Notes under the pieces: model-generated | Told to the model about the DNA's origin: nothing | Seen by the model: only the letters and a program-made list of their open reading frames with translations | Databases searched by the model: none | Origin: Halovivax ruber XH-70 | GTDB lineage: Archaea > Halobacteriota > Halobacteria > Halobacteriales > Natrialbaceae | Length of the DNA stretch: 64,000 nucleotides | Assembly (NCBI RefSeq): GCF_000328525.1 | Contig: NC_019964.1 | Coordinates: forward strand, 1,736,001-1,800,000 | Reading direction: 5' to 3' | Made by a program: the position numbers and the translations under genes | Shown here: positions 1 through 64,000 of the stretch, in pieces | Layout of the letters: every line of letters begins with the position of its first letter | Numbering within the stretch: the stretch's first letter is position 1

Positions 1-553
1 GATCGCTCATGGCACTCTGGAGACTGTCGAGCCCGTTGACCCACTCGGTGACGAGGCCGTACTCGATGTCCTCCGCGACGGAGATGTCGACGTCTTCGTC
101 GTCGAAGACGAGCGTTCCCGCCTGTGCGGCGTAGCCGAGCGCCGCGTCGAGTTCTTCCTCGGCTTCGGCGTCCGCGGCGGCCCGGATGTACTCGTCGACG
201 CTCGCGTCGTCAGCGGGTCCGCCGGCGACGTACTCCTCGGCGGCGTAGAAGACACAGACCAGACTCGTCTGGACGCCGTCGACCAGCATGAGCGTCTCCT
301 CGTCGTCGATGTCGACCTCGGAGAGGACGATCTCTCTGACTTCGCCGAGTTTTTCGAGCGTCGTCTCCTCGTCGAGTTCGCCATCGTCGTAGGCGGCGAC
401 GATCTTGGCGACGGCGATCGCCGTATCGTCCTGTAAATTGAGCAGCAGTCTGGCCGAAGACTCGTCTTCGGGGTCGATCTCTTCGTCGTCGAGTCGGTCG
501 ATCCAGTTCTGCCAGCGTTCCGCCGAGTAGAACTCGGTCGGGGGATTGCTCAT
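1..553 (-). CDS. DUF2150 family protein (C-terminus beyond window)
   Basis: Haloarchaeal DUF2150 family protein of unknown function. The frame opens at the ATG at 553 (MSNPPTEFYSAERWQNW) and stays open to base 1, giving 184 visible residues, so the gene is cut by the window edge. It is acidic and mostly helical. Segments such as LLLNLQDDTAIAVAKI, DGVQTSLVCVFYAAEE and EYGLVTEWVNGLDSLQSAM resemble the conserved core of this family as I recall it. There is no signal peptide or membrane segment, so it is probably cytosolic. The family assignment rests on recognition of these segments; the function is unknown. Confidence 0.85.
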   Translation of the reverse strand, partial: MSNPPTEFYSAERWQNWIDRLDDEEIDPEDESSARLLLNLQDDTAIAVAKIVAAYDDGELDEETTLEKLGEVREIVLSEVDIDDEETLMLVDGVQTSLVCVFYAAEEYVAGGPADDASVDEYIRAAADAEAEEELDAALGYAAQAGTLVFDDEDVDISVAEDIEYGLVTEWVNGLDSLQSAMSD

Positions 554-738
554 ACCCGAACCTACACCGGCCGGGTAAAATGCCTTTCTCTACGGGCATC
601 AGCCCGAGTGAGTGTTTCCCGTGGAAACACGTGCAGGGTGTTTACGACGCTGGTACCCAGCCCGACTCGGTCCACGGCTGCGCTGTCCGCCCGGCTTCAG
701 TCCACCGGCTTCGGCGGTGTGGCCTCACGTCTGATCCC

Positions 739-1581
739 TCACGAGAGCGTCGCTTCCGTGTCGATTCCGTACACCTGACGGGGCGTTTCGACGTGTGCAG
801 TGTGTATCGCATCGTCGTATCCATTTTCCGCGAGCCAGCGAACGCGACGCGGGACCGTCTTTGGGCCCAGGACAGCGCCCGGACGCTCCGGGTCGTCGAC
901 GAAATCGGTCTCCATGAGAAACGGGTCGCCCCCCTCGGCCGCTCGTTCGAGGCGGTCTTTTTCGCTCATCACGCTCGGCGTGACGCCCTCGAGGCGACCG
1001 GCCGCGTAGTGTTTCACGACGCGAGTCGGATCCTGACCGACATCACGCGCCCACGTGGCCACGTCGGTCAATTCCTCGGTTGCTTCAGTGTGCAACTGAA
1101 GTGCGCAGTCTGCGTCGCTCGCGAGTTCGAGTGCGTGTCGCAGACAGGCGTTCGATTCGTCCCAGATCTCGTCCGAGACGTCGTAGTGAGGCCGGCCGGA
1201 CTTCAGGGCGAGCGCCCGGCCGTCGTCGACGAACGCACTGGCCCGATCGAGTCCCATCCTGATCCGCTCGCCGGCTTCCGTGGGGGAGCAGCCGTCGTCG
1301 ACGAGTCGCGAGATGAGCGTCGGGTGGACACCCAGCACGGGCCACGCGTGGCCGGGAAGGATTTCCGAGGCGCGATCGGCGATCTCGACCGTCGTCTCGA
1401 AAACGGCGTCGAAATCGGCCGGATCCTCGGGAAGTGGACCGAGATGCCACGACGGTTTGTTGACGATCAACAGGTGTGTTCCACCAACTCGCTCGAAGTC
1501 ACGAACGGCATCCATCCCGGCCCCAGCTGCCGGATCCAGATGCAGGTGGTTGTCGAGAACCGGAGCATCGATGCTGGTCAT
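739..1581 (-). CDS. TatD-like TIM-barrel metal-dependent hydrolase (COG1099 type)
   Basis: Predicted metal-dependent hydrolase of the amidohydrolase/TatD superfamily, about 280 residues. Visible metal-site motifs are the N-terminal DNHLHLD (HxH), GVHPTLISR, LQLHTEA, KHYAAGR and METDFVDDP near the C-terminus, in the order expected for a TIM barrel. I chose the ATG at 1581 (MTSIDAPVLDNHLH) because it puts HxH about 10 residues in, as in relatives; a longer GTG/ATG form would add 18 residues without family-like sequence. The substrate is not evident. It is transcribed singly, in the same direction as the DUF2150 gene 185 bases downstream. Confidence 0.85.
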   Translation of the reverse strand: MTSIDAPVLDNHLHLDPAAGAGMDAVRDFERVGGTHLLIVNKPSWHLGPLPEDPADFDAVFETTVEIADRASEILPGHAWPVLGVHPTLISRLVDDGCSPTEAGERIRMGLDRASAFVDDGRALALKSGRPHYDVSDEIWDESNACLRHALELASDADCALQLHTEATEELTDVATWARDVGQDPTRVVKHYAAGRLEGVTPSVMSEKDRLERAAEGGDPFLMETDFVDDPERPGAVLGPKTVPRRVRWLAENGYDDAIHTAHVETPRQVYGIDTEATLS

Positions 1582-1972
1582 ATCGGGACGTTTGGCGCCG
1601 CCTGCAAAAACAGTCGGGTCGGCGTCGACTGTCACAGGAACGACGGCAGCGGTCGGTCAGTCACGGTCTGTCGGACGCAGGCGGTCAGCGCGAGAAAGAG
1701 CCGACAACCAGCCGGGGTCGGACGCTGACTCGAGATGATGTTCTGTTCACCACACCCCCATAGGTAGTAAACTTAGATTCCGTTGGTTATATCCTATACA
1801 TGAACTTTGTTTTCGGTTTGGACAGTGGCTCCCGACAAACAGTGCAAATACGCTGCATTATCCGCCGAAACGGTTCAGTGTATTACACACCACGTTACTA
1901 TTATTTGTTTCTCAATAAAATACACATAGTTTACGAACGGTTTTATAGTGAGCTACGAAAGGATGGGTTGGA
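1582..1972. other. AT-rich intergenic region before subtilase
   Basis: This 391-base gap between divergent genes becomes clearly AT-rich from about 1740, with runs such as TATATCCTATACA and CTCAATAAAATAC, unlike the GC-rich genes around it. It holds the TATA box of the protease at its right end. A 58-codon frame from the ATG at 1800 runs into the protease start, but its codon use does not fit its neighbours and I do not call it a gene. Confidence 0.6.
1941..1948 (+). promoter_or_regulatory. TATA box of subtilase gene
   Basis: TTTTATAG lies about 28 bases before the ATG at 1973, the spacing for an archaeal TATA box feeding a leaderless or nearly leaderless mRNA. The start itself lacks a good ribosome-binding site. 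Confidence 0.55.
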
Positions 1973-3799
1973 ATGACACACGAGCATTCCGGTCAGACGA
2001 GTAGACGAACAGTTCTCAAGTCGACTGCAGCTACCGGGGCGTTCCTGGGACTGGGGAGCGTCGTTTCGGCGACGCCCGGTCGCGATCCCGGCCCGAAGGA
2101 AGACGAGATCCTGGTGGGCAAGAGCGACACCGTCGGTCTCGCGAGCGCACGCTCGACGGTCGAGTCGGCAATTCCGTCGGAAGCCTCGGTCGTTCACGAG
2201 AACGACGCGCTCGGCTACATGGCCGTCAAGGTACCCGACGACGGCCCGAGCACACAGGATTCGGTAATCGAGCGCCTCGAACGCCAGCCGGGCATCGAGT
2301 ACGCAGAACGGAACGTGACGCTGGAGGCGTTCTACGAGCCAAACGACCCGCAGTTTGGCAACCAGTACGCGCCACAGCTGGTCAACGCCCCGGAGGCCTG
2401 GGACACGACGACGGGCTCGTCGGATGTTACCATCGCGGTCGTCGACACGGGCGCCCAGTACGACCACGAGGACCTCGCGGCCCAGTACCGGGACGACCCC
2501 GGCTACGACTTCGCCGACGACGATAGCGACCCGTATCCGCCGTCAGGCGAACAGCACGGGACCCACGTCTCCGGGTGTGCGGCCGCGACGATCGACAACG
2601 GCACCGGCACGGCCGGCATCAGCGACAGTACCCTCATCAACGCTCGCGTCCTCGGCGGCGGAAGCGGATCGCTGTCGGACATCGCCGACGGGATCCAGTG
2701 GGCGGCCGACGAAGGGGCGGACATCATCAACCTCTCGCTCGGTGGCGGCGGCGCCAACGAGACGGGTCGTAGCGCGATCAACTACGCGTTCGAAAACGGC
2801 GCGCTCCCGATCGCGGCGGCCGGTAACGACTCCGGCTCGCCGGTGAGCTACCCGGCGGCCTACGACAACTGCGTGGCCGTCTCCGCGATCGACGAAAACG
2901 AGAACATCGCGAACTTCTCGAACGTCGGACCGAACGTCGACGTCTGTGCGCCGGGCGTCGACGTGCTCGCACCGGTCCCGACCGACGACTACGCCGGCTT
3001 CGACGGCACGTCGATGGCGTCGCCCGTCGCGGCCGGCGTGGCCGCGCTCGGCAAAGCGACTCATCCGAACCACTCCCCGAGCGAACTCCGCCAGCTCCTC
3101 GAAGAGTCGGCCGTCGACATCGGCCTCTCCTCGGACGAGCAGGGTAACGGTCGCGTCGACGCGGCGAACATCGTCGAAGACGGCTCCGAGGGACCGTCCG
3201 CGATCTTCAGTGTCACTCCGTCCAACCCCGATGTCGACGAGACCGCGGAATTCGACGCGAGAGATTCCACGCCGCCGGAAGGTGGCTCGCTCACCGGTTA
3301 CGAGTGGAGTATCGACGGTGTCACGAAGACCGGCGAGACAGTCGATCACCGGTTCGGTTCCGAGGGCGACTACTCGGTCGAACTGACCGTGACCGCCGCC
3401 AACGGCGACACGGACACGACCACGCAGACGGTCACCGTCGGAGACGAAGACGGTGGCGATCAGTGTGGTGCCGAGACGAGCTCCGACACGGTGGCGGGCT
3501 ACCTGAGCGGCGGCTGGTGGAGCAGCGGCAGCGACAACTACACCTACACGCTGGACACGGCGAACCCGTGCCAGGCGACGGTGACGCTGTCGGGCCCCTC
3601 GTCGGCCGACTTCGACCTCTACCTCACGTACGACGGTCGCACGCCGACGACCTCGGACTACGACGAGGCGTCCTACACGCCCGACAGCCAGGAAGAGCTC
3701 ATGGTCGACCTCTCCGGTGACGAAGAACTCGGCCTGCTCGTCGACGCCTACTCCGGCAGTGGGTCCTACACGCTGACCGTCGACGAACTCGGCAAGTAA
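1973..3799 (+). CDS. Tat-exported subtilisin-like serine protease with PKD and PPC domains
   Basis: Extracellular S8 family protease (halolysin-like), 608 residues. A Tat signal (SRRTVLKSTAATGAFLGLGS) covers residues 10-33. An I9-type inhibitor propeptide spans about 48-116 and the peptidase about 130-400. The catalytic residues are Asp158 (VVDTG), His195 (HGTHVSG) and Ser347 (GTSMASP), with the oxyanion Asn285 (AAGND). A PKD domain follows at about 408-490 and a C-terminal pre-peptidase-like beta domain at 497-606 with a possible Cys498-Cys533 disulfide. It probably degrades proteins outside the cell in high salt. It is monocistronic with its own TATA box. The family is certain; the substrate range is inferred. 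Confidence 0.93.
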   Translation: MTHEHSGQTSRRTVLKSTAATGAFLGLGSVVSATPGRDPGPKEDEILVGKSDTVGLASARSTVESAIPSEASVVHENDALGYMAVKVPDDGPSTQDSVIERLERQPGIEYAERNVTLEAFYEPNDPQFGNQYAPQLVNAPEAWDTTTGSSDVTIAVVDTGAQYDHEDLAAQYRDDPGYDFADDDSDPYPPSGEQHGTHVSGCAAATIDNGTGTAGISDSTLINARVLGGGSGSLSDIADGIQWAADEGADIINLSLGGGGANETGRSAINYAFENGALPIAAAGNDSGSPVSYPAAYDNCVAVSAIDENENIANFSNVGPNVDVCAPGVDVLAPVPTDDYAGFDGTSMASPVAAGVAALGKATHPNHSPSELRQLLEESAVDIGLSSDEQGNGRVDAANIVEDGSEGPSAIFSVTPSNPDVDETAEFDARDSTPPEGGSLTGYEWSIDGVTKTGETVDHRFGSEGDYSVELTVTAANGDTDTTTQTVTVGDEDGGDQCGAETSSDTVAGYLSGGWWSSGSDNYTYTLDTANPCQATVTLSGPSSADFDLYLTYDGRTPTTSDYDEASYTPDSQEELMVDLSGDEELGLLVDAYSGSGSYTLTVDELGK

Positions 3800-3990
3800 T
3801 CACGAGCTGAGATCCGGTCTCGCGTCGACGAACCACGAGCGAAACGTTGCACCGATAGCGGACCCCCTACTCCTCCCATCGCAATACCAGACAGAGCCAC
3901 TGCAACGCACCGACAGATTTCGGGGCTCGCTGAGCGTATATCCCAGTACTTCTGCCGTCCGCCGTCGAACCCGCTGTCCCCGGTTTGTTC

Positions 3991-4458
3991 CTACCCGTCC
4001 GTCTCGTCGGACGTGTCCAGCGTAATCGCCCGATCGGCCGCGTTTTGAAGCGCGTCGGAGCGACCGTACGTCCCAGGGGCGACTGCAAGGGTTTCGATGC
4101 CGTCGACTCTGGCCCGTTCGAGGACGGGCTTGAAATCCGTGTCCCGCGAGACGACGACGAGCGTCCCGATCCGTTCACTGGTAACGAGTGCCGTCGCGTC
4201 GACGGCGAGTCGCACGTCGACGTCACCACTGGTCACGACGACCTCGAACCCACGAGCCTCCGCAGCCTGGATGAGCCCCGGCGTCGCGTGCTCGTTCACG
4301 TACAGTCGTGAGGCGACGAGCGGGCCCTCCGCGCGGCCGAGGCCCCTGAGCTCGTCCAGATCGACGTCGAACTCCTCGCGAAAGACGTTCGGTCCGTCGA
4401 CGACGAGGGCCACACCGGTCGGCGGGGACCGAACGCGCTCCAGCAACGACTCGAACAT
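3991..4458 (-). CDS. NYN-domain (PIN-like) protein, TIGR00288-type
   Basis: Small cytosolic protein of 155 residues with a NYN/PIN-like nuclease fold. The acidic residues expected to bind metal lie in ALVVDGPNVF, SGDVDVRLAVDA and VVSRDTDFKPVLERAR, in the right order for the LabA/DUF88-like archaeal group. It most likely acts on RNA, but the archaeal family is uncharacterised. It is divergent from gcvT, with about 130 bases between them, so the two may share an upstream control region. The start at 4458 gives a normal family length. Confidence 0.82.
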   Translation of the reverse strand: MFESLLERVRSPPTGVALVVDGPNVFREEFDVDLDELRGLGRAEGPLVASRLYVNEHATPGLIQAAEARGFEVVVTSGDVDVRLAVDATALVTSERIGTLVVVSRDTDFKPVLERARVDGIETLAVAPGTYGRSDALQNAADRAITLDTSDETDG

Positions 4459-4586
4459 GCCCTCCCCTTCGACTCCCGAACGAAAAACGTGCCGTCACGT
4501 GACCGACGGACGGCCGGGAACCGGCAATTCCTGTGGCCGTTCGTCCGACGAAAAGACATTACTACGCACGTCGCAATCGTCCGCGT

Positions 4587-5693
4587 ATGTCGCTCAACGC
4601 GCCGCCGTTGCGGGACGTACACGACGAACGGGGAGCCAGTTTCACCGAGTTCGGTGGCTGGGAGATGCCCGTCGAGTTCGATTCGATCCGCACGGAACAC
4701 GAGGCCGTCCGCGAGGACGCCGGCATCTTCGACGTCTCACACATGGGCCAGCTCGAAGTGACCGGCCCCGACAGCTGTTCGCTCCTGAATCGACTGACCT
4801 CGAACGACGTCAGCCGGCTCGACCCCGGCGACTCGCAGTACAGCACGATTCTTGCCGAGGACGGCTCGATTATCGACGACACGGTCATCTACCGCCTCCC
4901 CGATCGCGACGGCGACGAAGCCTACCTGTTCGTCCCGAACGCGGGGACGGACGACGCGATGACCGATCGGTTCCAGCGCCACCGTGACGAGTGGGATCTC
5001 GACGCCGACGTCTCCAACGAGACGACGGCCTACGGCATGGTCGCCGTGCAGGGCCCGCGGGCACCCGAGCTCGTGGGCAAACGGTCCGACGACGCCGACG
5101 CGATCGACGACATCGGCCGGTTCGAGGCGACGTACGTCTCCTTCGACGGCGTCGAGTGCTGGACCGCCCGGACCGGCTACACCGGAGAGGACGGCTTCGA
5201 ACTCGTGTTCCCCGCCGACGACTCGGAGACGATCTGGACGGCGTTCGCGGACGACTGCCAGCCCTGCGGCCTGGGGTCCAGAGACACCCTTCGTCTCGAA
5301 GCGGGCCTCCTGCTGTCGGGACAGGATTTCGATCAGGACGAGAACCCACGGACGCCCTACGAGGCCGGAATCGGGTTCACCGTCTCGCTCGATACCGACT
5401 TCGTCGGGCGTGACGCCCTCGCCGAGCAGCAGGAGACGGGCGTCGAGGAGGAACTCGTCGGCTTCGTCGTCGAGGGGCGCGGGATCGCACGCCACGGCCA
5501 CGACGTGGTCGTCGACGGCGAAATCGTCGGCACGGTCACCAGCGGAACGATGAGTCCGACGCTCTCGGAGGCCATCGGCCTCGCGTACGTCCCCGTCGAG
5601 TACGCGGAGCCAGGGACCGAGATCGGTGTCAGTGTTCGTGATCGAACGAAAAAGGCAAAGGTCGCACCCATCCCATTCATCGATACGGAATAA
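4587..5693 (+). CDS. gcvT: Aminomethyltransferase (glycine cleavage T protein)
   Basis: T protein of the glycine cleavage system. It moves the methylene group from the aminomethyl-lipoyl arm of GcvH to a folate carrier and releases ammonia. It has 368 residues, the usual length. The N-terminal GCV_T domain starts [17 protein letters not shown] with [10 protein letters not shown]; typical motifs are [17 protein letters not shown] and [13 protein letters not shown]; the C-terminal barrel ends [12 protein letters not shown]. The ATG at 4587 was chosen over an in-frame ATG at 4533 because the family begins at this point. Its stop overlaps the gcvH start by one base (TAATG), so the two are co-translated. 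The P-protein genes are not next to it. Confidence 0.95.
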
Positions 5694-6076
5694 TGAGCTT
5701 CGAGATCCCAGCGGACCGGCGTTACCGAGAATCGCACGAGTGGGCGGCAGAAAGCGACGGCGTGGTCACGATCGGCATCTCCGATTTCGCACAGGACGAA
5801 CTCGGCGACGTCGTCTTCGTCGAGTTGCCCGACGTCGGTGAGACGATCGACCAGGACGACAACTTCGGCGTCGTCGAGTCTATCAAGGCCGTCTCCGACC
5901 TCTACGCGCCGGTCGGCGGCGAAGTCACGGCCGTCAACGAGGAACTGTTCGACGCCCCCGAACTCGTCAACGACGATCCCTACGGCGACGGCTGGATGCT
6001 CGAACTCGATCTCGAAGCCGACGCGGAACTCGACTCGTTGCTCGACGCCGACGCGTACGAAGACCAGATCGCCTGA
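5693..6076 (+). CDS. gcvH: Glycine cleavage H protein
   Basis: Lipoyl carrier protein of the glycine cleavage system, 127 residues. The lipoylation site is Lys65 in [18 protein letters not shown], within the usual barrel-sandwich fold. The N-terminus ([10 protein letters not shown]) and the acidic C-terminus are typical of haloarchaeal GcvH. It starts within the gcvT stop codon, which implies coupled translation. It shuttles the aminomethyl group between the P, T and L proteins. The next gene is on the opposite strand, so the operon ends here without gcvP. Confidence 0.96.
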
Positions 6077-6156
6077 GTCGACGCGGGTCGACCCGATAGA
6101 GCCGAGTAGCTCTTCTCACAGAGCCGAGCAGTCCTACTCAGTCGAGAGAACCATCA

Positions 6157-6867
6157 TCAGTCGATCGTCGCGAGCGTCTCGAGCATCGATTCGAGCGGTA
6201 CGTCCGTGACCGCGAGCGAGTAGCCGTCGATGCGGGCCAGGTCGGCCGCGTGGTCCCACAGGGCCGATTCGTCGATACCGTGGAGGATGACCGCGTTCGG
6301 GGACGGTGTGACGACGCGAAGCGCGACGAGCGGTGATTCGCCGCGGGTGACGCCGGTAAACACGAGCGCGCGATTCGTCGACTGGCCATAGAGGCGGATA
6401 AACTCCTCGCTCGAGAGCCGGGTGATCGCACTGATACTGTCGATCACGGTGTGGCCGCTGATACGATCGGACGTACCCGCGGCGATCTCTGACGCGTCGA
6501 GGGCGTCGTATAGCGTGGCGAGCGAGCGCGTCGTCGCGTACTCGCGGAGGTCGTAGACGACGTCGCTCTCGAATCCCGCCGAGAGGACGCGACCGTACTG
6601 TCTGATCCGCTCGCCACCACGCCGCTCGTCGATGGCGAGCAAACCCCCGACGAGCCGGCTCACGACGCCGATACCGGGATTCTCCCGCCGACCACTCTCG
6701 TAATCGGAGACCACCGAAGCGGAGACGTCGAGTTCGTCGGCCAGCGCCGTCTGGGAGATGCCGAAATCCGTCCGCCACTTGCGAATCGTCGCGCCGGGAT
6801 CACCGGAGAGGGTGATCTCACCGGCGATCTTCTCCGCGAGTGCCGTCTTGACCCCGTCATCGCCCAT
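6157..6867 (-). CDS. XRE-type helix-turn-helix transcriptional regulator (COG1709 type)
   Basis: Predicted DNA-binding regulator of 236 residues. An XRE helix-turn-helix lies at about 28-72 (WRTDFGISQTALADELDVS, then SVVSDYESGRRENPGIGVV). A C-terminal domain of about 150 residues follows with no motif I can tie to a ligand. The arrangement matches the archaeal COG1709 regulators. It is convergent with gcvTH, 80 bases away, and divergent from the membrane protein at 7081, with a short tandem repeat in the shared upstream region. Its target genes are unknown; acting on its own promoter or the divergent gene is the simplest guess. Confidence 0.8.
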   Translation of the reverse strand: MGDDGVKTALAEKIAGEITLSGDPGATIRKWRTDFGISQTALADELDVSASVVSDYESGRRENPGIGVVSRLVGGLLAIDERRGGERIRQYGRVLSAGFESDVVYDLREYATTRSLATLYDALDASEIAAGTSDRISGHTVIDSISAITRLSSEEFIRLYGQSTNRALVFTGVTRGESPLVALRVVTPSPNAVILHGIDESALWDHAADLARIDGYSLAVTDVPLESMLETLATID

Positions 6868-6924
6868 AGCCGGCTATTCGGGCCGTCGCGCAAGAACGTA
6901 TCGGAGCCGGGGCGCCGGAGCGGA

Positions 6925-6980
6925 GTCGTCGGAACCGTGCCTTCGGAGCCGGGTCGTCGGAACCGTGCCTTCGGAGCCGG
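6925..6980. repeat. Two tandem 28-bp direct repeats
   Basis: Two adjacent identical copies of a 28-base unit beginning GTCGTCGGAACCGTGC and ending TTCGGAGCCGG, at 6925 and 6953. Decayed partial copies lie on both sides (TCGGAGCCGGGGC before, CTCGAAGCCGAG after). They sit between the divergent starts of the HTH regulator and the membrane protein. Confidence 0.8.
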
Positions 6981-7080
6981 ATCCTCGAAGCCGAGCCGTC
7001 GAAGCAGGGTCGACTCGGTGAACAGCAATCACGTCTCCCGTGGGGAAAACGTACAAGCGATCCGACGCGTAGGGGTCGAC

Positions 7081-7749
7081 ATGCCCTCGACCGTCGTCCA
7101 CGTCGGTCTGGCAGGACTGCTCGGCGTCGCGCTGCTCGGCGATCGCTTCGACGCGAAAGCGATTCTGGTGGTGCTCGCCGCAACTGCGGCGCTCGACCTG
7201 GACACGCTGATCGGCATGGGCTGGACGGGGACGCATCGGGCGGCGCTGCACAATCTCTTCGTCGTCGCCGTTCCGGCCGCACTGCTGTACTGGGACGTCC
7301 GCCGACGCGAGGAGTCCATCGTCCGAGCGCGGTTTGGAGTGGACGCACCGCGGGTGCTCTGGGTGACGCTCGCCTGTCTGCTCGTGGCTCACATCATGCT
7401 CGACGCCTTCTTCAACGGGGTCAACCTCTTCTGGCCGCTGCACGATCAGTTCTACGACCTCTCGGGGAAGCTCTACCTCTCTAACCACGACGGATTCGTC
7501 CAGACGTTCGTCGAGTTCACCACGGCGGACGACGGCTCGCAGACCGTCTCGGAGTCGACGGCCGCTGGGACGACCGAGACCACCCACTACGAGACCGGCT
7601 TCGACCCGGGGCCCGACCCCGAACCGGATCCGGAACGGATCTTCCCGATCGCGTACAACGGCGAACGGTTCGTCGTCGCCCTCGCTGGCTACCTCGCAGT
7701 CTCCGTTCGACTCTGGGAGGAACGTCGGTCGAATACCGCCGACCACTGA
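7081..7749 (+). CDS. Membrane-bound metal-dependent hydrolase-like protein (YdjM/DUF457 type)
   Basis: Integral membrane protein of 222 residues with about four hydrophobic segments (GLAGLLGVALLG, ILVVLAATAALDLDTLIG, LHNLFVVAVPAALLYW, VLWVTLACLLVAHIMLD) and a fifth near the C-terminus. HxxLHN-like and HIMLDAFFNG histidine/aspartate motifs resemble the YdjM/DUF457 family annotated as metal-dependent hydrolases. The ATG at 7081 is preferred because the sequence upstream in frame is repeat-derived. A charged, proline-rich loop (PGPDPEPDPERIF) precedes the last helix. The function is unproven even in better-studied members. Confidence 0.75.
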   Translation: MPSTVVHVGLAGLLGVALLGDRFDAKAILVVLAATAALDLDTLIGMGWTGTHRAALHNLFVVAVPAALLYWDVRRREESIVRARFGVDAPRVLWVTLACLLVAHIMLDAFFNGVNLFWPLHDQFYDLSGKLYLSNHDGFVQTFVEFTTADDGSQTVSESTAAGTTETTHYETGFDPGPDPEPDPERIFPIAYNGERFVVALAGYLAVSVRLWEERRSNTADH

Positions 7750-7859
7750 CGGCGATGGATACAAGCGCTCGGGGATCTCGTTCTGGGGCCGTAACCAGTC
7801 CGACCGACATCCTCGCCGACACCGGTACGACGAAGGCACCCGGCGAGCAACAGCCGTCG

Positions 7860-8354
7860 ATGACAGTCGAGGTTCGACCGTACGATCCGGAACGCGATCG
7901 GGAGGCGCTGTGGAAACACAAACGAGCGTTCGAACGCGAGCTCGGGAGCGAAACCGGCGGCGCGGACAAGCAGGCCGCGTACGAGGACAAGCTCACGACC
8001 GAGTACCGGGATCGGTATCTGGCGTGGGTCGAGCGGTGTCTCACCGACGAGCCCAGGGCAGTGACGGTGGCGACCGTCGGTGACGACCCCGCAGGCTACG
8101 TGTTCGTCCTCCCGGACTCGCTCGCGCTGATCTGGGACGCCGCGGTGCTCAACGAAATCTACGTCGATCCCGACCACCGCGGCGAGGGCGTCTCGGACGC
8201 ACTGATGGACGCCGCCGTCGACGTGGCTCGGAAACAGGACCTCCCCATCGACCGACTCGTCCTCGACGTCGACGCGGACAACGAGCGCGCAGCCGGCTTC
8301 TACGACCGCCACGGCTTCGACCACTGGGGCGAGATGGTCGCTCGGCCGCTCTGA
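7860..8354 (+). CDS. GNAT family N-acetyltransferase
   Basis: GNAT-fold acyltransferase, about 164 residues from the ATG at 7860 (MTVEVRPYDPERDREALW). The acetyl-CoA-binding motif A is clear: YVDPDHRGEGVSDALMDAAV. It is followed by LVLDVDADNERAAGFYDRHGF, typical of the C-terminal half. The acceptor is not predictable. An in-frame ATG at 7755 would add 35 poorly ordered residues, so I prefer the internal start. It follows the membrane protein by about 110 bases on the same strand. Confidence 0.88.
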   Translation: MTVEVRPYDPERDREALWKHKRAFERELGSETGGADKQAAYEDKLTTEYRDRYLAWVERCLTDEPRAVTVATVGDDPAGYVFVLPDSLALIWDAAVLNEIYVDPDHRGEGVSDALMDAAVDVARKQDLPIDRLVLDVDADNERAAGFYDRHGFDHWGEMVARPL

Positions 8355-8415
8355 ACGGCGACCGACTGAATCTCGAAGGGGGACGTTTTTGGTGTCAGCC
8401 ACGTAGGTGTGCGGT

Positions 8416-9027
8416 ATGAATCGACGTCACGCCCTCGCCGGTATCGCCAGCGCATCGACCCTCTCCGTCGCGGGGTGCCTCGGCGGCCTGCTGGGAAGCG
8501 GTGGCGTCCAGGATCTTCCAGACCCCACGCTCGGTCAGGACGACGCGCCGGTCACCGTCGAGGTCTGGGAGGACTTCAGCTGTGGTCACTGCAAGACGTT
8601 CGATCAGGAGGTCTACCCACAACTGGTCGAAAACTACGTCGATCCGGGCGACATCCGGTACGTTTTCCACGACTTCCCGATCCCCGTCCACGATCGATGG
8701 TCGTGGGACGTCTCCGAGGCGGCCCGCGTCGTACAGGACAACGCAGACGACTCCGACGCCTTCTGGACGTTCAAGGATCGCATGTTCGAGAACCAGGGAG
8801 CGTACAGCGAAGACGTGCTCTCGTCGGCTGCCGGAGAGGTCGGCGTGGACGGCGACTCGCTCCTCTCAGACGTCTCGGACGATCGCTACAGGCCGGTGGT
8901 CGAGACCGCGAAGGAAGACGGGACGGACATGGGTGTTCGGGGAACGCCCGCCATCTTCGTCGAGGGAGAAGGAGTCGACTCGCCGACCTACAACGCGGTT
9001 GCAAACGCAATCGAACGGAACCTGTGA
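8416..9027 (+). CDS. DsbA/thioredoxin-fold lipoprotein (CGHC active site)
   Basis: Exported thiol oxidoreductase of about 203 residues. The N-terminus MNRRHALAGIASASTLSVAG then Cys combines a twin-arginine motif with a lipobox (SVAGC), so it should be exported by Tat and lipid-anchored. The active site is CGHC (FSCGHCKTF), and the cis-proline motif GTPAIFVEG lies near the C-terminus, as in DsbA/DsbG-like proteins. A helical insertion lies between them. It probably makes or repairs disulfides of surface proteins. The ATG at 8416 gives the shortest proper signal. It stands alone before rfcL. Confidence 0.9.
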   Translation: MNRRHALAGIASASTLSVAGCLGGLLGSGGVQDLPDPTLGQDDAPVTVEVWEDFSCGHCKTFDQEVYPQLVENYVDPGDIRYVFHDFPIPVHDRWSWDVSEAARVVQDNADDSDAFWTFKDRMFENQGAYSEDVLSSAAGEVGVDGDSLLSDVSDDRYRPVVETAKEDGTDMGVRGTPAIFVEGEGVDSPTYNAVANAIERNL

Positions 9028-9087
9028 TCGGGCGACCCGAGGACCCACTCCGGAATCACTAAACTTGACGCAACCTAATCGCCGTCA

Positions 9088-10611
9088 ATGACCGACTGGA
9101 CCGAGAAGTACCGCCCGGATACGTTGTCGGCGGTACGGGGAAACGACAAGGCCCGCGACGCGCTCCGCGAGTGGGCCCAGAACTGGGACGACCACCGGAA
9201 AGCGGCGATCGTCCACGGAAGCCCCGGTGTCGGAAAGACCTCGGCCGCACACGCGCTGGCCGCCGACATGAACTGGCCCGTGATGGAACTGAACGCGAGC
9301 GACCACCGCGGGAAAGACATCATCGACCGCGTCGCGGGTGAGGCCTCGAAGTCGGGCACGCTGACGGGCGGCACGAGCGGCCGCCGGCTCGTGATCCTGG
9401 ACGAAGCCGACAACTTCCACGGGAACGCCGACTACGGCGGCTCGCGGGCGGTCACGGACGTCGTCAAATCGGCCAGCCAGCCCATCGTCCTCGTCGCCAA
9501 CGAGTTCTACGACATGAGTAACTCGTTGCGCAACGCCTGCGAGACCATCGAATTCCGCGATGTCTCCACGCGCTCGATCGTTCCCGTCCTCCGAGACATC
9601 TGCCGCAAGGAAGGCATCGAGTTCGAGGCGGACGCCTTGCGCGCGATCGCCGAGAACACGAGCGGTGATCTGCGATCGGCGGTCAACGACCTGCAGGCGA
9701 TCGCCGAATCGACGGAGCGACTCACCGAGGAAGACGTCGTCACCGGCTCGCGAGATACCACGGAAGGCATCTTCGATTACCTCGACGAACTCATCAAGGA
9801 GAAAGACGCCGAGGGAGCGCTGAAAGCCTCCTACGACGTCGACGAGACGCCGGACGATCTGATCAACTGGATCGAGGACAACGTGCCGAAGGACTACGCC
9901 GGCGCCGAACTTGCCGACGCGTACGGCTACCTGTCGAACGCCGACCGCTGGCTCGGGCGGGTCCGCGCGACCCAGGAGTACAGCTACTGGCGCTACGCGA
10001 CAGACAACATGACCGCTGGCGTCGCCGCCTCCCGCCGGGAGCCGAAGGGCGGCTGGACCCGCTACGGCCCGCCGAGTTACTGGTCCAAACTCGGGCGGAG
10101 CCGAGGGAGCCGGAACACGCGCGACGCGATCGCCAGCCGAATCGCCGACCGTGAGGGGGCGAGCATCGCGACCGCCCGCAACGACATCCTCCCGTATCTG
10201 GCATCGATGACCCACCACTGCCGCAATCGTGATCTCACCGTCCAGATGGCGGCCGCCTACGAGCTAGACGAGGCCGAAGTCTCGTTCGTCACCGGCAGCG
10301 GCAAGGACACGAACAAGGTCGAATCGATCGTCGAAGACGCCGAAGCGCGCCGTGAGGCAGCAGCGGTCGAACACTCCGGTGACGCCTTCCTCGACGCCGT
10401 TCGGTCGGACGGCGACCACGACGAGACGAGCGAGTCGACGCCCGACAGCGAACCGGCGAACCAGCAGACGCTCGCTGACGATGGGCAGTCCGGAGACGAC
10501 GGGAGCGCAAACTCGGATGCAGACGCCGCGGGCGGGGGGAGTACCGACGCAGCTGACAGCGATGCAGGCGACGGAGACGACGGACAATCCGGCCTCGGCG
10601 ACTTCGTGTAG
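9088..10611 (+). CDS. rfcL: Replication factor C large subunit
   Basis: Large subunit of the clamp loader, which uses ATP to open the PCNA ring and place it on primer-template DNA. It has 507 residues. The AAA+ core shows Walker A GSPGVGKT (44-51), Walker B VILDEAD and a sensor region. The RFC collar follows, then a long acidic low-complexity tail from about residue 435, typical of haloarchaea. The last residues QSGLGDFV fit a PCNA-interacting (PIP) box. It is transcribed alone; the next gene is hisC about 100 bases on. Confidence 0.95.
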   Translation: MTDWTEKYRPDTLSAVRGNDKARDALREWAQNWDDHRKAAIVHGSPGVGKTSAAHALAADMNWPVMELNASDHRGKDIIDRVAGEASKSGTLTGGTSGRRLVILDEADNFHGNADYGGSRAVTDVVKSASQPIVLVANEFYDMSNSLRNACETIEFRDVSTRSIVPVLRDICRKEGIEFEADALRAIAENTSGDLRSAVNDLQAIAESTERLTEEDVVTGSRDTTEGIFDYLDELIKEKDAEGALKASYDVDETPDDLINWIEDNVPKDYAGAELADAYGYLSNADRWLGRVRATQEYSYWRYATDNMTAGVAASRREPKGGWTRYGPPSYWSKLGRSRGSRNTRDAIASRIADREGASIATARNDILPYLASMTHHCRNRDLTVQMAAAYELDEAEVSFVTGSGKDTNKVESIVEDAEARREAAAVEHSGDAFLDAVRSDGDHDETSESTPDSEPANQQTLADDGQSGDDGSANSDADAAGGGSTDAADSDAGDGDDGQSGLGDFV

Positions 10612-10714
10612 CGCACGGATTCGTCGCCACGGCCTTCCCCGCCTCTGCTGGAGCCGGATAGCTGATCCGGGGCGTTGCGGACTTCTTAAGAGTCGCCGGT
10701 GAGGAGTAGCGCAC

Positions 10715-11848
10715 ATGCAGCCACGAGATCTCTCGACCCACGCGACGTACGAGGCGGGTCGGGGCATCGAGGAGGTCGCCCGCGAACAGGGGCGCGATCC
10801 GGACGAGTTCGTCACCCTCTCCTCGAACGAAAACCCACACGGGCCCGCCCCGGCAGCAGTCGAGGCGATACGGGCGGCCGCGTCATCGGCACACGCCTAT
10901 CCCAAGGCAGCCCACGCCGACCTGACCGATCGACTGGCCGAGGAGTGGCACGTCGATTCCGCCCAGATCTGGCTCGGGAACGGCGGCGACGGCGCGATCG
11001 ATTACCTCTCCCGGGCGATGGTCGATCCGGACGATACCGTCCTCGTCCCGGAGCCGGGCTTTGCCTACTACGCAATGAGCGCGCGCTTTCACCACGGCCG
11101 CGTCAGGACCTACGAGCTCTCGAAGGACGACGATTTCGAGCAAGAGCCGGAGACCATCCTCGCAGCTGCCGAGCACGATCGGCTCCTCTATCTCACCTCG
11201 CCGCACAACCCATCCGGTTCGACGGCCTCGCTCGAAACCATCGAACGAATCGCCCGCGAGACGGCCGACGAGACGCTCGTCGTCGTCGACGAGGCCTACG
11301 GCGAGTTCGCCGAAACCGACAGCGCCGTCGCCCTGATCGAGGGACGCGACGGGTTCGACGCACGAGACGACGTCGCCGTGATCAGGACCTTCTCGAAGGC
11401 CTACGGCCTGGCCGGCGTTCGCCTCGGCTACGCCATCGTTCCCGGGACGTGGGCGGACGCCTACGCACGCGTGAACACGCCCTTCGCCGCGAGCGAACCC
11501 GCTTGCCGAGCCGGGCTGGCCGCGCTCGACGACACCGATCACGTCGAGCAAGCGGTCGACTCCGCACGCTGGGCTCGCGAGTACCTCGCGTCCACCGTCG
11601 ACGCACCCGCCTGGCCGAGCGACGGGAACTTCGTCCTCTTCGACGTCGGAGACGGCACCGCCGTCGCGGCGGCGCTCCAGGACCGCGGCGTCATCGTCCG
11701 CGACTGTACGAGTTTCGGCCTGCCCGGGTGTATCCGGGTGAGCTGTGGCACGGAGTCGGAGACGAAGCGCGCCGCCGACGCCATCGGCGACGTCCTCGCG
11801 ACGCGCGACGGGCGGCCCACGGCTGACGAGGAGGTGAGTCGCTCGTGA
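10715..11848 (+). CDS. hisC: Histidinol-phosphate aminotransferase
   Basis: Class I/II PLP-dependent aminotransferase of histidine biosynthesis, converting imidazole acetol phosphate to histidinol phosphate. It has 377 residues. The N-terminal LSSNENPHGP and SAHAYPKAAH motifs are HisC hallmarks; TSPHNPSGS binds the cofactor phosphate region; VVVDEAYGEF and the PLP lysine Lys228 in TFSKAYGLAGVRLGY are clear. It overlaps the next gene by four bases (GTGA), so it is co-translated with an adenylate-kinase-like protein. Specificity for histidinol phosphate is inferred from the motifs and is likely. Confidence 0.93.
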   Translation: MQPRDLSTHATYEAGRGIEEVAREQGRDPDEFVTLSSNENPHGPAPAAVEAIRAAASSAHAYPKAAHADLTDRLAEEWHVDSAQIWLGNGGDGAIDYLSRAMVDPDDTVLVPEPGFAYYAMSARFHHGRVRTYELSKDDDFEQEPETILAAAEHDRLLYLTSPHNPSGSTASLETIERIARETADETLVVVDEAYGEFAETDSAVALIEGRDGFDARDDVAVIRTFSKAYGLAGVRLGYAIVPGTWADAYARVNTPFAASEPACRAGLAALDDTDHVEQAVDSARWAREYLASTVDAPAWPSDGNFVLFDVGDGTAVAAALQDRGVIVRDCTSFGLPGCIRVSCGTESETKRAADAIGDVLATRDGRPTADEEVSRS

Positions 11849-12435
11849 GAGTCGCCGTCACCGGCACGCCGGGGACGGGCAAGACAACGGCGACGGCAGC
11901 CCTCGTCGACCGGTTCGACGCCAACGTGGAAGCCGACACGTCGACATCCGCCGTGACGGTCGATGGGAAAGAGACGGTCGACGAACTCACCGCAGACGAT
12001 ATCTGTCACCTGAACGACCTCATCGAGTCCGAGTCGCTGTACACGGACGTCGACGAGGACCGGGACAGCGTCATCGCCGATATGGACGCCCTCGAATCGG
12101 TCGTCGACGACCGTGCGCCGGTCGTGGTCGACTCCCACCTCGCACACCACCTGCCGGCCGACCGCGTCGTCGTCCTCCGGTGTGAACCGAACGAGCTGGC
12201 CCGTCGCCTGCGCGAGCGGGGAGAAGCTGCCGAGAAAGCACACGAAAACGCGGAGAGCGAGGCGCTCGACGTGATCCTCGCCGAGGCGGTCGAATCCCAC
12301 GGCCTGGAGTCCGTCTACGAGATCGACACGACGGAACGCACTCCCGACGACGTGGCCGACCGCATCGTCGATGTCCTGACGGGCGAACGGGAACCGAGTG
12401 CCGGGACCGTCGACTTCGTGGGGTACCTGCAATGA
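11845..12435 (+). CDS. Adenylate kinase-like P-loop NTPase (Fap7/AK6 type)
   Basis: Small P-loop kinase of 196 residues starting at a GTG that overlaps the hisC stop. Walker A is GTPGTGKTT near the N-terminus, followed by the VVDSHLAHHLP region and VVLRCEPNELARRLRERG (lid/NMP-binding part), as in the archaeal Fap7/AK6 group. In other organisms these proteins have adenylate kinase or ATPase activity and assist 40S/30S assembly by acting on uS11. That role here is inferred from family knowledge. It overlaps the downstream membrane enzyme by four bases (ATGA). Confidence 0.88.
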   Translation: MRVAVTGTPGTGKTTATAALVDRFDANVEADTSTSAVTVDGKETVDELTADDICHLNDLIESESLYTDVDEDRDSVIADMDALESVVDDRAPVVVDSHLAHHLPADRVVVLRCEPNELARRLRERGEAAEKAHENAESEALDVILAEAVESHGLESVYEIDTTERTPDDVADRIVDVLTGEREPSAGTVDFVGYLQ

Positions 12436-13043
12436 CGCTCGATCAATTCCGTCCCTACATCTCGGGGGTCCTCAGGCCGTTCGTGAACGGGTTCGATCGA
12501 CTCGGAATGACGCCCAACGGCGTGAGCGTGGTCGCGTTCGTGACGGCACTCGGCGCCGCTGGTGCCTTCTACCTCGGCGGGGCGTCAGCCCAGTGGTGGT
12601 ACGCAGCCGCCTCGCTGCTCGTGCTGCTAAACGGCTGGCTCGACGTCGTCGATGGCGCACTCGCCAGAAAACAGTCGGTGGCGTCGCGTGCCGGCGACAT
12701 GCTCGACCACGTGCTCGATCGCTACGCCGACGTCGTCATCATCGTCGGACTCGCCGCAGGGATCGAAGCCTACCCGCTGGGCATCGCCGCCGTCACCGGC
12801 GTCCTCCTCACCTCCTACCTCGGCACGCAAGCCCAAGCGGTCGGGCTGGACCGCGTCTACGGCGGCCTCGTCGGTCGAGCCGACCGGCTCGCACTGATCG
12901 GACTGGTCGGCTTCCTGGCCGTGCCCCTGTCGGGTGCGTACGGCGGCCACGGACTGGTCTGGTGGCTGCTCGCGTTCCTCGCCGTCGTCGGTCATCTGAC
13001 GGCGATCCAGCGATTCTACTACGCCTGGCTCGCGCTCAAGTAG
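12432..13043 (+). CDS. CDP-alcohol phosphatidyltransferase family membrane enzyme
   Basis: Polytopic membrane enzyme of 203 residues that should join a CDP-activated archaeol to an alcohol headgroup. The family signature is complete: DGALARKQSVASRAGDMLDH then VLD, matching DGx2ARx8Gx3Dx3D, which binds metal and the CDP moiety. About six hydrophobic segments surround it. The headgroup is uncertain; archaetidylinositol-phosphate or archaetidylglycerol-phosphate synthase are the obvious candidates. It is the last gene of the hisC operon, joined by ATGA overlap. Confidence 0.88.
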   Translation: MTLDQFRPYISGVLRPFVNGFDRLGMTPNGVSVVAFVTALGAAGAFYLGGASAQWWYAAASLLVLLNGWLDVVDGALARKQSVASRAGDMLDHVLDRYADVVIIVGLAAGIEAYPLGIAAVTGVLLTSYLGTQAQAVGLDRVYGGLVGRADRLALIGLVGFLAVPLSGAYGGHGLVWWLLAFLAVVGHLTAIQRFYYAWLALK

Positions 13044-13126
13044 GCCAGGTGACGATTGGAAGCGGGAGACGTCTCGTCCGCATCCGGCGGACGAATCGAT
13101 TCGCAAGACGGTCACCGGGGCGCATC

Positions 13127-13134
13127 CTTTATGA
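13127..13134 (+). promoter_or_regulatory. TATA box of MBF1-like gene
   Basis: CTTTATGA lies about 27 bases before the ATG at 13158, fitting a leaderless transcript. It also argues for this start over an in-frame ATG at 13056 upstream of the box. Confidence 0.5.
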
Positions 13135-13157
13135 CTCGGCGTCTCATACCCACCGCC

Positions 13158-13700
13158 ATGGTTCAGTGTGAGATGTGTGGCGCCGAGACGCAGGCCCCGA
13201 AGACGATCAAAGTCGAGGGCGCGAAGCTGGACGTCTGCTCGAACTGTACCGACTTCGGGACGGAGGTCAAGACGCCAGGCTCCACCTCGAGCACGTCGAC
13301 GAAGTACTCCACCGACAGTTCGGGGTCGAGCAGTGGGAGTGGGTCCACGAGTCGGTCGAGCAGTGGTGGGAGCAGTGGCGGCGGTGGCGGCCGATCGTCG
13401 GATATGTTCGACGAGATGGACGAAATCGCGCCGGATTACGACGACGCCATTCGCCAGGCCCGTGAGGAAGCCGGGCTGAGCCAGTCAGAACTGGCGAACG
13501 AACTCAACGAGAAGGCGAGTCTCATCCGCAAACTCGAACGCGGTGAGACGTTGCCGAGTGACGAGGTCCAGTCGGAACTGGAACAATTCTTCGACCTGTC
13601 ACTCTCCGCGAGCACTGGAGGGAGCGACGACACCGAGTGGAGTGGTGGCTCGTCCTCGGGAAGTTACACCCTCGGCGACGTCGTGAAACGGAAGGACTGA
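13158..13700 (+). CDS. Multiprotein bridging factor 1-like protein (zinc ribbon + HTH)
   Basis: Archaeal MBF1-type protein of 180 residues. The N-terminus has a zinc ribbon (CEMCGAET, then VCSNCTDFG). A serine/glycine linker spans about 50-90, and an XRE helix-turn-helix (AREEAGLSQSELANELNEKA, then SLIRKLERGETLPS) lies around 105-155. MBF1 in eukaryotes bridges activators to TBP; in archaea it associates with the ribosome or transcription machinery. The start at 13158 (MVQCEMCGAET) is supported by the TATA box about 27 bases upstream. It is monocistronic. Confidence 0.92.
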   Translation: MVQCEMCGAETQAPKTIKVEGAKLDVCSNCTDFGTEVKTPGSTSSTSTKYSTDSSGSSSGSGSTSRSSSGGSSGGGGGRSSDMFDEMDEIAPDYDDAIRQAREEAGLSQSELANELNEKASLIRKLERGETLPSDEVQSELEQFFDLSLSASTGGSDDTEWSGGSSSGSYTLGDVVKRKD

Positions 13701-13778
13701 GATCGGCGACTACCGCCGGCTGGCCCTGCTGGCACCGGACTCGCAAGGTTTTTCCTGCCGCCCGGAAGCCGTTCGGGT

Positions 13779-14423
13779 ATGTTCGTCCTCGTCAACACCA
13801 AGACGTATCCGTGTGACCCAGTCGCCGTCGCCGAGGCGGCGAGGGCCGTCGAACCGTCGACCGACGCCAGACTCGCCGTCGCACCGGAGCCGACCGCACT
13901 GGCCGCAGTCGCCGAGACGGGAATCGAGACCTGGGCCCAGCACGTCGACCCGATCGAGCCGGGAAGCAACACCGGCTCGATCCTCGCCGAGTCGGTCGCC
14001 GACGCCGGAGCCGCAGGAACGCTGCTCAATCACTCGGAGCGTCGCCAACGGCTCGACCAACTGGACGAGAGCCTCACGGCGAGCGGGCGAGCCGGCCTCG
14101 AGACGATCGTCTGTGCGAACACGCCCGCCCAGGCCGGGGCCGCAGCCGCGCTCGGCCCCGATGCAGTCGCGATCGAGCCCCCGGCACTGATCGGCGGCGA
14201 CACGCCGGTCAGTCAGGCGGACCCGAACATCGTCGAGGACGCTGTCGACGCCGTCGGTGCGGTCGACTCCGCCGTGTCGGTCCTCTGTGGCGCCGGCATC
14301 TCGACCGGCGACGACGTCCTTGCCGCCCGTGAATTGGGCGCCGACGGCGTCTTACTCGCGAGCGGCGTCGCGAAAGCCGACGACCCTGCCGGCGCGCTCG
14401 AGTCACTCGTCGACCCGCTTTAG
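13779..14423 (+). CDS. tpiA: Triose-phosphate isomerase
   Basis: Interconverts dihydroxyacetone phosphate and glyceraldehyde-3-phosphate. It has 214 residues, the short archaeal form. Catalytic positions are visible: Lys in VNTKTYP near the N-terminus, His in NHSERR, Glu in [10 protein letters not shown], and the phosphate-binding loop [13 protein letters not shown] near the C-terminus. It is transcribed alone, 78 bases after the MBF1-like gene and about 200 bases before the TIR protein. Confidence 0.95.
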
Positions 14424-14588
14424 GGCGACGTCAGCCCGACCGGATTACTAATCGATCGACGGGGTAGACACGGTTGTCGATAGTCAGAGACAGCAAAAGA
14501 CGACGAATCGGCCCGATCAAATCTTTTATTTCTAAATCTGTGGCGTGTCCATACCACATTTCCGTACCTGGCAACGGGATGTAGATAC

Positions 14589-14598
14589 ATTAATAACG
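14589..14598 (+). promoter_or_regulatory. Probable TATA element of TIR-domain gene
   Basis: CATTAATAAC sits about 33 bases before the ATG at 14627, inside a distinctly AT-rich 100-base stretch after tpiA (also TTTTATTTCTAAATC at about 14525). Confidence 0.4.
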
Positions 14599-14626
14599 AT
14601 GTACCGTCGTGGTAGACTAACCGATA

Positions 14627-15241
14627 ATGTCCGGAGAACAGGTGTTCGTCTCGCACGATCCAGCCGACCTGTCTGTCGTTCAGGAGCTGTTCTCGACGGT
14701 GAAGAACTTCCCGTTCGGGGTGCATCTGGCGCTCGAAGCCGTCGAGTCCGGCCGGAGCCGTGAACGACTGGAAGGCCGGCTGGCGAACAGCGACGTCGTC
14801 GTCGCGGTCCTGACGGAATCGTCCGCGGACAGCAAGTGGATCAACCAGGAAGTCGGCTACGCCATCGCGAAAGGGATCCCGGTGGTGGCGCTGTACACCG
14901 ACCCGTCGCTAGGCGGTGGGTTCCTCGACGGCGTCGAGGGCGTCACACTCGATCGGGATAACTTGACCGAGACCGTCTTCAATCTTCTCAGCCGACTCCG
15001 GGCCGAGCTCGCACCCCTCGGCGCGCTCTCGGTACCGAACTGGTACATCAGGTTCCCCTGCACGCTCGCAGACTGTGGCCACCCGGTAACGCTCGAACTC
15101 GAGGAGGGGCAGACGAAACTCTGGAAACTCCACAAACACGGCCAGTTGCTCGAAACGAGCTGTGACGTCTGTAAGACGAGTTATTACTTCGACCCGGCGA
15201 CCATCGGCTTCGTCAGGCGAGAAGAAGCGACGATCAACTGA
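14627..15241 (+). CDS. TIR-domain protein with C-terminal zinc-ribbon-like domain
   Basis: Soluble protein of 204 residues. Residues 5-125 look like a TIR domain: VFVSHDPADLSVVQEL forms the first strand and helix, SDVVVAVLTESSADSKW the middle, and WINQEV carries Trp71 and Glu75 at the WxxxE position that supplies the catalytic glutamate of NAD-cleaving TIRs. Residues 140-190 have CTLADCGH and CDVCKTSYYF, so Cys145, Cys150, Cys179 and Cys182 could bind zinc. There is no membrane segment. TIRs often act in phage defence or signalling, but no partner (ThsA, SIR2, STING, cyclase) is adjacent. Domain calls are fairly sure; the role is unknown. Confidence 0.8.
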   Translation: MSGEQVFVSHDPADLSVVQELFSTVKNFPFGVHLALEAVESGRSRERLEGRLANSDVVVAVLTESSADSKWINQEVGYAIAKGIPVVALYTDPSLGGGFLDGVEGVTLDRDNLTETVFNLLSRLRAELAPLGALSVPNWYIRFPCTLADCGHPVTLELEEGQTKLWKLHKHGQLLETSCDVCKTSYYFDPATIGFVRREEATIN

Positions 15242-15285
15242 CGGGGCCAGTCAACCGACGACGCAGGTGCGTGAACCGCCAGAAC

Positions 15286-15972
15286 TCACTTCAGTCGTTC
15301 GTACGCACCCCTGACGAGTCGGAACGCCTCTCGGGTCCCCGTCGGTCGGTCCGGGTGAGCGTGTTTGACCTGTTCCTGAAATGCCGCACGGATCTCCTCG
15401 GCCGAGGCGTCTTCGTCCACGTCTAAGATCTCTCTGGCATCGACACGCCGCATCGCCACGTCGACGACGATCCCCTCGTCGACGGCAGTCTCTTTGCAGG
15501 TCGGGCAGAGTGATTCGACCCGGTCATCGACGAGCGTGACGCGATACGGTTCCGCACGGATCCACTCACGACAGTGACCGCACAGTCGCTTACTGGGAGC
15601 GATTTCGGTCGAGGAGGTCACCCCGGCGTCGGGGGCCGAACGGGCGTCGGAAGCGGTGGGAGACGAACCGGTCCCCTCGCTACCCGCGTTGGGCTGGTGC
15701 GCCCGACACGCCGAACACAGCGACAGGACGGTGCCGTCCGTCAGGACGACGTCCTCGACGTCGGCCGTCTCGACGGTCGACCGACAGCCTTCGCAGGTCG
15801 CGCTCGCCGTCTCGAGTTCTGCCCGCTCAGCGGCTGCACGGGCGTGTGGCGTACAGGTCGGACAACAGGCAACCTGTGTGCCGTCGGGCATCGAGACGGT
15901 CGTCAACCGTCCGAGCACGACGGACCGGTCGCAGCCGTCACAGCCTTCCCGTCTGTTGTCGGCGACACCCAT
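15286..15972 (-). CDS. J-domain protein with three zinc-ribbon-like repeats
   Basis: Protein of 228 residues built from three similar CxxC-x21/22-CxxC units, with cysteines at 11/14 and 37/40, 60/63 and 86/89, and 131/134 and 156/159. A linker rich in S, T, G and A separates units two and three. The C-terminal 50 residues (EILDVDEDASAEEIRAAF, then HAHPDRPTG) form a short J domain with the HPD motif at 206-208, which stimulates Hsp70 ATPase. The zinc ribbons may bind substrate or nucleic acid. It is not a canonical DnaJ: no G/F region, and the J domain is at the end. It is convergent with the TIR gene, 44 bases apart. Confidence 0.82.
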   Translation of the reverse strand: MGVADNRREGCDGCDRSVVLGRLTTVSMPDGTQVACCPTCTPHARAAAERAELETASATCEGCRSTVETADVEDVVLTDGTVLSLCSACRAHQPNAGSEGTGSSPTASDARSAPDAGVTSSTEIAPSKRLCGHCREWIRAEPYRVTLVDDRVESLCPTCKETAVDEGIVVDVAMRRVDAREILDVDEDASAEEIRAAFQEQVKHAHPDRPTGTREAFRLVRGAYERLK

Positions 15973-16075
15973 CTACGCGGGAATATGTGTTCGTGATATA
16001 TTAGTTCTGCTCTCCCACACCCGGCCGGTTCACGGAAATCGAGACACCGATACCGTTCGAGCGAGCATCCCCGAT

Positions 16076-16507
16076 ATGAACGTGGCTACCGACAATCGCT
16101 GGCCGCCGGTTCGACGCGCCGATCAGTGGCCGCTCGCACTGGACAGTCTCGCCATCGTCGTCCTCACGATGGTCGGTCAACTGAGACACGGCTATACGCC
16201 CCTCGAGTGGCCGATTCGCACCGTCGAGACCATCACACCGTTCGTCCTCGGCTGGCTCGTCTGTGCCGCCCTGCTCGGGCTGTATCGAAACAGACGACGA
16301 CTCACCCTCCTGACGCACGCTCGGGCCGTCCTGGTCTGCTGGCTGGCCGCCACGAACGTGGCGTTCTTGATCCGCGGCCTGCCCATTACCCCCGGCAACG
16401 TGCCCTGGTCGTTCATGGTCGTCATGGTCGGGCTTGGCGCCATCGCTATCCTCACGAGCCGACTGGGCTACGAGTACGTCGTCCGAACGAACGAGAACCG
16501 ACTCTAG
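16076..16507 (+). CDS. DUF3054 family membrane protein
   Basis: Small polytopic membrane protein of 143 residues with four hydrophobic segments (ALDSLAIVVLTMVGQLRHG, FVLGWLVCAALLGLY, AVLVCWLAATNVAFLIRGL, VVMVGLGAIAILTSRLGYEY). This arrangement, and the RTNENRL-type polar end, fit DUF3054. The ATG at 16076 was chosen because earlier in-frame starts lie inside the neighbouring gene on the other strand. It is divergent from the J-domain gene. The function is unknown. Confidence 0.75.
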   Translation: MNVATDNRWPPVRRADQWPLALDSLAIVVLTMVGQLRHGYTPLEWPIRTVETITPFVLGWLVCAALLGLYRNRRRLTLLTHARAVLVCWLAATNVAFLIRGLPITPGNVPWSFMVVMVGLGAIAILTSRLGYEYVVRTNENRL

Positions 16508-16734
16508 CCCATCGAGTGTATCGTGGTACGTCCCCACTGATTCACGCAGCCATCTGACAGCCCGCCACAGAACTGACTGACCGCACGAAAGAGCTTATTA
16601 TGGCCGGCTCACACCCGGTCGTGTCGATCCAGGTTGGAGTCGACTGGCCCCACAACCACCCCATAACTTATCGAAAACCCATTCACAACCAGACCGTCAT
16701 GACCGAGTCAAGTACGATTAGAATATGGCGAATC

Positions 16735-16742
16735 TTTATATA
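16735..16742 (+). promoter_or_regulatory. TATA box of small membrane protein gene
   Basis: TTTATATA lies about 30 bases before the ATG at 16769, in an AT-rich patch of an otherwise featureless 260-base gap. The spacing fits a nearly leaderless mRNA. Confidence 0.6.
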
Positions 16743-16768
16743 GCCATTTCACGTAGTACTGAATAGCT

Positions 16769-16996
16769 ATGGCCCGGTACTACGACATCATTCTGGCCCT
16801 TATCCCCCTCTCGCTGCTGGGTATCGCAGCGGTCCTGATCGTCGCCGGTCTCCCGACGGTCACGGCGATTCCGGGCGGGGCACTCGTGGCGACGGCGCTG
16901 ATCGGTCACGCACTATTCGTCAACGGCCCGCAGGACGACGTCGAGTACACTGCGGTCGAAGCAACGAGTAACTCACCCGTCGTCAACGCTGACTGA
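16769..16996 (+). CDS. Small two-helix membrane protein, haloarchaeal hypothetical
   Basis: 75-residue protein with two hydrophobic helices (IILALIPLSLLGIAAVLIV and GGALVATALIGHALFV) and an acidic C-terminal tail (GPQDDVEYTAVEA). It has a well-placed TATA box, haloarchaeal codon use and a normal stop, so it is likely expressed. No family function is recognised. The last stretch, facing one side of the membrane, is negatively charged, as is usual in halophiles. Confidence 0.65.
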   Translation: MARYYDIILALIPLSLLGIAAVLIVAGLPTVTAIPGGALVATALIGHALFVNGPQDDVEYTAVEATSNSPVVNAD

Positions 16997-17073
16997 TCGA
17001 CTGGCGAATCACTCACGCCGTTTCTCAGAAAGCTCCTGCGCCACGTCCCCAAGCAGCGGACGTGTCATCGTCG

Positions 17074-17925
17074 TCAGCGCCCTTCCCACTCCGGCTCTCG
17101 ATCCTCGAAGAAGGCGTCGATCCCCTCGTTCTTGTCGGCCGTCGCGAACAGTTGGACGAACAGTTCCGACTCGTAGTCGATGCCTCGATCGAGCGGCATC
17201 CGGGCGCTGGCCTGGAGTGCCGATTTGGCGTACTCGAGGGCGAGCGGACTGTTCGCGGCCATCGACCCGGCGAGATCGTAGACGACTTCGTCGAGCGTGT
17301 CGGGCGAACACACGTCTTCGACGAGGCCGATGTCACGCGCCTCGTCGGCGCCGATCACGTCGCCGGAGAGGATCAGTCGCTTCGCCTGACCGGGTCCGAC
17401 GAGTCGCGGGAGCCGCTGGGTTCCGCCACCGCCGGGGATCAACCCGAGCGTAATCTCGGGCTGGCCGAGTTTCGCCCGTTCGTCGGCGATTCGAACGTCA
17501 CAGGCGGTTGCCAATTCGAGCCCGCCACCGAGCGCGTGGCCGTTCACGCGGGCAATTACCGGCATATCGAGGTCGTCGACGACCTCGTAGACTCGCGGGC
17601 GCTTGCTCTTTTCGCGTTGTGCGACGAGGTCGCGCTCGCGCAACTCGCCGACGTCCGCGCCGGCGACGAACGCCTTCGCCTCGCTCGAGCCCGTGAGCAC
17701 GACGACGCGGACCCGGTTGTCCGATTCGAGTGTCGGCAGCGCCGTTTTCAGTTCCTCGCGAACGGTCCCGTTCAGGGCGTTTCGGGCGTCGGGTCGGTCG
17801 ATCGTCACGGTCGCGACGTGATCGGTTCGCTCACCGATCTCGACGTCGATCGTCTCGAACGATCGTTCCGAGAGATCGGACCCCACGGTGGACTGGTCGT
17901 CGCTTCCCGCTTCGTCGTCGCTCAT
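17074..17925 (-). CDS. Enoyl-CoA hydratase/isomerase (crotonase family)
   Basis: Crotonase-fold enzyme of 283 residues acting on enoyl-CoA thioesters in fatty or branched-acid degradation. The oxyanion-hole segments are visible: AFVAGADVGEL and RVNGHALGGGLELATACDVR, then GLIPGGGGTQRLPRLVGPG. An acidic stretch of about 25 residues precedes the core. Its start overlaps the stop of the upstream dehydrogenase gene by four bases (ATGA), so both are made together and probably catalyse consecutive beta-oxidation steps. The exact substrate is not shown by the sequence. Confidence 0.92.
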   Translation of the reverse strand: MSDDEAGSDDQSTVGSDLSERSFETIDVEIGERTDHVATVTIDRPDARNALNGTVREELKTALPTLESDNRVRVVVLTGSSEAKAFVAGADVGELRERDLVAQREKSKRPRVYEVVDDLDMPVIARVNGHALGGGLELATACDVRIADERAKLGQPEITLGLIPGGGGTQRLPRLVGPGQAKRLILSGDVIGADEARDIGLVEDVCSPDTLDEVVYDLAGSMAANSPLALEYAKSALQASARMPLDRGIDYESELFVQLFATADKNEGIDAFFEDREPEWEGR

Positions 17926-18821
17926 TGGCCAGCCCCCACGGAGCTCGTCGTATCGCCGCTCACGCCCACGACCTCGCCGTCCTCCCAGACGTAGAACCCT
18001 TCACCCGTCTTGCGACCGAGCTTTCCGGCGCGCACCTTCTGCTTGAGCAATTGCGGCGGCTTGAAGCGTTCGCCGAGTTCCTCGCGGAGGTGTTCGAGGA
18101 TGTCCAGGCGCACGTCGAGCCCGACGACGTCGGTGAGTTCGATCGGGCCCATCGGGTGGTTGTATCCGAGTGTCATCGCCTGGTCGACGTCACGCGGGGA
18201 CGCCACACCCGTTTCGAGCATGCGGATGGCCTCGACGCCGAGGGCGACGCCGAGTCGCGAGGACGCGAAGCCGGGCGAATCGCGAACCGTGATCGGTGTC
18301 TTCTCGATTCCCTCGACGAACTCGCGGGCCGTTCCGACCGTCTCGTCGGTCGCCTGCTCGGGGACGACGATCTCGACGAGCGCCATGAGATGAACCGGGT
18401 TGAAAAAGTGGAGCCCGATCGCCCGCTCGGGCCGCTCCAGGACGCTCGCGATTTCGGTCAGCGACAGAGCCGACGTGTTCGACGCGATGAGCGTCTCCGA
18501 ACCCGCCACGTCCTCGACGGACGCGAACGTCTCCTGTTTGAGCTCGACGTCTTCGGGCACGGCCTCGACGACGATATCGGCGTCTTCGACTGCCATTTCG
18601 AGGTCGGTCGTTCCGGACAGTCGATCGAGTGTCGCCGACTTTGCGTCGGGCGTCACCTTCTCGCGTTCGACGCCGGCTGCGAGCGTCGATTCGATCTCGT
18701 CTATGCCGTCGTCGACGTATTCGGACTCGATGTCTCTGACGACCACGTCGTGGCCGGCCTGGGCGGCGACCTGGGCGATCCCCTGTCCCATCGTTCCGGC
18801 ACCGAGTACGGCTACGTGCAT
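17922..18821 (-). CDS. 3-hydroxyacyl-CoA dehydrogenase
   Basis: NAD-dependent dehydrogenase of about 299 residues, oxidising 3-hydroxyacyl-CoA to 3-ketoacyl-CoA. The N-terminal Rossmann motif is GAGTMGQGIAQVAA; the catalytic region is GLHFFNPVHLMALVEIV; the C-terminal domain has DQAMTLGYNHPMGPIEL and GRKTGEGFYVW. The ATG at 18821 (MHVAVLGAGTMG) was chosen because the Rossmann strand begins right there. It is the first gene of a two-gene operon with the crotonase, the classic hydratase/dehydrogenase pair of beta-oxidation. Confidence 0.94.
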   Translation of the reverse strand: MHVAVLGAGTMGQGIAQVAAQAGHDVVVRDIESEYVDDGIDEIESTLAAGVEREKVTPDAKSATLDRLSGTTDLEMAVEDADIVVEAVPEDVELKQETFASVEDVAGSETLIASNTSALSLTEIASVLERPERAIGLHFFNPVHLMALVEIVVPEQATDETVGTAREFVEGIEKTPITVRDSPGFASSRLGVALGVEAIRMLETGVASPRDVDQAMTLGYNHPMGPIELTDVVGLDVRLDILEHLREELGERFKPPQLLKQKVRAGKLGRKTGEGFYVWEDGEVVGVSGDTTSSVGAGQ

Positions 18822-18919
18822 ACGAGTGACTGTCACGCCGGAGCGATTAAGCCGTTCGGAACGCGGACAGGCTCGCGAGGAAGCTGGTATCGACGCCACC
18901 GACGGCGATCCGGTACGGC

Positions 18920-19957
18920 TCAGACGTAGCCGCGCTCGACGAGCAGCTCGCCGTTGAGAACGCTCGCCCCGGCAGCACCGCGAATCGTGTTGTGTGCGAG
19001 GCAATTGTATTGGATGCCGCCGGTGGTCGTCGAGTCGAGTCCGCCGACGGAGATGGCCATGCCGTCGCCGCGACGACGGTCGAGGCGCGGCTGGGGTCGG
19101 TCAGGATCGGCCAGGACCTCGATGAACGGATCGGGGGCTGTGGGCAGGTCGATCCCAGGATACGTGGTCATCGCGTCGGCAACGATATCTGGTGAAATGG
19201 ATTCGGCCGTCTCGACCCAGACGTTCTCCAAGTGGCCATCGAGCGTCGGGATCCGATTGACCGACGCCGAGACGGTCACGTCGTGGTGACTGATCCGGTC
19301 GCCGTCGATCGATCCCAGCAACTTGCGCGACTCGGTCTCGAGTTTCTCGGCCTCACCGCCGATGTGTGGCACCGCGTTGTCGAGTATCTCCATCGAGGTG
19401 ACGCCGTCGTACCCGGCCCCCGAGACGGCCTGCAACGTCGCAACGTGGACACGTTCGAGGCCGTAGTCCGTCAGTGGCGCCAGCGTCGGGACGAACGTGA
19501 TCGTCGAGCAGTTGGGATTCTTGACGAGGGCACCGTCCCACCCGCGCTCCGCGCGCTGAACCTCGAGTAGTTCGAGGTGATCGGCGTTGAGTTCGGGGAT
19601 AACGAGCGGGACGTCCGTCGCCATGCGCTCGTTCGAAGCGTTCGACGAGACGACGTAGCCCGCCTCGCAAAAAGCCGGTTCGACCTGGGCGCCGACGTCG
19701 GACGGGAGTGCCGAGAACAGCAATGACACGTCTTCGGGGAGCGCCGACGGGTCGGTTTCGACGACGGTCTGGGCAGCGATCCCATCCGGAATGGGAGCGT
19801 CCAACCGCCACGTGGCCGCCTCGCGGTATGGGTGTCCGGCGCTCGATTCGCTCGCCGTCAGGACGGCGACCTCGAACTGGGGATGCGGTGCGAGTAACTC
19901 GACGAGGCGCTGCCCGACGGCACCGGTCGCGCCGAGAATTCCGACTCTAATACTCAT
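18920..19957 (-). CDS. asd: Aspartate-semialdehyde dehydrogenase
   Basis: Reduces aspartyl phosphate to aspartate semialdehyde, the branch point to threonine, methionine and lysine. It has 345 residues. The NADP site is VGILGATGAVGQRLVELL; the catalytic cysteine lies in VKNPNCSTITFVPTLAPL; the substrate-binding region is AVSGAGYDGV, with SHHDVTVSASVNRIPTLDGH later. The ATG at 19957 (MSIRVGILGATG) sets the usual short lead to the Rossmann fold. It is monocistronic, about 98 bases from the dehydrogenase operon. Confidence 0.95.
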   Translation of the reverse strand: MSIRVGILGATGAVGQRLVELLAPHPQFEVAVLTASESSAGHPYREAATWRLDAPIPDGIAAQTVVETDPSALPEDVSLLFSALPSDVGAQVEPAFCEAGYVVSSNASNERMATDVPLVIPELNADHLELLEVQRAERGWDGALVKNPNCSTITFVPTLAPLTDYGLERVHVATLQAVSGAGYDGVTSMEILDNAVPHIGGEAEKLETESRKLLGSIDGDRISHHDVTVSASVNRIPTLDGHLENVWVETAESISPDIVADAMTTYPGIDLPTAPDPFIEVLADPDRPQPRLDRRRGDGMAISVGGLDSTTTGGIQYNCLAHNTIRGAAGASVLNGELLVERGYV

Positions 19958-20146
19958 TGTGGTAGCGTCGCGGACGGGGACCAAAAGCCGTTGTGTTGTG
20001 TGCAAAGGAGACCGGTCGAGTCGAATAGCCATCTCCGACCGGATTCCAGCCGTGCAGATAGAAGAGATTAAGCGACCGGAGCGAAATCGTCCGACCAACG
20101 ACCGCACTGGCATCGGGATCATCCGGCCAGCGCGCACTCACCGACC

Positions 20147-20425
20147 ATGTACGAGAAAGTCACCGACCCGATCGTCGACACGCTGCTCGAGGGATCGCTC
20201 GTCAATCGAATCGTGCTGATCGCCGGCATTTGCCTGATTATCTACGGCGCCTTCGAGATTCTGGGCGTCTACGCGAATATCTGGAACCAGCTCATTCCGG
20301 GCCCCGGTGAAACCGATCGACTTCGACCCATCCTCACCGCGTTTATCTCGGTGATCGCGGGGCTGTTCGCCGTCGTCATGGGCGCGGTAATGGACCTCTC
20401 CTGGAGCCCGGAACAGACCCACTGA
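20147..20425 (+). CDS. Small two-helix membrane protein
   Basis: 92-residue protein with two membrane helices (IVLIAGICLIIYGAFEIL and LTAFISVIAGLFAVVMGAVM) joined by a polar loop (NQLIPGPGETDRLRP). It begins MYEKVTDPIVDTLLEGSLVN and ends hydrophilic. Codon use and spacing look genuine. No family function is recognised. It is divergent from asd, with a 190-base shared upstream region that contains an AT-poor GATTAAG element but no clear TATA box. Confidence 0.65.
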   Translation: MYEKVTDPIVDTLLEGSLVNRIVLIAGICLIIYGAFEILGVYANIWNQLIPGPGETDRLRPILTAFISVIAGLFAVVMGAVMDLSWSPEQTH

Positions 20426-20572
20426 GACGGCCCGTCACTTTTCGACAATCGATACGTCCGTCGGTACCCAACTACCTATCGGGTACGGACTGCTCCGAAG
20501 ATTACACTCTCCGTGCCGACACCAGCTGCTTGCGGGCCTCGATTCGATGTACGAAGACGTGAAAAAGCGACG

Positions 20573-20764
20573 TCAGGCCGACGCCGGGACGCTCTGCTTG
20601 CGCGTGACGTAGCCGGCAATTCGGTTCCGGACGCCCTTCGAGTCGATGTTCGTCAGCTTCTCGACGCTCTCTTTGTTCTGCTCGAAATCGTCCGTGAAGG
20701 CCTGCGGGTAGCGCTCCAGCAGGAGCGTCGCGGTCTTCTTCACGTAGGCGGGTTTGATGGCCAT
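20573..20764 (-). CDS. rps17e: Ribosomal protein eS17
   Basis: Archaeal/eukaryotic-type small-subunit ribosomal protein, 63 residues: MAIKPAYVKKTATLLLERYP then FEQNKESVEKLTNIDSKGVRNRI. This matches eS17 in length and core. It lies downstream of DUF447, with a 69-base gap, as the last gene of the cofD strand run. Its mRNA is probably followed by the T-rich stretch near 20556. Confidence 0.95.
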   Translation of the reverse strand: MAIKPAYVKKTATLLLERYPQAFTDDFEQNKESVEKLTNIDSKGVRNRIAGYVTRKQSVPASA

Positions 20765-20833
20765 GCGTGTGCCTCCGACCCCCGGCCCTTAATAAACACC
20801 GTTTTCCGATCGTCGAGAGGCCGACGATCTCAC

Positions 20834-21475
20834 TCACTCGAGTTCGAGGGCAGCATCGACGTGCGCCACCAGCCGGTCGAACGCCTCCCGTTCGCGGGGA
20901 CTGCCCGCCCGCTCGACGACGTCGTTCGCGTGGGCGATCGTCCGTCGACACGCAGCGTCGTCGTATCCCGGGACGTCGAGGCGAGAGGCGGCGACGCTGG
21001 CCTCGACGACGGCCCCGAGCCCGCGCGACAGCGTCGGGACGCCGCTGGAGACGACCACAGATTCGACGGGCGTGAGTTTCCAGCGGACCCACTCGGTCCC
21101 GTCCTCGGTACCGGACGCGGTCCGTTCGAATTCCACGCGCGCCCACGCGTGTGCCCGCTCCAGGATCGGATCGTCCACCTCGACGATCGAGAGCGCCGCG
21201 TCGACGAACGTGACCGGGTCGGTGACGAACTGGACGTACCCCTCGCCGGTCCGCTCGACGTTCCGCCGGGTTCGCGTCCGGCCCCACGTGGTGGCCGTCA
21301 CCGGATCGTCCGCGAAGAGACCCAGTGGAGCGACGTTCCACCGTCCGTTCGGCCCCAGCGTCGTCACGAGAGACTCGGTGACGCCAGCGAGTTCGACCGG
21401 CCAATCGCCGGGGACGTCATCGGTGGGCACCTTAGCAGACTCGCCCGGGGCGTCCGGCTCGTCAGTCCCCGTCAT
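20834..21475 (-). CDS. DUF447 family protein
   Basis: 213-residue protein of the DUF447 family, which has a split-barrel fold like flavin-binding FMN reductases. Visible landmarks are ESLVTTLGPNGRWNVAPLGL, TTWGRTRTRRNV, GEGYVQFVTDPVTFVDAALS and ARVEFER. The N-terminal 30 residues are an acidic extension. It overlaps the upstream CitG-like gene by four bases. In archaea this family is commonly found near coenzyme genes, and here it lies in the cofD run. A cofactor-related role is plausible but unproven. Confidence 0.85.
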   Translation of the reverse strand: MTGTDEPDAPGESAKVPTDDVPGDWPVELAGVTESLVTTLGPNGRWNVAPLGLFADDPVTATTWGRTRTRRNVERTGEGYVQFVTDPVTFVDAALSIVEVDDPILERAHAWARVEFERTASGTEDGTEWVRWKLTPVESVVVSSGVPTLSRGLGAVVEASVAASRLDVPGYDDAACRRTIAHANDVVERAGSPREREAFDRLVAHVDAALELE

Positions 21476-22323
21476 ACGGTGATCGATCCTCGCTCCAGGG
21501 CGATGAACAGCCCGGCCGCGGTGAGATCTGCCGTCGTTCCCGGATTGATCCCAGCCGCGACGAGGTCGTCGGCGAAGTCGGCGACCGCGGTTAGGTCACG
21601 TTCGAACGCGTTCCGATCGGCCAATGTCGCCGCTCGCTCGTGGACGTCCGCCGCGACGGACTCACCGTGGCGCGTTGCCACCAGCGTATCGGGTCGCTCG
21701 GCGAGCAACGACAGATAGACGCTCCCGGCTCGGTCGGCGATCGGACCGTCCCGATCGGCGAGTCGATCGGCCGCGGCGAACGACCGTTCGAACCCCGTCA
21801 CCCACTCGCGCGCGACGTCGTCGTCTGGAACGCCGAGTTCGAGTACCGACTGGAGATCGAGCCCGCGTTCGCGAACGGCGGGAATCGCGTCCGCGCCGCG
21901 TCGCACGTCGAGCGCGGGCGCGTCAGGTGGCGGGTCGTCGACCGCGACGTCGACGTGGTCGAACGCACGGTAGAACGACGCCGCGTCCGAGACGGACGTC
22001 TCGGCGACGACGGATTCACACTGCGATCGTGTCATCCCCTGGGCGGCCGCGCACACGAGTGGGACGAGCAAGAGCAAGGCACCGAACTGCGTGTTGCCGC
22101 CGCGCTGGGTTGCCATCCCTTCGACGGCCCGTTCGAAAGCGACCCCCACCGGTTCGCCGGCTTCGGCCAGTTCGAGGCCCGCTCTGGCACCGATCGCACC
22201 GGCGAGAAAGTGCTCGAACCGGAGGTCCGGAAGGTCACGATCACGGTCGACGTTCCCGGGTTTCGGTGTCCCGGCAACCTCGAGTAACAACGCGAGCTGG
22301 GCGCGATCCGCCGGCCCGTTCAT
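21472..22323 (-). CDS. Triphosphoribosyl-dephospho-CoA synthase-like protein (CitG/MdcB family)
   Basis: All-helical protein of 283 residues resembling CitG/MdcB. The N-terminal LLLEVAGTPKPGNVDRDRDL and the GMATQRGGNTQFGALLLLVPL segment are the family's nucleotide-binding landmarks. In bacteria CitG makes the prosthetic-group precursor of citrate lyase, but no citrate or malonate decarboxylase genes are present here, so the archaeal member probably does another ATP-dependent ribosyl or nucleotidyl transfer. It overlaps DUF447 by four bases and follows the dihydrouridine-synthase-like gene by 24. The gene context points to a cofactor pathway. Confidence 0.87.
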   Translation of the reverse strand: MNGPADRAQLALLLEVAGTPKPGNVDRDRDLPDLRFEHFLAGAIGARAGLELAEAGEPVGVAFERAVEGMATQRGGNTQFGALLLLVPLVCAAAQGMTRSQCESVVAETSVSDAASFYRAFDHVDVAVDDPPPDAPALDVRRGADAIPAVRERGLDLQSVLELGVPDDDVAREWVTGFERSFAAADRLADRDGPIADRAGSVYLSLLAERPDTLVATRHGESVAADVHERAATLADRNAFERDLTAVADFADDLVAAGINPGTTADLTAAGLFIALERGSITV

Positions 22324-22347
22324 ACCGGATGTGAGCGAGGAGCGTCC

Positions 22348-23205
22348 TTAGCTATTGTCCACTGACTCGATCGAGGGAGCAGATTCGTCGCCGTCCGGTC
22401 CAGACCTATTCGAGCTGAATCGAACCATCTCACCGCCCCCGGTCCTCTCATCGGGTTGCAACAATCGATCGACGGCGTCACGAACGCGTTCGCGAACGCG
22501 TGGATCGGTACTTGGTCGACCGATGCTCACTGCATCGGCCCCCATGGACGCGTACTCCGCAACGGTCGCCTCGTCCCGGACACCGTTGTTCGCGACGACG
22601 AACAGCTCGGTGGCATCGACGACGTCGGCCACGACCAATTCCGAATCCATCGCATCTACGTGTACGAACGAGCCACCCGCGGCCTCGATGGTGCGGGCGA
22701 CTGACGGCAAGTCGACGCCCGGAACTTCGGCCCGGACTTTCACCCCGACCGTGGCACCAGTGTCGGCCGCGGTCGCGACGTACTCGCCGAGCCGGTCGGA
22801 ATCCGCGAGGAGCGTCTCGCCACACCCGACGGCACGGAGTTCGTCCTGACGGCAGTGGGCGTTGAGTTCGAGCACGGCATCGTGGCGTCGGCACACGTGG
22901 GCAACGGCCCGGATCGGTCCGAGAGTGGTGGACCTGACGTTGATTCCCGGTCTAATCGGTACCGACGACAGGGCCCCGAGTTGGTCGTCGACGAACTGGA
23001 TCGGATCGGGTGGAAGGAACTCGGATCGGCCACGAGCGACGAGGTCGCGAGCGGCCGCTCGTGCCGCCTCGTCGAGGGCGATCCCACCCATGAACGCGAC
23101 GCCGGCTTCCTCGGCACCCTCACGGGCCCACGTGGCGTCGGACTCACCGCTCAGGCTCGCAAGGGCGAGTCGTGGCTCGAAGAGCGCATCAGAACTCGGT
23201 GCCAT
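22348..23205 (-). CDS. Dihydrouridine synthase-like TIM-barrel flavoprotein
   Basis: 285-residue protein related to tRNA-dihydrouridine synthases and dihydroorotate dehydrogenases. VLELNAHCRQDELRAVGCG resembles the NCGCP-type segment that carries the catalytic Cys of Dus enzymes. GVKVRAEVPG and FVVANNGVRDEATVAEYASMG, then ADAVSIGRPS, resemble the FMN-binding end of the barrel. A hydrophilic tail of about 30 residues ends the protein. The ATG at 23205 avoids overlap with cofD. True tRNA substrates are doubtful: relatives in archaea sit near F420 and C1-cofactor genes, as here, 13 bases after cofD. Confidence 0.75.
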   Translation of the reverse strand: MAPSSDALFEPRLALASLSGESDATWAREGAEEAGVAFMGGIALDEAARAAARDLVARGRSEFLPPDPIQFVDDQLGALSSVPIRPGINVRSTTLGPIRAVAHVCRRHDAVLELNAHCRQDELRAVGCGETLLADSDRLGEYVATAADTGATVGVKVRAEVPGVDLPSVARTIEAAGGSFVHVDAMDSELVVADVVDATELFVVANNGVRDEATVAEYASMGADAVSIGRPSTDPRVRERVRDAVDRLLQPDERTGGGEMVRFSSNRSGPDGDESAPSIESVDNS

Positions 23206-23218
23206 CAGTGGTCGATCG

Positions 23219-24211
23219 TCACTCGACACGGTCGATCGCCTGGGAGACCGCATCGACGACACGACGGGCGTCCGCGGGCGAATCGATCCGAATGTCTGTC
23301 TCGATCGTCGGCCGATCGAACGAACGTGACTCGGCGTCGTCGACGACGAACGCATCGGCGAAGGGATAGACCGACGGGAGGCCGGCCGTTCCCGGTGGGG
23401 CACCGACGGCATCCATCAGTTTCGCAGCTGGGCCGGAGAAGGCGTCGTCGCCGAGGAACGGAGAGACCGCGACGACGGTCGTCGAGGCGAGCGCGTCTCC
23501 AATCCCGGCAACCGAGAGCATCGGCCCGATACTCGTGACCGGGTTCGACGGACCAACGACAACGACGTCGTCGAGTGCGTCGATCACGCCCGGCGCCGGC
23601 GAGGCGTTCGCCGATCCCCTGAACTCGACGTTCTCGATCGCCGGCTCACCGTTCTCGGCCACCCAGAACTCCTGGAAGTGCATGAGTCCGTCCTCGGTGT
23701 GGACGAGCGTCGCGACCGGGTCGTCGCTCATCGGCAAGATGTCGATGGTGATGCCGAACGCGTCGGCGATCGCGGCGGTTGCCTCCGAGAGCGACTTGCC
23801 CTCGTCGAGCAAGCTCGTTCGCGTGATGTGGGCCGCCCTGTCGCGGTCGCCGATCGTCATGAACTCCCCCACGCCGGAGAAGCGCCGCCAGTTGGCGAGG
23901 TCGCGACCAGCCGTCTGTTCGTCGTCAGGGAGGTACGTCGGGGTCGACGACCGACCCATCGACGACGCGAGATCGGTGAGCGCGTCGTGCGTACGGTGCG
24001 TATCGCCGTCGATGCCCCACCACGTCTCACGATCCAGCACGCCGCCACCCTGAAAGAGAAGGGTATCGATGTCGGGAGAGACGAAGAGACCACCGAGCTC
24101 GACGTCGTCGCCCGTGTTGGCGACGACCGTCGTCTCCGCCGGCGTGAACGCCGCCGTCGCCCCGTCGAGGAGCTTCGGTGTCCCGGTCCCACCGGAGAGG
24201 AACGTAACCAT
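23219..24211 (-). CDS. cofD: 2-phospho-L-lactate transferase (coenzyme F420 biosynthesis)
   Basis: Joins an activated phospholactate-type three-carbon unit to the deazaflavin Fo, forming F420-0 or its dehydro form. It has 330 residues. The N-terminus [16 protein letters not shown] is the family signature for nucleotide binding, followed by [19 protein letters not shown] and [14 protein letters not shown]420 is a hydride carrier in halophilic archaea. It heads a minus-strand run of five genes ending with eS17. The GCS2-like gene 70 bases upstream is in the same direction and may be part of the same transcript. Confidence 0.95.
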
Positions 24212-24281
24212 GAACGGACGTTTCGAGAGGGATGGCTAAGGTGTTGCGGCCCCGATGCGGCCCTGCCGTCCTCGCGAAACG

Positions 24282-25826
24282 TTACAGCCACTCCGCGAAC
24301 GAGCCGTCCAGAATCGTCTCGCGCTGGGCGTCGACGTACGCCCGTTGCATCTCGGTGATCGCGTCGGCGAGATCGGCGCCGGCATCGGCGTGCTCGCGAA
24401 CGCGGTCGCGTTTCCATCCCGCCGGCGTCGTTCGTTGCTTGACTCGTTTCCGAAGGGGGTCGACGTACGCGGCGGCCTCGGCGCTCGAGAGTCCCCGGCT
24501 CGTCAGCCCGTCGGTCGCGTACGCGAGGATATCTGCGTATATTCGGTCGACGTCGGTCGTCTCCTGTCCGTCGTTGGTGATCCAGAACAGATCAGCGTCT
24601 AAGCCGTCTCGCATCGCGTCGTAGAAGTTCTCGCGGGCGTACTCCCACTCGAGGTCGGCGACCGGGTGTTCGAGCCGCGGGAGACTCTCCATCAATCCGG
24701 CGAACGTGGCCTGGAACGCGATCGAATCGCGGACCGTCGGCTGGGCCGGGATCGGACGGAACTCGATGCGGGCGTTGGCCGCCGATCGGGAGGCACCGTC
24801 GAAGACGGGCCGAACCCAGCGCCAGTACGTGCCGTGAGTCTGGCGGAGGTGGGCAAATCGATCGTCGTATCGGCCGAGCTTCTCGACGGGCATCGGGACG
24901 ACGGTGTCGTCGTTGGCGATTCGGTCGACGGCCTCGTCGGTCGAGACCAGATCTGCCGGGAACCGAACCTTTCCCGGGGCCTCCCGACTCGCGTTCAACA
25001 CCGTCTCGAAGACGCTGATCCGATGTTCCATCCAGCCGTCCGCGAGGGCGTCTTCGACGGTCGTGACGTCGTCGTAGCAATCCGGCGGGAAGAACGGCGA
25101 GTTGGCCCCGAGGGCGACCAGCGGACCGGCAATGCGCAGCGCGTAGTTGAAGTACGCCGGCAGGTCGGGTGCGTGCGGGACCTGGTAGTGGGGCTGGATC
25201 GAGGTGATCAAACTCTCCGGCATCACGGTATCAGCGTCGAGCGAGACGTGCGGTGCTTCGATCCGCATCCCCGCAGCCGACGCACGGTCCGTATTCGCCA
25301 TCGCGTGATACCGTGCCGAGTCGCTCATGTTGGCCGCGATCTGCAGCGTCCGTTCCTCGCCGTCGACCTCGACCGTCCGCTCGACACTCTCGGTGAGGTA
25401 CGCCCGGGCCGTCTCCCCCTCCGGCGGGATCGTCCACATCGAATCGCTCACCAGGCGCATATCCTCCGTGCTCGTCTCCGACAGCGCCGTCTCGAGTCTG
25501 GCCTTGACCTCAGACTCCTGTGCTTGCAAACCGTGGGCCGACAGCGGCTGCGGACTGGTCGTCATCTCCGCATTGTGCAACCCGAGTTCCTTCTCGAACC
25601 CGATGAGGTCGAGCAGTCGCCGCGGCACCCGAACGAGGGCGGCGTCGTCGGCGTCGACGGCGTAGAACTCGTACTCCAGGCCGACGATGGCCTGGGGGTT
25701 GTCGAAGACACCCTCCGCCAGTGCGGCCTTCAGTTCCGTCGCCTCGTCGTCGACCGCAGTCCGGTAAGACTCCGGATCGACCGCGAGTACGTCCGCCGTC
25801 CGCGAGAGTAGATCCGACTCGACCAT
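24282..25826 (-). CDS. Glutamate-cysteine ligase-like (GCS2 family) protein
   Basis: 514-residue protein with a GCS2-like core: the substrate/metal strand VGLEYEFYAVD, GLHNAEMTTSPQPL, GMRIEAPHVSLDAD, QPHYQVPHAPDLPAYFNYAL and ARIEFRPIPAQPTVRDS all fit the carboxylate-amine ligase fold. It is considerably longer than the usual GshA of about 360 residues, with extra helical sequence at both ends. Haloarchaea make gamma-glutamylcysteine, so this could be that ligase or a paralogue that couples another amine to a glutamate-like acid. The sequence alone does not decide. It sits directly upstream of cofD on the same strand. Confidence 0.75.
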   Translation of the reverse strand: MVESDLLSRTADVLAVDPESYRTAVDDEATELKAALAEGVFDNPQAIVGLEYEFYAVDADDAALVRVPRRLLDLIGFEKELGLHNAEMTTSPQPLSAHGLQAQESEVKARLETALSETSTEDMRLVSDSMWTIPPEGETARAYLTESVERTVEVDGEERTLQIAANMSDSARYHAMANTDRASAAGMRIEAPHVSLDADTVMPESLITSIQPHYQVPHAPDLPAYFNYALRIAGPLVALGANSPFFPPDCYDDVTTVEDALADGWMEHRISVFETVLNASREAPGKVRFPADLVSTDEAVDRIANDDTVVPMPVEKLGRYDDRFAHLRQTHGTYWRWVRPVFDGASRSAANARIEFRPIPAQPTVRDSIAFQATFAGLMESLPRLEHPVADLEWEYARENFYDAMRDGLDADLFWITNDGQETTDVDRIYADILAYATDGLTSRGLSSAEAAAYVDPLRKRVKQRTTPAGWKRDRVREHADAGADLADAITEMQRAYVDAQRETILDGSFAEWL

Positions 25827-26273
25827 GGACGGCCATGCGCGGGGCAGGGGCTAAAAAGGTGGTCCTCCAGTATCGCTCCACACAGCGTCGCCACTCACTG
25901 CGAGATGCGAACGGGCAACGGAGAACGAGCCACGTCAGGAAAACACCAGGTACAACCCGACGAACATGAGGAACGTCAGCACTGCCGTTTCAAACGGAAC
26001 GAAGCCGACTCCGCCAGCGACGTACGTTACGACGAATGCCGGGAGAAACAGTCGGTCGCGTGCTGGAAGTCCCCCACAGCGCCGGAACCGTCTACAGACA
26101 TACGAGTTCGGTAGTCGGACAGTTCAATTAAATGGTTCGACAGACACGTCGAACGGAGATGCTCGACGTCGGTGTCTCCGACGAGTTCGAACAGATCGAG
26201 GGAATTGTCGAGTCTCGGCCGCCACAGCCGATCGCACGGTACATTCACCGGACAGTGAGTACCGAGGTCGGCG
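25827..26273. other. Intergenic region with remnant-like reading frame
   Basis: The 447 bases between the GCS2-like gene and the second subtilase hold no complete gene I can support. On the minus strand a membrane-protein-like frame ends at 25935 (separate entry). On the plus strand a 52-codon frame from the ATG at 26133 runs into the 3' end of the protease gene; its sequence is unremarkable and I do not call it. Confidence 0.5.
25935..26129 (-). pseudogene. Possible remnant of a small membrane protein (no start codon)
   Basis: A minus-strand frame ending in TGA at 25935-25937 reads RDRLFLPAFVVTYVAGGVG, then FVPFETAVLTFLMFVGLYLV and FS: two hydrophobic helices with a polar turn, like the small membrane proteins of haloarchaea. 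Reading upstream the frame is open to about 26129, but I find no ATG, GTG or TTG before the first helix. It may be a gene that lost its 5' end, a frameshifted gene, or one using an unusual start. No homologue is recognised. Confidence 0.35.
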
Positions 26274-27680
26274 TTATCGAGCTCGTTTGACGAGTTCCCG
26301 GAGATCGAGGTGGCCGGCACCGTGGTACGTCTCGCCGTCGGCCGGCATGGCCGCCGTCTCCTGAATGAGCTCCTCGACCTCGGCGGCACTCGCATCGGGC
26401 CGGAGGGATCGAACGAGGGCGACGGCGCCGGCTACCTGCGGTGCCGCCATCGAAGTGCCCGCCTTCCAGCCGTACCCCGGGACCAGAGAACCGTCCTCGC
26501 CCTGGATGGAGATCGTCGACAGGACGAGATCCCGGTAGTACGTCTCCGGCCCATCCGTGTCAGCGTTCCCGCCTCCCGCGCTCACGTCGACGGCACTGCC
26601 GTAGTTCGTGTAGAACGCGGGCGTCGTCGTCGGTTCCTGCAGTCGGTTCCCTGACAGCCACTTCTCCTCGTTGTCCGCGTGCTTGTGACCCCAGCCGAAT
26701 CCGATCGGGCCAGTTGCCGAGACACCAAAGATACCCTCGACCTCCGTCGGAAGCGAGATGATCCCCTCCTCGTCCATGTCCTGGCCGTCGTTACCTGCCG
26801 AGTTGACGATCACCATTCCCTCCGAGCGTGCGTACTCCGCAACGGCCTCGTAGGCCGCCTTGAGTGCCGGGACGCCGGGAGTCGTCTCGGGGAGCGGTGG
26901 ATACCCGAGGCTGATATTCGCCGCATCACAGCCCTTGTTCGCCGCATCAACGAGCGCCGCGAGCACGTCACCGGTGACGCCCTCGACGCCCGAGAACACA
27001 CGCAGGGCAACGATTTCGCTGTCCGGTGCCGTCCCGAGGGCTCCGCCGTTCGGCCCATCGTTGGCGTTCGTCGCGGCGATCGTCCCGGCGACGTGCGTCC
27101 CGTGATCGCCGGCGCCATTCGGCCGCCAGTCGTACTGATCCGTCGTGAAGTTTGCAGAGAGATCCGCGTTGACCACACCCTGCAGATCCGGATGGCCGTC
27201 GTACACACCCGAGTCCACGACCGCGATCCGCGATCCCTTCCCCCGTGTCGTCTCGTGGACGGTCCGGCCCTCGCCCGGTTTGTCGGTCAGGTCCGCCACG
27301 TCCTGGACTCGCTTGTCCCACTGAAGTTCCGTGATCGTCGCCGGACCATCGTGATTGTGACTTGCCGCGTGCGGGCCCGGAGCCTCCATCGCCAAATCAG
27401 CGACCTCGTCCTGATACACTGCCACGTCGGGGATCGTAGACGCAGCACCGGGTACACTGTCTGGATCACCACGCGCAGCGAGCAATCCGACCTCACTGAT
27501 ATCGTGAACGATCTCGACGTCGGCCGGCACATCGCTCCGAGACACATAAGACAGATCGATCAGAAATCGATCGGTCCGGCCCTCTGAATCCGCCGCCGCG
27601 ATTGTCCCAGTCCCCAGTACCCCAGCCCCGATACCGGTCCCAAGTACCGTGAGGAACCGCCGCCTGTCATGTGAAGACAT
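26274..27680 (-). CDS. Tat-exported subtilisin-like serine protease (second copy)
   Basis: S8 family protease of about 468 residues. The signal MSSHDRRRFLTVLGTGIG carries a twin-arginine motif. A propeptide-like region follows to about residue 140. The catalytic triad is Asp156 (IAVVDSGVYDGHPDL), His193 (GDHGTHVAGT) and Ser410 (KAGTSMAAPQVAG), with Asn297 (NSAGND). It ends soon after the peptidase domain and lacks the PKD and PPC domains of the enzyme at 1973, so it is not a recent duplicate. I start at the ATG at 27680, four residues from the twin arginines. It is probably extracellular. It ends at the minus-strand side of the spacer after the GCS2-like gene. Confidence 0.93.
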   Translation of the reverse strand: MSSHDRRRFLTVLGTGIGAGVLGTGTIAAADSEGRTDRFLIDLSYVSRSDVPADVEIVHDISEVGLLAARGDPDSVPGAASTIPDVAVYQDEVADLAMEAPGPHAASHNHDGPATITELQWDKRVQDVADLTDKPGEGRTVHETTRGKGSRIAVVDSGVYDGHPDLQGVVNADLSANFTTDQYDWRPNGAGDHGTHVAGTIAATNANDGPNGGALGTAPDSEIVALRVFSGVEGVTGDVLAALVDAANKGCDAANISLGYPPLPETTPGVPALKAAYEAVAEYARSEGMVIVNSAGNDGQDMDEEGIISLPTEVEGIFGVSATGPIGFGWGHKHADNEEKWLSGNRLQEPTTTPAFYTNYGSAVDVSAGGGNADTDGPETYYRDLVLSTISIQGEDGSLVPGYGWKAGTSMAAPQVAGAVALVRSLRPDASAAEVEELIQETAAMPADGETYHGAGHLDLRELVKRAR

Positions 27681-27920
27681 TGCAATCAATGGCTTGCGTG
27701 ATACTCATAAAGAAGTTACTGTTCAGGCCATTTGGAGTCGCAACTCACGGGACGGTAGCAATCGATCACCGTTACGCGTGGCCTGCCGCGAAGCACTCCA
27801 CCAACGAACGATCCCAGAACCACACTGCGAGCTGGCCAGCGGGACAAACTCGTCGAGCGGGGACAGCATGACCACTCACCCAGAGTGAACCAGGGCCCGC
27901 CAGCAGCGAGCCCGAAATGC

Positions 27921-27952
27921 AAAAAACCCCACACAGCAGGTGCTGTGTGAGG
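27921..27952 (-). terminator. Hairpin plus T-run terminator of rRNA operon
   Basis: Read on the minus strand, CCTCACACAGCA-CC-TGCTGTGTGGGG is a near-perfect stem-loop followed at once by TTTTTT, about 13 bases after the end of 5S rRNA. It looks like an intrinsic terminator, which fits the end of the rRNA operon. Confidence 0.75.
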
Positions 27953-27964
27953 CTGAATATGAGT

Positions 27965-28086
27965 GGAGGCGGCGAATCGGGGGTCCCAGCGGGTCTCCCA
28001 CGCCAGTACTTGCCGATACGCAGGTGGGCTTAACTTCCGTGTTCGGAATGGGTACGGGTGTTGCCCCACCGCTCTGGCCGCCTTAA
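27965..28086 (-). rRNA. rrf: 5S ribosomal RNA
   Basis: On the minus strand the RNA starts TTAAGGCGGCCAGAGCGG and contains the universal CCCGTACCCATTCCGAACAC and GGAAGTTAAGCCCACC segments, ending with GACCCCCGATTCGCCGCC, complementary to the 5' end. It is about 122 nucleotides, the normal haloarchaeal length. It is the last gene of the rRNA operon. No tRNA-Cys follows, although many haloarchaeal operons carry one here. Confidence 0.95.
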
Positions 28087-28145
28087 CGCCGACTCGTGGA
28101 ATCGAACCACGACCTACCTCCGAGATCGGTGGCAAAACCGTATGA

Positions 28146-28175
28146 TACGTGTAGTCCAGTTCGCGCCTGGACCCG
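28146..28175 (-). other. 23S processing stem, 3' strand (BHB)
   Basis: Pairs with 31174-31203. In plus-strand order: 14 bases that pair without gaps (28146-28159), a 3-base bulge TTC (28160-28162), four pairs GCGC (28163-28166), then nine pairs CTGGACCCG (28167-28175). Together with its partner this gives the bulge-helix-bulge cut by the archaeal splicing endonuclease to release pre-23S. Confidence 0.85.
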
Positions 28176-28204
28176 AACTCCGGGTCCGATCCATGCGAAT
28201 TATG

Positions 28205-31117
<2,913 letters not shown>

Positions 31118-31173
31118 CGTTCGTCGGATCGGAAATCACGCTGTCCGAAGACAGCGATCAGTAACCCGGAGAA

Positions 31174-31203
31174 CGGGTCCAGTGGACGCCTGGACTACAC
31201 GTA
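31174..31203 (-). other. 23S processing stem, 5' strand (BHB)
   Basis: Minus-strand reading: TACGTGTAGTCCAG (31203-31190), four pairs GCGT (31189-31186, one G-U), a 3-base bulge CCA (31185-31183), then CTGGACCCG (31182-31174). It pairs with 28146-28175 across the 23S gene, with the two 3-base bulges on opposite strands separated by four pairs, the canonical BHB. Confidence 0.85.
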
Positions 31204-31350
31204 CACACGGTCTCATCTGCAAACGCCTGTGACTGCAGGCGTGCATTAACCCTTCCCACTCACGCTTGCGCGGAGTGGTGCATCGGTTCTTCGGATTCGA
31301 TCATCGGGCCGTCCCCCACTTAAGGGGCACGATCCGCGATCGTCCGAGTC

Positions 31351-31422
31351 ATGGACCCACTGGGATTCGAACCCAGGGCATCCTCCTTGCAAAGGAGGCA
31401 CTCTCCCACTGAGCTATGGGCC
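31351..31422 (-). tRNA. tRNA-Ala (anticodon TGC)
   Basis: In the 16S-23S spacer. The minus strand reads GGGCCCATAGCTCAGTGGGA with anticodon loop TTTGCAA (anticodon TGC), T arm GGGTTCGAATCCC, and the acceptor closing with TGGGTCC plus discriminator A. It has 72 nucleotides and no intron. This is the standard place for tRNA-Ala in archaeal rRNA operons. Confidence 0.97.
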
Positions 31423-31445
31423 CACCCCTCGATCACGAGGGGCTC

Positions 31446-31476
31446 TAGCCTCGACAGTTCTAAGGTGCCCGATCGG
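31446..31476 (-). other. 16S processing stem, 3' strand (BHB)
   Basis: Plus-strand order: TAGCCTCGACAGTTC (31446-31460), bulge TAA (31461-31463), GGTG (31464-31467), CCCGATCGG (31468-31476). It pairs with the leader strand at 33108-33138 and lies between the 16S 3' end and tRNA-Ala. Confidence 0.88.
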
Positions 31477-31540
31477 CCGAGAACGGCGATCGCGCGAAAG
31501 CGGACCAAGTGGGCTGGGGCGTCGCCCCAGTCCCGGTCTG

Positions 31541-33014
<1,474 letters not shown>

Positions 33015-33017
33015 GCT

Positions 33018-33037
33018 ATTCCCCGACAAAACTGTCG
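33018..33037 (-). other. Leader hairpin just before 16S
   Basis: CCCCGACA and TCGGGG form a short stem with loop GTTTTG immediately upstream of mature 16S. It probably helps set the 5' boundary or the structure of the leader. Confidence 0.5.
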
Positions 33038-33107
33038 GGGTCTGGCGGTGAATGGTATCGCACACTCACACATTGCGTGGTCCGTTCGGCGACCAGATCG
33101 GAACCGA

Positions 33108-33138
33108 CCGATCGAGCGTCACCGAACTGTCGAGGCTA
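33108..33138 (-). other. 16S processing stem, 5' strand (BHB)
   Basis: Minus-strand reading: TAGCCTCGACAGTTC (33138-33124), GGTG (33123-33120), bulge ACG (33119-33117), CTCGATCGG (33116-33108). With 31446-31476 it forms 15 perfect pairs, a 3-base bulge on the far strand, four pairs, a 3-base bulge on this strand and nine pairs (one G-U): a textbook bulge-helix-bulge. Confidence 0.88.
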
Positions 33139-33189
33139 ACATCAGATCCCATCTTAACGGCGGACCGCAGGGGTGGAATCCTCATCTCC

Positions 33190-33570
33190 TTCGGACGTAT
33201 TCGTAATCCGTGAGAGGTACTTAACCCCTTCGGACCCGAGCCGTCCAATCACCGGCACATCCAACGCGCCGGCGATCATCCGTTTGCATTCCATCCGAGC
33301 CCTCTCGAACACTTAAGGGCAACGGATCGAGGCGCGCCGGATTTCGCAGCCGGCGACGCCATCGTGGATCCGATCCTTGACCCCGGTTGCATATAAGGGG
33401 ATCGATGCCCGGTCGCCGTGACCGGGTCGGACTCCGTTACCGAGCGACGGCCGAGCCGTCGATCGAGGGCGGATGGTTCCTGCCTCCGTGCCGGGATACG
33501 GCCGGAGGGAGTGGCGCGGTGCGCCACGTCCTTCGCATTCATTTGGAAGCCCGGGCGCCTATATAAGGCC
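33190..33570 (-). promoter_or_regulatory. Tandem promoters of the rRNA operon
   Basis: Four TATA-like elements on the minus strand: CCTTATATAGG (33559-33569), CCCCTTATATGC (33389-33400), CCCTTAAGTG (about 33310-33319) and GGTTAAGTACC (33218-33228). Two are followed at about 25 bases by a similar initiation-like sequence, AATGCGAAGG near 33535 and AATGCAAACGG near 33288, resembling the start-site motif known from halobacterial rRNA operons. Multiple promoters are the rule for these operons. The first and second boxes are strong; the last two are weaker. Confidence 0.7.
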
Positions 33571-33660
33571 GTCGAACGAATCGCGCTCCGGGTCCCGCTA
33601 CCGTGGTACGGTTGGACACGAAAACAGACCGACTCGACAGTATTTGAATATCGGTGCGAC

Positions 33661-34309
33661 GGAAAACGACTGGCCGGCCAGAGCACGAATGGCGAGGTTG
33701 CCAGCAGATAACCACGCCGATACCCCGGTCAGCTATCTCTCTCACTGAATTGCAGGCACCGACGATCACTCGTGGTGAGGTTCGTGAGCGAATTCGATAG
33801 ATCGGCGTGCATGCGAGCCAGGTCGATCACACACCCGCTCACGCACTAGCCCATCGGACCCTTTCCCGTGTGCGGTGATCACCGCCGATGAACGACTACT
33901 GCGGATCGATGGTGAGAAAGATAGCCACTTGCTGTGGCTGGACATTCAACCATCGAGTGGAGTGCTGGTGCCCACTGGATCAATGTGGCCGAGCATCCAC
34001 TGGCACGTGCCTCGAGCTCCAAGTGGGGCGCCGGACCAACCGTACCCCACAACAACGGGTACACCGGAGGTGGCCGATCATGGCTTCGTCGATGGATGGA
34101 GGGCAGTGTTCGAGCGAAAATCGATGCGGGTACCGTTCCAGAACGTTCTGCTGGTGGGGAATCGCCTATTCGACGAGCCGGCACACGGGCGCGGGTTCGA
34201 CCGAGTAGCACTCCCGAATGAACCAGGGCCTACCGCGTTCGGTACGCTGGACCGACTGGCATCGGATCCAAAATCGACTACGCTCTTCGCGTCAAGACGT
34301 TCCGAGAAG
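33661..34309. other. Gene-free region upstream of rRNA promoters
   Basis: About 650 bases between the rRNA promoters and tRNA-Glu. Several overlapping frames of 90-160 codons stay open on both strands, but none has haloarchaeal-type acidic composition, and the one with the most distinctive content (plus strand, 33888-34208, rich in Cys, Arg and Trp) does not look like a stable protein. I see no tRNA, RNase P or SRP RNA signature. Confidence 0.5.
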
Positions 34310-34384
34310 TGCTCCGTCAGGGATTCGAACCCTGGTCCTTGCCGTGAGAGGGCAAGATGATTGGCCGGACTACACCAACGGAGC
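34310..34384 (-). tRNA. tRNA-Glu (anticodon CTC)
   Basis: The minus strand reads GCTCCGTTGGTGTAGTCCGG, with anticodon loop CTCTCAC (anticodon CTC), T arm CAGGGTTCGAATCCCTG, and an acceptor closing with ACGGAGC plus discriminator A. It has 75 nucleotides and no intron. A TATA-like GCTTAAACTG at about 34450 on the same strand is a likely promoter. Confidence 0.95.
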
Positions 34385-34471
34385 CAACCACACGTCGAAC
34401 CCGTCGTCGGGGTCTCCGTGTCTACTACATCCTTGCGGAGAAGCCAGTTTAAGCGTTCCGTTTCTGGGCGC

Positions 34472-35683
34472 TCACTGTGACTCGGTTTCGTGGGGCGAAC
34501 GGGCGGCTTCCGGTTCGAAGCCATCGAGGCTGATGATGTTCTCCCGACCGACTCGGAGTTTGCTGATCGTTCCCTCGGACTCCATCTCGGAGAGGAGCAT
34601 ACTTACCTTGGACTTCGACCAGTCGGTCCGTTCGACGATCTGGACCTGCTTCATCCGGCCCCCGTTCTCGGAGAGCAACGAGACGACGCGGTCCTCGTCC
34701 GTCATGAGTTCGGCGTCGGAGATGGCACTCACCGATTCCTCGTTCGTGTCCTCGGGTGCGTGTGTCTCGGTTCCGACGGTCGTGGATGATGGCCGACCCC
34801 CGTCGTCGGCAGTCGAACTGTCACCGAAGGGATGAGGCAGCGATGCGAGCGCATCGGGGAACCAGCCCCGCCTGGAGGCAACGAGAGCGAGCCCCACCAT
34901 CAGGCCGATGCCGACGACGGCACCACCGATCGCAATTGGAGAGAAGAGGGAGTCTTGCCCGCTCGTAGCCCCCGCACTTCCCTCCGGAACGAGAACGACG
35001 TACGGTCGACCGCTGACGAACTCCCGTTCCCCACGCCAGACGACACGATCTCGTTCTTGCAGTTCCGGGAACTGGGCTTCCGGATCCGGATACACCTGAT
35101 CGAACGCGAGGTTTTCACCGGCACGGATCGTCAACGTCTGATCGGCCATGATGTAGAACCCACCCTCGAAGACGTCGGAGACGACGACACGTTCGGACTC
35201 CGTCGCCGCGAATCCCTCCCACGTAAACGACATTCGGACGACGCCGGCCGTATTGACCGACCGCTCGACGCGTGCCGTTCGATTGAAGTCCGTCGCCGTC
35301 ATCTCGCGATCGGTGTAGCGTTCACCGTCCGTGATGAGCGCAGACGCTTGCTCCGTGAACTTCGTGTAGAGGTCGGTCTCTTCGGACTCGAACCGATCCG
35401 CGTACGCTTCGAAGTTGTCCTCCTCCTCCGTCGACTCCAGCGTCCGTTCGTACTCGAAGGTCCACCTCGCCGACCCGTCCTCCTGGACGGTGATGTCGAA
35501 CGTCGTTCGATCGAACTCCTGCGCTGTCGTCCCGACCGAAGAGTTGACCGCCGTCGGAGACGGACCCGCCTCGGGTGCAGGCGGTTGAGTTGATTCCTCG
35601 TCTAGCGAGACGAACGCCACGCTCACCACCAGGCCTGCTACCAGCAGCGAGGCGACGATTGCCACAGCGACCGACCGTTGCAT
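34472..35683 (-). CDS. Membrane-anchored winged-helix regulator (DUF7343/DUF7345-like)
   Basis: 403-residue protein with the domain order: N-terminal membrane helix or signal (SVAVAIVASLLVAGLVVSVA), an extracellular beta-rich region of about 230 residues (DRTTFDITVQEDGSARWTFE and RVVWRGEREFVSGRPYVVLV), a second membrane helix (IAIGGAVVGIGLMVGLALVA), then a cytosolic acidic linker and a C-terminal winged helix (SENGGRMKQVQIVERTDWSK then SKVSMLLSEMESEGTISK). It looks like a one-component sensor that binds DNA from the membrane, as haloarchaeal proteins of this architecture are thought to do. The ATG at 35683 starts at the helix. Signal and targets are unknown. Confidence 0.8.
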   Translation of the reverse strand: MQRSVAVAIVASLLVAGLVVSVAFVSLDEESTQPPAPEAGPSPTAVNSSVGTTAQEFDRTTFDITVQEDGSARWTFEYERTLESTEEEDNFEAYADRFESEETDLYTKFTEQASALITDGERYTDREMTATDFNRTARVERSVNTAGVVRMSFTWEGFAATESERVVVSDVFEGGFYIMADQTLTIRAGENLAFDQVYPDPEAQFPELQERDRVVWRGEREFVSGRPYVVLVPEGSAGATSGQDSLFSPIAIGGAVVGIGLMVGLALVASRRGWFPDALASLPHPFGDSSTADDGGRPSSTTVGTETHAPEDTNEESVSAISDAELMTDEDRVVSLLSENGGRMKQVQIVERTDWSKSKVSMLLSEMESEGTISKLRVGRENIISLDGFEPEAARSPHETESQ

Positions 35684-35845
35684 TCGTCCGGAGTTCGCCG
35701 GGACCCCCCATAGAAGTTGTGAATCACCACACTGCAACCCGTTCACTTCGAAAAACTGAAGCGAATCACCGAGGTTGGCCGACACAATTGGGACAGCGAT
35801 CGGTGAGACGACACGCACAAGCGGCTGACTCGCCAACACGCCGGC

Positions 35846-36424
35846 ATGATCACGAACCTCGCCGCCGGAGAGTCGGTCTTTACGAGCAACGCGTTCCTCG
35901 TCGACGGTGACCGTCGCGTCCTCGTCGATACGGGTTCGAACTTCGACGTCGTTGCCAAGATCGAAGCACGGGTGGACGACCTCGACGCGGTCGTCCTGAC
36001 CCACACGCATCCCGATCACGTCGGGAACCTGGCCGCCGTGACGGATCACTTCGACGTCGACGTCTGGGGGTACGATCCGTCGGCCAGGGGTGTCGACACC
36101 GAACTCGACGACGGTGCAACGCTTCCGATCGGCGATCACCAGTACACGGCCGTCCACACACCGGGTCACAAGGACGACCACCTCTGTCTGTACGCGAACG
36201 AGCCCGAGATTCTCTTCGCCGGCGACCTCGTCTTCGCGAACGGCGGGTTCGGTCGAACGGACTTACCAGAGGGTGACCGAACGGCGTTGATCGAGAGTAT
36301 CGACAAGATCGAGTCGCTCGTCGACGAGTCGCTTCGAGCGCTCCACTCTGGACACGGAGCCAGCGTGACCGACGACCCCGCCGACCACGTTACACTCGCC
36401 GGACGGATGGCCCGACAGCACTGA
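35846..36424 (+). CDS. MBL-fold metallo-hydrolase
   Basis: Metallo-beta-lactamase fold enzyme of 192 residues. The dinuclear zinc motif is VVLTHTHPDHVGN (HxHxDH), with later ligands in HTPGHKDDH, FAGDLVF and HSGHGAS. It resembles small glyoxalase II/persulfide dioxygenase-like or lactonase-type members but has no motif that fixes the substrate. It is divergent from the membrane-anchored regulator, 162 bases apart, so it may be one of that regulator's targets. Confidence 0.9.
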   Translation: MITNLAAGESVFTSNAFLVDGDRRVLVDTGSNFDVVAKIEARVDDLDAVVLTHTHPDHVGNLAAVTDHFDVDVWGYDPSARGVDTELDDGATLPIGDHQYTAVHTPGHKDDHLCLYANEPEILFAGDLVFANGGFGRTDLPEGDRTALIESIDKIESLVDESLRALHSGHGASVTDDPADHVTLAGRMARQH

Positions 36425-36480
36425 CCAGCCCGGTAGCGTCGCGACGAACACTTCCTGGCGTCGAACGAACATCGCAGAAG

Positions 36481-36750
36481 CTATTCGGCAGCCAATCCGT
36501 AGTAGCCGGGTTCGTCTTCGGTTCGCGGTTCGGCGACGACGAGGTCGTCGGCGTTGATCATGATCCACGGAATCGCCCAGTCCAGCAGGATATCTTCGGT
36601 CTCCCTGTCGAGTTCGGCCTCCGGTTCGAGCTCCTGGAGGAGTCTGGCGATCTCGTAGACGGTGTACATCTGCCCGGCCTCGAGGAGGTCGGACGGTTCG
36701 TAGAAATCACAGGGGTAGGTCGATTCGAACGCAGATTTCGGTCGTGGCAT
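36481..36750 (-). CDS. DUF5827 family protein
   Basis: 89-residue acidic cytosolic protein. MPRPKSAFESTYPCDFYEPS, GQMYTVYEIARLLQELEPEA and LLDWAIPWIMINADDLVVAE match what I recall of the haloarchaeal DUF5827 family over its length. There is no enzyme motif. It is convergent with the metallo-hydrolase, 56 bases apart. The function is unknown. Confidence 0.8.
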   Translation of the reverse strand: MPRPKSAFESTYPCDFYEPSDLLEAGQMYTVYEIARLLQELEPEAELDRETEDILLDWAIPWIMINADDLVVAEPRTEDEPGYYGLAAE

Positions 36751-36892
36751 GCGAGTGGCTACGAACGGCCGGGTCCTAAAACTCCCGGCGGATTCTGGAG
36801 CCGGATTGGTAGTTTACCTGTCGCTGTGGGATCGGGGATCAGTGACACAGCGCGGACGGCAAAAATGCAGGTTCGAGAGCGGCGAGGCAGCG

Positions 36893-37495
36893 TTACTCGA
36901 AGTGGTCGAGGCACTTCTGGTACTCCTCGGCGACGGAGTCCCAGTTGATCACGTCGAAGAAGCTGTCGATGAAGTCGCCGCGGTCCGGGCCGTAGTCGTA
37001 GTAGTACGAGTGTTCCCAGACGTCGAGTGCGAGAATCGGGTGGGAGCCCCAGAGTGCACCCTGGTCGTGTTTGTCGACGACGATGTTACGGAGCTGCTTC
37101 GCAACGGGATCGTAGACGAGGAGCGCCCAGCCACCGGCGGCGCCGGCCGCGGCCTCGAATTCGCCCTTCCAGCCCTCGTAGGAGCCGAAATCCTCCTCGA
37201 TACGGTCGGCGAGGTCGCCCTCGGGTTCGCCGCCGCCGTTGGGGGACATGTTCTCCCAGAACATCGTGTGGAGGTAGTGGCCACAGCCGTTGTGGGTCAC
37301 GTTCCCGATGGCACCAGGCGAACTGCCGAAGTCACCGCTCTCACGGTTCTCGGCGAGGGTCTCTTCGGCCGCGTTCAGCCCGTTGACGTAGCCCTGATGG
37401 TGTGTGTCGTGATGCCAGGTGACGACTTGTTCGGAAATCGATGGCTCGAGTGCGTCGTAATCGTACGGTAGTGGTGGAAGTTCGTGTTCGGTCAT
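36893..37495 (-). CDS. sod: Superoxide dismutase (Mn/Fe)
   Basis: Converts superoxide to hydrogen peroxide and oxygen in the cytosol. It has 200 residues, the standard size. The four metal ligands are His28 (WHHDTHHQGYVNGL), His76 (CGHYLHTMFW), Asp158 and His162 (LDVWEHSYYYDYG). The Fe/Mn choice cannot be read reliably, though haloarchaeal enzymes are usually Mn. The ATG at 37495 follows a TATA-like GTTTAACAC about 35 bases upstream, implying a very short leader. Confidence 0.96.
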   Translation of the reverse strand: MTEHELPPLPYDYDALEPSISEQVVTWHHDTHHQGYVNGLNAAEETLAENRESGDFGSSPGAIGNVTHNGCGHYLHTMFWENMSPNGGGEPEGDLADRIEEDFGSYEGWKGEFEAAAGAAGGWALLVYDPVAKQLRNIVVDKHDQGALWGSHPILALDVWEHSYYYDYGPDRGDFIDSFFDVINWDSVAEEYQKCLDHFE

Positions 37496-37713
37496 TGTGG
37501 ACACCCGGAGAGGTGTTCGTTCGCGCGAGTGTTAAACGTTGAGGAGTGAAACGATACCACGGCGCAACGGATCCGGCGATCGGATTCCCGCGAGCTCCTC
37601 ACCAGGACCCACGACGGACCACGTGTTAACGGTTACACCGGCAACGGAGACGCGACGCTATCGAATCGGTTAGTTCGCACACCCAATAAGGGGCCGCAGT
37701 AATTCGAGGGCGA

Positions 37714-38178
37714 CTACTCGTAGAGCCACGAGGCGTCGTGCTGATCGTACTCGATCAGCTCGTCCTCGTCGAAGTGGATCGCGATCTCGCGCTCGTTCGC
37801 GCCCTCGTCTTCGTTGTCCGCCGCGTGAACGACGTTCCGACCGAGGTCGAGTGCGTAGTCACCGCGGATCGTTCCGGGTGCCGCCTCGAGCGGGTCGGTC
37901 TCGCCGATCATCTGGCGAACCTGTCGCGTCGCATCCTGTCCTTCCCAGACCATGGGGACGACCGGGCCCGACGTGATGAAGTCGACCAGATCGTCGTAGA
38001 AGGGTTTGTCCTCGTGTTCCGCGTAGTGCTCTTCGGCCCGTTCGCGGGGCATGTTCTCGACGTTTATGCCGACGAGTTTGAGCCCGCGGTCTTCGAGTCG
38101 AGAGACGACCTCGCCCACGAGTCCGCGCGCGAAGGCGTCGGGCTTGACCATCACGAAGGTCCGCTCGTGGTCACTCAT
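37714..38178 (-). CDS. ndk: Nucleoside diphosphate kinase
   Basis: Transfers the terminal phosphate between nucleoside triphosphates and diphosphates through a phosphohistidine. It has 154 residues, the usual length. The N-terminal [19 protein letters not shown] and the active-site His118 in [18 protein letters not shown]-like sequence (here DEGANEREI) are clear. It overlaps the stop of the eL24 gene by four bases, so it is the last gene of the eL8-eS28-eL24-ndk operon. Confidence 0.96.
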
Positions 38179-38612
38179 TCCTCGTCCTCCTCGGACTCGT
38201 CCGTGTCGGTTTCGGCAGCGTCGGTCTCGCCGTCTTCGACGTCGTCGGACTCGTCGCTTTCAGTGTCGTCGGACTCGGCGTCCTCGGCCTCGTCACCTTC
38301 AGCGTCGTCGCCCTCAGCGTCGGGAGTTTCGTCGTCAGCCGACTCGTCTTCGGTGACGGGTTCGGCCTCGGATTCCGAGGTATCAGCATCCTCCTCGACT
38401 GACTCCTCGGAAGCGGAATCAGGTGTCGACTCCTTGCCCCGACGGCCCTCTTCGGTCCACTCCAGATCGCGCGGTTCGCGACCGAGACGGTAGTTCTTCT
38501 CCGCCTTGGAGTCGACGAAGTGGAGCACGGTCCCGTCGGTCCGGACGTACATGATGCCCGTCCCGGGTTCGATCTCCTCTCCCGTGTAGTCACACGTGCG
38601 TTTCTCGACCAT
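38175..38612 (-). CDS. rpl24e: Ribosomal protein eL24 with long acidic tail
   Basis: Zinc-binding large-subunit ribosomal protein. The first 55 residues are a normal eL24: [40 protein letters not shown] and LEWTEEGR. They are followed by about 85 residues made almost only of D, E, S, T, A and G. Total length is 145 residues against about 60-70 usual in archaea. The usual first Cys pair is reduced to one Cys. It starts at the ATG at 38612, two bases after eS28 ends, and overlaps ndk by four bases. Confidence 0.93.
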
Positions 38613-38614
38613 CG

Positions 38615-38839
38615 TTACTGTCCTCCGATCGAATCGGCCTCGCGGGCGGTCTCGCGCAGCTGGAGGACGTCCCCCTCGCGGACCGGCCCGAGGCAATTGC
38701 GAGTGATGATGCGACCCTGATTCTCGCCCTCCTGGATCCGACACTTGACCTGCATGGCTTCACCGTGCATGCCGGTCTTGCCGACGATCTCGATAACTTC
38801 GGCGGGCGTGGAGCCGCTTTCATCCTCTTCAGCGCTCAT
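38615..38839 (-). CDS. rps28e: Ribosomal protein eS28
   Basis: Small-subunit protein of 74 residues. The core [39 protein letters not shown] and the C-terminal ETAREAD match eS28. It sits between eL8 and eL24, 11 bases and 2 bases away, in the conserved archaeal order. Confidence 0.96.
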
Positions 38840-38850
38840 CCTCTCTCACC

Positions 38851-39213
38851 TCACTCGAGGTCCTCGATCTTGCCAGCGATGTCCTCGACATCGTCGTCGG
38901 CATCGCCGGTGTCGACGATTGCCGCGGCAGCGGAGCCGACTTCGAGGCCGGCGGCGTGGCCGACGTCGTCCTGGGTCTCGACGAAGACGACCGGAATACC
39001 CTTCTCGTCGGCGAGTTCCGGGAGGTGCATGACGATCTCCTCGGGGCTGACGTCTTCGGCGACGAAAACGAGGTCGGCGTTGCCGCGCTCGATCGCTTTG
39101 GTGGTTTCGTTCGTTCCTTTCTTTACGCGTCCTGTGTCTCGGGCAACCTCGAGGGCCTCTAAGGCATCCTCTTGAAGGTCGACCGGGACGTCGATCGTGA
39201 CGTAGACTGACAT
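38851..39213 (-). CDS. rpl7ae: Ribosomal protein eL8 / L7Ae
   Basis: RNA-binding protein of 120 residues that recognises kink-turns in 23S rRNA, box C/D and H/ACA guide RNAs and RNase P RNA. Landmarks are [40 protein letters not shown] and [20 protein letters not shown]. The start is the ATG at 39213. It is the first gene of a four-gene operon; a TATA-like TTTTATGG lies about 165 bases upstream, giving a leader near 140 nucleotides. Confidence 0.96.
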
Positions 39214-39528
39214 TGGTTGTTCACCTCTCCTACGCGCGGGCTCGCACTCCCCTGCCGTCGGGGCGCGTGGTGTCCCCGTGCCAGACCGAGTCGATCCCGA
39301 CTCCGGCGGAGTTCCTGTGCGGCTAGGAGCATCATCAACCCCGCGTAGGGTGTACTGCTCAGTAACGGTGCCCCCCATAAAAGCGTGTTCAAACATTCTT
39401 CGGGGTGACACGGATGCGCACGTCAGAAAGATACCCGACGGCGCGACGATTGCCGAACCGGACAGACCGGGAGACCCGGACAGACCGGAAGCGGTGGAAT
39501 TACCGTCGGGCGGGCGCAATCGCGTGGT
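39214..39528. other. Divergent intergenic region, L7Ae leader and promoter
   Basis: 315 bases between the eL8 operon and tmcA. On the minus strand the TATA-like CTTTTATG (39376-39383) is the only good promoter for eL8, which predicts a leader of about 140 bases. That leader has a box-C-like TGATGA at 39332-39337 and a GC-rich stretch near 39250. No small gene is visible. The region just before tmcA shows no clear TATA box. Confidence 0.5.
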
Positions 39529-41850
39529 ATGAACTCGGTGGCGCTCGCGGCGGACCTCGTGGCGGAAGCGGCGACCGTCGACGAGCGTCGCCTCCTCGTT
39601 CTCGCAGGCGACAGGGAGGTCGGCTACAGCCACCTCGAAGGGATCCTCGACACTCTCGACGTCCCGATCAGCCAGACCACGCTCGTCGGTCCCGACGATC
39701 GGCTTCGCTGTGAGCACCTGACCCAGTCGACGGCAGGCCGGCTCCTGGGAACGACCAGGGACGTCGTCGCCGTCGACGCACATCGGGCGTGCCGACCGAA
39801 CGCACTCGGACGCGTCGTCGGCGCGGTCGACGGTGGTGGACTCGTGATCTTGCTCACACCCTCGCTCGAGACGTGGCCCGATCGCCGAGACGCGTTCGAC
39901 GAGACGCTCGCGTCGCCACCGTACACCGTCGACGACGTCACCGGTCACTTCCGGAGACGGCTCGTCGAGACTCTCGAGACACATCCCGGAATCGGGATCG
40001 TCGACGTCGACGACGACCGCGTCATCCGAAGCGGGCGGACCGATCCAGCCCCTCAGCTGGCGTCGCAGTCGGATGAGCAGGGCGTTCCAGCCGACGCTGT
40101 CTTCCCCGATGAGGCGTTCGAGGCCTGTCTGACCGCCGACCAACGAGATACCGTCGCGGCCTTCGAGCCGTTCCTCGCGACGCCCAACCAGCAAACCGCG
40201 GTCGTCGTCGAGGCGGACCGTGGTCGCGGAAAGTCCAGTGCGGCGGGACTGGCAGCCGGTGCGCTCGCGGCGGCAGGGCTAGACGTCGCCGTTACCGCAC
40301 CGTCGCCGGACGGTTGTCTCGAAGTGTTCGCCCGCGCTCGCGAACTCGCCGCCGATCTCGACTCGATTTCAGAGTCGGAAGACCCCCAGGAGGACGATCG
40401 TATCCATTCCACCATCACGACTGCTTCCGGGGGGCGAGTCCGGTTCGCGACCGCGACCGAGGTCGACTCGTGGATCGACGAACCCGATGTCGTCATCGTC
40501 GACGAAGCGGCCGCACTGCCCGTCTCGATACTCGAGACGACGCTCGCTGCGGAGCGAGTCGCCTACGCGACGACCGTCCACGGCTACGAGGGGACCGGTC
40601 GCGGATTCGACGTCAGGTTCCGCGATCGACTCGACGAGGGGGTCCACGACGTGCTCACGCGGTCGCTCGTCGAGCCGATTCGCTACGCTGCCGGCGATCC
40701 GATCGAGACGTGGGCCTTTCGCGTCCTCGCGCTGGACGCCCGGCCACCGGTCGAACCGCTGATCGCCGACGCGACCGTCTCGAACGTCAGCTACGAACAC
40801 CCGGATCCCGCGGCGCTCGTCGCCGACGAACACCGCCTTCGAGAGACGTTCGGATTGCTCGTGCTCGCCCACTACCGGACCGAGCCGACCGACCTGGCCC
40901 GATTGCTCGATGCGCCGAACGTGACCGTCCGAACCCTGGAGCGAGACGGGCACGTCGTCGCCGTCGCGCTGCTCGCCCGCGAAGGGGGACTCGACGCGGA
41001 CTGGCGCGCCGACATGTACGAGGGGGTGCGCATCCGCGGGAACATGATTCCCGACGTACTGACGAGCCAGCTCAGGGACGAATCGGCTGGCGCCCCGGTG
41101 GGCTACCGTGTGATTCGGATCGCGACACACCACGCCGTTCGGTCATGCGGCCTCGGCTCGCACCTGCTCTCGAAGATTCGGGAGGAAGTTGGGTCCGAAG
41201 CGGACTGGCTGGGTTCCGGATTCGGTGCGACGCCCGAACTCCTGCGATTCTGGCACCGAAACGGGTACGAGACGATCCACGCGTCGACGACGCGAAACGA
41301 CCGCAGCGGTGAGTACTCCGCGATCGTCGTCCATCCGACGAGCGAACGTGGTGAAGCCCTCCGTGATCGCCACACGACCTGGTTCGCCCGCCGCCTTCCT
41401 GCGGTACTCGCCGACGCACTCGAGGACCTCGCGGTCGATACCGCCCGGGCGCTGCTGCGATCGATACCGGCAGCGGCCGTACCCGCACTCCCACGGGACC
41501 CCCACAGCTGGCGCGTCGTCGCCGGGGCCGCCTACGGACCCGGCCTGTTCGACGTCGATCCCGGTCCGTTCCGGCCGCTGATCGTCCGCGCGATAATCGA
41601 ACAACCAGCGCTGCCCGGAGACGGGCTATCGACTCGCGAGGAGCGATTGCTCGTCCGTCGGGGCCTCCAGGCACGAGCCTGGTCGTCGGTGGCCGACGAA
41701 CTCGGCTACCACTCGACGGGCCAGTGTATGCGATCGTTCGGTGACGCCCTCACACCACTCGTCGATCACTACGGGACGGACGCCCGATCGGTCGGCGACG
41801 ACGCCGCCGAAACGGTTCGTGCGCTCCGAACGCGATTCGACGGCGAATAG
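39529..41850 (+). CDS. tmcA: tRNA(Met) cytidine acetyltransferase
   Basis: Makes N4-acetylcytidine in RNA, using acetyl-CoA and ATP. It has 773 residues. Order: an N-terminal DUF1726-like region, RNA-helicase/ATPase core with Walker [10 protein letters not shown] (229-237) and DEAA Walker B in [19 protein letters not shown] domain with [18 protein letters not shown], then a C-terminal tRNA-binding part. All match the archaeal TmcA/Kre33 type. In halophiles and thermophiles this modification occurs widely in rRNA and mRNA as well. It is monocistronic and divergent from the eL8 operon. Confidence 0.94.
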
Positions 41851-41857
41851 GCGTCCG

Positions 41858-42643
41858 TCAGGAGAGCAGTCGTCGGGCGATCGACTCCGGGAGCAGCCAG
41901 AACAGCAGCGCGATCAGTCGCCATCGGCGGGTGACGTAGGCGTGCGTTCGACGAGATTCGATCGCGCGATGAATCTGTGCGGCGGCCGTCTCCGGCGAGC
42001 ACACCCAGAACAGCTCCTCCCCCAGCGCCATGTCGGTGTCCACGAATCCGGGCTCGATGGTCGTGATAGTGACGTCGGCCGCGTTAGCAGCCTGTCGGTG
42101 ACGAAGCCCCTCCAGGTACCGGCTGACGAACGCTTTCGAAGCGTTGTACGCCGGCGCATCGGGACTACCGAACCCGGCCGCGACCGACGAGATGCCGACG
42201 AGGTGCCCGTCGATGGGCGCGTCCGGGGTCGGTCGTCGGTCGGTCGATGCAGACTCGGACGTGGCCTCGATACCGGCGCGTTCGAAGTACTCGATCGCGG
42301 CCGTCGCGAGGGCCGTAAAGCCGGTAACGTTCACGTCGATCGTCTCCCGTTCCGTCTCCCAGGAGAGGTCACGATTGATCGAACCGGCACCGGCCGAGAG
42401 CACGACGAGTTCGACCCGGTCCATCGCCGCCGTAAGTTCGAAAAACGCCTCGCGAGCGGCGTCGGGTTCCGTGACGTCCATCGTCGCGACGGCCGCCTTC
42501 GTTGGGAGCGCTTCGCCGATCTCGACCATGCGATCGGTCCGGCGAGCGGCGAGCCCGATTTCGTACCCGTCCGACGCGAGACGGCGAGCGAGTGCCTCGC
42601 CGATCCCCGACGACGCACCGACGATGATCGCCCCACGTGTCAT
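41858..42643 (-). CDS. Short-chain dehydrogenase/reductase
   Basis: SDR enzyme of 261 residues. Glycine-rich NAD(P) motif GASSGIGEALARRLASDG at the N-terminus, NAG-like VLSAGAG, catalytic Ser in LVGISSVAAGFG, and the YxxxK motif in APAYNASKAFVSRYL are all present. EPGFVDTDM follows. The C-terminus ends with a hydrophobic, basic helix (RRWRLIALLFWLLPESIARR), which suggests attachment to the membrane. The substrate is unknown. It is convergent with tmcA, 7 bases apart. Confidence 0.92.
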   Translation of the reverse strand: MTRGAIIVGASSGIGEALARRLASDGYEIGLAARRTDRMVEIGEALPTKAAVATMDVTEPDAAREAFFELTAAMDRVELVVLSAGAGSINRDLSWETERETIDVNVTGFTALATAAIEYFERAGIEATSESASTDRRPTPDAPIDGHLVGISSVAAGFGSPDAPAYNASKAFVSRYLEGLRHRQAANAADVTITTIEPGFVDTDMALGEELFWVCSPETAAAQIHRAIESRRTHAYVTRRWRLIALLFWLLPESIARRLLS

Positions 42644-42787
42644 GGCGAGTCGTTCCGGGTCCACGGCCAAAGCTGGTTTGGCTACCTGTATCGAGGGCCG
42701 CACGCCACTGCTCGGGGCCATAACCGACCTCACGCCAGAATCAGTCCGACCGAAACCTCTGACTGTGACGGCCACGTACGCTTGCGC

Positions 42788-42952
42788 ATGGACTGTGCCG
42801 AAGACGACTGCGATCGGCCCGCAGTCGTCGAGCTTCACGTGCCGTGGGCAGAGAACCGCCTCGTCTGTGCGGCCCACGCGCGTGTGCTCGGCCGTCAGGA
42901 TGGCGTCGTCGCCGATCCGAAGCCGGACGCCGACGACGAATTACTCGGCTGA
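42788..42952 (+). CDS. Small cysteine/histidine protein, possible zinc finger
   Basis: 54-residue protein MDCAEDDCDRPAVVELHVPW then CAAHARVLGRQ, followed by an acidic tail. Cys3, Cys8, Cys27 and His30 are spaced like a small zinc site (Cx4C-x18-CxxH). Composition and codon use are haloarchaeal. It lies between the SDR gene (divergent) and gltX (convergent). No described family is recognised, and its short length leaves some doubt. Confidence 0.6.
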   Translation: MDCAEDDCDRPAVVELHVPWAENRLVCAAHARVLGRQDGVVADPKPDADDELLG

Positions 42953-42979
42953 GCGTCGAAAACCGCAGAGATGCGTGCC

Positions 42980-44698
42980 CTACGGGTGAGAAAAGTACGC
43001 GACCGTCTCCTCGTCGTCGTGGCGGTCGATTCGAGCGAACCCGACGCGGACGAACTGGACGGTGTCGTCGGGATCGAGTGCGGCGACACCCGGTTCCGCG
43101 TGACCGAAGACGTCCCCGCCCATCGTCCGGAGCTGGAGCGAGACGTTCTCGTCGGCCGGAGCCCAGTGGATCACGTCGACGTCTCCCTCGCGAACCACGT
43201 CGATCGATTCATCCGTATACTGGAGTGTATCACGGGTGTACTGGAAACAGCCGAGCCCTTTCAGCCAGACGCTGGCTTCGCGATCCGGCACGTCCGCGGG
43301 TTCGACGAGGACGGCGTCACCGACGGGGATCGCCCGGTCGCCGCGGTCCTCGTGATCGGGGTGCAGCGGCGGATTCGCCTCCGCAGGTGGGCTCCCGCCG
43401 AGTGGGATTTCGGTGCCGTCGCGGACGAAGAAGTAGCGGTCACTCCCGTCGTCGATGAGTTCCCGGTTGTTCGCGTAGATGGTGCTCATCGCGAGGTCGA
43501 CATTCGACGTCGACGTGCCGAGGCCGATCATCGCGTCGGTGATCGCGTCGCCGCGGATGCCCCGCCGTCGCAGACTCGCGAGCGTGGGTGCCCGCGGGTC
43601 GTCCCAGCCGTCTAAGTCGCCGGCGTCGATCAGCTCCTTGATCGAGGAGGTACTCATCGGGACGTCGTAGGCGTCTAACTGGACGTGGCCCCAGTGGACG
43701 ACCTCGGGATACTCCCAGTCGAAGTAGTCGTAGACGAAGCGTTGTTTCTTCGCGGAGTCCTGCAGATCGATCCCGCGGATGATGTGGGTAACGCCGACCA
43801 GCTGGTCGTCGATACCGGACTGGAAGTCGAGCATCGGCCAGCAGCGATACTCGCTGGCCACGTCGCGTGGATGGGGCGTGTCGATCATCCGGAACGCGAC
43901 GAAATCGCGCAGCGCCGGGTTCTTGTGGTCGATGTCGGTCTTGACCCGCAAGACCATCTCACCGCTGTCGTACTCGCCCGCGACCATCGCCTCGAACTCC
44001 TCCTGGACGGTTGCGACGTCCTTCTCGCGGTGGGGACAGGCCTCGCCGTCGTTTTTGAGGTCGCTGAACGTCTCGCCGGAACACGAACAGGTGTACGCGC
44101 CGCCCAGCTCGATCAGCTCACGGGCGTGCTCGTAGTAGGTTTCGACCCGGTCGCTGGCGCGGTAGACGGCGTCGGGCTCGAATCCGAGGTACTCGACATC
44201 GTCGAGAATATCGTCGTAGGCGTCGAGGTCCGGACGCTTCGTCTCCGGATCGGTGTCGTCGAACCTGACACAGAACCAGCCATCGTAGCGTTCGCGGTAG
44301 GTCCCGATCACCGCCGGCATGCGAGCGTGGCCCACGTGCCACGGCCCGTTCGGATTCGGCGCACAGCGCATCCGGACCTCCTCGACGCCCTCGGCGTTCG
44401 GGAGGGCCGGCAGGTCCCACTCGTCTTCTTCGTCCTCGGCTTCGATCTCGGCCAGTTCGTCGGGTGCCAGCTCCGCAATGCGGTCGCGGCGCGCCTCGTG
44501 GGACAGCGCGTTCACCTCACTGACGATCGGCCCGGCGACGCCTGGAATCTCGCCCCCGTGGGGCCGAAAGTCCGGGTTCTCGCCCATGAGCGGGCCCATG
44601 ATGGCGCCTACGTCCGCGTCGCTCTCGTGCTTAACGGCGTTCAAGAGCGCGTGTTTCTCGACCTCGCGTTCGACGCGCTCGCGTACCTCGTCGTCCAT
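42980..44698 (-). CDS. gltX: Glutamyl-tRNA synthetase
   Basis: Charges tRNA with glutamate; in haloarchaea it also loads tRNA-Gln for later transamidation. It has 572 residues, the archaeal type with an N-terminal helical extension. Class I signatures: CAPNPNGPWHVGHARM (HIGH region) and PMSTSSIKELI (KMSKS-like). A zinc-ribbon insertion (YTCSCSGETF then CPHREKD) is visible. The beta-barrel anticodon-binding region forms the C-terminus. It lies downstream of the prenyl synthase, with a 155-base gap, in the conserved mvk-ipk-rnj-idsA-gltX order. Confidence 0.95.
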   Translation of the reverse strand: MDDEVRERVEREVEKHALLNAVKHESDADVGAIMGPLMGENPDFRPHGGEIPGVAGPIVSEVNALSHEARRDRIAELAPDELAEIEAEDEEDEWDLPALPNAEGVEEVRMRCAPNPNGPWHVGHARMPAVIGTYRERYDGWFCVRFDDTDPETKRPDLDAYDDILDDVEYLGFEPDAVYRASDRVETYYEHARELIELGGAYTCSCSGETFSDLKNDGEACPHREKDVATVQEEFEAMVAGEYDSGEMVLRVKTDIDHKNPALRDFVAFRMIDTPHPRDVASEYRCWPMLDFQSGIDDQLVGVTHIIRGIDLQDSAKKQRFVYDYFDWEYPEVVHWGHVQLDAYDVPMSTSSIKELIDAGDLDGWDDPRAPTLASLRRRGIRGDAITDAMIGLGTSTSNVDLAMSTIYANNRELIDDGSDRYFFVRDGTEIPLGGSPPAEANPPLHPDHEDRGDRAIPVGDAVLVEPADVPDREASVWLKGLGCFQYTRDTLQYTDESIDVVREGDVDVIHWAPADENVSLQLRTMGGDVFGHAEPGVAALDPDDTVQFVRVGFARIDRHDDEETVAYFSHP

Positions 44699-44853
44699 TA
44701 CCGGGTGCTTCTCGGGGCTCCGTCAAAACAACCGCGGATCCGATCGCGAGCGGTCGCTGCACACGGGGACATCGCCAGTTACGTGACTCGCTCGAAGCAA
44801 CAGTACGAGAAACCGCCACTGGCGTCTGACCGGTTCCCGTCGCCCGTGGCGGG

Positions 44854-45906
44854 TCAGTAGCCGCGTTCGACGAGGTAATCCGCGATGTCCTCTAAGAGAT
44901 CGTGGGCCTCGTTCTCCGGGAGGACGTTCAGTCGATCGGTCCCGTTCGAGACGAGTTCGCGGGCTTTCGATCGAGCGTACTCGATACTGCCCGCGTCTTC
45001 GAGCGTGGCGACGGCGTCGTCGATCTCTGCCTCGGTGACGGCGTCGACGTCGTCGGTGTCGACGAGCGAGTCGACGTCGACGCCCTGTCCGCGAGCGTGA
45101 ACCGTGATCAGGGTCTGTTTGTTCTCGACGAGATCGCTCCCGCGCTGTTTGCCGAGCGTCTCGCTCGGGACCGTCAGATCGAGGACGTCGTCGTGGATCT
45201 GGAACCCGCGCCCGATGTCGAGGCCGTAGCCGTAGAGCGCGTCGACAGTCTCCTCGTCCGCTCCGAGGAGGACGGCGGGCAGCGCGGCCGATGCCGCGTA
45301 GAGGACGGCGGTTTTCTGTTCGACCATCCCCAGATACTCGTCGGTCGTGACTTCGTCACGCTCTTCGAACTGGACGTCGAGCGACTGTCCCTCACAGATC
45401 TGTGTACAGGTGTTCGCGAGAACGTCGAGCGCACGGACCATCCGATCCGTCTCGGCGCCCGTATCGAGCATGATCTCGAACGCCTTCGAGTACAGCGTAT
45501 CGCCCGCCAGAATCGCCGTCTCAACGTCGTACTCGCGATGGACGGCCGGGACGCCGCGTCGGAGATCGTCGTCGTCCATGATGTCGTCGTGAATCAACGT
45601 GAACGACTGGATCACTTCGACGCTGACGGCTGCCGCCAGCATGTCGACCGGGTCCGAGTCGTCGAGCGGCTCGAACGACCGATACGACTGCGAGAGTGGC
45701 TCCACGTCGGTCAGCGCTTCTGCTGTCGCGAGCAGTACCGACGGTCGGAGCCGCTTGCCACCCGCGTCGAGCAGGTAGCGCGACGCTTCGTAGAGCCGTT
45801 CCGGTCGGCGAACCGGGAGTTCCTCGGGAATCGCCTCGTTGACCAGTTCGCGACGCTTCCGGACCGCTTCGAGCACCGTCTGTTCGCGTGCCTCAGGGCT
45901 CGTCAT
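44854..45906 (-). CDS. idsA: Geranylgeranyl/farnesyl diphosphate synthase
   Basis: Prenyl transferase that condenses IPP units into the C20 (or C25) chains of archaeal lipids. It has 350 residues. The first aspartate-rich motif is HDDIMDDDDLRRG and the second is IHDDVLDLT; YLLDAGGKRLRP and EGQSLDVQFE are also characteristic. It follows RNase J by one base, so it is co-transcribed. Chain length cannot be read reliably by eye. It works downstream of mevalonate kinase and isopentenyl phosphate kinase in the same region. Confidence 0.94.
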   Translation of the reverse strand: MTSPEAREQTVLEAVRKRRELVNEAIPEELPVRRPERLYEASRYLLDAGGKRLRPSVLLATAEALTDVEPLSQSYRSFEPLDDSDPVDMLAAAVSVEVIQSFTLIHDDIMDDDDLRRGVPAVHREYDVETAILAGDTLYSKAFEIMLDTGAETDRMVRALDVLANTCTQICEGQSLDVQFEERDEVTTDEYLGMVEQKTAVLYAASAALPAVLLGADEETVDALYGYGLDIGRGFQIHDDVLDLTVPSETLGKQRGSDLVENKQTLITVHARGQGVDVDSLVDTDDVDAVTEAEIDDAVATLEDAGSIEYARSKARELVSNGTDRLNVLPENEAHDLLEDIADYLVERGY

Positions 45907-45907
45907 C

Positions 45908-47260
45908 TCACTCGACCAGTTGGATCAGGTTGCCGTTCGATGTGACGTGAAGGTCCCGACCGAGTTTGTATCCTTCACTCTTGCAGAGGTCGACGTAACT
46001 GGAGAAGCCTTTCATGTCCTGGTGAGCCGGGATGACGTGCTGGGGCTGGAGCGCCTGCAGCATCTCGTAGTGGCCCTCCTGGTTGAGGTGCCCGGAAACG
46101 TGGATGTCGGAGTAGATGCGCGCACCCTGCATGCCGAGCAGTTTCTCGGCCTGGTAGCGCTGACCCTCGTTCGTCGGTTCCGGAATCACGCGGGCGGAGA
46201 AGACGACCTTGTCGCCGTCGTCCAGTTCGTACGGCGTCTCACCGCGGGCCATCCGGGTGAGCATCGCACGTGGCTCGCCCTGGTGGCCGGTGACGACCGG
46301 GAGGAAGTTCTCCTTGCCTTCGTTCATGATCCGTTTGAACGTTCGATCGACCGACTTGCGGTGGCCGAACATCCCGAGATCGTCGGGGAAGTCGACGAAG
46401 TCGAGTCGTTCGGCGGTGCCCGAGTACTTCTCCATCGAGCGGCCCAGCAAGACCGGCTGGCGGCCGATATCCTTGGCGAACTCCACGAGCGAAGTGACGC
46501 GGGAGATGTGGCTCGAAAACGTCGTCGCGACGATGCCGCCGTCGTAGTCCTCGAGACTGTAGATGACGTCTTTCAGGTGGCGCCGCGCGACCGATTCACT
46601 CGGTGTGCGACCCTGCTTGCCCGCGTTCGTACAGTCCTCGATGTAACAGAGGACGCCCTCGCCTTCGCGACCGATCTCGCGGAACCGCTCCATGTCGATC
46701 GGATCGCCGATGACCGGTGTGTGGTCCATCCGTTTGTCCAGTCCGTAGACGACGGCTCCCTCGGGGGTGTGCAAGACCGGGTTGATGGCGTCGATGATCG
46801 AGTGCGTGACGTTGACGAACTCGAGTTCGACCTGACCGGTGTCGCCGATCGACATCGTCTCGCCGGGATCCATCTTGATCAGGTCGTTCTCGACGCCGAA
46901 CTTCTGTTCGCTCTCGATCTGCTGTTTGACCAGTTCGATGGTAAACGGCGTGGCGACGACCGGTGCGTTGTACCGATGCGCCAGCTTCGAGATCGCGCCG
47001 ATGTGGTCCAGGTGGCCGTGGGTCGGAACGATCGCCTGGACGTCGCCCTCGAGGTCGGACATGACCCGGTCGTCCGGAATCGCGCCCATGTCGATCAGAT
47101 CGAGACTGTGCATGCGCTCGGTCTCGACGTTGTCGTGGATCAGAACCTGCGAGAGGTTCAGTCCCATGTCGAAGATGACGACGTCGTTACCAGCGCGGAC
47201 GGCAGTCATCTGCCGGCCGACTTCCTCGTAACCGCCGATCGTTGCAATTTCAATTTCCAT
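45908..47260 (-). CDS. rnj: Ribonuclease J (beta-CASP metallo-RNase)
   Basis: 5'-3' exoribonuclease of the beta-CASP family that matures and degrades RNA. It has 450 residues, the archaeal length. [11 protein letters not shown] gives the zinc motif HxHx[28 protein letters not shown] and the C-terminal [11 protein letters not shown] and HVIPAHQD provide the remaining ligands and the beta-CASP motifs. The start at 47260 ([18 protein letters not shown]) is the family start. The leader is unusually long (see 47261-47623). Confidence 0.95.
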
Positions 47261-47623
47261 TGGTAGACACCGAGCGCCTCGTTGATGGGCGCTCGTGGTA
47301 ACGGTCCGCGGACTCCCGGTTCCTACGGCCTCGACGTGACTGCGCGTCGGCCATCCCGCTATGCGATCGAATCGGTGGCTCCGGCCGACCCGACCTCGAT
47401 CGCACTTGCCCGCGGGTCTCGCTACCCCGACATACACACCCATCCCGTATAAAGACCGCGGGTCGATCCGTCGGCTTCACGCCGACCAGACGGCCCATGG
47501 CCTGCCTCTAGCAGGTAAACCGACAACCGGTTACAGTCAGTGCCAGCCGTCTATCGCGACCGTGACCAGTCACTGCCGACGATTGACACAATGGTTAAGT
47601 AGTAAGTATTGGTAACAACATTC
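47261..47623. promoter_or_regulatory. RNase J promoter and long leader with hairpin
   Basis: The only good minus-strand TATA box is CTTTATACG at 47451-47459, so the RNase J mRNA should begin near 47428 with a leader of about 168 bases. A perfect 7-pair hairpin, GAGCGCC (47294-47288) with GGCGCTC (47278-47272), lies about 12 bases before the start codon. On the plus strand TTAAGTAGTAAGTATT (47595-47610) precedes the hydrolase gene and probably contains its promoter. There is no gene in this region. Confidence 0.55.
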
Positions 47624-48526
47624 ATGCCACAACAGGGCACGGAAGAGGCAACTCGATCGGCGTCCAGACGACGAGTACTCCGCGGACTGGCGACGACCGG
47701 ACTCGCCGGGAGCGCCATCCTCGCGGGATCGGGAACTGCGAGCGCCGGTAGCAAGGGCGGCTGTGACGACCCACCGACGGCGTTTCCGCGAGTGACGACA
47801 CGCGGTCACTTCGACACGACGTGGTACGGAAGCGTCTACCTCACAGACGGCAACGACGCGACCAACTACGAGTACGCTGGCGACGGGATTCCCGGCATCC
47901 ACAGCGCCCCGGGCGACGAACTACTCGTGTTCGTCCACGGCTGGAACAACGACGCCGAGGGCGGGGTCTGTACGTTCGGCGACGCCGACGAGACGTTTTC
48001 CGCCGAGGGATACGCACAGCCGTTCGTCGGGTTCTCGTGGGACGCCGACTTCGGCTGGTACAACGCCACCGAGATCGCCGAGGAAAACGGCCCGAAACTC
48101 GCGGCGTTCACCCACGCCTACAAGGCGGCCAACCCGGGCGTCACCGTTCGGTACGTCGCCCACTCACTCGGCGCTCGCGTCGCTTTGTCGGCGGTCGAGC
48201 AACTCTCGGAGTGGGGCCATCACGACGATCTCGCGTCACTCTCACTCCTCGGCGGCGCCGCGGACGACGAATCCGTCTCGATGGAGGGCACCTACGGCCC
48301 CGACATCGAAGCCGCCGTGGGCGACGTACACAACTACTGGATGGAAGACGACGAGATTCTGAACTGGGCGTACGGGACCGCCGAACTGGGAGACGCAGTC
48401 GGAAACGACGGCTGCGACGGAACGCCGCCGTCGAACTACACGGACCACAACGTCGCGTACGTCCCGAGTCACTTCGATTACGCGGCCGCCGACGGCTGTA
48501 TCCACGAGGTCGTCTCGACGTTCTAA
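47624..48526 (+). CDS. Tat-exported alpha/beta hydrolase (lipase-like)
   Basis: Secreted hydrolase of 300 residues. The signal SRRRVLRGLATTGLAGSAIL then AGSGTASA has the twin arginines and an AxA cleavage site. The core shows LLVFVHGWNND (oxyanion-hole HG), the nucleophile elbow VAHSLGARVAL with Ser181, and late Asp and His candidates (NYTDHNVAYVPSHFDY). Cys47, Cys116, Cys-containing NDGCDG and DGCIHE could form disulfides outside the cell. It is probably an esterase or lipase. It sits on the plus strand inside a conserved minus-strand gene order. Confidence 0.85.
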   Translation: MPQQGTEEATRSASRRRVLRGLATTGLAGSAILAGSGTASAGSKGGCDDPPTAFPRVTTRGHFDTTWYGSVYLTDGNDATNYEYAGDGIPGIHSAPGDELLVFVHGWNNDAEGGVCTFGDADETFSAEGYAQPFVGFSWDADFGWYNATEIAEENGPKLAAFTHAYKAANPGVTVRYVAHSLGARVALSAVEQLSEWGHHDDLASLSLLGGAADDESVSMEGTYGPDIEAAVGDVHNYWMEDDEILNWAYGTAELGDAVGNDGCDGTPPSNYTDHNVAYVPSHFDYAAADGCIHEVVSTF

Positions 48527-48548
48527 CCCGCGACTCCACCGGCGACGA

Positions 48549-49295
48549 CTAGTCGATCGTCGTTCCCGGATCGTCCCCCTCGAGAAACGCTGACAGTCCG
48601 TCGCGTCCAAAAATTGTCGCGTTCGAGTCGAGGTCGAGCAACGCCCGCACCTTCGCCGCCATCCCGCCGCTCACGTCCGTCGCCTCGCTCTCGCCCAGCA
48701 CGTCGGCGACGTCATCGTACTCGTCGATCCGATCGATGACCGCATCGGCATCGTCGAGAACGCCGGGGACTGCCGAACAGAGCCCGACGCGGTCGGCTCC
48801 GAGACTCGCTGCCAACTCGACGACGAGTTCGTCCCCACTCACGACGGTGACGCCCTCACCCGCGTGCGCGACGAGATCCCCGTGGAGCACGGGAACGAAC
48901 CCCTCCGAAAGCAGCGTCTCGATCTGGCCAAACGGAAACGTGAGTTCACCACGTTCGGACCGATGGCCGGCCGAAAACGGCTGTATCGGAACGGCGGGGA
49001 CGTCCCGGTCGAGCAGGCGCCGGAGGACGAACTGATTGAGCGTCGTCATCGCCCCGTGAATCGCGTGGACGGCGTCTACGTCGTGACTTCCGTCGGTCGT
49101 ACTCACGCCGAACTCGCTCGCGTGGTGGTGGCCGAAACTCCCGCCACCGTGGACGACGACCAGGTCGTCGACATCGCCAACCGAGATCGCGTCGGCGATC
49201 GCGTCCGCCGTGTGATCGAGCGCCGCACCGTCGATCGTCTCCGCCCGATCTTTCTCCGTGACGACGCTCCCGCCGAGTTTCAGGACGACCGTCAT
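48549..49295 (-). CDS. ipk: Isopentenyl phosphate kinase
   Basis: Phosphorylates isopentenyl phosphate to IPP, the last step of the archaeal mevalonate route. It has 248 residues and belongs to the amino-acid kinase fold: VVLKLGGSVVTEKDRAETID, LVVVHGGGSFGHHHASEFG with the His that defines IPK, VPVLHGDLV and GGMAAKVRALLDL are clear. It overlaps the mevalonate kinase stop by four bases. Its natural partner genes rnj and idsA follow only after the inserted hydrolase gene. Confidence 0.94.
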   Translation of the reverse strand: MTVVLKLGGSVVTEKDRAETIDGAALDHTADAIADAISVGDVDDLVVVHGGGSFGHHHASEFGVSTTDGSHDVDAVHAIHGAMTTLNQFVLRRLLDRDVPAVPIQPFSAGHRSERGELTFPFGQIETLLSEGFVPVLHGDLVAHAGEGVTVVSGDELVVELAASLGADRVGLCSAVPGVLDDADAVIDRIDEYDDVADVLGESEATDVSGGMAAKVRALLDLDSNATIFGRDGLSAFLEGDDPGTTID

Positions 49296-50278
49296 TCGAG
49301 CTGGCGCACCCCCTCGTCGGCCAGTTCCGCAGGGAACACGTCCTCACAACCGGGTAAGTACCGCAACGCCGTCTCCGTCTCCGGCGTCGGGTCCAGTGCA
49401 ACGATGCAGCCACCACCGCCGGCACCCGTCAATTTCGCGCCCAGTGCACCGGCTTCGCGTGCCGCCCACACCATCGAATCGAGCGAGCGGCCGGAGACGC
49501 CCAGCGCCGACAGCAGTCCGTGGTTGAAATCCATCAACCGCCCGAGTTCCGCGACGTCACCGTCGGCCAGCGCCGTCTCACCCTGCCGTACGATGTCGCC
49601 GATCGATGCGACCGTGTCCGCCGCGAACGAGTACTCGTCGCGAAGCTGTCGAACACCCGCGACGAGTGCACCAGTATCTCCAGCCCCACCGTCGAATCCG
49701 ATCACGAGCGGAAGATCGGGCGCGTCGATCGCCCGACAGTCCGATCCTTCCACGCGAACGGCACCGCCGGTCGCGGAACAGAACGTGTCCGCTCGCGAGG
49801 CCTGCCCGTCCTGCACTGCAAGTTCGGTCTGATACGCTCGCTCGGCGAGTTCCGCCGTGGAGAGTTCGACCCCGAGCGCGCGGGTTGCGGCGTCGATCGC
49901 GGCGACGACGACCGCCGCGGACGACCCCAGACCCGCCCCCAGCGGGATGTCGCTCTCGATCGTCACCTCGAATCCGGCGTCGGGCTCGCCAGTTACCTCA
50001 CGCACCTGCGCGATCGCCTCGTCGACGTATCCCATCGCGGCGTCGACGAGCGACTCGGCGACGTCGATATCTGGTTTCCCGTCGGTCGAGCCCGCGTACT
50101 CGACGGTGAACCCATCCAGGCTGAGATCATCGGAATGAACGCGCAATGTCGCATCGTCGCGCGGCTCGACACCCACCCGGGCCCGACGCTCGATCGCGCA
50201 CGGGACCGCCGGTTCGCCGTAAACGACCGCGTGCTCACCGAAGAGGTAGACCTTCCCGGGAGCGCTCGAACGAGTCAT
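49292..50278 (-). CDS. mvk: Mevalonate kinase
   Basis: GHMP kinase that phosphorylates mevalonate at the start of the archaeal lipid pathway. It has 328 residues. APGKVYLFGEHAVVYGEPAV, the phosphate loop PLGAGLGSSAAVVVA and the C-terminal GALGAKLTGAGGGGCIVAL are the three GHMP motifs. The ATG at 50278 starts right at MTRSSAPGKVYLFGE. It lies 90 bases after the 42-residue membrane protein and is co-directional with uS2. Confidence 0.95.
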   Translation of the reverse strand: MTRSSAPGKVYLFGEHAVVYGEPAVPCAIERRARVGVEPRDDATLRVHSDDLSLDGFTVEYAGSTDGKPDIDVAESLVDAAMGYVDEAIAQVREVTGEPDAGFEVTIESDIPLGAGLGSSAAVVVAAIDAATRALGVELSTAELAERAYQTELAVQDGQASRADTFCSATGGAVRVEGSDCRAIDAPDLPLVIGFDGGAGDTGALVAGVRQLRDEYSFAADTVASIGDIVRQGETALADGDVAELGRLMDFNHGLLSALGVSGRSLDSMVWAAREAGALGAKLTGAGGGGCIVALDPTPETETALRYLPGCEDVFPAELADEGVRQLE

Positions 50279-50367
50279 TGGCGGTGGATTAGCCCGACCC
50301 GGCTTAATTGCTGTCTTCTCGAGCGGCGATCGACACCACATCGGGCACGCCGATTCGCGCCCAACTG

Positions 50368-50496
50368 CTACAGGACGACGACGGTGAGGAGCTTGTACAC
50401 GAACCCGAGCGCGAAGACACCAGCCAGTGCAGCCGCCGCCAGGGCGACGACCGGTGGGATCGCTTCCTCTTCGAACTCGTACAGGAGATCGGTCAT
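50368..50496 (-). CDS. 42-residue single-helix membrane protein
   Basis: The minus strand encodes MTDLLYEFEEEAIPPVVALA followed by AAALAGVFALGFVYKLLTVV and VL: an acidic N-terminus and one long hydrophobic helix. It is too short for many gene finders but has an ATG, a clean stop and haloarchaeal composition. It lies between uS2 and mevalonate kinase, all on the same strand, so it is probably part of that transcript. No function is known. Confidence 0.6.
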   Translation of the reverse strand: MTDLLYEFEEEAIPPVVALAAAALAGVFALGFVYKLLTVVVL

Positions 50497-50631
50497 ACGA
50501 TCGAATCACGCCGTTCGACAGGTAACTCTTTCTGTCTGTCGAGCTCGATCGCATCGAGGACGGCAGGCGGCCGTCGTCGCAGGTAGCTGTCGCTCGCGGG
50601 CGTGAAAACGGCTGAAAGGACAATACCGAAC

Positions 50632-51426
50632 CTACACCATGCTCTCGAAGTCCTCGAGCGCGTAGGACGGCTCCGCGCCGCGGCGGTCGAGGACCTCGTT
50701 CGCGAGCAACCAGTAGACGACCGAGAGAGCCTTGCGACCCTTGTTGTTCGTCGGGACGACGAGGTCGACGTTACCGGTCTGGTTGTTGGAGTCACACATC
50801 GCGATGACCGGAATCCCGACCGTGATAGCCTCCTTGACGGCCTGGGCGTCGCCGATCGGGTCCGTGACGACGAGCACGTCGGGTTCGATGTAGCCGTCGT
50901 ACTTCGGATTGGTCAGCGTCCCGGGAATGAACCGACCCGTCCGGGCACGTGCACCGACGGCCTCGGCGAACTTCTCGGCCGGGAATCGGCCGTACTGACG
51001 GGACGAGGTGACCAGGATCTGCTCCGGATCGTAGTTCTCGAGGAAGTCCGCAGCCGTGCGAATCCGGCCGTCGGTCATCGAGACGTCGAGGACGTACAGA
51101 CCGTCGGTTCGGACGCGGTGGATGAACCGCTCCATGTCCGACGTCTTCTGCTGGGTACCGATGTGAACACCGGCGCCCAGGTAGTCCTCGACCGGGATGA
51201 GCAGATCGACGTCCTCGTCGCTCATGACGTCGTCGTCGAGCGTGGGGCCGTCGTCTGCCTCCTCGGTAGCGGGTTCGTCCGCAGCGTCGTCTGCGGCGGG
51301 CTGTGCGTCGTCGGCCTCGGTGACCTCCTCGGATTCGGCGGCGGGGCCAGCCCCCTCGGCTGGCTCCTCGTCGATCTCCTCCTCGGCGGCGTCGAGGCCC
51401 TCCTGTGATGTGTCGTTCTCTGTCAT
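50632..51426 (-). CDS. rps2: Ribosomal protein uS2
   Basis: Small-subunit protein of 264 residues. The conserved part runs from about residue 75: [40 protein letters not shown] and [20 protein letters not shown]. The first 70 residues are an acidic, alanine-rich extension ([20 protein letters not shown]), normal for haloarchaea. It overlaps the end of enolase by four bases. Confidence 0.96.
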
Positions 51427-52628
51427 ATCGCGTCGTCCTCGATTCGGATGAGTTCGTTCAGCTTGGCAGTTCGCTCGCCGCCGACGGCGCCAGTCTTGAT
51501 GAAGGCGGCGTCGGTCGCGACGGCGAGGTGTGCGATGGTCGTGTCTTCGGTCTCGCCCGAACGGTGGGAGACGACGGCTTCGTAGCCGTGTTCGGTCGCG
51601 AGTTCGATCGCGTCGAACGCGTCCGAGAGCGTGCCGATCTGATTCGGCTTGATCAGGATGGAGTTGGCCGCATCCCGATCGATTCCCTCGCGCAGGCGAT
51701 CGACGTTCGTCACGAAGAGGTCGTCGCCGCAGACGAGCGTCTCGTCACCAACACGATCCGTCAACTCCGTGTAGGCCTCGTAGTCGTCCTCGTCGAGCGG
51801 GTCCTCGACGTAGACGAGGTCGTACTCGGAGACGAGGTCGGCGACGTACGCGATCTGCTCGTCGGTCGAGCGCGTTCGGTCGCTGTAGACGTACTCGCCT
51901 GCGTCGGCGTCGTAGAGTTCCGCAGCAGCGACGTCGAGGCCGATGCCGACTTCGAAGCCGACCTCGTTCTCGACGCGGTTCACTGCCTCGTCGACGACCT
52001 CGAACGCCTCGGCGTCCGTGATCGACGGCGCCCACGCACCCTCGTCGCCCTTCCCCGCAGGCTCGTCGCGTTCGTCCAGAATGTCCGCCACCGCGGCGTG
52101 GACCGCCGCGTTTGCGAACACTGCGTCCTGAACGCTCGGTGCGCCGACGGGTGCGGCGAGGAACTCCTGAATGTCGGTCGCGTCGGCGGCGTGTTCGCCA
52201 CCGCCGACGACGTTCCCGAGCGGCGTGGGGAACGTCTCCCCGCGGAACGTTCCGCCCAGGTGCTGGAACAGCGGTGCACCCAGCACGTCCGCTCCGGCCT
52301 TCGCAGCCGCCATCGAGATGGCGACCGCGCTGTTGGCGCCGAGCTCGGAGAAGGTATCGGTGCCGTCTGCCGCGCGCAAGATCGCGTCGACCTCACGCTG
52401 GTTGCCGGCGTAGGCCTCACCGACGAGCCGGGGGACGGCCCGCTCACGAGCCGCCGCGATGGCTTCTCCGGTGGGTCGCTCGACGGCCTCGTACTCGCCC
52501 GTACTCGCGCCGGACGGGGCCGCAGCGCGACCGAACCCACCGCTTTCCGTGACGACGTCAGCCTCGACCGTCGGGTTGCCCCGTGAGTCGAGTATCTCGC
52601 GCAGCCGGACGTCGGTGATCAGCGTCAT
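51423..52628 (-). CDS. eno: Enolase
   Basis: Interconverts 2-phosphoglycerate and phosphoenolpyruvate. It has 401 residues. [47 protein letters not shown] with GDDLFVTN metal ligands, and the catalytic lysine region [16 protein letters not shown], then [20 protein letters not shown], are complete. It overlaps both rpoK and uS2 by four bases. Its place between RNA polymerase and ribosomal genes is typical for haloarchaea. Confidence 0.96.
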
Positions 52629-52810
52629 GACGATGCTTGCCCTCGATTGACCGTGAACGGGAGCACACCTTCGTCGTACTCCTCGGCCGCGATGAGGATC
52701 GGCTCCGTTCGGTCGGTCTCGATCAGCACGGGGGCGCCGTAGGATACCTGCAGCGCTCGCGCGCCGAGGATCCGGGCCTTCTCGTACCGGTTGTAGCGTT
52801 CCTGTTGCAT
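52625..52810 (-). CDS. rpoK: RNA polymerase subunit K (Rpo6)
   Basis: 61-residue subunit, homologue of bacterial omega and eukaryotic Rpb6, that stabilises the largest subunit. [20 protein letters not shown] and the [20 protein letters not shown] segment are the conserved core. It ends four bases inside enolase. Confidence 0.95.
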
Positions 52811-52812
52811 GG

Positions 52813-53007
52813 TTACTGGTACGGCGAGACGACGTCCACGAGGTCGGTGTGCGAAACGAGCATCCGCCGGCAGCAGAACCGGTCGACGCCGAGGTCGTCC
52901 AGGACTTCGGCGGGATCCTCGTCACCCTCGCGGGCGCGTTCTTCGAATTCTTCCCAGTGTTCGGCGACGACCGTGCCGCACGTGAAACACCGGACCGGGA
53001 CCATCAT
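52813..53007 (-). CDS. rpoN: RNA polymerase subunit N (Rpo10)
   Basis: 64-residue zinc-binding subunit equal to Rpb10. The zinc site is [12 protein letters not shown] near the N-terminus and [12 protein letters not shown] later (CxxC and CC). It lies two bases upstream of rpoK in the same operon. Two adjacent ATG codons (53007, 53004) make the exact start ambiguous by one residue. Confidence 0.96.
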
Positions 53008-53019
53008 ACTTGTCTCACC

Positions 53020-53418
53020 TCAGCGGTAGGATTTCTGGTAGCGAGCCCGCGCACCGGGGCCGCCCCACTTCTTCGATTCGGACTGGCGAACGTCGTTGAC
53101 CAGCAGCGAGCGATCGAACGACATGAACGCATCGCGCAGTTCGGCGTCGTTCGTGTGCTGGACGATCCCGCGAGCGATGGCGGTGCGGACGGCGTCTGCC
53201 TGGCCGCTAATTCCACCGCCTTCGACCCGAACGTCGATGTCGACGCCGTCGCGGAATTCGTCACCCGCGATGCGGAACGGCTCCAGCATCTTGAGACGGG
53301 ACATCTCCGGTTCGACCAGTTCGACTGGCTGTGCGTTGACCCTGACACGACCCTCACCGTCGCTGACGGTAGCTCGTGCCACGGCCGTCTTCTTCTTCCC
53401 ACTCGTGTTCGTTACCAT
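53020..53418 (-). CDS. rps9: Ribosomal protein uS9
   Basis: 132-residue small-subunit protein. [40 protein letters not shown] and the C-terminal [17 protein letters not shown], whose final arginine touches P-site tRNA, are all typical. It overlaps the end of uL13 by seven bases. Confidence 0.96.
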
Positions 53419-53861
53419 GTGACGGAAGCACCCAGTTGTTCGGCGATCTCGCCCAGATGGACGAAGCGGATGTTCGACAGGCGATCCAGCGACGTGTCCT
53501 CGAGGACCGTCGCCTCGTGGTCGTCGTCACCCTCGTAGGGATTACCGACGTAGATGCGGACGTTCGAGAACGCCTCACGCCCACGTGACTTCTTGTACGG
53601 GAGCATGCCACGGACGGACCGCTTGAAGATCATGTCCGGCCGTTTCGGGTAGTTCGGACCGCGGTCGGAGCCGAGCTGCGCTCGGGTCCGGTAGGTCTCG
53701 AACACGTCTTCTTTGTCGCCCGTGATGACGGCATCTTCGGCGTTGACGACGGCGATCCGTTCGCCATCGAGTGCGCGCTGGGCAACCTCGCTCGCGACGC
53801 GACCGAGAATGCAATCCCGGGCGTCGACGACGATGTCGGCGTCGAATTCGGCGAGACTCAT
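53412..53861 (-). CDS. rpl13: Ribosomal protein uL13
   Basis: 149-residue large-subunit protein. [40 protein letters not shown] and [20 protein letters not shown] are conserved in archaeal uL13. It overlaps eL18 by four bases and uS9 by seven. Confidence 0.96.
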
Positions 53862-54211
53862 GCGATCACCCGCACGTTCGATCCCTCTGGATTCTCTTCG
53901 AGCAGTTGCTCGATCGGTACGTACTCGCCGACCTGATCGATCTTCGTCGCAGCCGACGACGACGCGTCGACGGCGGCAACGGTGACGTTCTTTCGCAGTC
54001 GACCGCTTCCCAGCACCTTGCCGGGAACGATGACTGTCTCTTCTTCACGCGCGTATCGCTCGATACGGCCCAGATTCACCTCTGCGTGGTTCGAACGGGG
54101 CTTCTCGAGCCGATCGGCGATGTCGCGCCAGACGTCGGCGTCTCGCGAACGAGACGTCGACTTCAGCTCGGCGATGAGGTCTGTAAGCCTCGGATTGGTC
54201 TTCGTACTCAT
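53858..54211 (-). CDS. rpl18e: Ribosomal protein eL18
   Basis: 117-residue large-subunit protein, first coding gene after tRNA-Leu. [40 protein letters not shown] and [20 protein letters not shown] are family landmarks. It starts 57 bases after tRNA-Leu and overlaps uL13 by four bases. Confidence 0.96.
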
Positions 54212-54268
54212 TGATATCCTCCGATAATCGGTGTCAGTCGCTGACGAGCGTAACTCGCCCAGAAGTGA

Positions 54269-54353
54269 TGCAGGGAGCAGGATTTGAACCTGCGGACTCC
54301 TACGAGACAGCGCCCTGAACGCTGCGCCGTTGGCCTGACTTGGCTATCCCTGC
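54269..54353 (-). tRNA. tRNA-Leu (anticodon CAG)
   Basis: The minus strand reads GCAGGGATAGCCAAGTCAGG with anticodon loop TTCAGGG (anticodon CAG), a class II variable arm (TCTCGTAGGAGT), T arm GCAGGTTCAAATCCTGC and acceptor TCCCTGC plus A. It has 85 nucleotides and no intron. Its position between rpoD and eL18 is conserved in haloarchaea. Confidence 0.95.
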
Positions 54354-54480
54354 GTGCACTTCCGTCTACCCGCCGCCCCTTCAAACCGCTTTCGATCCGG
54401 TCGGATCCGTCGCCGGCCTCGTAGCTCGTGGCGCCGGCCTGTCTCGCGTTCGAAGGGTGGTGACGGGTCATTGGTCTCTC

Positions 54481-55233
54481 TTATAGCTGTACGGCGTCTT
54501 CCAGTTCGGCTGCGCGATCGTCGATCGAGCCGACGGCGCGCGTCACGAGCTCCTCCACGGCAAACGATCCGTCCGTCTCCACGTGGAAGACGAAGGCGTT
54601 CGGGACGTCTTCGACGGTAACGTCTTTCCCCGGATACCGCTCGGTCAGATCGTGTCCGAACTCGCTGGTCGGGATCAACTCGCCATCGTCTTCGATGACG
54701 CCGCGAACGATCTGGGTCTCCTCGTCTTCGAATTCGGGGAGATCTCCGTCGACGGTCACGCGCTGGAGGTGACGGTACCCGACGGCAACGCCGCCCTGGT
54801 GTTTGGCGTGCTTCTTGCCGTGGTCGTAAACCGCGTCGGCCTCGGCTTCGAGGCGCTGGTCGTCCTTCAGCTGGATGATCGGGACGTTCTCGTCGGCCGG
54901 CTTCACCAGGTCGGGTTCGCTCGAGACGAGATCGCCCGAGTAGGCGGTGGCCGGCCCCTCGACGTCGATCGAGAGCGTGACCACGTCGTCATCGCCGAAC
55001 TCCTCTGGCGTCGGCGTCGTCAGGGGGACGAGTCCGAGGCGAAGCCCCAGTTGCTCGTCGAACATGACCGAGGAGTTCTCGATGAACCGGACGGTGTCGA
55101 TCGCCAGAGTCGGCACGTCGGCGACCATCGCGCGGCGGATGCCGTTGGCGAACGCGGGTGTAATCCCACGGACCAGGATCCGCGCCTCCCGTTCGGTGCG
55201 TTCGACGAACTCGACGTCGTAGTCGGATGCCAT
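54481..55233 (-). CDS. rpoD: RNA polymerase subunit D (Rpo3)
   Basis: 250-residue assembly subunit, equivalent to bacterial alpha and eukaryotic Rpb3. It nucleates the polymerase with Rpo10, Rpo11 and Rpo12. [20 protein letters not shown] and [20 protein letters not shown] open the protein; [15 protein letters not shown] and [20 protein letters not shown] follow. I see no Cys-rich iron-sulfur insertion, consistent with aerobic halophiles. The ATG at 55233 is four bases after uS11. Confidence 0.95.
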
Positions 55234-55237
55234 GGAT

Positions 55238-55627
55238 CTAGAATCCGCCCTTGCCTTTCGGTGCGCGCGATCCGTCGTGCGGGATCGGCGTGACGTCCTC
55301 GATGCGACCGATCTCGATACCGGAGCGGGCGAGCGCGCGGATCGTCGCCTGCGCACCGGGACCGGGCGACTTCTGCAGGTTGCCGCCAGGTCCGCGAACA
55401 CGGACGTGGAGACCGGTGATGCCCGCAGCCTTGACCTCCTCGGCGACGCCCTCGGCCATCTGCATGGCCGCGTAGGGCGACGCCTCGTCGCGGTTCTGCT
55501 TGACCGCAGTCCCACCGGAGGACTTCGCGATCGTCTCCGCGCCCGTGAGGTCGGTCACGGTCATGATGGTGTTGTTGAACGATGCGTGCACGTGGGCGAC
55601 TCCCCACTTATCGTCGTCCTGACTCAT
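55238..55627 (-). CDS. rps11: Ribosomal protein uS11
   Basis: 129-residue platform protein of the small subunit. [40 protein letters not shown] and the C-terminal [16 protein letters not shown] are conserved. It is the binding partner of Fap7/AK6-type kinases, one of which is encoded at 11845. It starts at the ATG at 55627, one base from uS4. Confidence 0.96.
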
Positions 55628-55628
55628 A

Positions 55629-56150
55629 TTATTGACCCTCCGCACGTTCCGGGTGCAGTTCGTCCGCCAGCGGGCTGGTCTCGTCGAACGCCACGTCGTC
55701 CTCCTCGTCGACGTCGACGACGTACGACGGGACGCGTGTGCGCCGGTCACCGATCCGGACGTGGCCGTGGATAATGAACTGGCGCGCCTGCTGTGGCGTG
55801 TTCGCCAGTCCCTTGCGGTAGACGACCGTCTGGAGTCGGCGTTCGAGGACGTCCTCGATCTCGAGACCGAGGACGTCACCGAGGCCTTCCGCTTCGTCGA
55901 GAATGCCAACTCGCTTGAGTCGGCCGAGGAACTCTTCGGAGCGTCGCTGGACCGTCGCGTCGCCCTGGGCCTGTCCGAGCAGGTCCCGGGACTCGCGTCG
56001 GTACGAACGAAGTTCCGACTGCGCTCGCCAGAGTTCTTCCTTGTTAGCGAGGCCGTAGCGGTCGAGCAGCGAGTGCTCGTTCGCGATGCGCTCGCCCTGG
56101 TAGGGATGGTTCGGCGTCTCGTACTGCTTGGTATCGGTGCCAAGCGGCAT
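55629..56150 (-). CDS. rps4: Ribosomal protein uS4
   Basis: 173-residue primary rRNA-binding protein. The N-terminal [20 protein letters not shown] and the S4 domain [20 protein letters not shown] with [20 protein letters not shown] are clear. It overlaps the end of uS13 by one base. Confidence 0.96.
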
Positions 56151-56668
56151 TATTCGTCATCCTCCTCGGCGGCCTCTTCGGCCTGCTCTTCGCGGATCTC
56201 CTCGACGTTGACGCCGATGGTCCCTTCGGTACGACCGGTGGACTTCGTCCGCTGTCCGCGGACCTTCTGGCCGCGCTTGTGGCGGGCGCCCTTGTAGGAG
56301 TCGATCATCTTCATCCGGTTGATGTCCTGCTGGCGGGTGAGACCGAGATCGTTGCCGACGATGTGTTTCGTCTCGCCCGTGTAGAAGTCGCCCGGACGGT
56401 TGTTCAACCAGTCGGGGAGGTCGTCTCCGAGTGATTCGACGAGTGAAACGATGTCGTCGATCGTGTCTTGCTCGAGTGCACCGAACGTCGCCGTTCGGTC
56501 GACAGCAGCTTCGCTCGCGACGAGTCGGGCCGTCCGTCGGCCGATCCCATCGAGCCCGGTCAGCGCACGTTCGACGGACTTCGTGCCGTCTAAGTCTGTC
56601 TGACCGATTCGAACGAAGTACTGGATGTCTTCGTCGTCTTCGGGTTCTTGCGGTGTTTCCTCGCTCAT
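56150..56668 (-). CDS. rps13: Ribosomal protein uS13
   Basis: 172-residue head protein of the small subunit contacting the P-site tRNA. YFVRIGQTDLDGTKSVERAL, ALTGLDGIGRRTARLVASEA and YKGARHKRGQKVRGQRTKST are typical; both ends carry acidic extensions. It is the first coding gene of the superoperon, about 68 bases after tRNA-Ser. Confidence 0.96.
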   Translation of the reverse strand: MSEETPQEPEDDEDIQYFVRIGQTDLDGTKSVERALTGLDGIGRRTARLVASEAAVDRTATFGALEQDTIDDIVSLVESLGDDLPDWLNNRPGDFYTGETKHIVGNDLGLTRQQDINRMKMIDSYKGARHKRGQKVRGQRTKSTGRTEGTIGVNVEEIREEQAEEAAEEDDE

Positions 56669-56735
56669 GTATCGTGTGTCTGTGTCTGGCTGAGAGGACC
56701 GTCTGCCGGTCTCCCAGAGCGTTCTGTGGTACGGA

Positions 56736-56819
56736 CGTCGTGGCGGGGATTCGAACCCCGGAGGCTTGACGCCACATGGTTAGCAACCATGCGCCTTGGG
56801 CCTGCTTGGCTACCACGAC
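56736..56819 (-). tRNA. tRNA-Ser (anticodon GCT)
   Basis: The minus strand reads GTCGTGGTAGCCAAGCAGG with anticodon loop TTGCTAA (anticodon GCT), a long variable arm (GTGGCGTCAAGCCTCC), T arm GGGGTTCGAATCCCC and acceptor CCACGAC plus discriminator G. It has 84 nucleotides. It opens the ribosomal superoperon, as in other haloarchaea. Confidence 0.95.
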
Positions 56820-57136
56820 CCGGTATCTATCGTCGCCCGTTTGGACTCGGGGGCCGTCCCCCTGCAGCGTATCGTACCCGGAGATACATCCCGTCGGGTA
56901 CATAAGGGCAACGAAAGACCGCGGGCGGAACGGGCCCGTCGAGCGATCATCTGGGGAGGACTCGCGGCCGGATATGGAGGGGTAACTCAGCCACGAGCGG
57001 TGTTCACCGGTCGATTCCGGAACCAGTCCGGCGTCGGAACCAGTTCGGTGTGTATGCTGGACTTGAACCAGGCTACCTGTTCCCATCGCAACAAAAATAA
57101 GTGTGCGCTGAGGAGGAGAAATCGACGCCGTCATAC
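56820..57136. promoter_or_regulatory. Divergent promoter region of ribosomal superoperon and DUF4129 gene
   Basis: A minus-strand TATA-like CCCTTATGTA at 56900-56909 would start transcription near 56878, before tRNA-Ser. A perfect 7-base inverted repeat, GTACCCG (56874-56880) and CGGGTAC (56895-56901), spans that promoter and could be an operator. On the plus strand AAAAATAAG (57090-57098) is a likely TATA box for the DUF4129 gene, about 40 bases before its ATG. Confidence 0.5.
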
Positions 57137-58090
57137 ATGCGTACGGACATCCCACTGCGACGACTACTCGCTGCCGTCATCGCGATCGTGGCGATCGCCG
57201 CCGTCGCGGCCAGTATCCAGTTCGTTCCGGAATCAGCCGTGACACCTGGAGACAGTGGCGGGGGCGGATCACCAGCGGCGATGGAAGAACCGGAACTCGA
57301 TGAGACCGACAGTAGCGGCCCCGGTCTCCTGTTCAAGGCGATACTATTCGCGGGCATCGTCGGGTTGTTGATCGCCCTGATCGTCTTCGCCTTTTACGAC
57401 AGACGCGACTTGCTCCGGAAACTCGCCAAACTGTCGGTCATCGTCGTAATACTCTCACTTTTCTTCTATCTTGTAATGAAGGGCTTCGATGGCTTCTCCG
57501 GCGGTGGCATGAACCGCACGGCCGGCGAACCACAAGACGCACTCCCAGGCCCACCCATGGATGGTGGCGGGGACGAAGGTGGTCAATCGAGTTCATCGGC
57601 CCTAATCGAAGCCTCACAGCTGTTCGGTCTCGTCGTCGGTGGGATCGTGCTCGTCGCCATCGGCCTGTTCGTCAAGTCTCGACTCGCGACGGACGACGAA
57701 TCCACTGGGGGGATGGCGGCGACCGCGAAAGCCGAGGTCGGAAACGTCGCCGGTGATACCGCGGATCGGATCGAAGACGCGTCCGCCGACCAGGTAGAGA
57801 ACGCGATTTACGACGCCTGGTATCGCATGACGACGATCCTCGACGTCGAAAACCCGAATACGAGTACGCCCAGGGAGTTTGCAGCCGCCGCCGTCGACGC
57901 GGGGTTCGATCGTGAAGACGTCGAGGAACTCACGTCGCTGTTCGAAGCGGTCAGATACGGCCCCGAATCACCGACAGCGGTGACGGAGCGACGTGCCGTA
58001 GAGATCCTCCGGCGCATCGAAGCGACGTACGGGGAAGCGGACGAAGCGACGACGGAAATCGGTTCGGCCGATGGAGGTGACCGGCAGTGA
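57137..58090 (+). CDS. DUF4129-type membrane protein
   Basis: 317-residue membrane protein. There are three to four membrane helices (LLAAVIAIVAIAAVAASIQF, AILFAGIVGLLIALIVFAFY, LSVIVVILSLFFYLVMKGF and LFGLVVGGIVLVAIGLFVKS) and a C-terminal cytosolic domain with VENAIYDAWYRMTTIL then STPREFAAAAVDAGF and RYGPESPTAV, which matches DUF4129. Such proteins sit beside DUF58 and transglutaminase or MoxR genes. It overlaps the DUF58 gene by four bases. The ATG at 57137 fits the TATA spacing. The function is unknown. Confidence 0.8.
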   Translation: MRTDIPLRRLLAAVIAIVAIAAVAASIQFVPESAVTPGDSGGGGSPAAMEEPELDETDSSGPGLLFKAILFAGIVGLLIALIVFAFYDRRDLLRKLAKLSVIVVILSLFFYLVMKGFDGFSGGGMNRTAGEPQDALPGPPMDGGGDEGGQSSSSALIEASQLFGLVVGGIVLVAIGLFVKSRLATDDESTGGMAATAKAEVGNVAGDTADRIEDASADQVENAIYDAWYRMTTILDVENPNTSTPREFAAAAVDAGFDREDVEELTSLFEAVRYGPESPTAVTERRAVEILRRIEATYGEADEATTEIGSADGGDRQ

Positions 58091-60063
58091 CCGCCCCCAT
58101 CAATCGGTACGCCTACGCAGCGGCACTGTTCGGGGCCATCGCCGCGCTCGCTAGCCTCGGCGATATCGTCGCGTTCAGTTCCTCACCGGCACTCCTCACG
58201 ATACTCGGGCTAGCCGCCATTGTCGGATCGATGCTGGGCCTCGGGCGTGCCTGGAACCGACCGGAGTCCACTCAGACACCGGAACCGGAACGACGCGTCG
58301 ACGCCACCGTCCCCCGGCAGACCGCGGAGGAGGCCCTCAGAGAGTTTGGCCAGACGGACGTTCGAAAGGGAACAAAAGCATCTGACCGACTGGGCTATCG
58401 GGCCATCGCTCGGGAGACGCTCGTCAGGTACACCGGAATCGACGAAGACGCCGCCGAACAGGTACTCGACGAGGGGACGTGGACGGACGACGAGCTCGTC
58501 GCTCGGTACATCTCCGGAGGTCGCATCCAGGTGGCCGACCGCGGGTTCGGGCTCCTCCGTCGGGTCCGGAGGAACGAGGAAACACCCGATGTACATGCAC
58601 GCGTTGTCCACGAAATATCGACGATTTCGGCCCGTCACTACGGCGACGCCACGAGCGAGGCCTCCAAACCGAGACCGGACACAACCACCACCAGCGATGG
58701 GGCGGGGCAGCGGACGACGGATCGGCTGCTCGCTGGAACGGAGTCGCTCCAGCCGACCGAGACCGGTCACTGGTGGGGTGTTGGGTCGGTCGCACTCGGG
58801 CTGATCGGGGCAGGAGCGTTGCTCGAAGTACCCGGCTTACTGCTGGCCGGAACCGCTGCAATCGGGTACGCCGGTTACGCCAGATCGACCACTGCAGGTG
58901 AGCCGACGATAGACGTCGACCGAACGGTCGAGCCAACCGACCCCGAGCCGGGCGAATCCGTCTCCGTGGCGACGACGATCACGAACGGCGGCGCTCGTCC
59001 GCTCGTCGACGTGCGTGTGATCGACGGTGTTCCCGGGGCGTTGCAGGTCACCGATGGGTCGATTCGGACCGGGACGACGCTCTTTCCCGAAGAGTCAGTC
59101 ACCGTCGAGTACACCGTCGAGGCGCGGCCGGGAACGCACGACTTCGATCCGGTGGCGGTCCTCGTCGGCGACGTTTCCCGCTCGGCCGAGCGCACCATCT
59201 ACGTGCCAGCACCGACGACGCTCACCTGTACCCCTTCGCTGGATCGTGCGAGTGCCACCGTTCCCCAGCGCCACGCAACGCTCCAGCGGACTGGCCACGT
59301 CCGGACGCCTGATGGGGGACCCGGCACCGAGTTTCACTCCATCCGCGAGTACCGAGCGGGCGACCCCATCAACCGAGTCGACTGGAATCGCCACGCTCGA
59401 ACGGGCGAACTTGCGACGATACAGTTCCACGAGATGCACTCGAGTCGAGTCGTGTTATTGATCGATGCTAGACGGTCTGCGTACGCTGCACCGAGCGAAA
59501 CGGCGGTTCACGCCGTCGACCGGGCCGTCGAGGCTGCCGGACGGATCGCTGCCGACCTCCTCGCGTCCGGAAACTCGGTCGGGCTCGCGGGCATCGGAGC
59601 CGCCACGACGGCGACCGATCGAGCGTCGTCGTTCGAAAGCGGACCGTGCTGGCTCCCACCTGGATCGAGCAATGCGCATCGGCTCCGAATCCAGCGGGCA
59701 CTCACGCGCCATCCGCAGTTCTCGACCGTTCCTCCAGCGACGAAACACAACCACTGGCCCACACAGCTCGGTAAACTCGTCGACCAGTTGGCGCCGGACA
59801 CGGAACTCATCTTCCTGTCACCCCTCGCTGATTTTGGCGCACGGATAATCGCCCAGCGACTGATCGCCAGAGGTCACGCCACGACTGTCGTAAGTCCTGA
59901 TCCGACGACCACCGAGACGCCGGAAACTGCACTCGCGGCACACTGCCGGGCCCTTCGAATAAGTACCCTTCACGGGCGGGGAGTACCGGTGCTGGACTGG
60001 ACGAACGACGATTCGCTCGACGCGATCATCGAGCGAGAAGCGAAACGAGGTTCCCCACGATGA
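58087..60063 (+). CDS. DUF58 protein with DUF11/CARDB-like insert
   Basis: 658-residue membrane-attached protein starting at GTG. Two N-terminal helices, an acidic cytosolic region, then two further helices (VGSVALGLIGAGALLEVPGL then LLAGTAAIGYAGYA), an immunoglobulin-like repeat domain (TITNGGARPLVDVRVIDGVP) and the DUF58 core HSIREYRAGDPINRVDWNRH followed by a VWA-like fold (VVLLIDARRSAYAAPSETA). DUF58/MoxR pairs are thought to act as chaperones for protein or metal insertion. Here no MoxR ATPase lies nearby. It overlaps both neighbours by four bases. Confidence 0.88.
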   Translation: MTAPINRYAYAAALFGAIAALASLGDIVAFSSSPALLTILGLAAIVGSMLGLGRAWNRPESTQTPEPERRVDATVPRQTAEEALREFGQTDVRKGTKASDRLGYRAIARETLVRYTGIDEDAAEQVLDEGTWTDDELVARYISGGRIQVADRGFGLLRRVRRNEETPDVHARVVHEISTISARHYGDATSEASKPRPDTTTTSDGAGQRTTDRLLAGTESLQPTETGHWWGVGSVALGLIGAGALLEVPGLLLAGTAAIGYAGYARSTTAGEPTIDVDRTVEPTDPEPGESVSVATTITNGGARPLVDVRVIDGVPGALQVTDGSIRTGTTLFPEESVTVEYTVEARPGTHDFDPVAVLVGDVSRSAERTIYVPAPTTLTCTPSLDRASATVPQRHATLQRTGHVRTPDGGPGTEFHSIREYRAGDPINRVDWNRHARTGELATIQFHEMHSSRVVLLIDARRSAYAAPSETAVHAVDRAVEAAGRIAADLLASGNSVGLAGIGAATTATDRASSFESGPCWLPPGSSNAHRLRIQRALTRHPQFSTVPPATKHNHWPTQLGKLVDQLAPDTELIFLSPLADFGARIIAQRLIARGHATTVVSPDPTTTETPETALAAHCRALRISTLHGRGVPVLDWTNDDSLDAIIEREAKRGSPR

Positions 60064-60584
60064 CCGAACTCACCCGACGTCCAACGCAACTCGCTCGCAC
60101 GGCCTCACTCGTCACGTCAGTAGGCGCCGTCGCCACGACCGTCAGCAACCCGATTCCGGCAGGGATGGTCGCCGGGGTCGGTGCCCTGGTGCTCGCCCGC
60201 GCGCTGGTGATCGGCAATCGTCGGCTGCTCGATCTCGGGGCTCTCGGGATGATCGTGGGAATCGCGATCAGTGCCACCACGACGACGCCGGCCTGGCCAC
60301 TCGTCGGGACGATCGCTGCCATCGTCGCCTGGGACGTCGGTGGCGTCGCGATCAGACTCGGCGTACAACTGGGACGAAGCGCATCCACAGGTCGGTTGGA
60401 ACTGTGGTACATTGTCTCCAGCACGGCCGTCGGGGCGGCGGCTGGCGGGCTCGCCTACGGGGTGTTCTTGCTCACGCACGCCATTACACTCGATGCACTC
60501 GCTATCCTCCTCTTTGCCGGGATCTGCGCGACGCTCGCTCTCGGGGCACGATTCGGCTGGAACGAGTCGGTCGACAGACGGTGA
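60060..60584 (+). CDS. DUF7519-like polytopic membrane protein
   Basis: 174-residue protein with about five hydrophobic segments (TASLVTSVGAVATTVSNPIP, VAGVGALVLARALVIG, LGALGMIVGIAISATTTTP, PLVGTIAAIVAWDVGGVAI, IVSSTAVGAAAGGLAYGVFL and ALAILLFAGICATLALGA). It is the third gene of the DUF4129-DUF58 operon, overlapping DUF58 by four bases, a position filled by DUF7519 proteins in other haloarchaea as I recall. The family name is tentative and the function unknown. Confidence 0.65.
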   Translation: MTELTRRPTQLARTASLVTSVGAVATTVSNPIPAGMVAGVGALVLARALVIGNRRLLDLGALGMIVGIAISATTTTPAWPLVGTIAAIVAWDVGGVAIRLGVQLGRSASTGRLELWYIVSSTAVGAAAGGLAYGVFLLTHAITLDALAILLFAGICATLALGARFGWNESVDRR

Positions 60585-60624
60585 TCCAGTACTTCGACGG
60601 ACCCGTCAGCCCGGCCGAGACCGA

Positions 60625-61671
60625 TCACGGCGAACCGGGTGGAGACTCCACGTATGCGTCGTTTATCTCCCACTCACCCGATTCGGTTTCGATCATGTAC
60701 TCGCCGTAGAAAGGGACTCGATTCGCGACCACGTCGCGATATGCCGCCCGGATCTCCGATTTCGTCAACTCCCCCATCGAGCAGAAATCGTCGGTGCGAT
60801 TGAGACACCCAGTGAACCGGCCGTCGTGGGTCACCCGGACCCGATGACAGTTCGCACAGAACGTCGGATTCTCGACCGGGTCGACGATCTCGACCATCCC
60901 CAGCTGCTCGTCGGGGTCAGTATCGCTCGCCTCCGGATCCCTCTCAGAGGGTGACGGATCGTCCGCAGCCTCGGGTGCGACCCAGTACCGGGCCCGATCG
61001 TGCATCTCGCGCTGGGTGTGCTCGACGGCTCGATCGGCCAGCCACTCGTGAACGCGCTGGATGTCGATCCCCCACTCCGGATTGCCCGTCAGTTCGGGCA
61101 TGTACTCGATGAGCTGGAGTCGCAGTCCCGGATTCCGCGCGACGTAGTCGACCATCTCCGGGACGTACGGCGCCGTCTCGTCGAACACGACGACGTTGAG
61201 TTTGACGGGACCGAGACCGGCATCGAGGGCGGCATCGACGCCGTCCATCACCGCGTCGTAGGCACCGCTTCCGGTCACCTTCGTGAACACCTCCCGGTCC
61301 AGGGCGTCCTGGGAGATGTTTACCCGCTCCAGTCCGGCCTCGGCGAGTGCCGTCGCTCTGCCGGGAAGGAAGGTCCCGTTCGTCGTCATCGACAGCGAGA
61401 GTTCCTCAGGTGCCCGGGCGACGATCGATTCGAGGTCCTCACGCAACAGCGGCTCGCCTCCGGTAAACTTGACCGAGTCGACGTCGAACTCCGTAAGCAC
61501 CTCGAGAATCCGGACGACGTCGTCGGCACCCATCTCGTGGTCCTGAGCCGCCATAGGCCCGCGTGTATCACCGAGCCCTTCGTTGTGACAGTAGACGCAG
61601 TCGAAGTTACACCGATCGGTCAACGACACCCGAACGCCGGTCACCTCGCGTCCGAACGAATCGGTGAGCAC
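60625..61671 (-). CDS. moaA: GTP 3',8-cyclase (MoaA, molybdopterin synthesis)
   Basis: Radical-SAM enzyme that starts molybdenum cofactor synthesis from GTP. It has about 348 residues. The SAM cluster motif is [15 protein letters not shown]; the second cluster is [35 protein letters not shown] and MTTNGTFL are further marks. I place the start at the GTG at 61671, because a TATA-like box lies at 61695-61703 and the upstream in-frame ATG codons fall on or before it. It is divergent from the bacterio-opsin-activator-type gene. Confidence 0.93.
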
Positions 61672-61694
61672 GCACCGGCGTAGTCGGCCGACCG

Positions 61695-61703
61695 GCATAA
61701 ATG
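61695..61703 (-). promoter_or_regulatory. TATA box of moaA
   Basis: The minus strand reads GCATTTATGCC around 61695-61703, about 27 bases before the GTG at 61671. This predicts a leaderless mRNA beginning at the GTG and argues against the two in-frame ATG codons at 61698 and 61710. Confidence 0.5.
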
Positions 61704-61879
61704 CGTCCACGGATAGTTCGGTTCCATCGACCCGCCGAGACGGGCCGGCAGATTTCGTTCGAGGAGCTGATCGACTGGCGGACAGGGACGAACGGCGGGA
61801 GGAACAGAGAACAGTCGGAACGACGAACCATCTTCCGTCGCTGAAGACAACTCATTTGGCTGGAGGTGGTGGCCACCCT

Positions 61880-62545
61880 ATGGGCACGACAGCCGAGCTC
61901 GTGATACCGGCTCGCGAGTTCGCTCTCGCTCGATCACTGGATCGCGTGCCGTCACTCGAGGTTCGGATCGAGCCGGTCGTCGCGTCGGGTACCGACTCGA
62001 TCATGCCACACGTCGGCTTTCGTGCAGATCGGGAGTCACTCGCAACACTCGACGACCACCTCGAGGCAGACCCGACGGTCGTCGGATCCAAACAACTCGC
62101 AAACGGTGACGACGAACGCCGGTATCTGATCCAGTGGGCCGATTCGGTGATCGAGACGGTGAACCGGCTCACGTCGACCAGTTCGACGATCCTCGATGCC
62201 TTCGGCACCGGCGCGCAGTGGCACCTGCGTGTACTCGTCCCAGAACGCGACGTGCTGTCGGCAACCTACGACGCGGCGACCGAAGCCGGCCTCACCATCG
62301 ATGTCGCCAGAGTGCACGAACTCGAACTGACCGAACGCAGTCGATACGGGTTGACGGACGCCCAGTACGAAACACTCGTCACGGCCCTCGCCGCCGGCTA
62401 CTACGAGATCCCGCGAAACGTCGACATGGAAGGGCTCGCCGCCGAACTCGATATCTCCCACCAGGCCCTCTCCGAGCGGCTCCGTCGAGCGCACCGACGG
62501 CTCGTCACCGAATCGCTCGACGTCGATCGGTCGCCAAGCGAGTGA
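61880..62545 (+). CDS. Bacterio-opsin activator-type HTH-10 regulator
   Basis: 221-residue transcription factor. The N-terminal 150 residues are a bacterioopsin-activator-like sensory region (MGTTAELVIPAREFALARSL), and the C-terminal HTH_10 domain is LTDAQYETLVTALAAGYYEI, then VDMEGLAAELDISHQALSER. This is the common haloarchaeal Bat-type layout without PAS/GAF parts. It begins at the ATG at 61880 after a purine-rich GGAGGTGGT. The target genes are unknown; moaA, divergent at 61671, is one candidate. Confidence 0.88.
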   Translation: MGTTAELVIPAREFALARSLDRVPSLEVRIEPVVASGTDSIMPHVGFRADRESLATLDDHLEADPTVVGSKQLANGDDERRYLIQWADSVIETVNRLTSTSSTILDAFGTGAQWHLRVLVPERDVLSATYDAATEAGLTIDVARVHELELTERSRYGLTDAQYETLVTALAAGYYEIPRNVDMEGLAAELDISHQALSERLRRAHRRLVTESLDVDRSPSE

Positions 62546-62570
62546 CGTGTTGGGGTGTTTTCAGGCACGC

Positions 62571-62622
62571 CACGATGGTCCCACCACAGCTTACAGACAC
62601 GGCACGGTGGTCCCACCACAGC
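62571..62622. repeat. Two near-identical 20-base repeats with internal palindrome
   Basis: CACGATGGTCCCACCACAGC (62571-62590) is repeated with one change at 62603-62622 (CACGGTGGTCCCACCACAGC). Each centres on a palindromic GTGGT-CCC-ACCAC-like core. They lie between the HTH-10 gene and the small protein gene, about 50 bases before the latter. Confidence 0.6.
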
Positions 62623-62669
62623 CACCAGTTCGGCACAACACCTACACGGGCGGACGGCGGTGCTAGCCT

Positions 62670-62897
62670 ATGGAAGACGAGATGCTCACAGACGGCCGGA
62701 CGCTCGTCGAGTTGATCGAATCTGAGGGCTGGGAAGTGACCGACCTCGAGCTCACCGCATACGAGAGCCCCTGGGCGGACGAAGACGATCCCGAAGCGTC
62801 GGTGACGATCTCCGCCAGAAAGCCGTACGCCGAGGAGAACGTCGACGGCGAAGATGGCACCTCGAGCGATGACGACAGTCCGTTCAAGATCGGGTGA
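62670..62897 (+). CDS. Small acidic hypothetical protein
   Basis: 75-residue protein MEDEMLTDGRTLVELIESEG then WEVTDLELTAYESPWADEDD with a final acidic tail. There is no Cys, membrane segment or known motif. Its composition is that of a haloarchaeal cytosolic protein. It is convergent with rtcB, 54 bases apart, and follows two repeats that might control it. No family is recognised. Confidence 0.65.
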   Translation: MEDEMLTDGRTLVELIESEGWEVTDLELTAYESPWADEDDPEASVTISARKPYAEENVDGEDGTSSDDDSPFKIG

Positions 62898-62951
62898 TGG
62901 GGCGGATGGTCGATCCGACCGTCAGCGGCCGACTCGTCGTAATCGGCCGAC

Positions 62952-64000
62952 TCACCCCTTGATGTTACAGACGGGGAACGTTCGAGCGACCTTGTCGCCG
63001 ATGCCGAGCGCGTCGGAGACGCGGACGACCTCGTCGACGTCCTTGTAAACGCCCGGCGCTTCCTCGGCGACCGTGGCGCCGGACTGGGCCTTGACGTAGA
63101 TCTGGTGGTCGGACTCGAGTTCCTCCTGGACGTCACCGCCCCAGTACTCGTCTTTGGCCTGCGTCCGACTCATGAGACGGCCAGCCCCGTGCGCCGTCGA
63201 GCCGAACGTGAGGTCCATCGACGCCTCGCCGCCACGGAGAACGTAACTGCCCGCGCCCATGCTCCCCGGGATGATGACGGGCTGACCGACGTCCCGGTAG
63301 GCCGCTGGCACCTCGGGATGGCCCGCCGGGAAGGCTCGTGTGGCTCCCTTCCGGTGGACGTAGAGTTCGCGCTCGGTCTCATCGGCTCGCGGTTCGGCGC
63401 CGCTCGCGGCGTCTGCGGAGTGCGACGCCGCGCCGACTGTGTGCGTCTCCTTCTTCGCGATGTTGTGTGCGACGTCGTACAACAGCTCCATCTCCATGTC
63501 CTGCCACGAGCGGTCGAACACCCGCTCGAAGACTTCTCGGGTGCGGTGCATGATCAGTTGCCGGTTGACCCACGCGAAGTTGATCGCCGCGTTCATCGCC
63601 GCGTAGTACTCCTCGGCGAGCTGTGAGCCGGCCGGCGCCGCCGCGAGTTCCTTGTCCGGGAGTTGATCGAGCAGTCCCTGGTGGTGTTGTTCGATCTTCC
63701 GGAGGTAGTCGTTGCACGTCTGGTGGCCCAGTCCGCGCGAGCCGCAGTGGATGAGGACGACGATCTGATCCGCCGTCAGTCCGAACGCCGCACCCACCTC
63801 GTCGTCGAAGACGTCGGTGACCCGCTGGACCTCGAGGAAGTGGTTCCCCGACCCGAGCGAACCGATCTGGTTCTTCCCGCGGTCCTTCGCCTTCTGCGAA
63901 ACCATCGCCGGGTCGGCTTCCTCGCGGACGCCCTCGTCTTCACAGTGGCGCAGATCGTCTTCGACGGCGTAGCCGTGCTCCAGTGCCCAGTCGACGCCGC
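62952..64000 (-). CDS. rtcB: RtcB RNA ligase (N-terminus beyond window)
   Basis: Archaeal tRNA-splicing ligase that joins 2',3'-cyclic phosphate and 5'-OH ends, using GTP and Mn2+. About 349 residues are visible, to base 64000, and the frame continues past the edge. Motifs: GSLGSGNHFLEVQRV and HCGSRGLGHQ (metal), IPGSMGAGSYVLRGGE, and STAHGAGRLMSR, which holds the guanylylated His. No intein is present in the visible part. It should seal tRNA halves and rRNA-processing products made by the splicing endonuclease at bulge-helix-bulge sites, such as those around 16S and 23S here. Confidence 0.95.
   Translation of the reverse strand, partial: GVDWALEHGYAVEDDLRHCEDEGVREEADPAMVSQKAKDRGKNQIGSLGSGNHFLEVQRVTDVFDDEVGAAFGLTADQIVVLIHCGSRGLGHQTCNDYLRKIEQHHQGLLDQLPDKELAAAPAGSQLAEEYYAAMNAAINFAWVNRQLIMHRTREVFERVFDRSWQDMEMELLYDVAHNIAKKETHTVGAASHSADAASGAEPRADETERELYVHRKGATRAFPAGHPEVPAAYRDVGQPVIIPGSMGAGSYVLRGGEASMDLTFGSTAHGAGRLMSRTQAKDEYWGGDVQEELESDHQIYVKAQSGATVAEEAPGVYKDVDEVVRVSDALGIGDKVARTFPVCNIKG

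Follow-up and report, generated by a model that had tools for sequence, protein, structure and literature searches.

The TIR-zinc-ribbon gene and its surroundings

The gene described here lies in a 64,000-nt stretch of the Halovivax ruber XH-70 genome (NC_019964.1, positions 1,736,001 to 1,800,000), referred to below as the window; all coordinates are window positions. It encodes a 204-residue protein with a TIR domain followed by a four-cysteine domain. The relevant features are:

13779..14423, + strand: tpiA, triosephosphate isomerase (Pfam TIM, E 1e-34), the constant upstream neighbour
14424..14626, + strand: AT-rich intergenic region (GC 48% over 203 nt), containing a TATA-like stretch at roughly 14526-14537
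14627..15241, + strand: TIR-zinc-ribbon gene, an uninterrupted frame from ATG (14627) to TGA (15241), 204 aa, stop codon included in the span
14627..15022, + strand: TIR domain, residues 1-132, with box 1 (V-F-V-S-H...D14) and W71-x3-E75
14837..14851, + strand: W71-I-N-Q-E75, the putative catalytic Glu motif; W71 and E75 are invariant in the haloarchaeal set
15023..15238, + strand: C-terminal four-Cys (zinc-ribbon-like) domain, residues 133-204, with C145/C150/C179/C182
15286..15972, - strand: convergent gene for a J-domain protein with several CxxC motifs (Pfam DnaJ, E 1e-8)

Codon-position GC of the frame is 63/42/80%, which is typical of a genuine haloarchaeal gene, and this is the one TIR_2 gene in the H. 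ruber genome. A literature search found no paper on the family in the library searched.

The initial annotation called the upstream 100 bases strikingly AT-rich. The composition is as claimed: GC is 43% in the last 100 nt before the gene and 64% in the window as a whole, where just 0.4% of 100-nt segments reach so low a value. The stretch is nevertheless unremarkable, being an ordinary intergenic gap after tpiA; it holds the TATA-like TTTATTTCTAAAT and probably bears the promoter. Elsewhere in the window, GC falls to 56-60% between 28001 and 33000, compared with 64% overall, possibly marking a variable or acquired region.

The N-terminal domain is a predicted TIR fold

That the N-terminal domain has a TIR fold, as first proposed, can be held with confidence from profile matches and from the structure prediction that had been suggested as a check. 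Residues 6-92 match Pfam TIR_2 (PF13676) at 39.9 bits (cut-off 28), ThsB_TIR (PF08937) matches at 31.4 bits (cut-off 21.2), and the methanogen and thaumarchaeal relatives described below score 41-51 bits against TIR_2. The AlphaFold (AF2) model of the whole protein has pLDDT 83.8 and pTM 0.78, with values in the TIR domain mostly between 71 and 93, except at residues 41-50. In structure searches with VIA-align this domain matches the SPARTA, SARM1, AbTir and ThsB TIRs as well as nucleoside deoxyribosyltransferases, with Z 10.9-12.9 (up to 12.9 for the SPARTA TIR, 11.6 for that of SARM1 and about 11 for ThsB). The presence of NADase TIRs among the best matches counts for an N-glycosidase activity. 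Since nucleoside deoxyribosyltransferases match the model equally well, however, the fold does not point to one substrate.

The residues on which the initial annotation was built, Trp71-x3-Glu75 and Cys145/150/179/182, are at exactly the positions it gave and are unchanged in 55/55 haloarchaeal sequences. A conserved Glu in the alphaC helix, as expected of a catalytic TIR, is present in all 55 of these and in 44 other archaeal sequences. It was never lost in any full-length sequence examined, even at 20-25% identity. The Trp of WxxxE is mostly not conserved outside haloarchaea and Thaumarchaeota, and is therefore not essential.

The C-terminal four-Cys domain

The C-terminal four-Cys domain is likewise borne out. 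The four cysteines are invariant across an alignment of 35 diverse sequences. Spacing in the first knuckle differs (C-x4-C in haloarchaea, C-x2-C elsewhere) while the pattern itself does not. Modelled alone, the domain reaches pLDDT 89.4 in AF2, with strands flanking both knuckles; it thus carries, on beta strands, the CxxC...CxxC pair of knuckles that characterizes zinc ribbons, and we infer that it is zinc-ribbon-like, with putative zinc binding. The haloarchaeal domain aligns with its methanogen and thaumarchaeal counterparts at hhalign probabilities of 77% and 85%, and the domains of the various lineages align mutually at 77-97%. Against Pfam it gives sub-threshold matches only, and none of its own. 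Searched alone against the PDB it finds no confident match (best Foldseek E 0.75, best VIA Z 3.5), a result that says little because zinc ribbons are small and the model has no zinc.

Distribution in haloarchaea, methanogens and other Archaea

Of 101 same-family genomes, 82 carry the gene, each in single copy, and these cover 27 of the 29 genera. A class-wide genome draw, tallied by hand from the match list, placed it in 52/61 same-family genomes but in no more than 4 of about 181 others. Halovivax asiaticus provides the nearest named record; named carriers are Natrialbaceae together with Halostella, Salinarchaeum, Halorubellus and Haloarchaeobius. It is missing from whole genera (e.g. g8), and so must be dispensable.

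The initial annotation had tentatively placed the protein in a pathway of halophiles, but it is not halophile-specific. Methanogens have proteins of about 190 aa to which a profile built from haloarchaeal sequences alone aligns through the TIR and the C-terminal domain, and full-length relatives also occur in Thaumarchaeota and Thermoplasmata MAGs. With a mixed profile, relatives were found in 33/33 genomes of one methanogen family (f26; in one case only as fragments) and, by hand tally, in 22/24 genomes of a genus in another methanogen family (g127; two of them frameshifted or split), so that the gene is fixed in these lineages. The presence of mcrA confirms that the carrier families are methanogens. 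Both N-x-E-[IVL]-G and CxxC...CxxC are kept in every one of the 44 distinct full-length sequences examined from outside the haloarchaea (methanogens, Thaumarchaeota and Thermoplasmata). The TIR-zinc-ribbon architecture is uncharacterized, old and core to its lineages.

Nearly all genomes of methanogen family f13 have a second ORF of about 143-158 aa (e.g. G346:C1:812513-812764), which matches only profile residues 45-130, and weakly; it perhaps belongs to a nucleoside deoxyribosyltransferase-like family.

Genomic context

A survey of the neighbours of homologues, suggested with defence islands in mind, found instead that the gene keeps one place in a housekeeping neighbourhood. Of 51 named haloarchaeal loci, 48 have tpiA upstream and co-directional, no more than 2 kb away, and the order in most haloarchaeal loci is hisC - adenylate kinase - CDP-alcohol transferase - multiprotein-bridging factor - tpiA - TIR. 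The convergent J-domain gene follows in 35/51. Thirteen same-family genomes that have no TIR gene retain tpiA and the upstream block, and usually have no J-domain gene. Across the family, 66 genomes have both genes, 16 the TIR gene only, two the J-domain gene only and 17 neither (Fisher p 1.7e-8, a value that ignores phylogeny and is confounded by adjacency). Several genomes of genus g28 retain both genes although these lie about 150 kb from each other or on separate contigs. Between tpiA and the TIR gene, most haloarchaeal loci (e.g. L094, L096, L101) encode a hypothetical protein of about 130-160 aa that is conserved, has the motif ...ALENRLMSHGIYV...REWTPGRLEVTS... and is absent from the Halovivax window.

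Is there an operon partner? Clustering the neighbours of 14 methanogen loci revealed none consistently common to different genera, and a scan of loci for adjacent tRNAs turned up none that bears on the TIR gene. Three soil Thaumarchaeota MAGs (L140:6345-8573, L141:6133-8438, L142:6232-8573) have the TIR gene 17-24 nt behind two tandem genes with four CBS domains each, and near genes for a universal stress protein and a CBS-M50 protease. CBS domains bind adenine nucleotides, and this linkage is a lead toward nucleotide signalling, though not evidence for haloarchaea. As general partners the CBS genes were rejected, as they are not near the TIR gene in other lineages. The gene has no constant operon partner.

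Purifying selection

In five pairwise comparisons the dN/dS of the TIR gene was 0.015-0.19, versus 0.11-0.27 for tpiA, and in all five it was the lowest among 7-11 neighbouring genes. The same-genus orthologue has 81% identity and dN/dS 0.13. Purifying selection is stronger here than on the neighbouring housekeeping genes, and the C-terminal domain is as conserved as the TIR domain. Ratios this low fit a housekeeping constraint and not an arms race.

Defence or housekeeping?

Most TIR domains that have this Glu belong to defence proteins. The initial annotation suggested that the protein may be an effector or sensor of a defence or stress pathway, and remarked that no ThsA, SIR2, STING or cyclase gene is adjacent. 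The remark holds, the neighbours being tpiA and the J-domain gene. A defence effector is not supported: single copy across the family, the tpiA-adjacent position, the low dN/dS and the silence of the phage records all speak against it. The gene is syntenic, near-uniform and single-copy in its family, and so largely fits the picture of a core gene that the same annotation had set against its own proposal. Two further findings that it would have counted against itself, a fold other than TIR and loss of Glu75 in most homologues, did not turn up.

For Thoeris, no ThsA gene occurs among the window neighbours, whose order haloarchaeal loci keep, and a SIR2_2 profile search of the genome gave no match while its control was positive; a STALD search was silent, but its controls were silent too. 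The Thoeris III ThcB4 model (NCBIfam) scored 37.3 bits against a curated cut-off of 220, too low for a Thoeris assignment, an NCBIfam retron TIR match was far below its cut-off, and PADLOC returned weak matches to ThsB models. Nor does the protein resemble a CBASS or Pycsar TIR effector: its second domain is of the four-Cys type rather than SAVED or STING, and no cyclase gene is among the neighbours. The phage records searched gave no match to the TIR-zinc-ribbon protein, and three matches in viral contigs were all TIR-only. We also rejected a mobile cassette: the match to a Natrinema thermotolerans 'plasmid' (987 kb) is the hisC-adk-tpiA-TIR-J block on a megareplicon. Synteny, distribution and selection led us to reject a defence-island gene.

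Proposed function

We put the chances at about even that the protein is a soluble, housekeeping, stand-alone TIR N-glycosidase, acting on NAD+, an NAD-derived molecule or NAD-capped RNA, with the zinc ribbon as a targeting or assembly module. Glu75 would serve to cleave nicotinamide off NAD+ or another molecule that contains NAD, possibly NAD-capped RNA. The activity would be low or regulated, in keeping with a gene that is always present. Zinc would be bound by the four-Cys domain, which would either target a nucleic acid or partner protein or assemble the active oligomer.

There are archaeal precedents for such chemistry. Two TIR proteins, TcpA and TcpO, have NADase activity. TcpA depends on its Glu both for this activity and for stripping nicotinamide from NAD-RNA (PMC10937652); the toxicity of TcpO likewise depends on its Glu (PMC10022894). 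NAD-RNA is present in Haloferax volcanii (PMC10663502). The activity of TcpA on NAD-RNA and the occurrence of such RNA in a haloarchaeon led us to consider a more specific form of the proposal, a core archaeal enzyme of NAD signalling or NAD-cap processing in which the zinc ribbon would present NAD-capped RNA, or another NAD-bearing partner, to Glu75. It would make this an ancient TIR kept for ordinary physiology, with no immune role, in haloarchaea and methanogens; we regard this form as unlikely.

TIR domains are classic scaffolds, and a non-enzymatic protein, in which the TIR domain oligomerizes or serves as an adaptor while a nucleic acid or a partner protein is bound by the zinc ribbon, could accommodate both the lack of conservation of W71 in methanogens and a C-terminal domain as conserved as the TIR domain. 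A pure scaffold, however, needs no Glu that stays invariant in all full-length sequences at 20-25% identity, and this makes the scaffold doubtful. Because many TIR domains conserve the Glu and its presence does not always go with reported activity (PMC7075850), the scaffold keeps some probability.

Antiviral defence from a fixed locus is also rather improbable. Here the zinc ribbon would sense infection, and the TIR domain would deplete NAD+ or make a cyclic ADP-ribose signal, thereby halting the cell. The weak PADLOC and far sub-cut-off NCBIfam matches point this way, and being core does not bar a gene from innate defence, but the family-wide single copy at a housekeeping locus, the very low dN/dS, the lack of a match in phage records and the lack of a ThsA-type SIR2 in the genome argue against it. 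Least probable, and very much so, is a nucleotide N-glycosidase or deoxyribosyltransferase-like enzyme acting on a nucleoside or nucleotide (housecleaning, DNPH1-like) instead of NAD: a Pfam Nuc_deoxyrib_tr match just under cut-off (E 6e-6), a PHROG match, structural Z of 11-12 to NDT and DNPH1 and an E-x-G-x-A-x-A-x-G-x-P-V stretch matching 7m5h are outweighed by the higher, above-cut-off TIR_2 score, a TIR-type box 1 (V-[FY]-[VI]-S-H-x3-D), and methanogen and thaumarchaeal relatives that match TIR_2 much better than NDT.

To our knowledge, work on prokaryotic TIR domains has dealt almost entirely with effectors of defence or virulence, and it is unusual for a TIR protein to be core, single-copy and under strong constraint. 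Such a syntenic protein, spread over haloarchaea and methanogens and with a Glu that is never lost, would make a role of TIR NADases in ordinary physiology testable in genetically tractable organisms, Natrinema being one for the haloarchaeal form. If the NAD-cap or NAD-signalling proposal were true, haloarchaea and methanogens would have a TIR pathway without an immune role. More generally, a partnerless TIR gene does not by itself signal a new defence system.

Comparison with known systems

The protein resembles the ThsB-type TIRs of Thoeris (TIR_2 PF13676/ThsB_TIR PF08937) in TIR fold, in box 1 and in having a Glu at the N-x-E/WxxxE position. Unlike them it has an added C-terminal four-Cys domain and no ThsA partner, and it is encoded by a core syntenic gene, not a defence cassette. 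With nucleoside 2-deoxyribosyltransferases and DNPH1 it shares the overall fold and a catalytic-type Glu on the equivalent helix, whereas the sequence match is weaker, below the Pfam cut-off, and those enzymes have no zinc ribbon. NudC-type NAD-RNA decapping enzymes have a Nudix fold and pyrophosphate chemistry, and combine their catalytic domain with a zinc site of four cysteines. The TIR-zinc-ribbon protein would share with them the NAD cap as target and the pairing with four cysteines, purely by analogy since the two are non-homologous. TcpA (Theionarchaea, 327 aa; PMC10937652) and TcpO (Methanobrevibacter olleyae, 341 aa; PMC10022894) are alike in being archaeal, Glu-dependent TIR proteins. 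Both are longer than the 204-aa Halovivax protein; TcpA is set apart by its description and not by sequence, while in TcpO the TIR domain is itself C-terminal (residues 204-341), leaving no place for a C-terminal zinc ribbon.

Follow-up and report, generated by a model that had tools for sequence, protein, structure and literature searches.

ZnJ, the name used here for a haloarchaeal family of proteins that combine CxxC finger units with a C-terminal J domain, is best explained as a class C J co-chaperone whose fingers would pick a client and whose J domain would recruit DnaK to it, a reading to which we assign a probability of about 0.6. The gene studied lies in the genome of Halovivax ruber (3,223,876 bases), within a stretch of 64,000 nucleotides referred to throughout as the window. 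It is real and consists of a single open reading frame on the minus strand; the plus strand is not open in frame at 15286-15972. The start methionine is conserved in 33/33 aligned members. The gene and the parts of its protein are arranged as follows:

15286-15972, minus strand: ZnJ gene, stop codon included, encoding a zinc-finger/J-domain protein of 228 residues
15853-15942, minus strand: finger unit 1, residues 11-40, CxxC-x22-CxxC, with a fifth cysteine at residue 36
15706-15795, minus strand: finger unit 2, residues 60-89, CxxC-x22-CxxC, a tandem repeat of unit 1 by cysteine-masked profile
15592-15696, minus strand: linker, residues 93-127, poorly conserved and differing in length among homologues
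15496-15582, minus strand: finger unit 3, residues 131-159, CxxC-x21-CxxC, adjoining the J domain and weakly like units 1-2
15289-15441, minus strand: C-terminal J domain, residues 178-228, matched by Pfam DnaJ and by the 5nro_B profile
15349-15357, minus strand: HPD motif of the J domain, residues 206-208, invariant in 33/33 members

Three units of the form CxxC-x22/22/21-CxxC, with cysteine pairs at residues 11/14-37/40, 60/63-86/89 and 131/134-156/159, precede the J domain, just as an earlier sequence-only reading had described. The linker ahead of unit 3 is a low-complexity segment of about 35 residues; its residues 93-126 have pLDDT below 50 in the full-length structure prediction, which at a mean pLDDT of 53.6 is too poor for use. 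The public annotation of the Natrinema copy is 'J domain-containing protein'.

In the proposed mechanism, the tandem N-terminal fingers, of probable treble-clef type, would choose one particular client, which is most likely a protein or a complex of proteins, while a flexible, fast-evolving linker would connect them to unit 3 and the minimal J domain. This domain would carry DnaK-ATP to the client and trigger ATP hydrolysis through its HPD motif. The case for a co-chaperone comes from an intact J core (HPD and the equivalents of DnaJ R22/R36 and F47) together with the HSP70 gene in the genome, and the class C reading is also supported by the 12 invariant finger cysteines and by the extra tandem fingers of four relatives.

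Finger units: repeats, conservation and fold

Family-wide counts refer to 65 proteins from fetched loci, a subset of the orthologues, comprising 58 loci from the 89 Natrialbaceae genomes with an orthologue and seven from two other families; alignments took 33, 30 or 16 of them. L001 (the same gene as L003), L056 (at a contig end) and two loci encoding the PQQ-Mrr proteins described below (L057 and L077) were dropped beforehand, as were two decaying copies, one shortened (L055, genome G121) and one with an in-frame TGA (L065, genome G052).

The sequence-only reading had proposed that the finger is internally triplicated, and the units were aligned to one another in 61 three-unit proteins, which provide 54 to 57 distinct unit sequences. 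With the four cysteines of each window unit fixed and the rest shuffled, every pair was alike (p=0.0009 for units 1-2, 0.007 for 1-3 and 0.0009 for 2-3). Across the family, such shuffles gave p<0.05 for units 1 and 2 in 61/61 proteins, for unit 3 against unit 1 in 44/61 and for unit 3 against unit 2 in 40/61; hhalign assigned unit 3 probabilities of 88-93% against the other units. With the cysteines masked, the unit-2 HMM scored unit 1 above the 99th percentile of shuffles in 45 of 54 distinct sequences (window p=0.0045) and the unit-1 HMM recognised 24 of 57 distinct unit-2 sequences, but the four tests involving unit 3 recognised 0/57, 3/57, 0/54 and 0/57. Because the likeness of unit 3 is lost once the cysteines are masked, the triplication is partly right only: judged by sequence, the repeat relation of units 1 and 2 is clear under both tests, whereas unit 3, nominally alike with cysteines fixed, is a same-spacing finger whose descent from units 1/2 is plausible. 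Unit number also varies among relatives, with 61 proteins having three units, two having four (G013, G014) and two having five (G001, G006). Given this varying tandem copy number, a J-proximal finger preceded by an expandable N-terminal array describes ZnJ better than triplication.

All 12 finger cysteines, like the HPD motif, are invariant in the 33/33 aligned homologues, and they probably bind zinc. A fifth cysteine occurs in unit 1 of 32/33 and in unit 2 of 27/33 members, the window protein being without the extra one in unit 2. Purifying selection acts on ZnJ, most strongly on unit 3 and the J domain: against the Halovivax asiaticus copy (L003), which is 92% identical, dN/dS is about 0.2 overall (0.042/0.21) and about 0.65 in the linker, unit 3 has dN = 0, and the J domain has the lowest ratio apart from unit 3 (dN 0.017, dN/dS 0.04).

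In a model of residues 8-90 built from a two-sequence alignment (mean pLDDT 76.9), hairpins appear in each of the two units, and in unit 1 the second CxxC is followed by a helix. No Foldseek match to it reached E 0.001; the top row by E-value (0.087) was a plant PHD-like domain, and the rows of highest probability (up to 0.96, identity up to 32%) were ribosomal eL24/RLP24 fingers, several of these chains being confirmed by sequence. Over 31-35 columns, one unit of about 34 residues superposes on them, the best rows reaching 1.4-1.8 A. VIA-align found no clear relative of the fingers model (Z at most 2.7), which is not evidence of a new fold, and a PDB sequence search with the fingers gave a LIM domain at E 0.21 only. 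TRASH-type Pfam families matched some of the 33 members, weakly even at best: ATPase-cat_bd six (best 5.8e-5), TRASH_HVO_1752_C four (best 1.9e-4) and Arc_trans_TRASH one, the window protein reaching 12.3 bits against the last, below the cut-off of 27. PMC4047054 places TRASH, ATPase-cat_bd and L24e in a single clan. The modelled ZnJ fingers likely resemble eL24/TRASH-type treble-clef fingers and would fall in the treble-clef fold class.

This resemblance bears on what the fingers might recognise. The sequence-only reading had suggested RNA or nascent chains. In that case the fingers would attach to rRNA, to mRNA or to the region where nascent chains exit, with the J domain bringing DnaK there. 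The ribosomal protein eL24 contacts rRNA, and the superposition of one unit on its finger favours such a role; yet the Foldseek and VIA-align scores are not significant, treble-clef fingers serve many ligands, and no ribosomal gene adjoins ZnJ. Units 1-2 carry a net charge of -6 (8 basic, 14 acidic), unfavourable for RNA, although haloarchaeal proteins are generally acidic. Direct support for RNA or nascent-chain recognition was not found, and with the weak fold likeness as a lead only, we regard this role as improbable. The genome's only eL24 match lies elsewhere in the window, at about 38430-38600 on the minus strand (G000:C1:1774430-1774600; L120:1501-1671). Of the four finger cysteines it retains one, and T, V and A stand at the other ligand positions.

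The TRASH-type matches and the fifth cysteines point in another direction, to a metal- or thiol-stress co-chaperone whose fingers would sense or trap Zn/Cd or oxidation in a TRASH-like manner, after which the J domain would recruit DnaK to damaged metalloproteins. The zinc domain of DnaJ does have thiol-reductase activity (PMC4428491). Against this stand the lack of the extra unit-2 cysteine in the window protein and the invariant paired CxxC motifs, which also fit a purely structural zinc; neighbouring genes also bear on the matter, as described below.

The J domain and its putative Hsp70 partner

Pfam DnaJ (PF00226) matches residues 181-227 (E=1.1e-8, 35.4 bits against a cut-off of 27.8) and finds the domain in 33/33 members, and the profile match to E. 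coli DnaJ 5nro_B has E=5.4e-10. The C-terminal J domain with HPD, recognised earlier from the sequence alone, is thereby confirmed. It is minimal, the protein ending right after helix III. In DnaJ numbering, the equivalents of HPD, F47, A53 and Y54 are each conserved in 30/30 sequences, and those of R22 and R36 are basic (R or K) in 26/30 and 27/30. The DnaJ residues that contact DnaK are R22, K26, R27, K48 and K51 (PMC8215388). At the K48 and K51 positions, K or R is found in 17/30 and 15/30, and at K26 and R27, R is found in 3/30 each, with His at K26 in 10/30. Since the K26/R27 equivalents are mostly non-basic, ZnJ may bind DnaK weakly or have another partner.

Class C J proteins share only the J domain with DnaJ, at any position (PMC8215388), and J domains away from the N-terminus are typical of this class (PMC8215388, PMC10939069). 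The J domain is the only DnaJ domain that Pfam finds in ZnJ, and its domain order, unusual relative to DnaJ, is explained by this class. A canonical or rearranged class A DnaJ was rejected, with TIGR02349 scoring 27.8 bits against a cut-off of 377 and the J domain being C-terminal.

The genome holds a single HSP70 gene (G000:C1:1859039-1860760, E=4e-242), about 107 kb from ZnJ by coordinates, and no genomic link to dnaK was seen. It also encodes four other J proteins, namely a canonical DnaJ (locus L032) and three more. With an intact J core, one HSP70 and four other J proteins, a specialised Hsp70 co-chaperone, as first proposed from the sequence, is still the best reading. In this reading DnaK would be stimulated by the J domain, and it would be the fingers that select the client, the most economical account of the protein.

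Distribution, loss and genomic surroundings

Orthologues of ZnJ occur in 89/125 Natrialbaceae genomes, including the copy with the in-frame TGA; 106/125 match ZnJ at E 0.001, many through the J domain alone. A profile of unit 3 plus the J domain found both parts in a ZnJ-like protein (E <1e-40) in 81 of 391 class genomes; as counted from the listing, 74 are of the same family, five of genus g42 (family f7) and two of g70 (f10). A search of 294 phylum genomes at E 1e-10 gave no full-length finger+J match outside the host's order; the two out-of-order matches begin at profile position 29 or 37, beyond most of the finger. The search for this architecture in other haloarchaea, which the earlier reading had called for, thus finds it common to many of them, in this family and two more.

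ZnJ was not found in 36/125 family genomes, and the gene is therefore dispensable. Of these genomes, 17 retain the TIR gene that adjoins ZnJ in the window, and in the ten examined (loci L103-L112) tpiA and TIR are in place and ZnJ is gone. Fragments of it remain in L111 and L112, and L105 has a short match that is too weak to count as one. The retention of tpiA and TIR beside such remnants points to repeated loss of ZnJ. A viral or mobile origin was rejected, since the full-length profile found no relative among 73 pattern matches in viral contigs. The unit-3+J profile had two matches there, both J-only; one of the two plasmid records matched holds a full ZnJ gene, on a 987-kb Natrinema plasmid.

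The genes beside ZnJ, in the window and in relatives, are:

14627-15241, plus strand: TIR-domain gene (TIR_2 6.9e-10, ThsB_TIR 2.5e-7), linked convergent neighbour
16078-16507, plus strand: linked divergent gene for a small protein, hydrophobic by eye; the gene in this position in Natrinema CP031304.1 is annotated DUF3054
L094:3000-4772, minus strand: heavy-metal (Zn/Cd group) P-type ATPase, found likewise in L092, L101, L039, L048, L049 and L050

The window copy of the small protein has no Pfam match at E 0.01. Across the 65 loci, the upstream divergent gene belongs to the small (DUF3054) family in 48, is the P-type ATPase in seven and is neither in ten, one of which has just 297 bases of upstream sequence. 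The ATPase (TIGR01525, 380.5 bits against a cut-off of 346; nearest named models Zn/Cd/Pb) lies 166-277 bp upstream of ZnJ in its seven loci, which come from two haloarchaeal families. This adjacency favours the metal- or thiol-stress role, but no such ATPase was found upstream in the other 58/65 loci, the window included, and we hold that role to be unlikely.

The TIR gene belongs to a conserved block (kinase, CDP-alcohol transferase, HTH, tpiA, TIR) that is housekeeping-like and not a defence island; its product, a ThsB-like TIR with C-terminal cysteine pairs, is encoded by a single gene in 104/125 family genomes. Both TIR and ZnJ are present in 87 of the 125 genomes, ZnJ only in two, TIR only in 17 and neither in 19, and the two genes are adjacent and convergent in 82/87, counts that are non-independent because the genomes are related. 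In the five others the genes are separated, with 145-160 kb between them when they share a contig. As an operon partner of ZnJ, the TIR gene is ruled out by its convergent orientation.

This adjacency, together with the loss of the K26/R27 equivalents, could suggest that the J domain is merely a docking fold, or acts independently of DnaK, and that ZnJ serves as a scaffold of zinc fingers, perhaps one connected with the TIR protein. The entire kinase-to-TIR block is itself conserved, however, so that adjacency may be plain inheritance and proves little. The invariant HPD and the low dN/dS of the J domain also argue against a scaffold, as do the five genomes with the genes apart and the relatedness behind the co-occurrence counts, and we find it very doubtful.

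The finger type itself extends beyond ZnJ. A profile of units 1-2 matched 83 of 381 class genomes, and all but three hold ZnJ or pieces of it; the only other place among the matches listed is in G003, and is weak (8.5e-5). In the three exceptions (G296, G400, G404) the finger stands directly before the C-terminal J domain of a PQQ-Mrr protein of about 1000 residues, so that this finger type and the J domain co-occur in more than one gene family. Pfam finds PQQ_2, Mrr_cat and DnaJ in the G296 and G400 proteins; that of G404 was read by eye. Encoded at L057:186-3272 (plus strand), L077:2129-5263 (minus strand) and in L114 (minus strand, 1051-aa frame), these proteins run from a Tat-like N-terminus (by eye) through a PQQ propeller, an Mrr nuclease and one CxxC finger to the J domain, an odd union of nuclease and co-chaperone parts.

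A bolder and tentative view, which we think rather unlikely to hold in full, is that the eL24/TRASH-like finger is a stackable reader, in two, three or four N-terminal copies, of one kind of ligand, giving lineage-specific Hsp70 targeting, with the finger-J module also placed on a PQQ-Mrr nuclease. If so, the ligand might be a site on the ribosome or a protein damaged by metal, and through the PQQ-Mrr proteins chaperone power would reach an effector linked to DNA or to the envelope.

Relation to known systems

ZnJ shares with class A DnaJ a J domain and CxxC zinc motifs, but its order is reversed and it is without the G/F region, the beta-sandwich domains and the four-repeat zinc domain. Human HSC20/HSCB may offer a parallel, since a tetracysteine domain at its N-terminus precedes a J domain; there, however, the J domain is internal, the client domain lies at the C-terminus and the zinc module is single. 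The eL24/TRASH-clan fingers resemble ZnJ in their CxxC, a beta hairpin with a DG turn and a second cysteine pair at the helix start, a local fold match of one unit with no significant sequence or fold match; their second pair is Cx3C where ZnJ has CxxC. The PQQ-Mrr-finger-J proteins carry a related finger immediately ahead of their C-terminal J domain, and differ in their single finger, their size and their propeller and nuclease domains.

Class C J proteins with assorted partner domains are already known, and ZnJ is uncharacterised in the literature searched, where we found no protein in which two to four fingers in tandem are followed by a J-proximal one and a terminal J domain. The literature found says little about class C J proteins of archaea, and a review of haloarchaeal stress proteins names, in the part available, DnaK, DnaJ and GrpE only. 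Like E. coli DjlA and HscB, ZnJ has only the J domain in common with DnaJ, in a free position, with other domains giving specificity. It differs from them in its two to four tandem CxxC fingers and J-proximal finger, has no membrane anchor or HscB C-terminal domain that we could see, and its Hsp70 partner is putative. As a conserved, non-essential protein of culturable haloarchaea whose finger array can be counted, ZnJ would offer a tractable test of client choice by J proteins, and would let one ask whether zinc fingers can select their clients.
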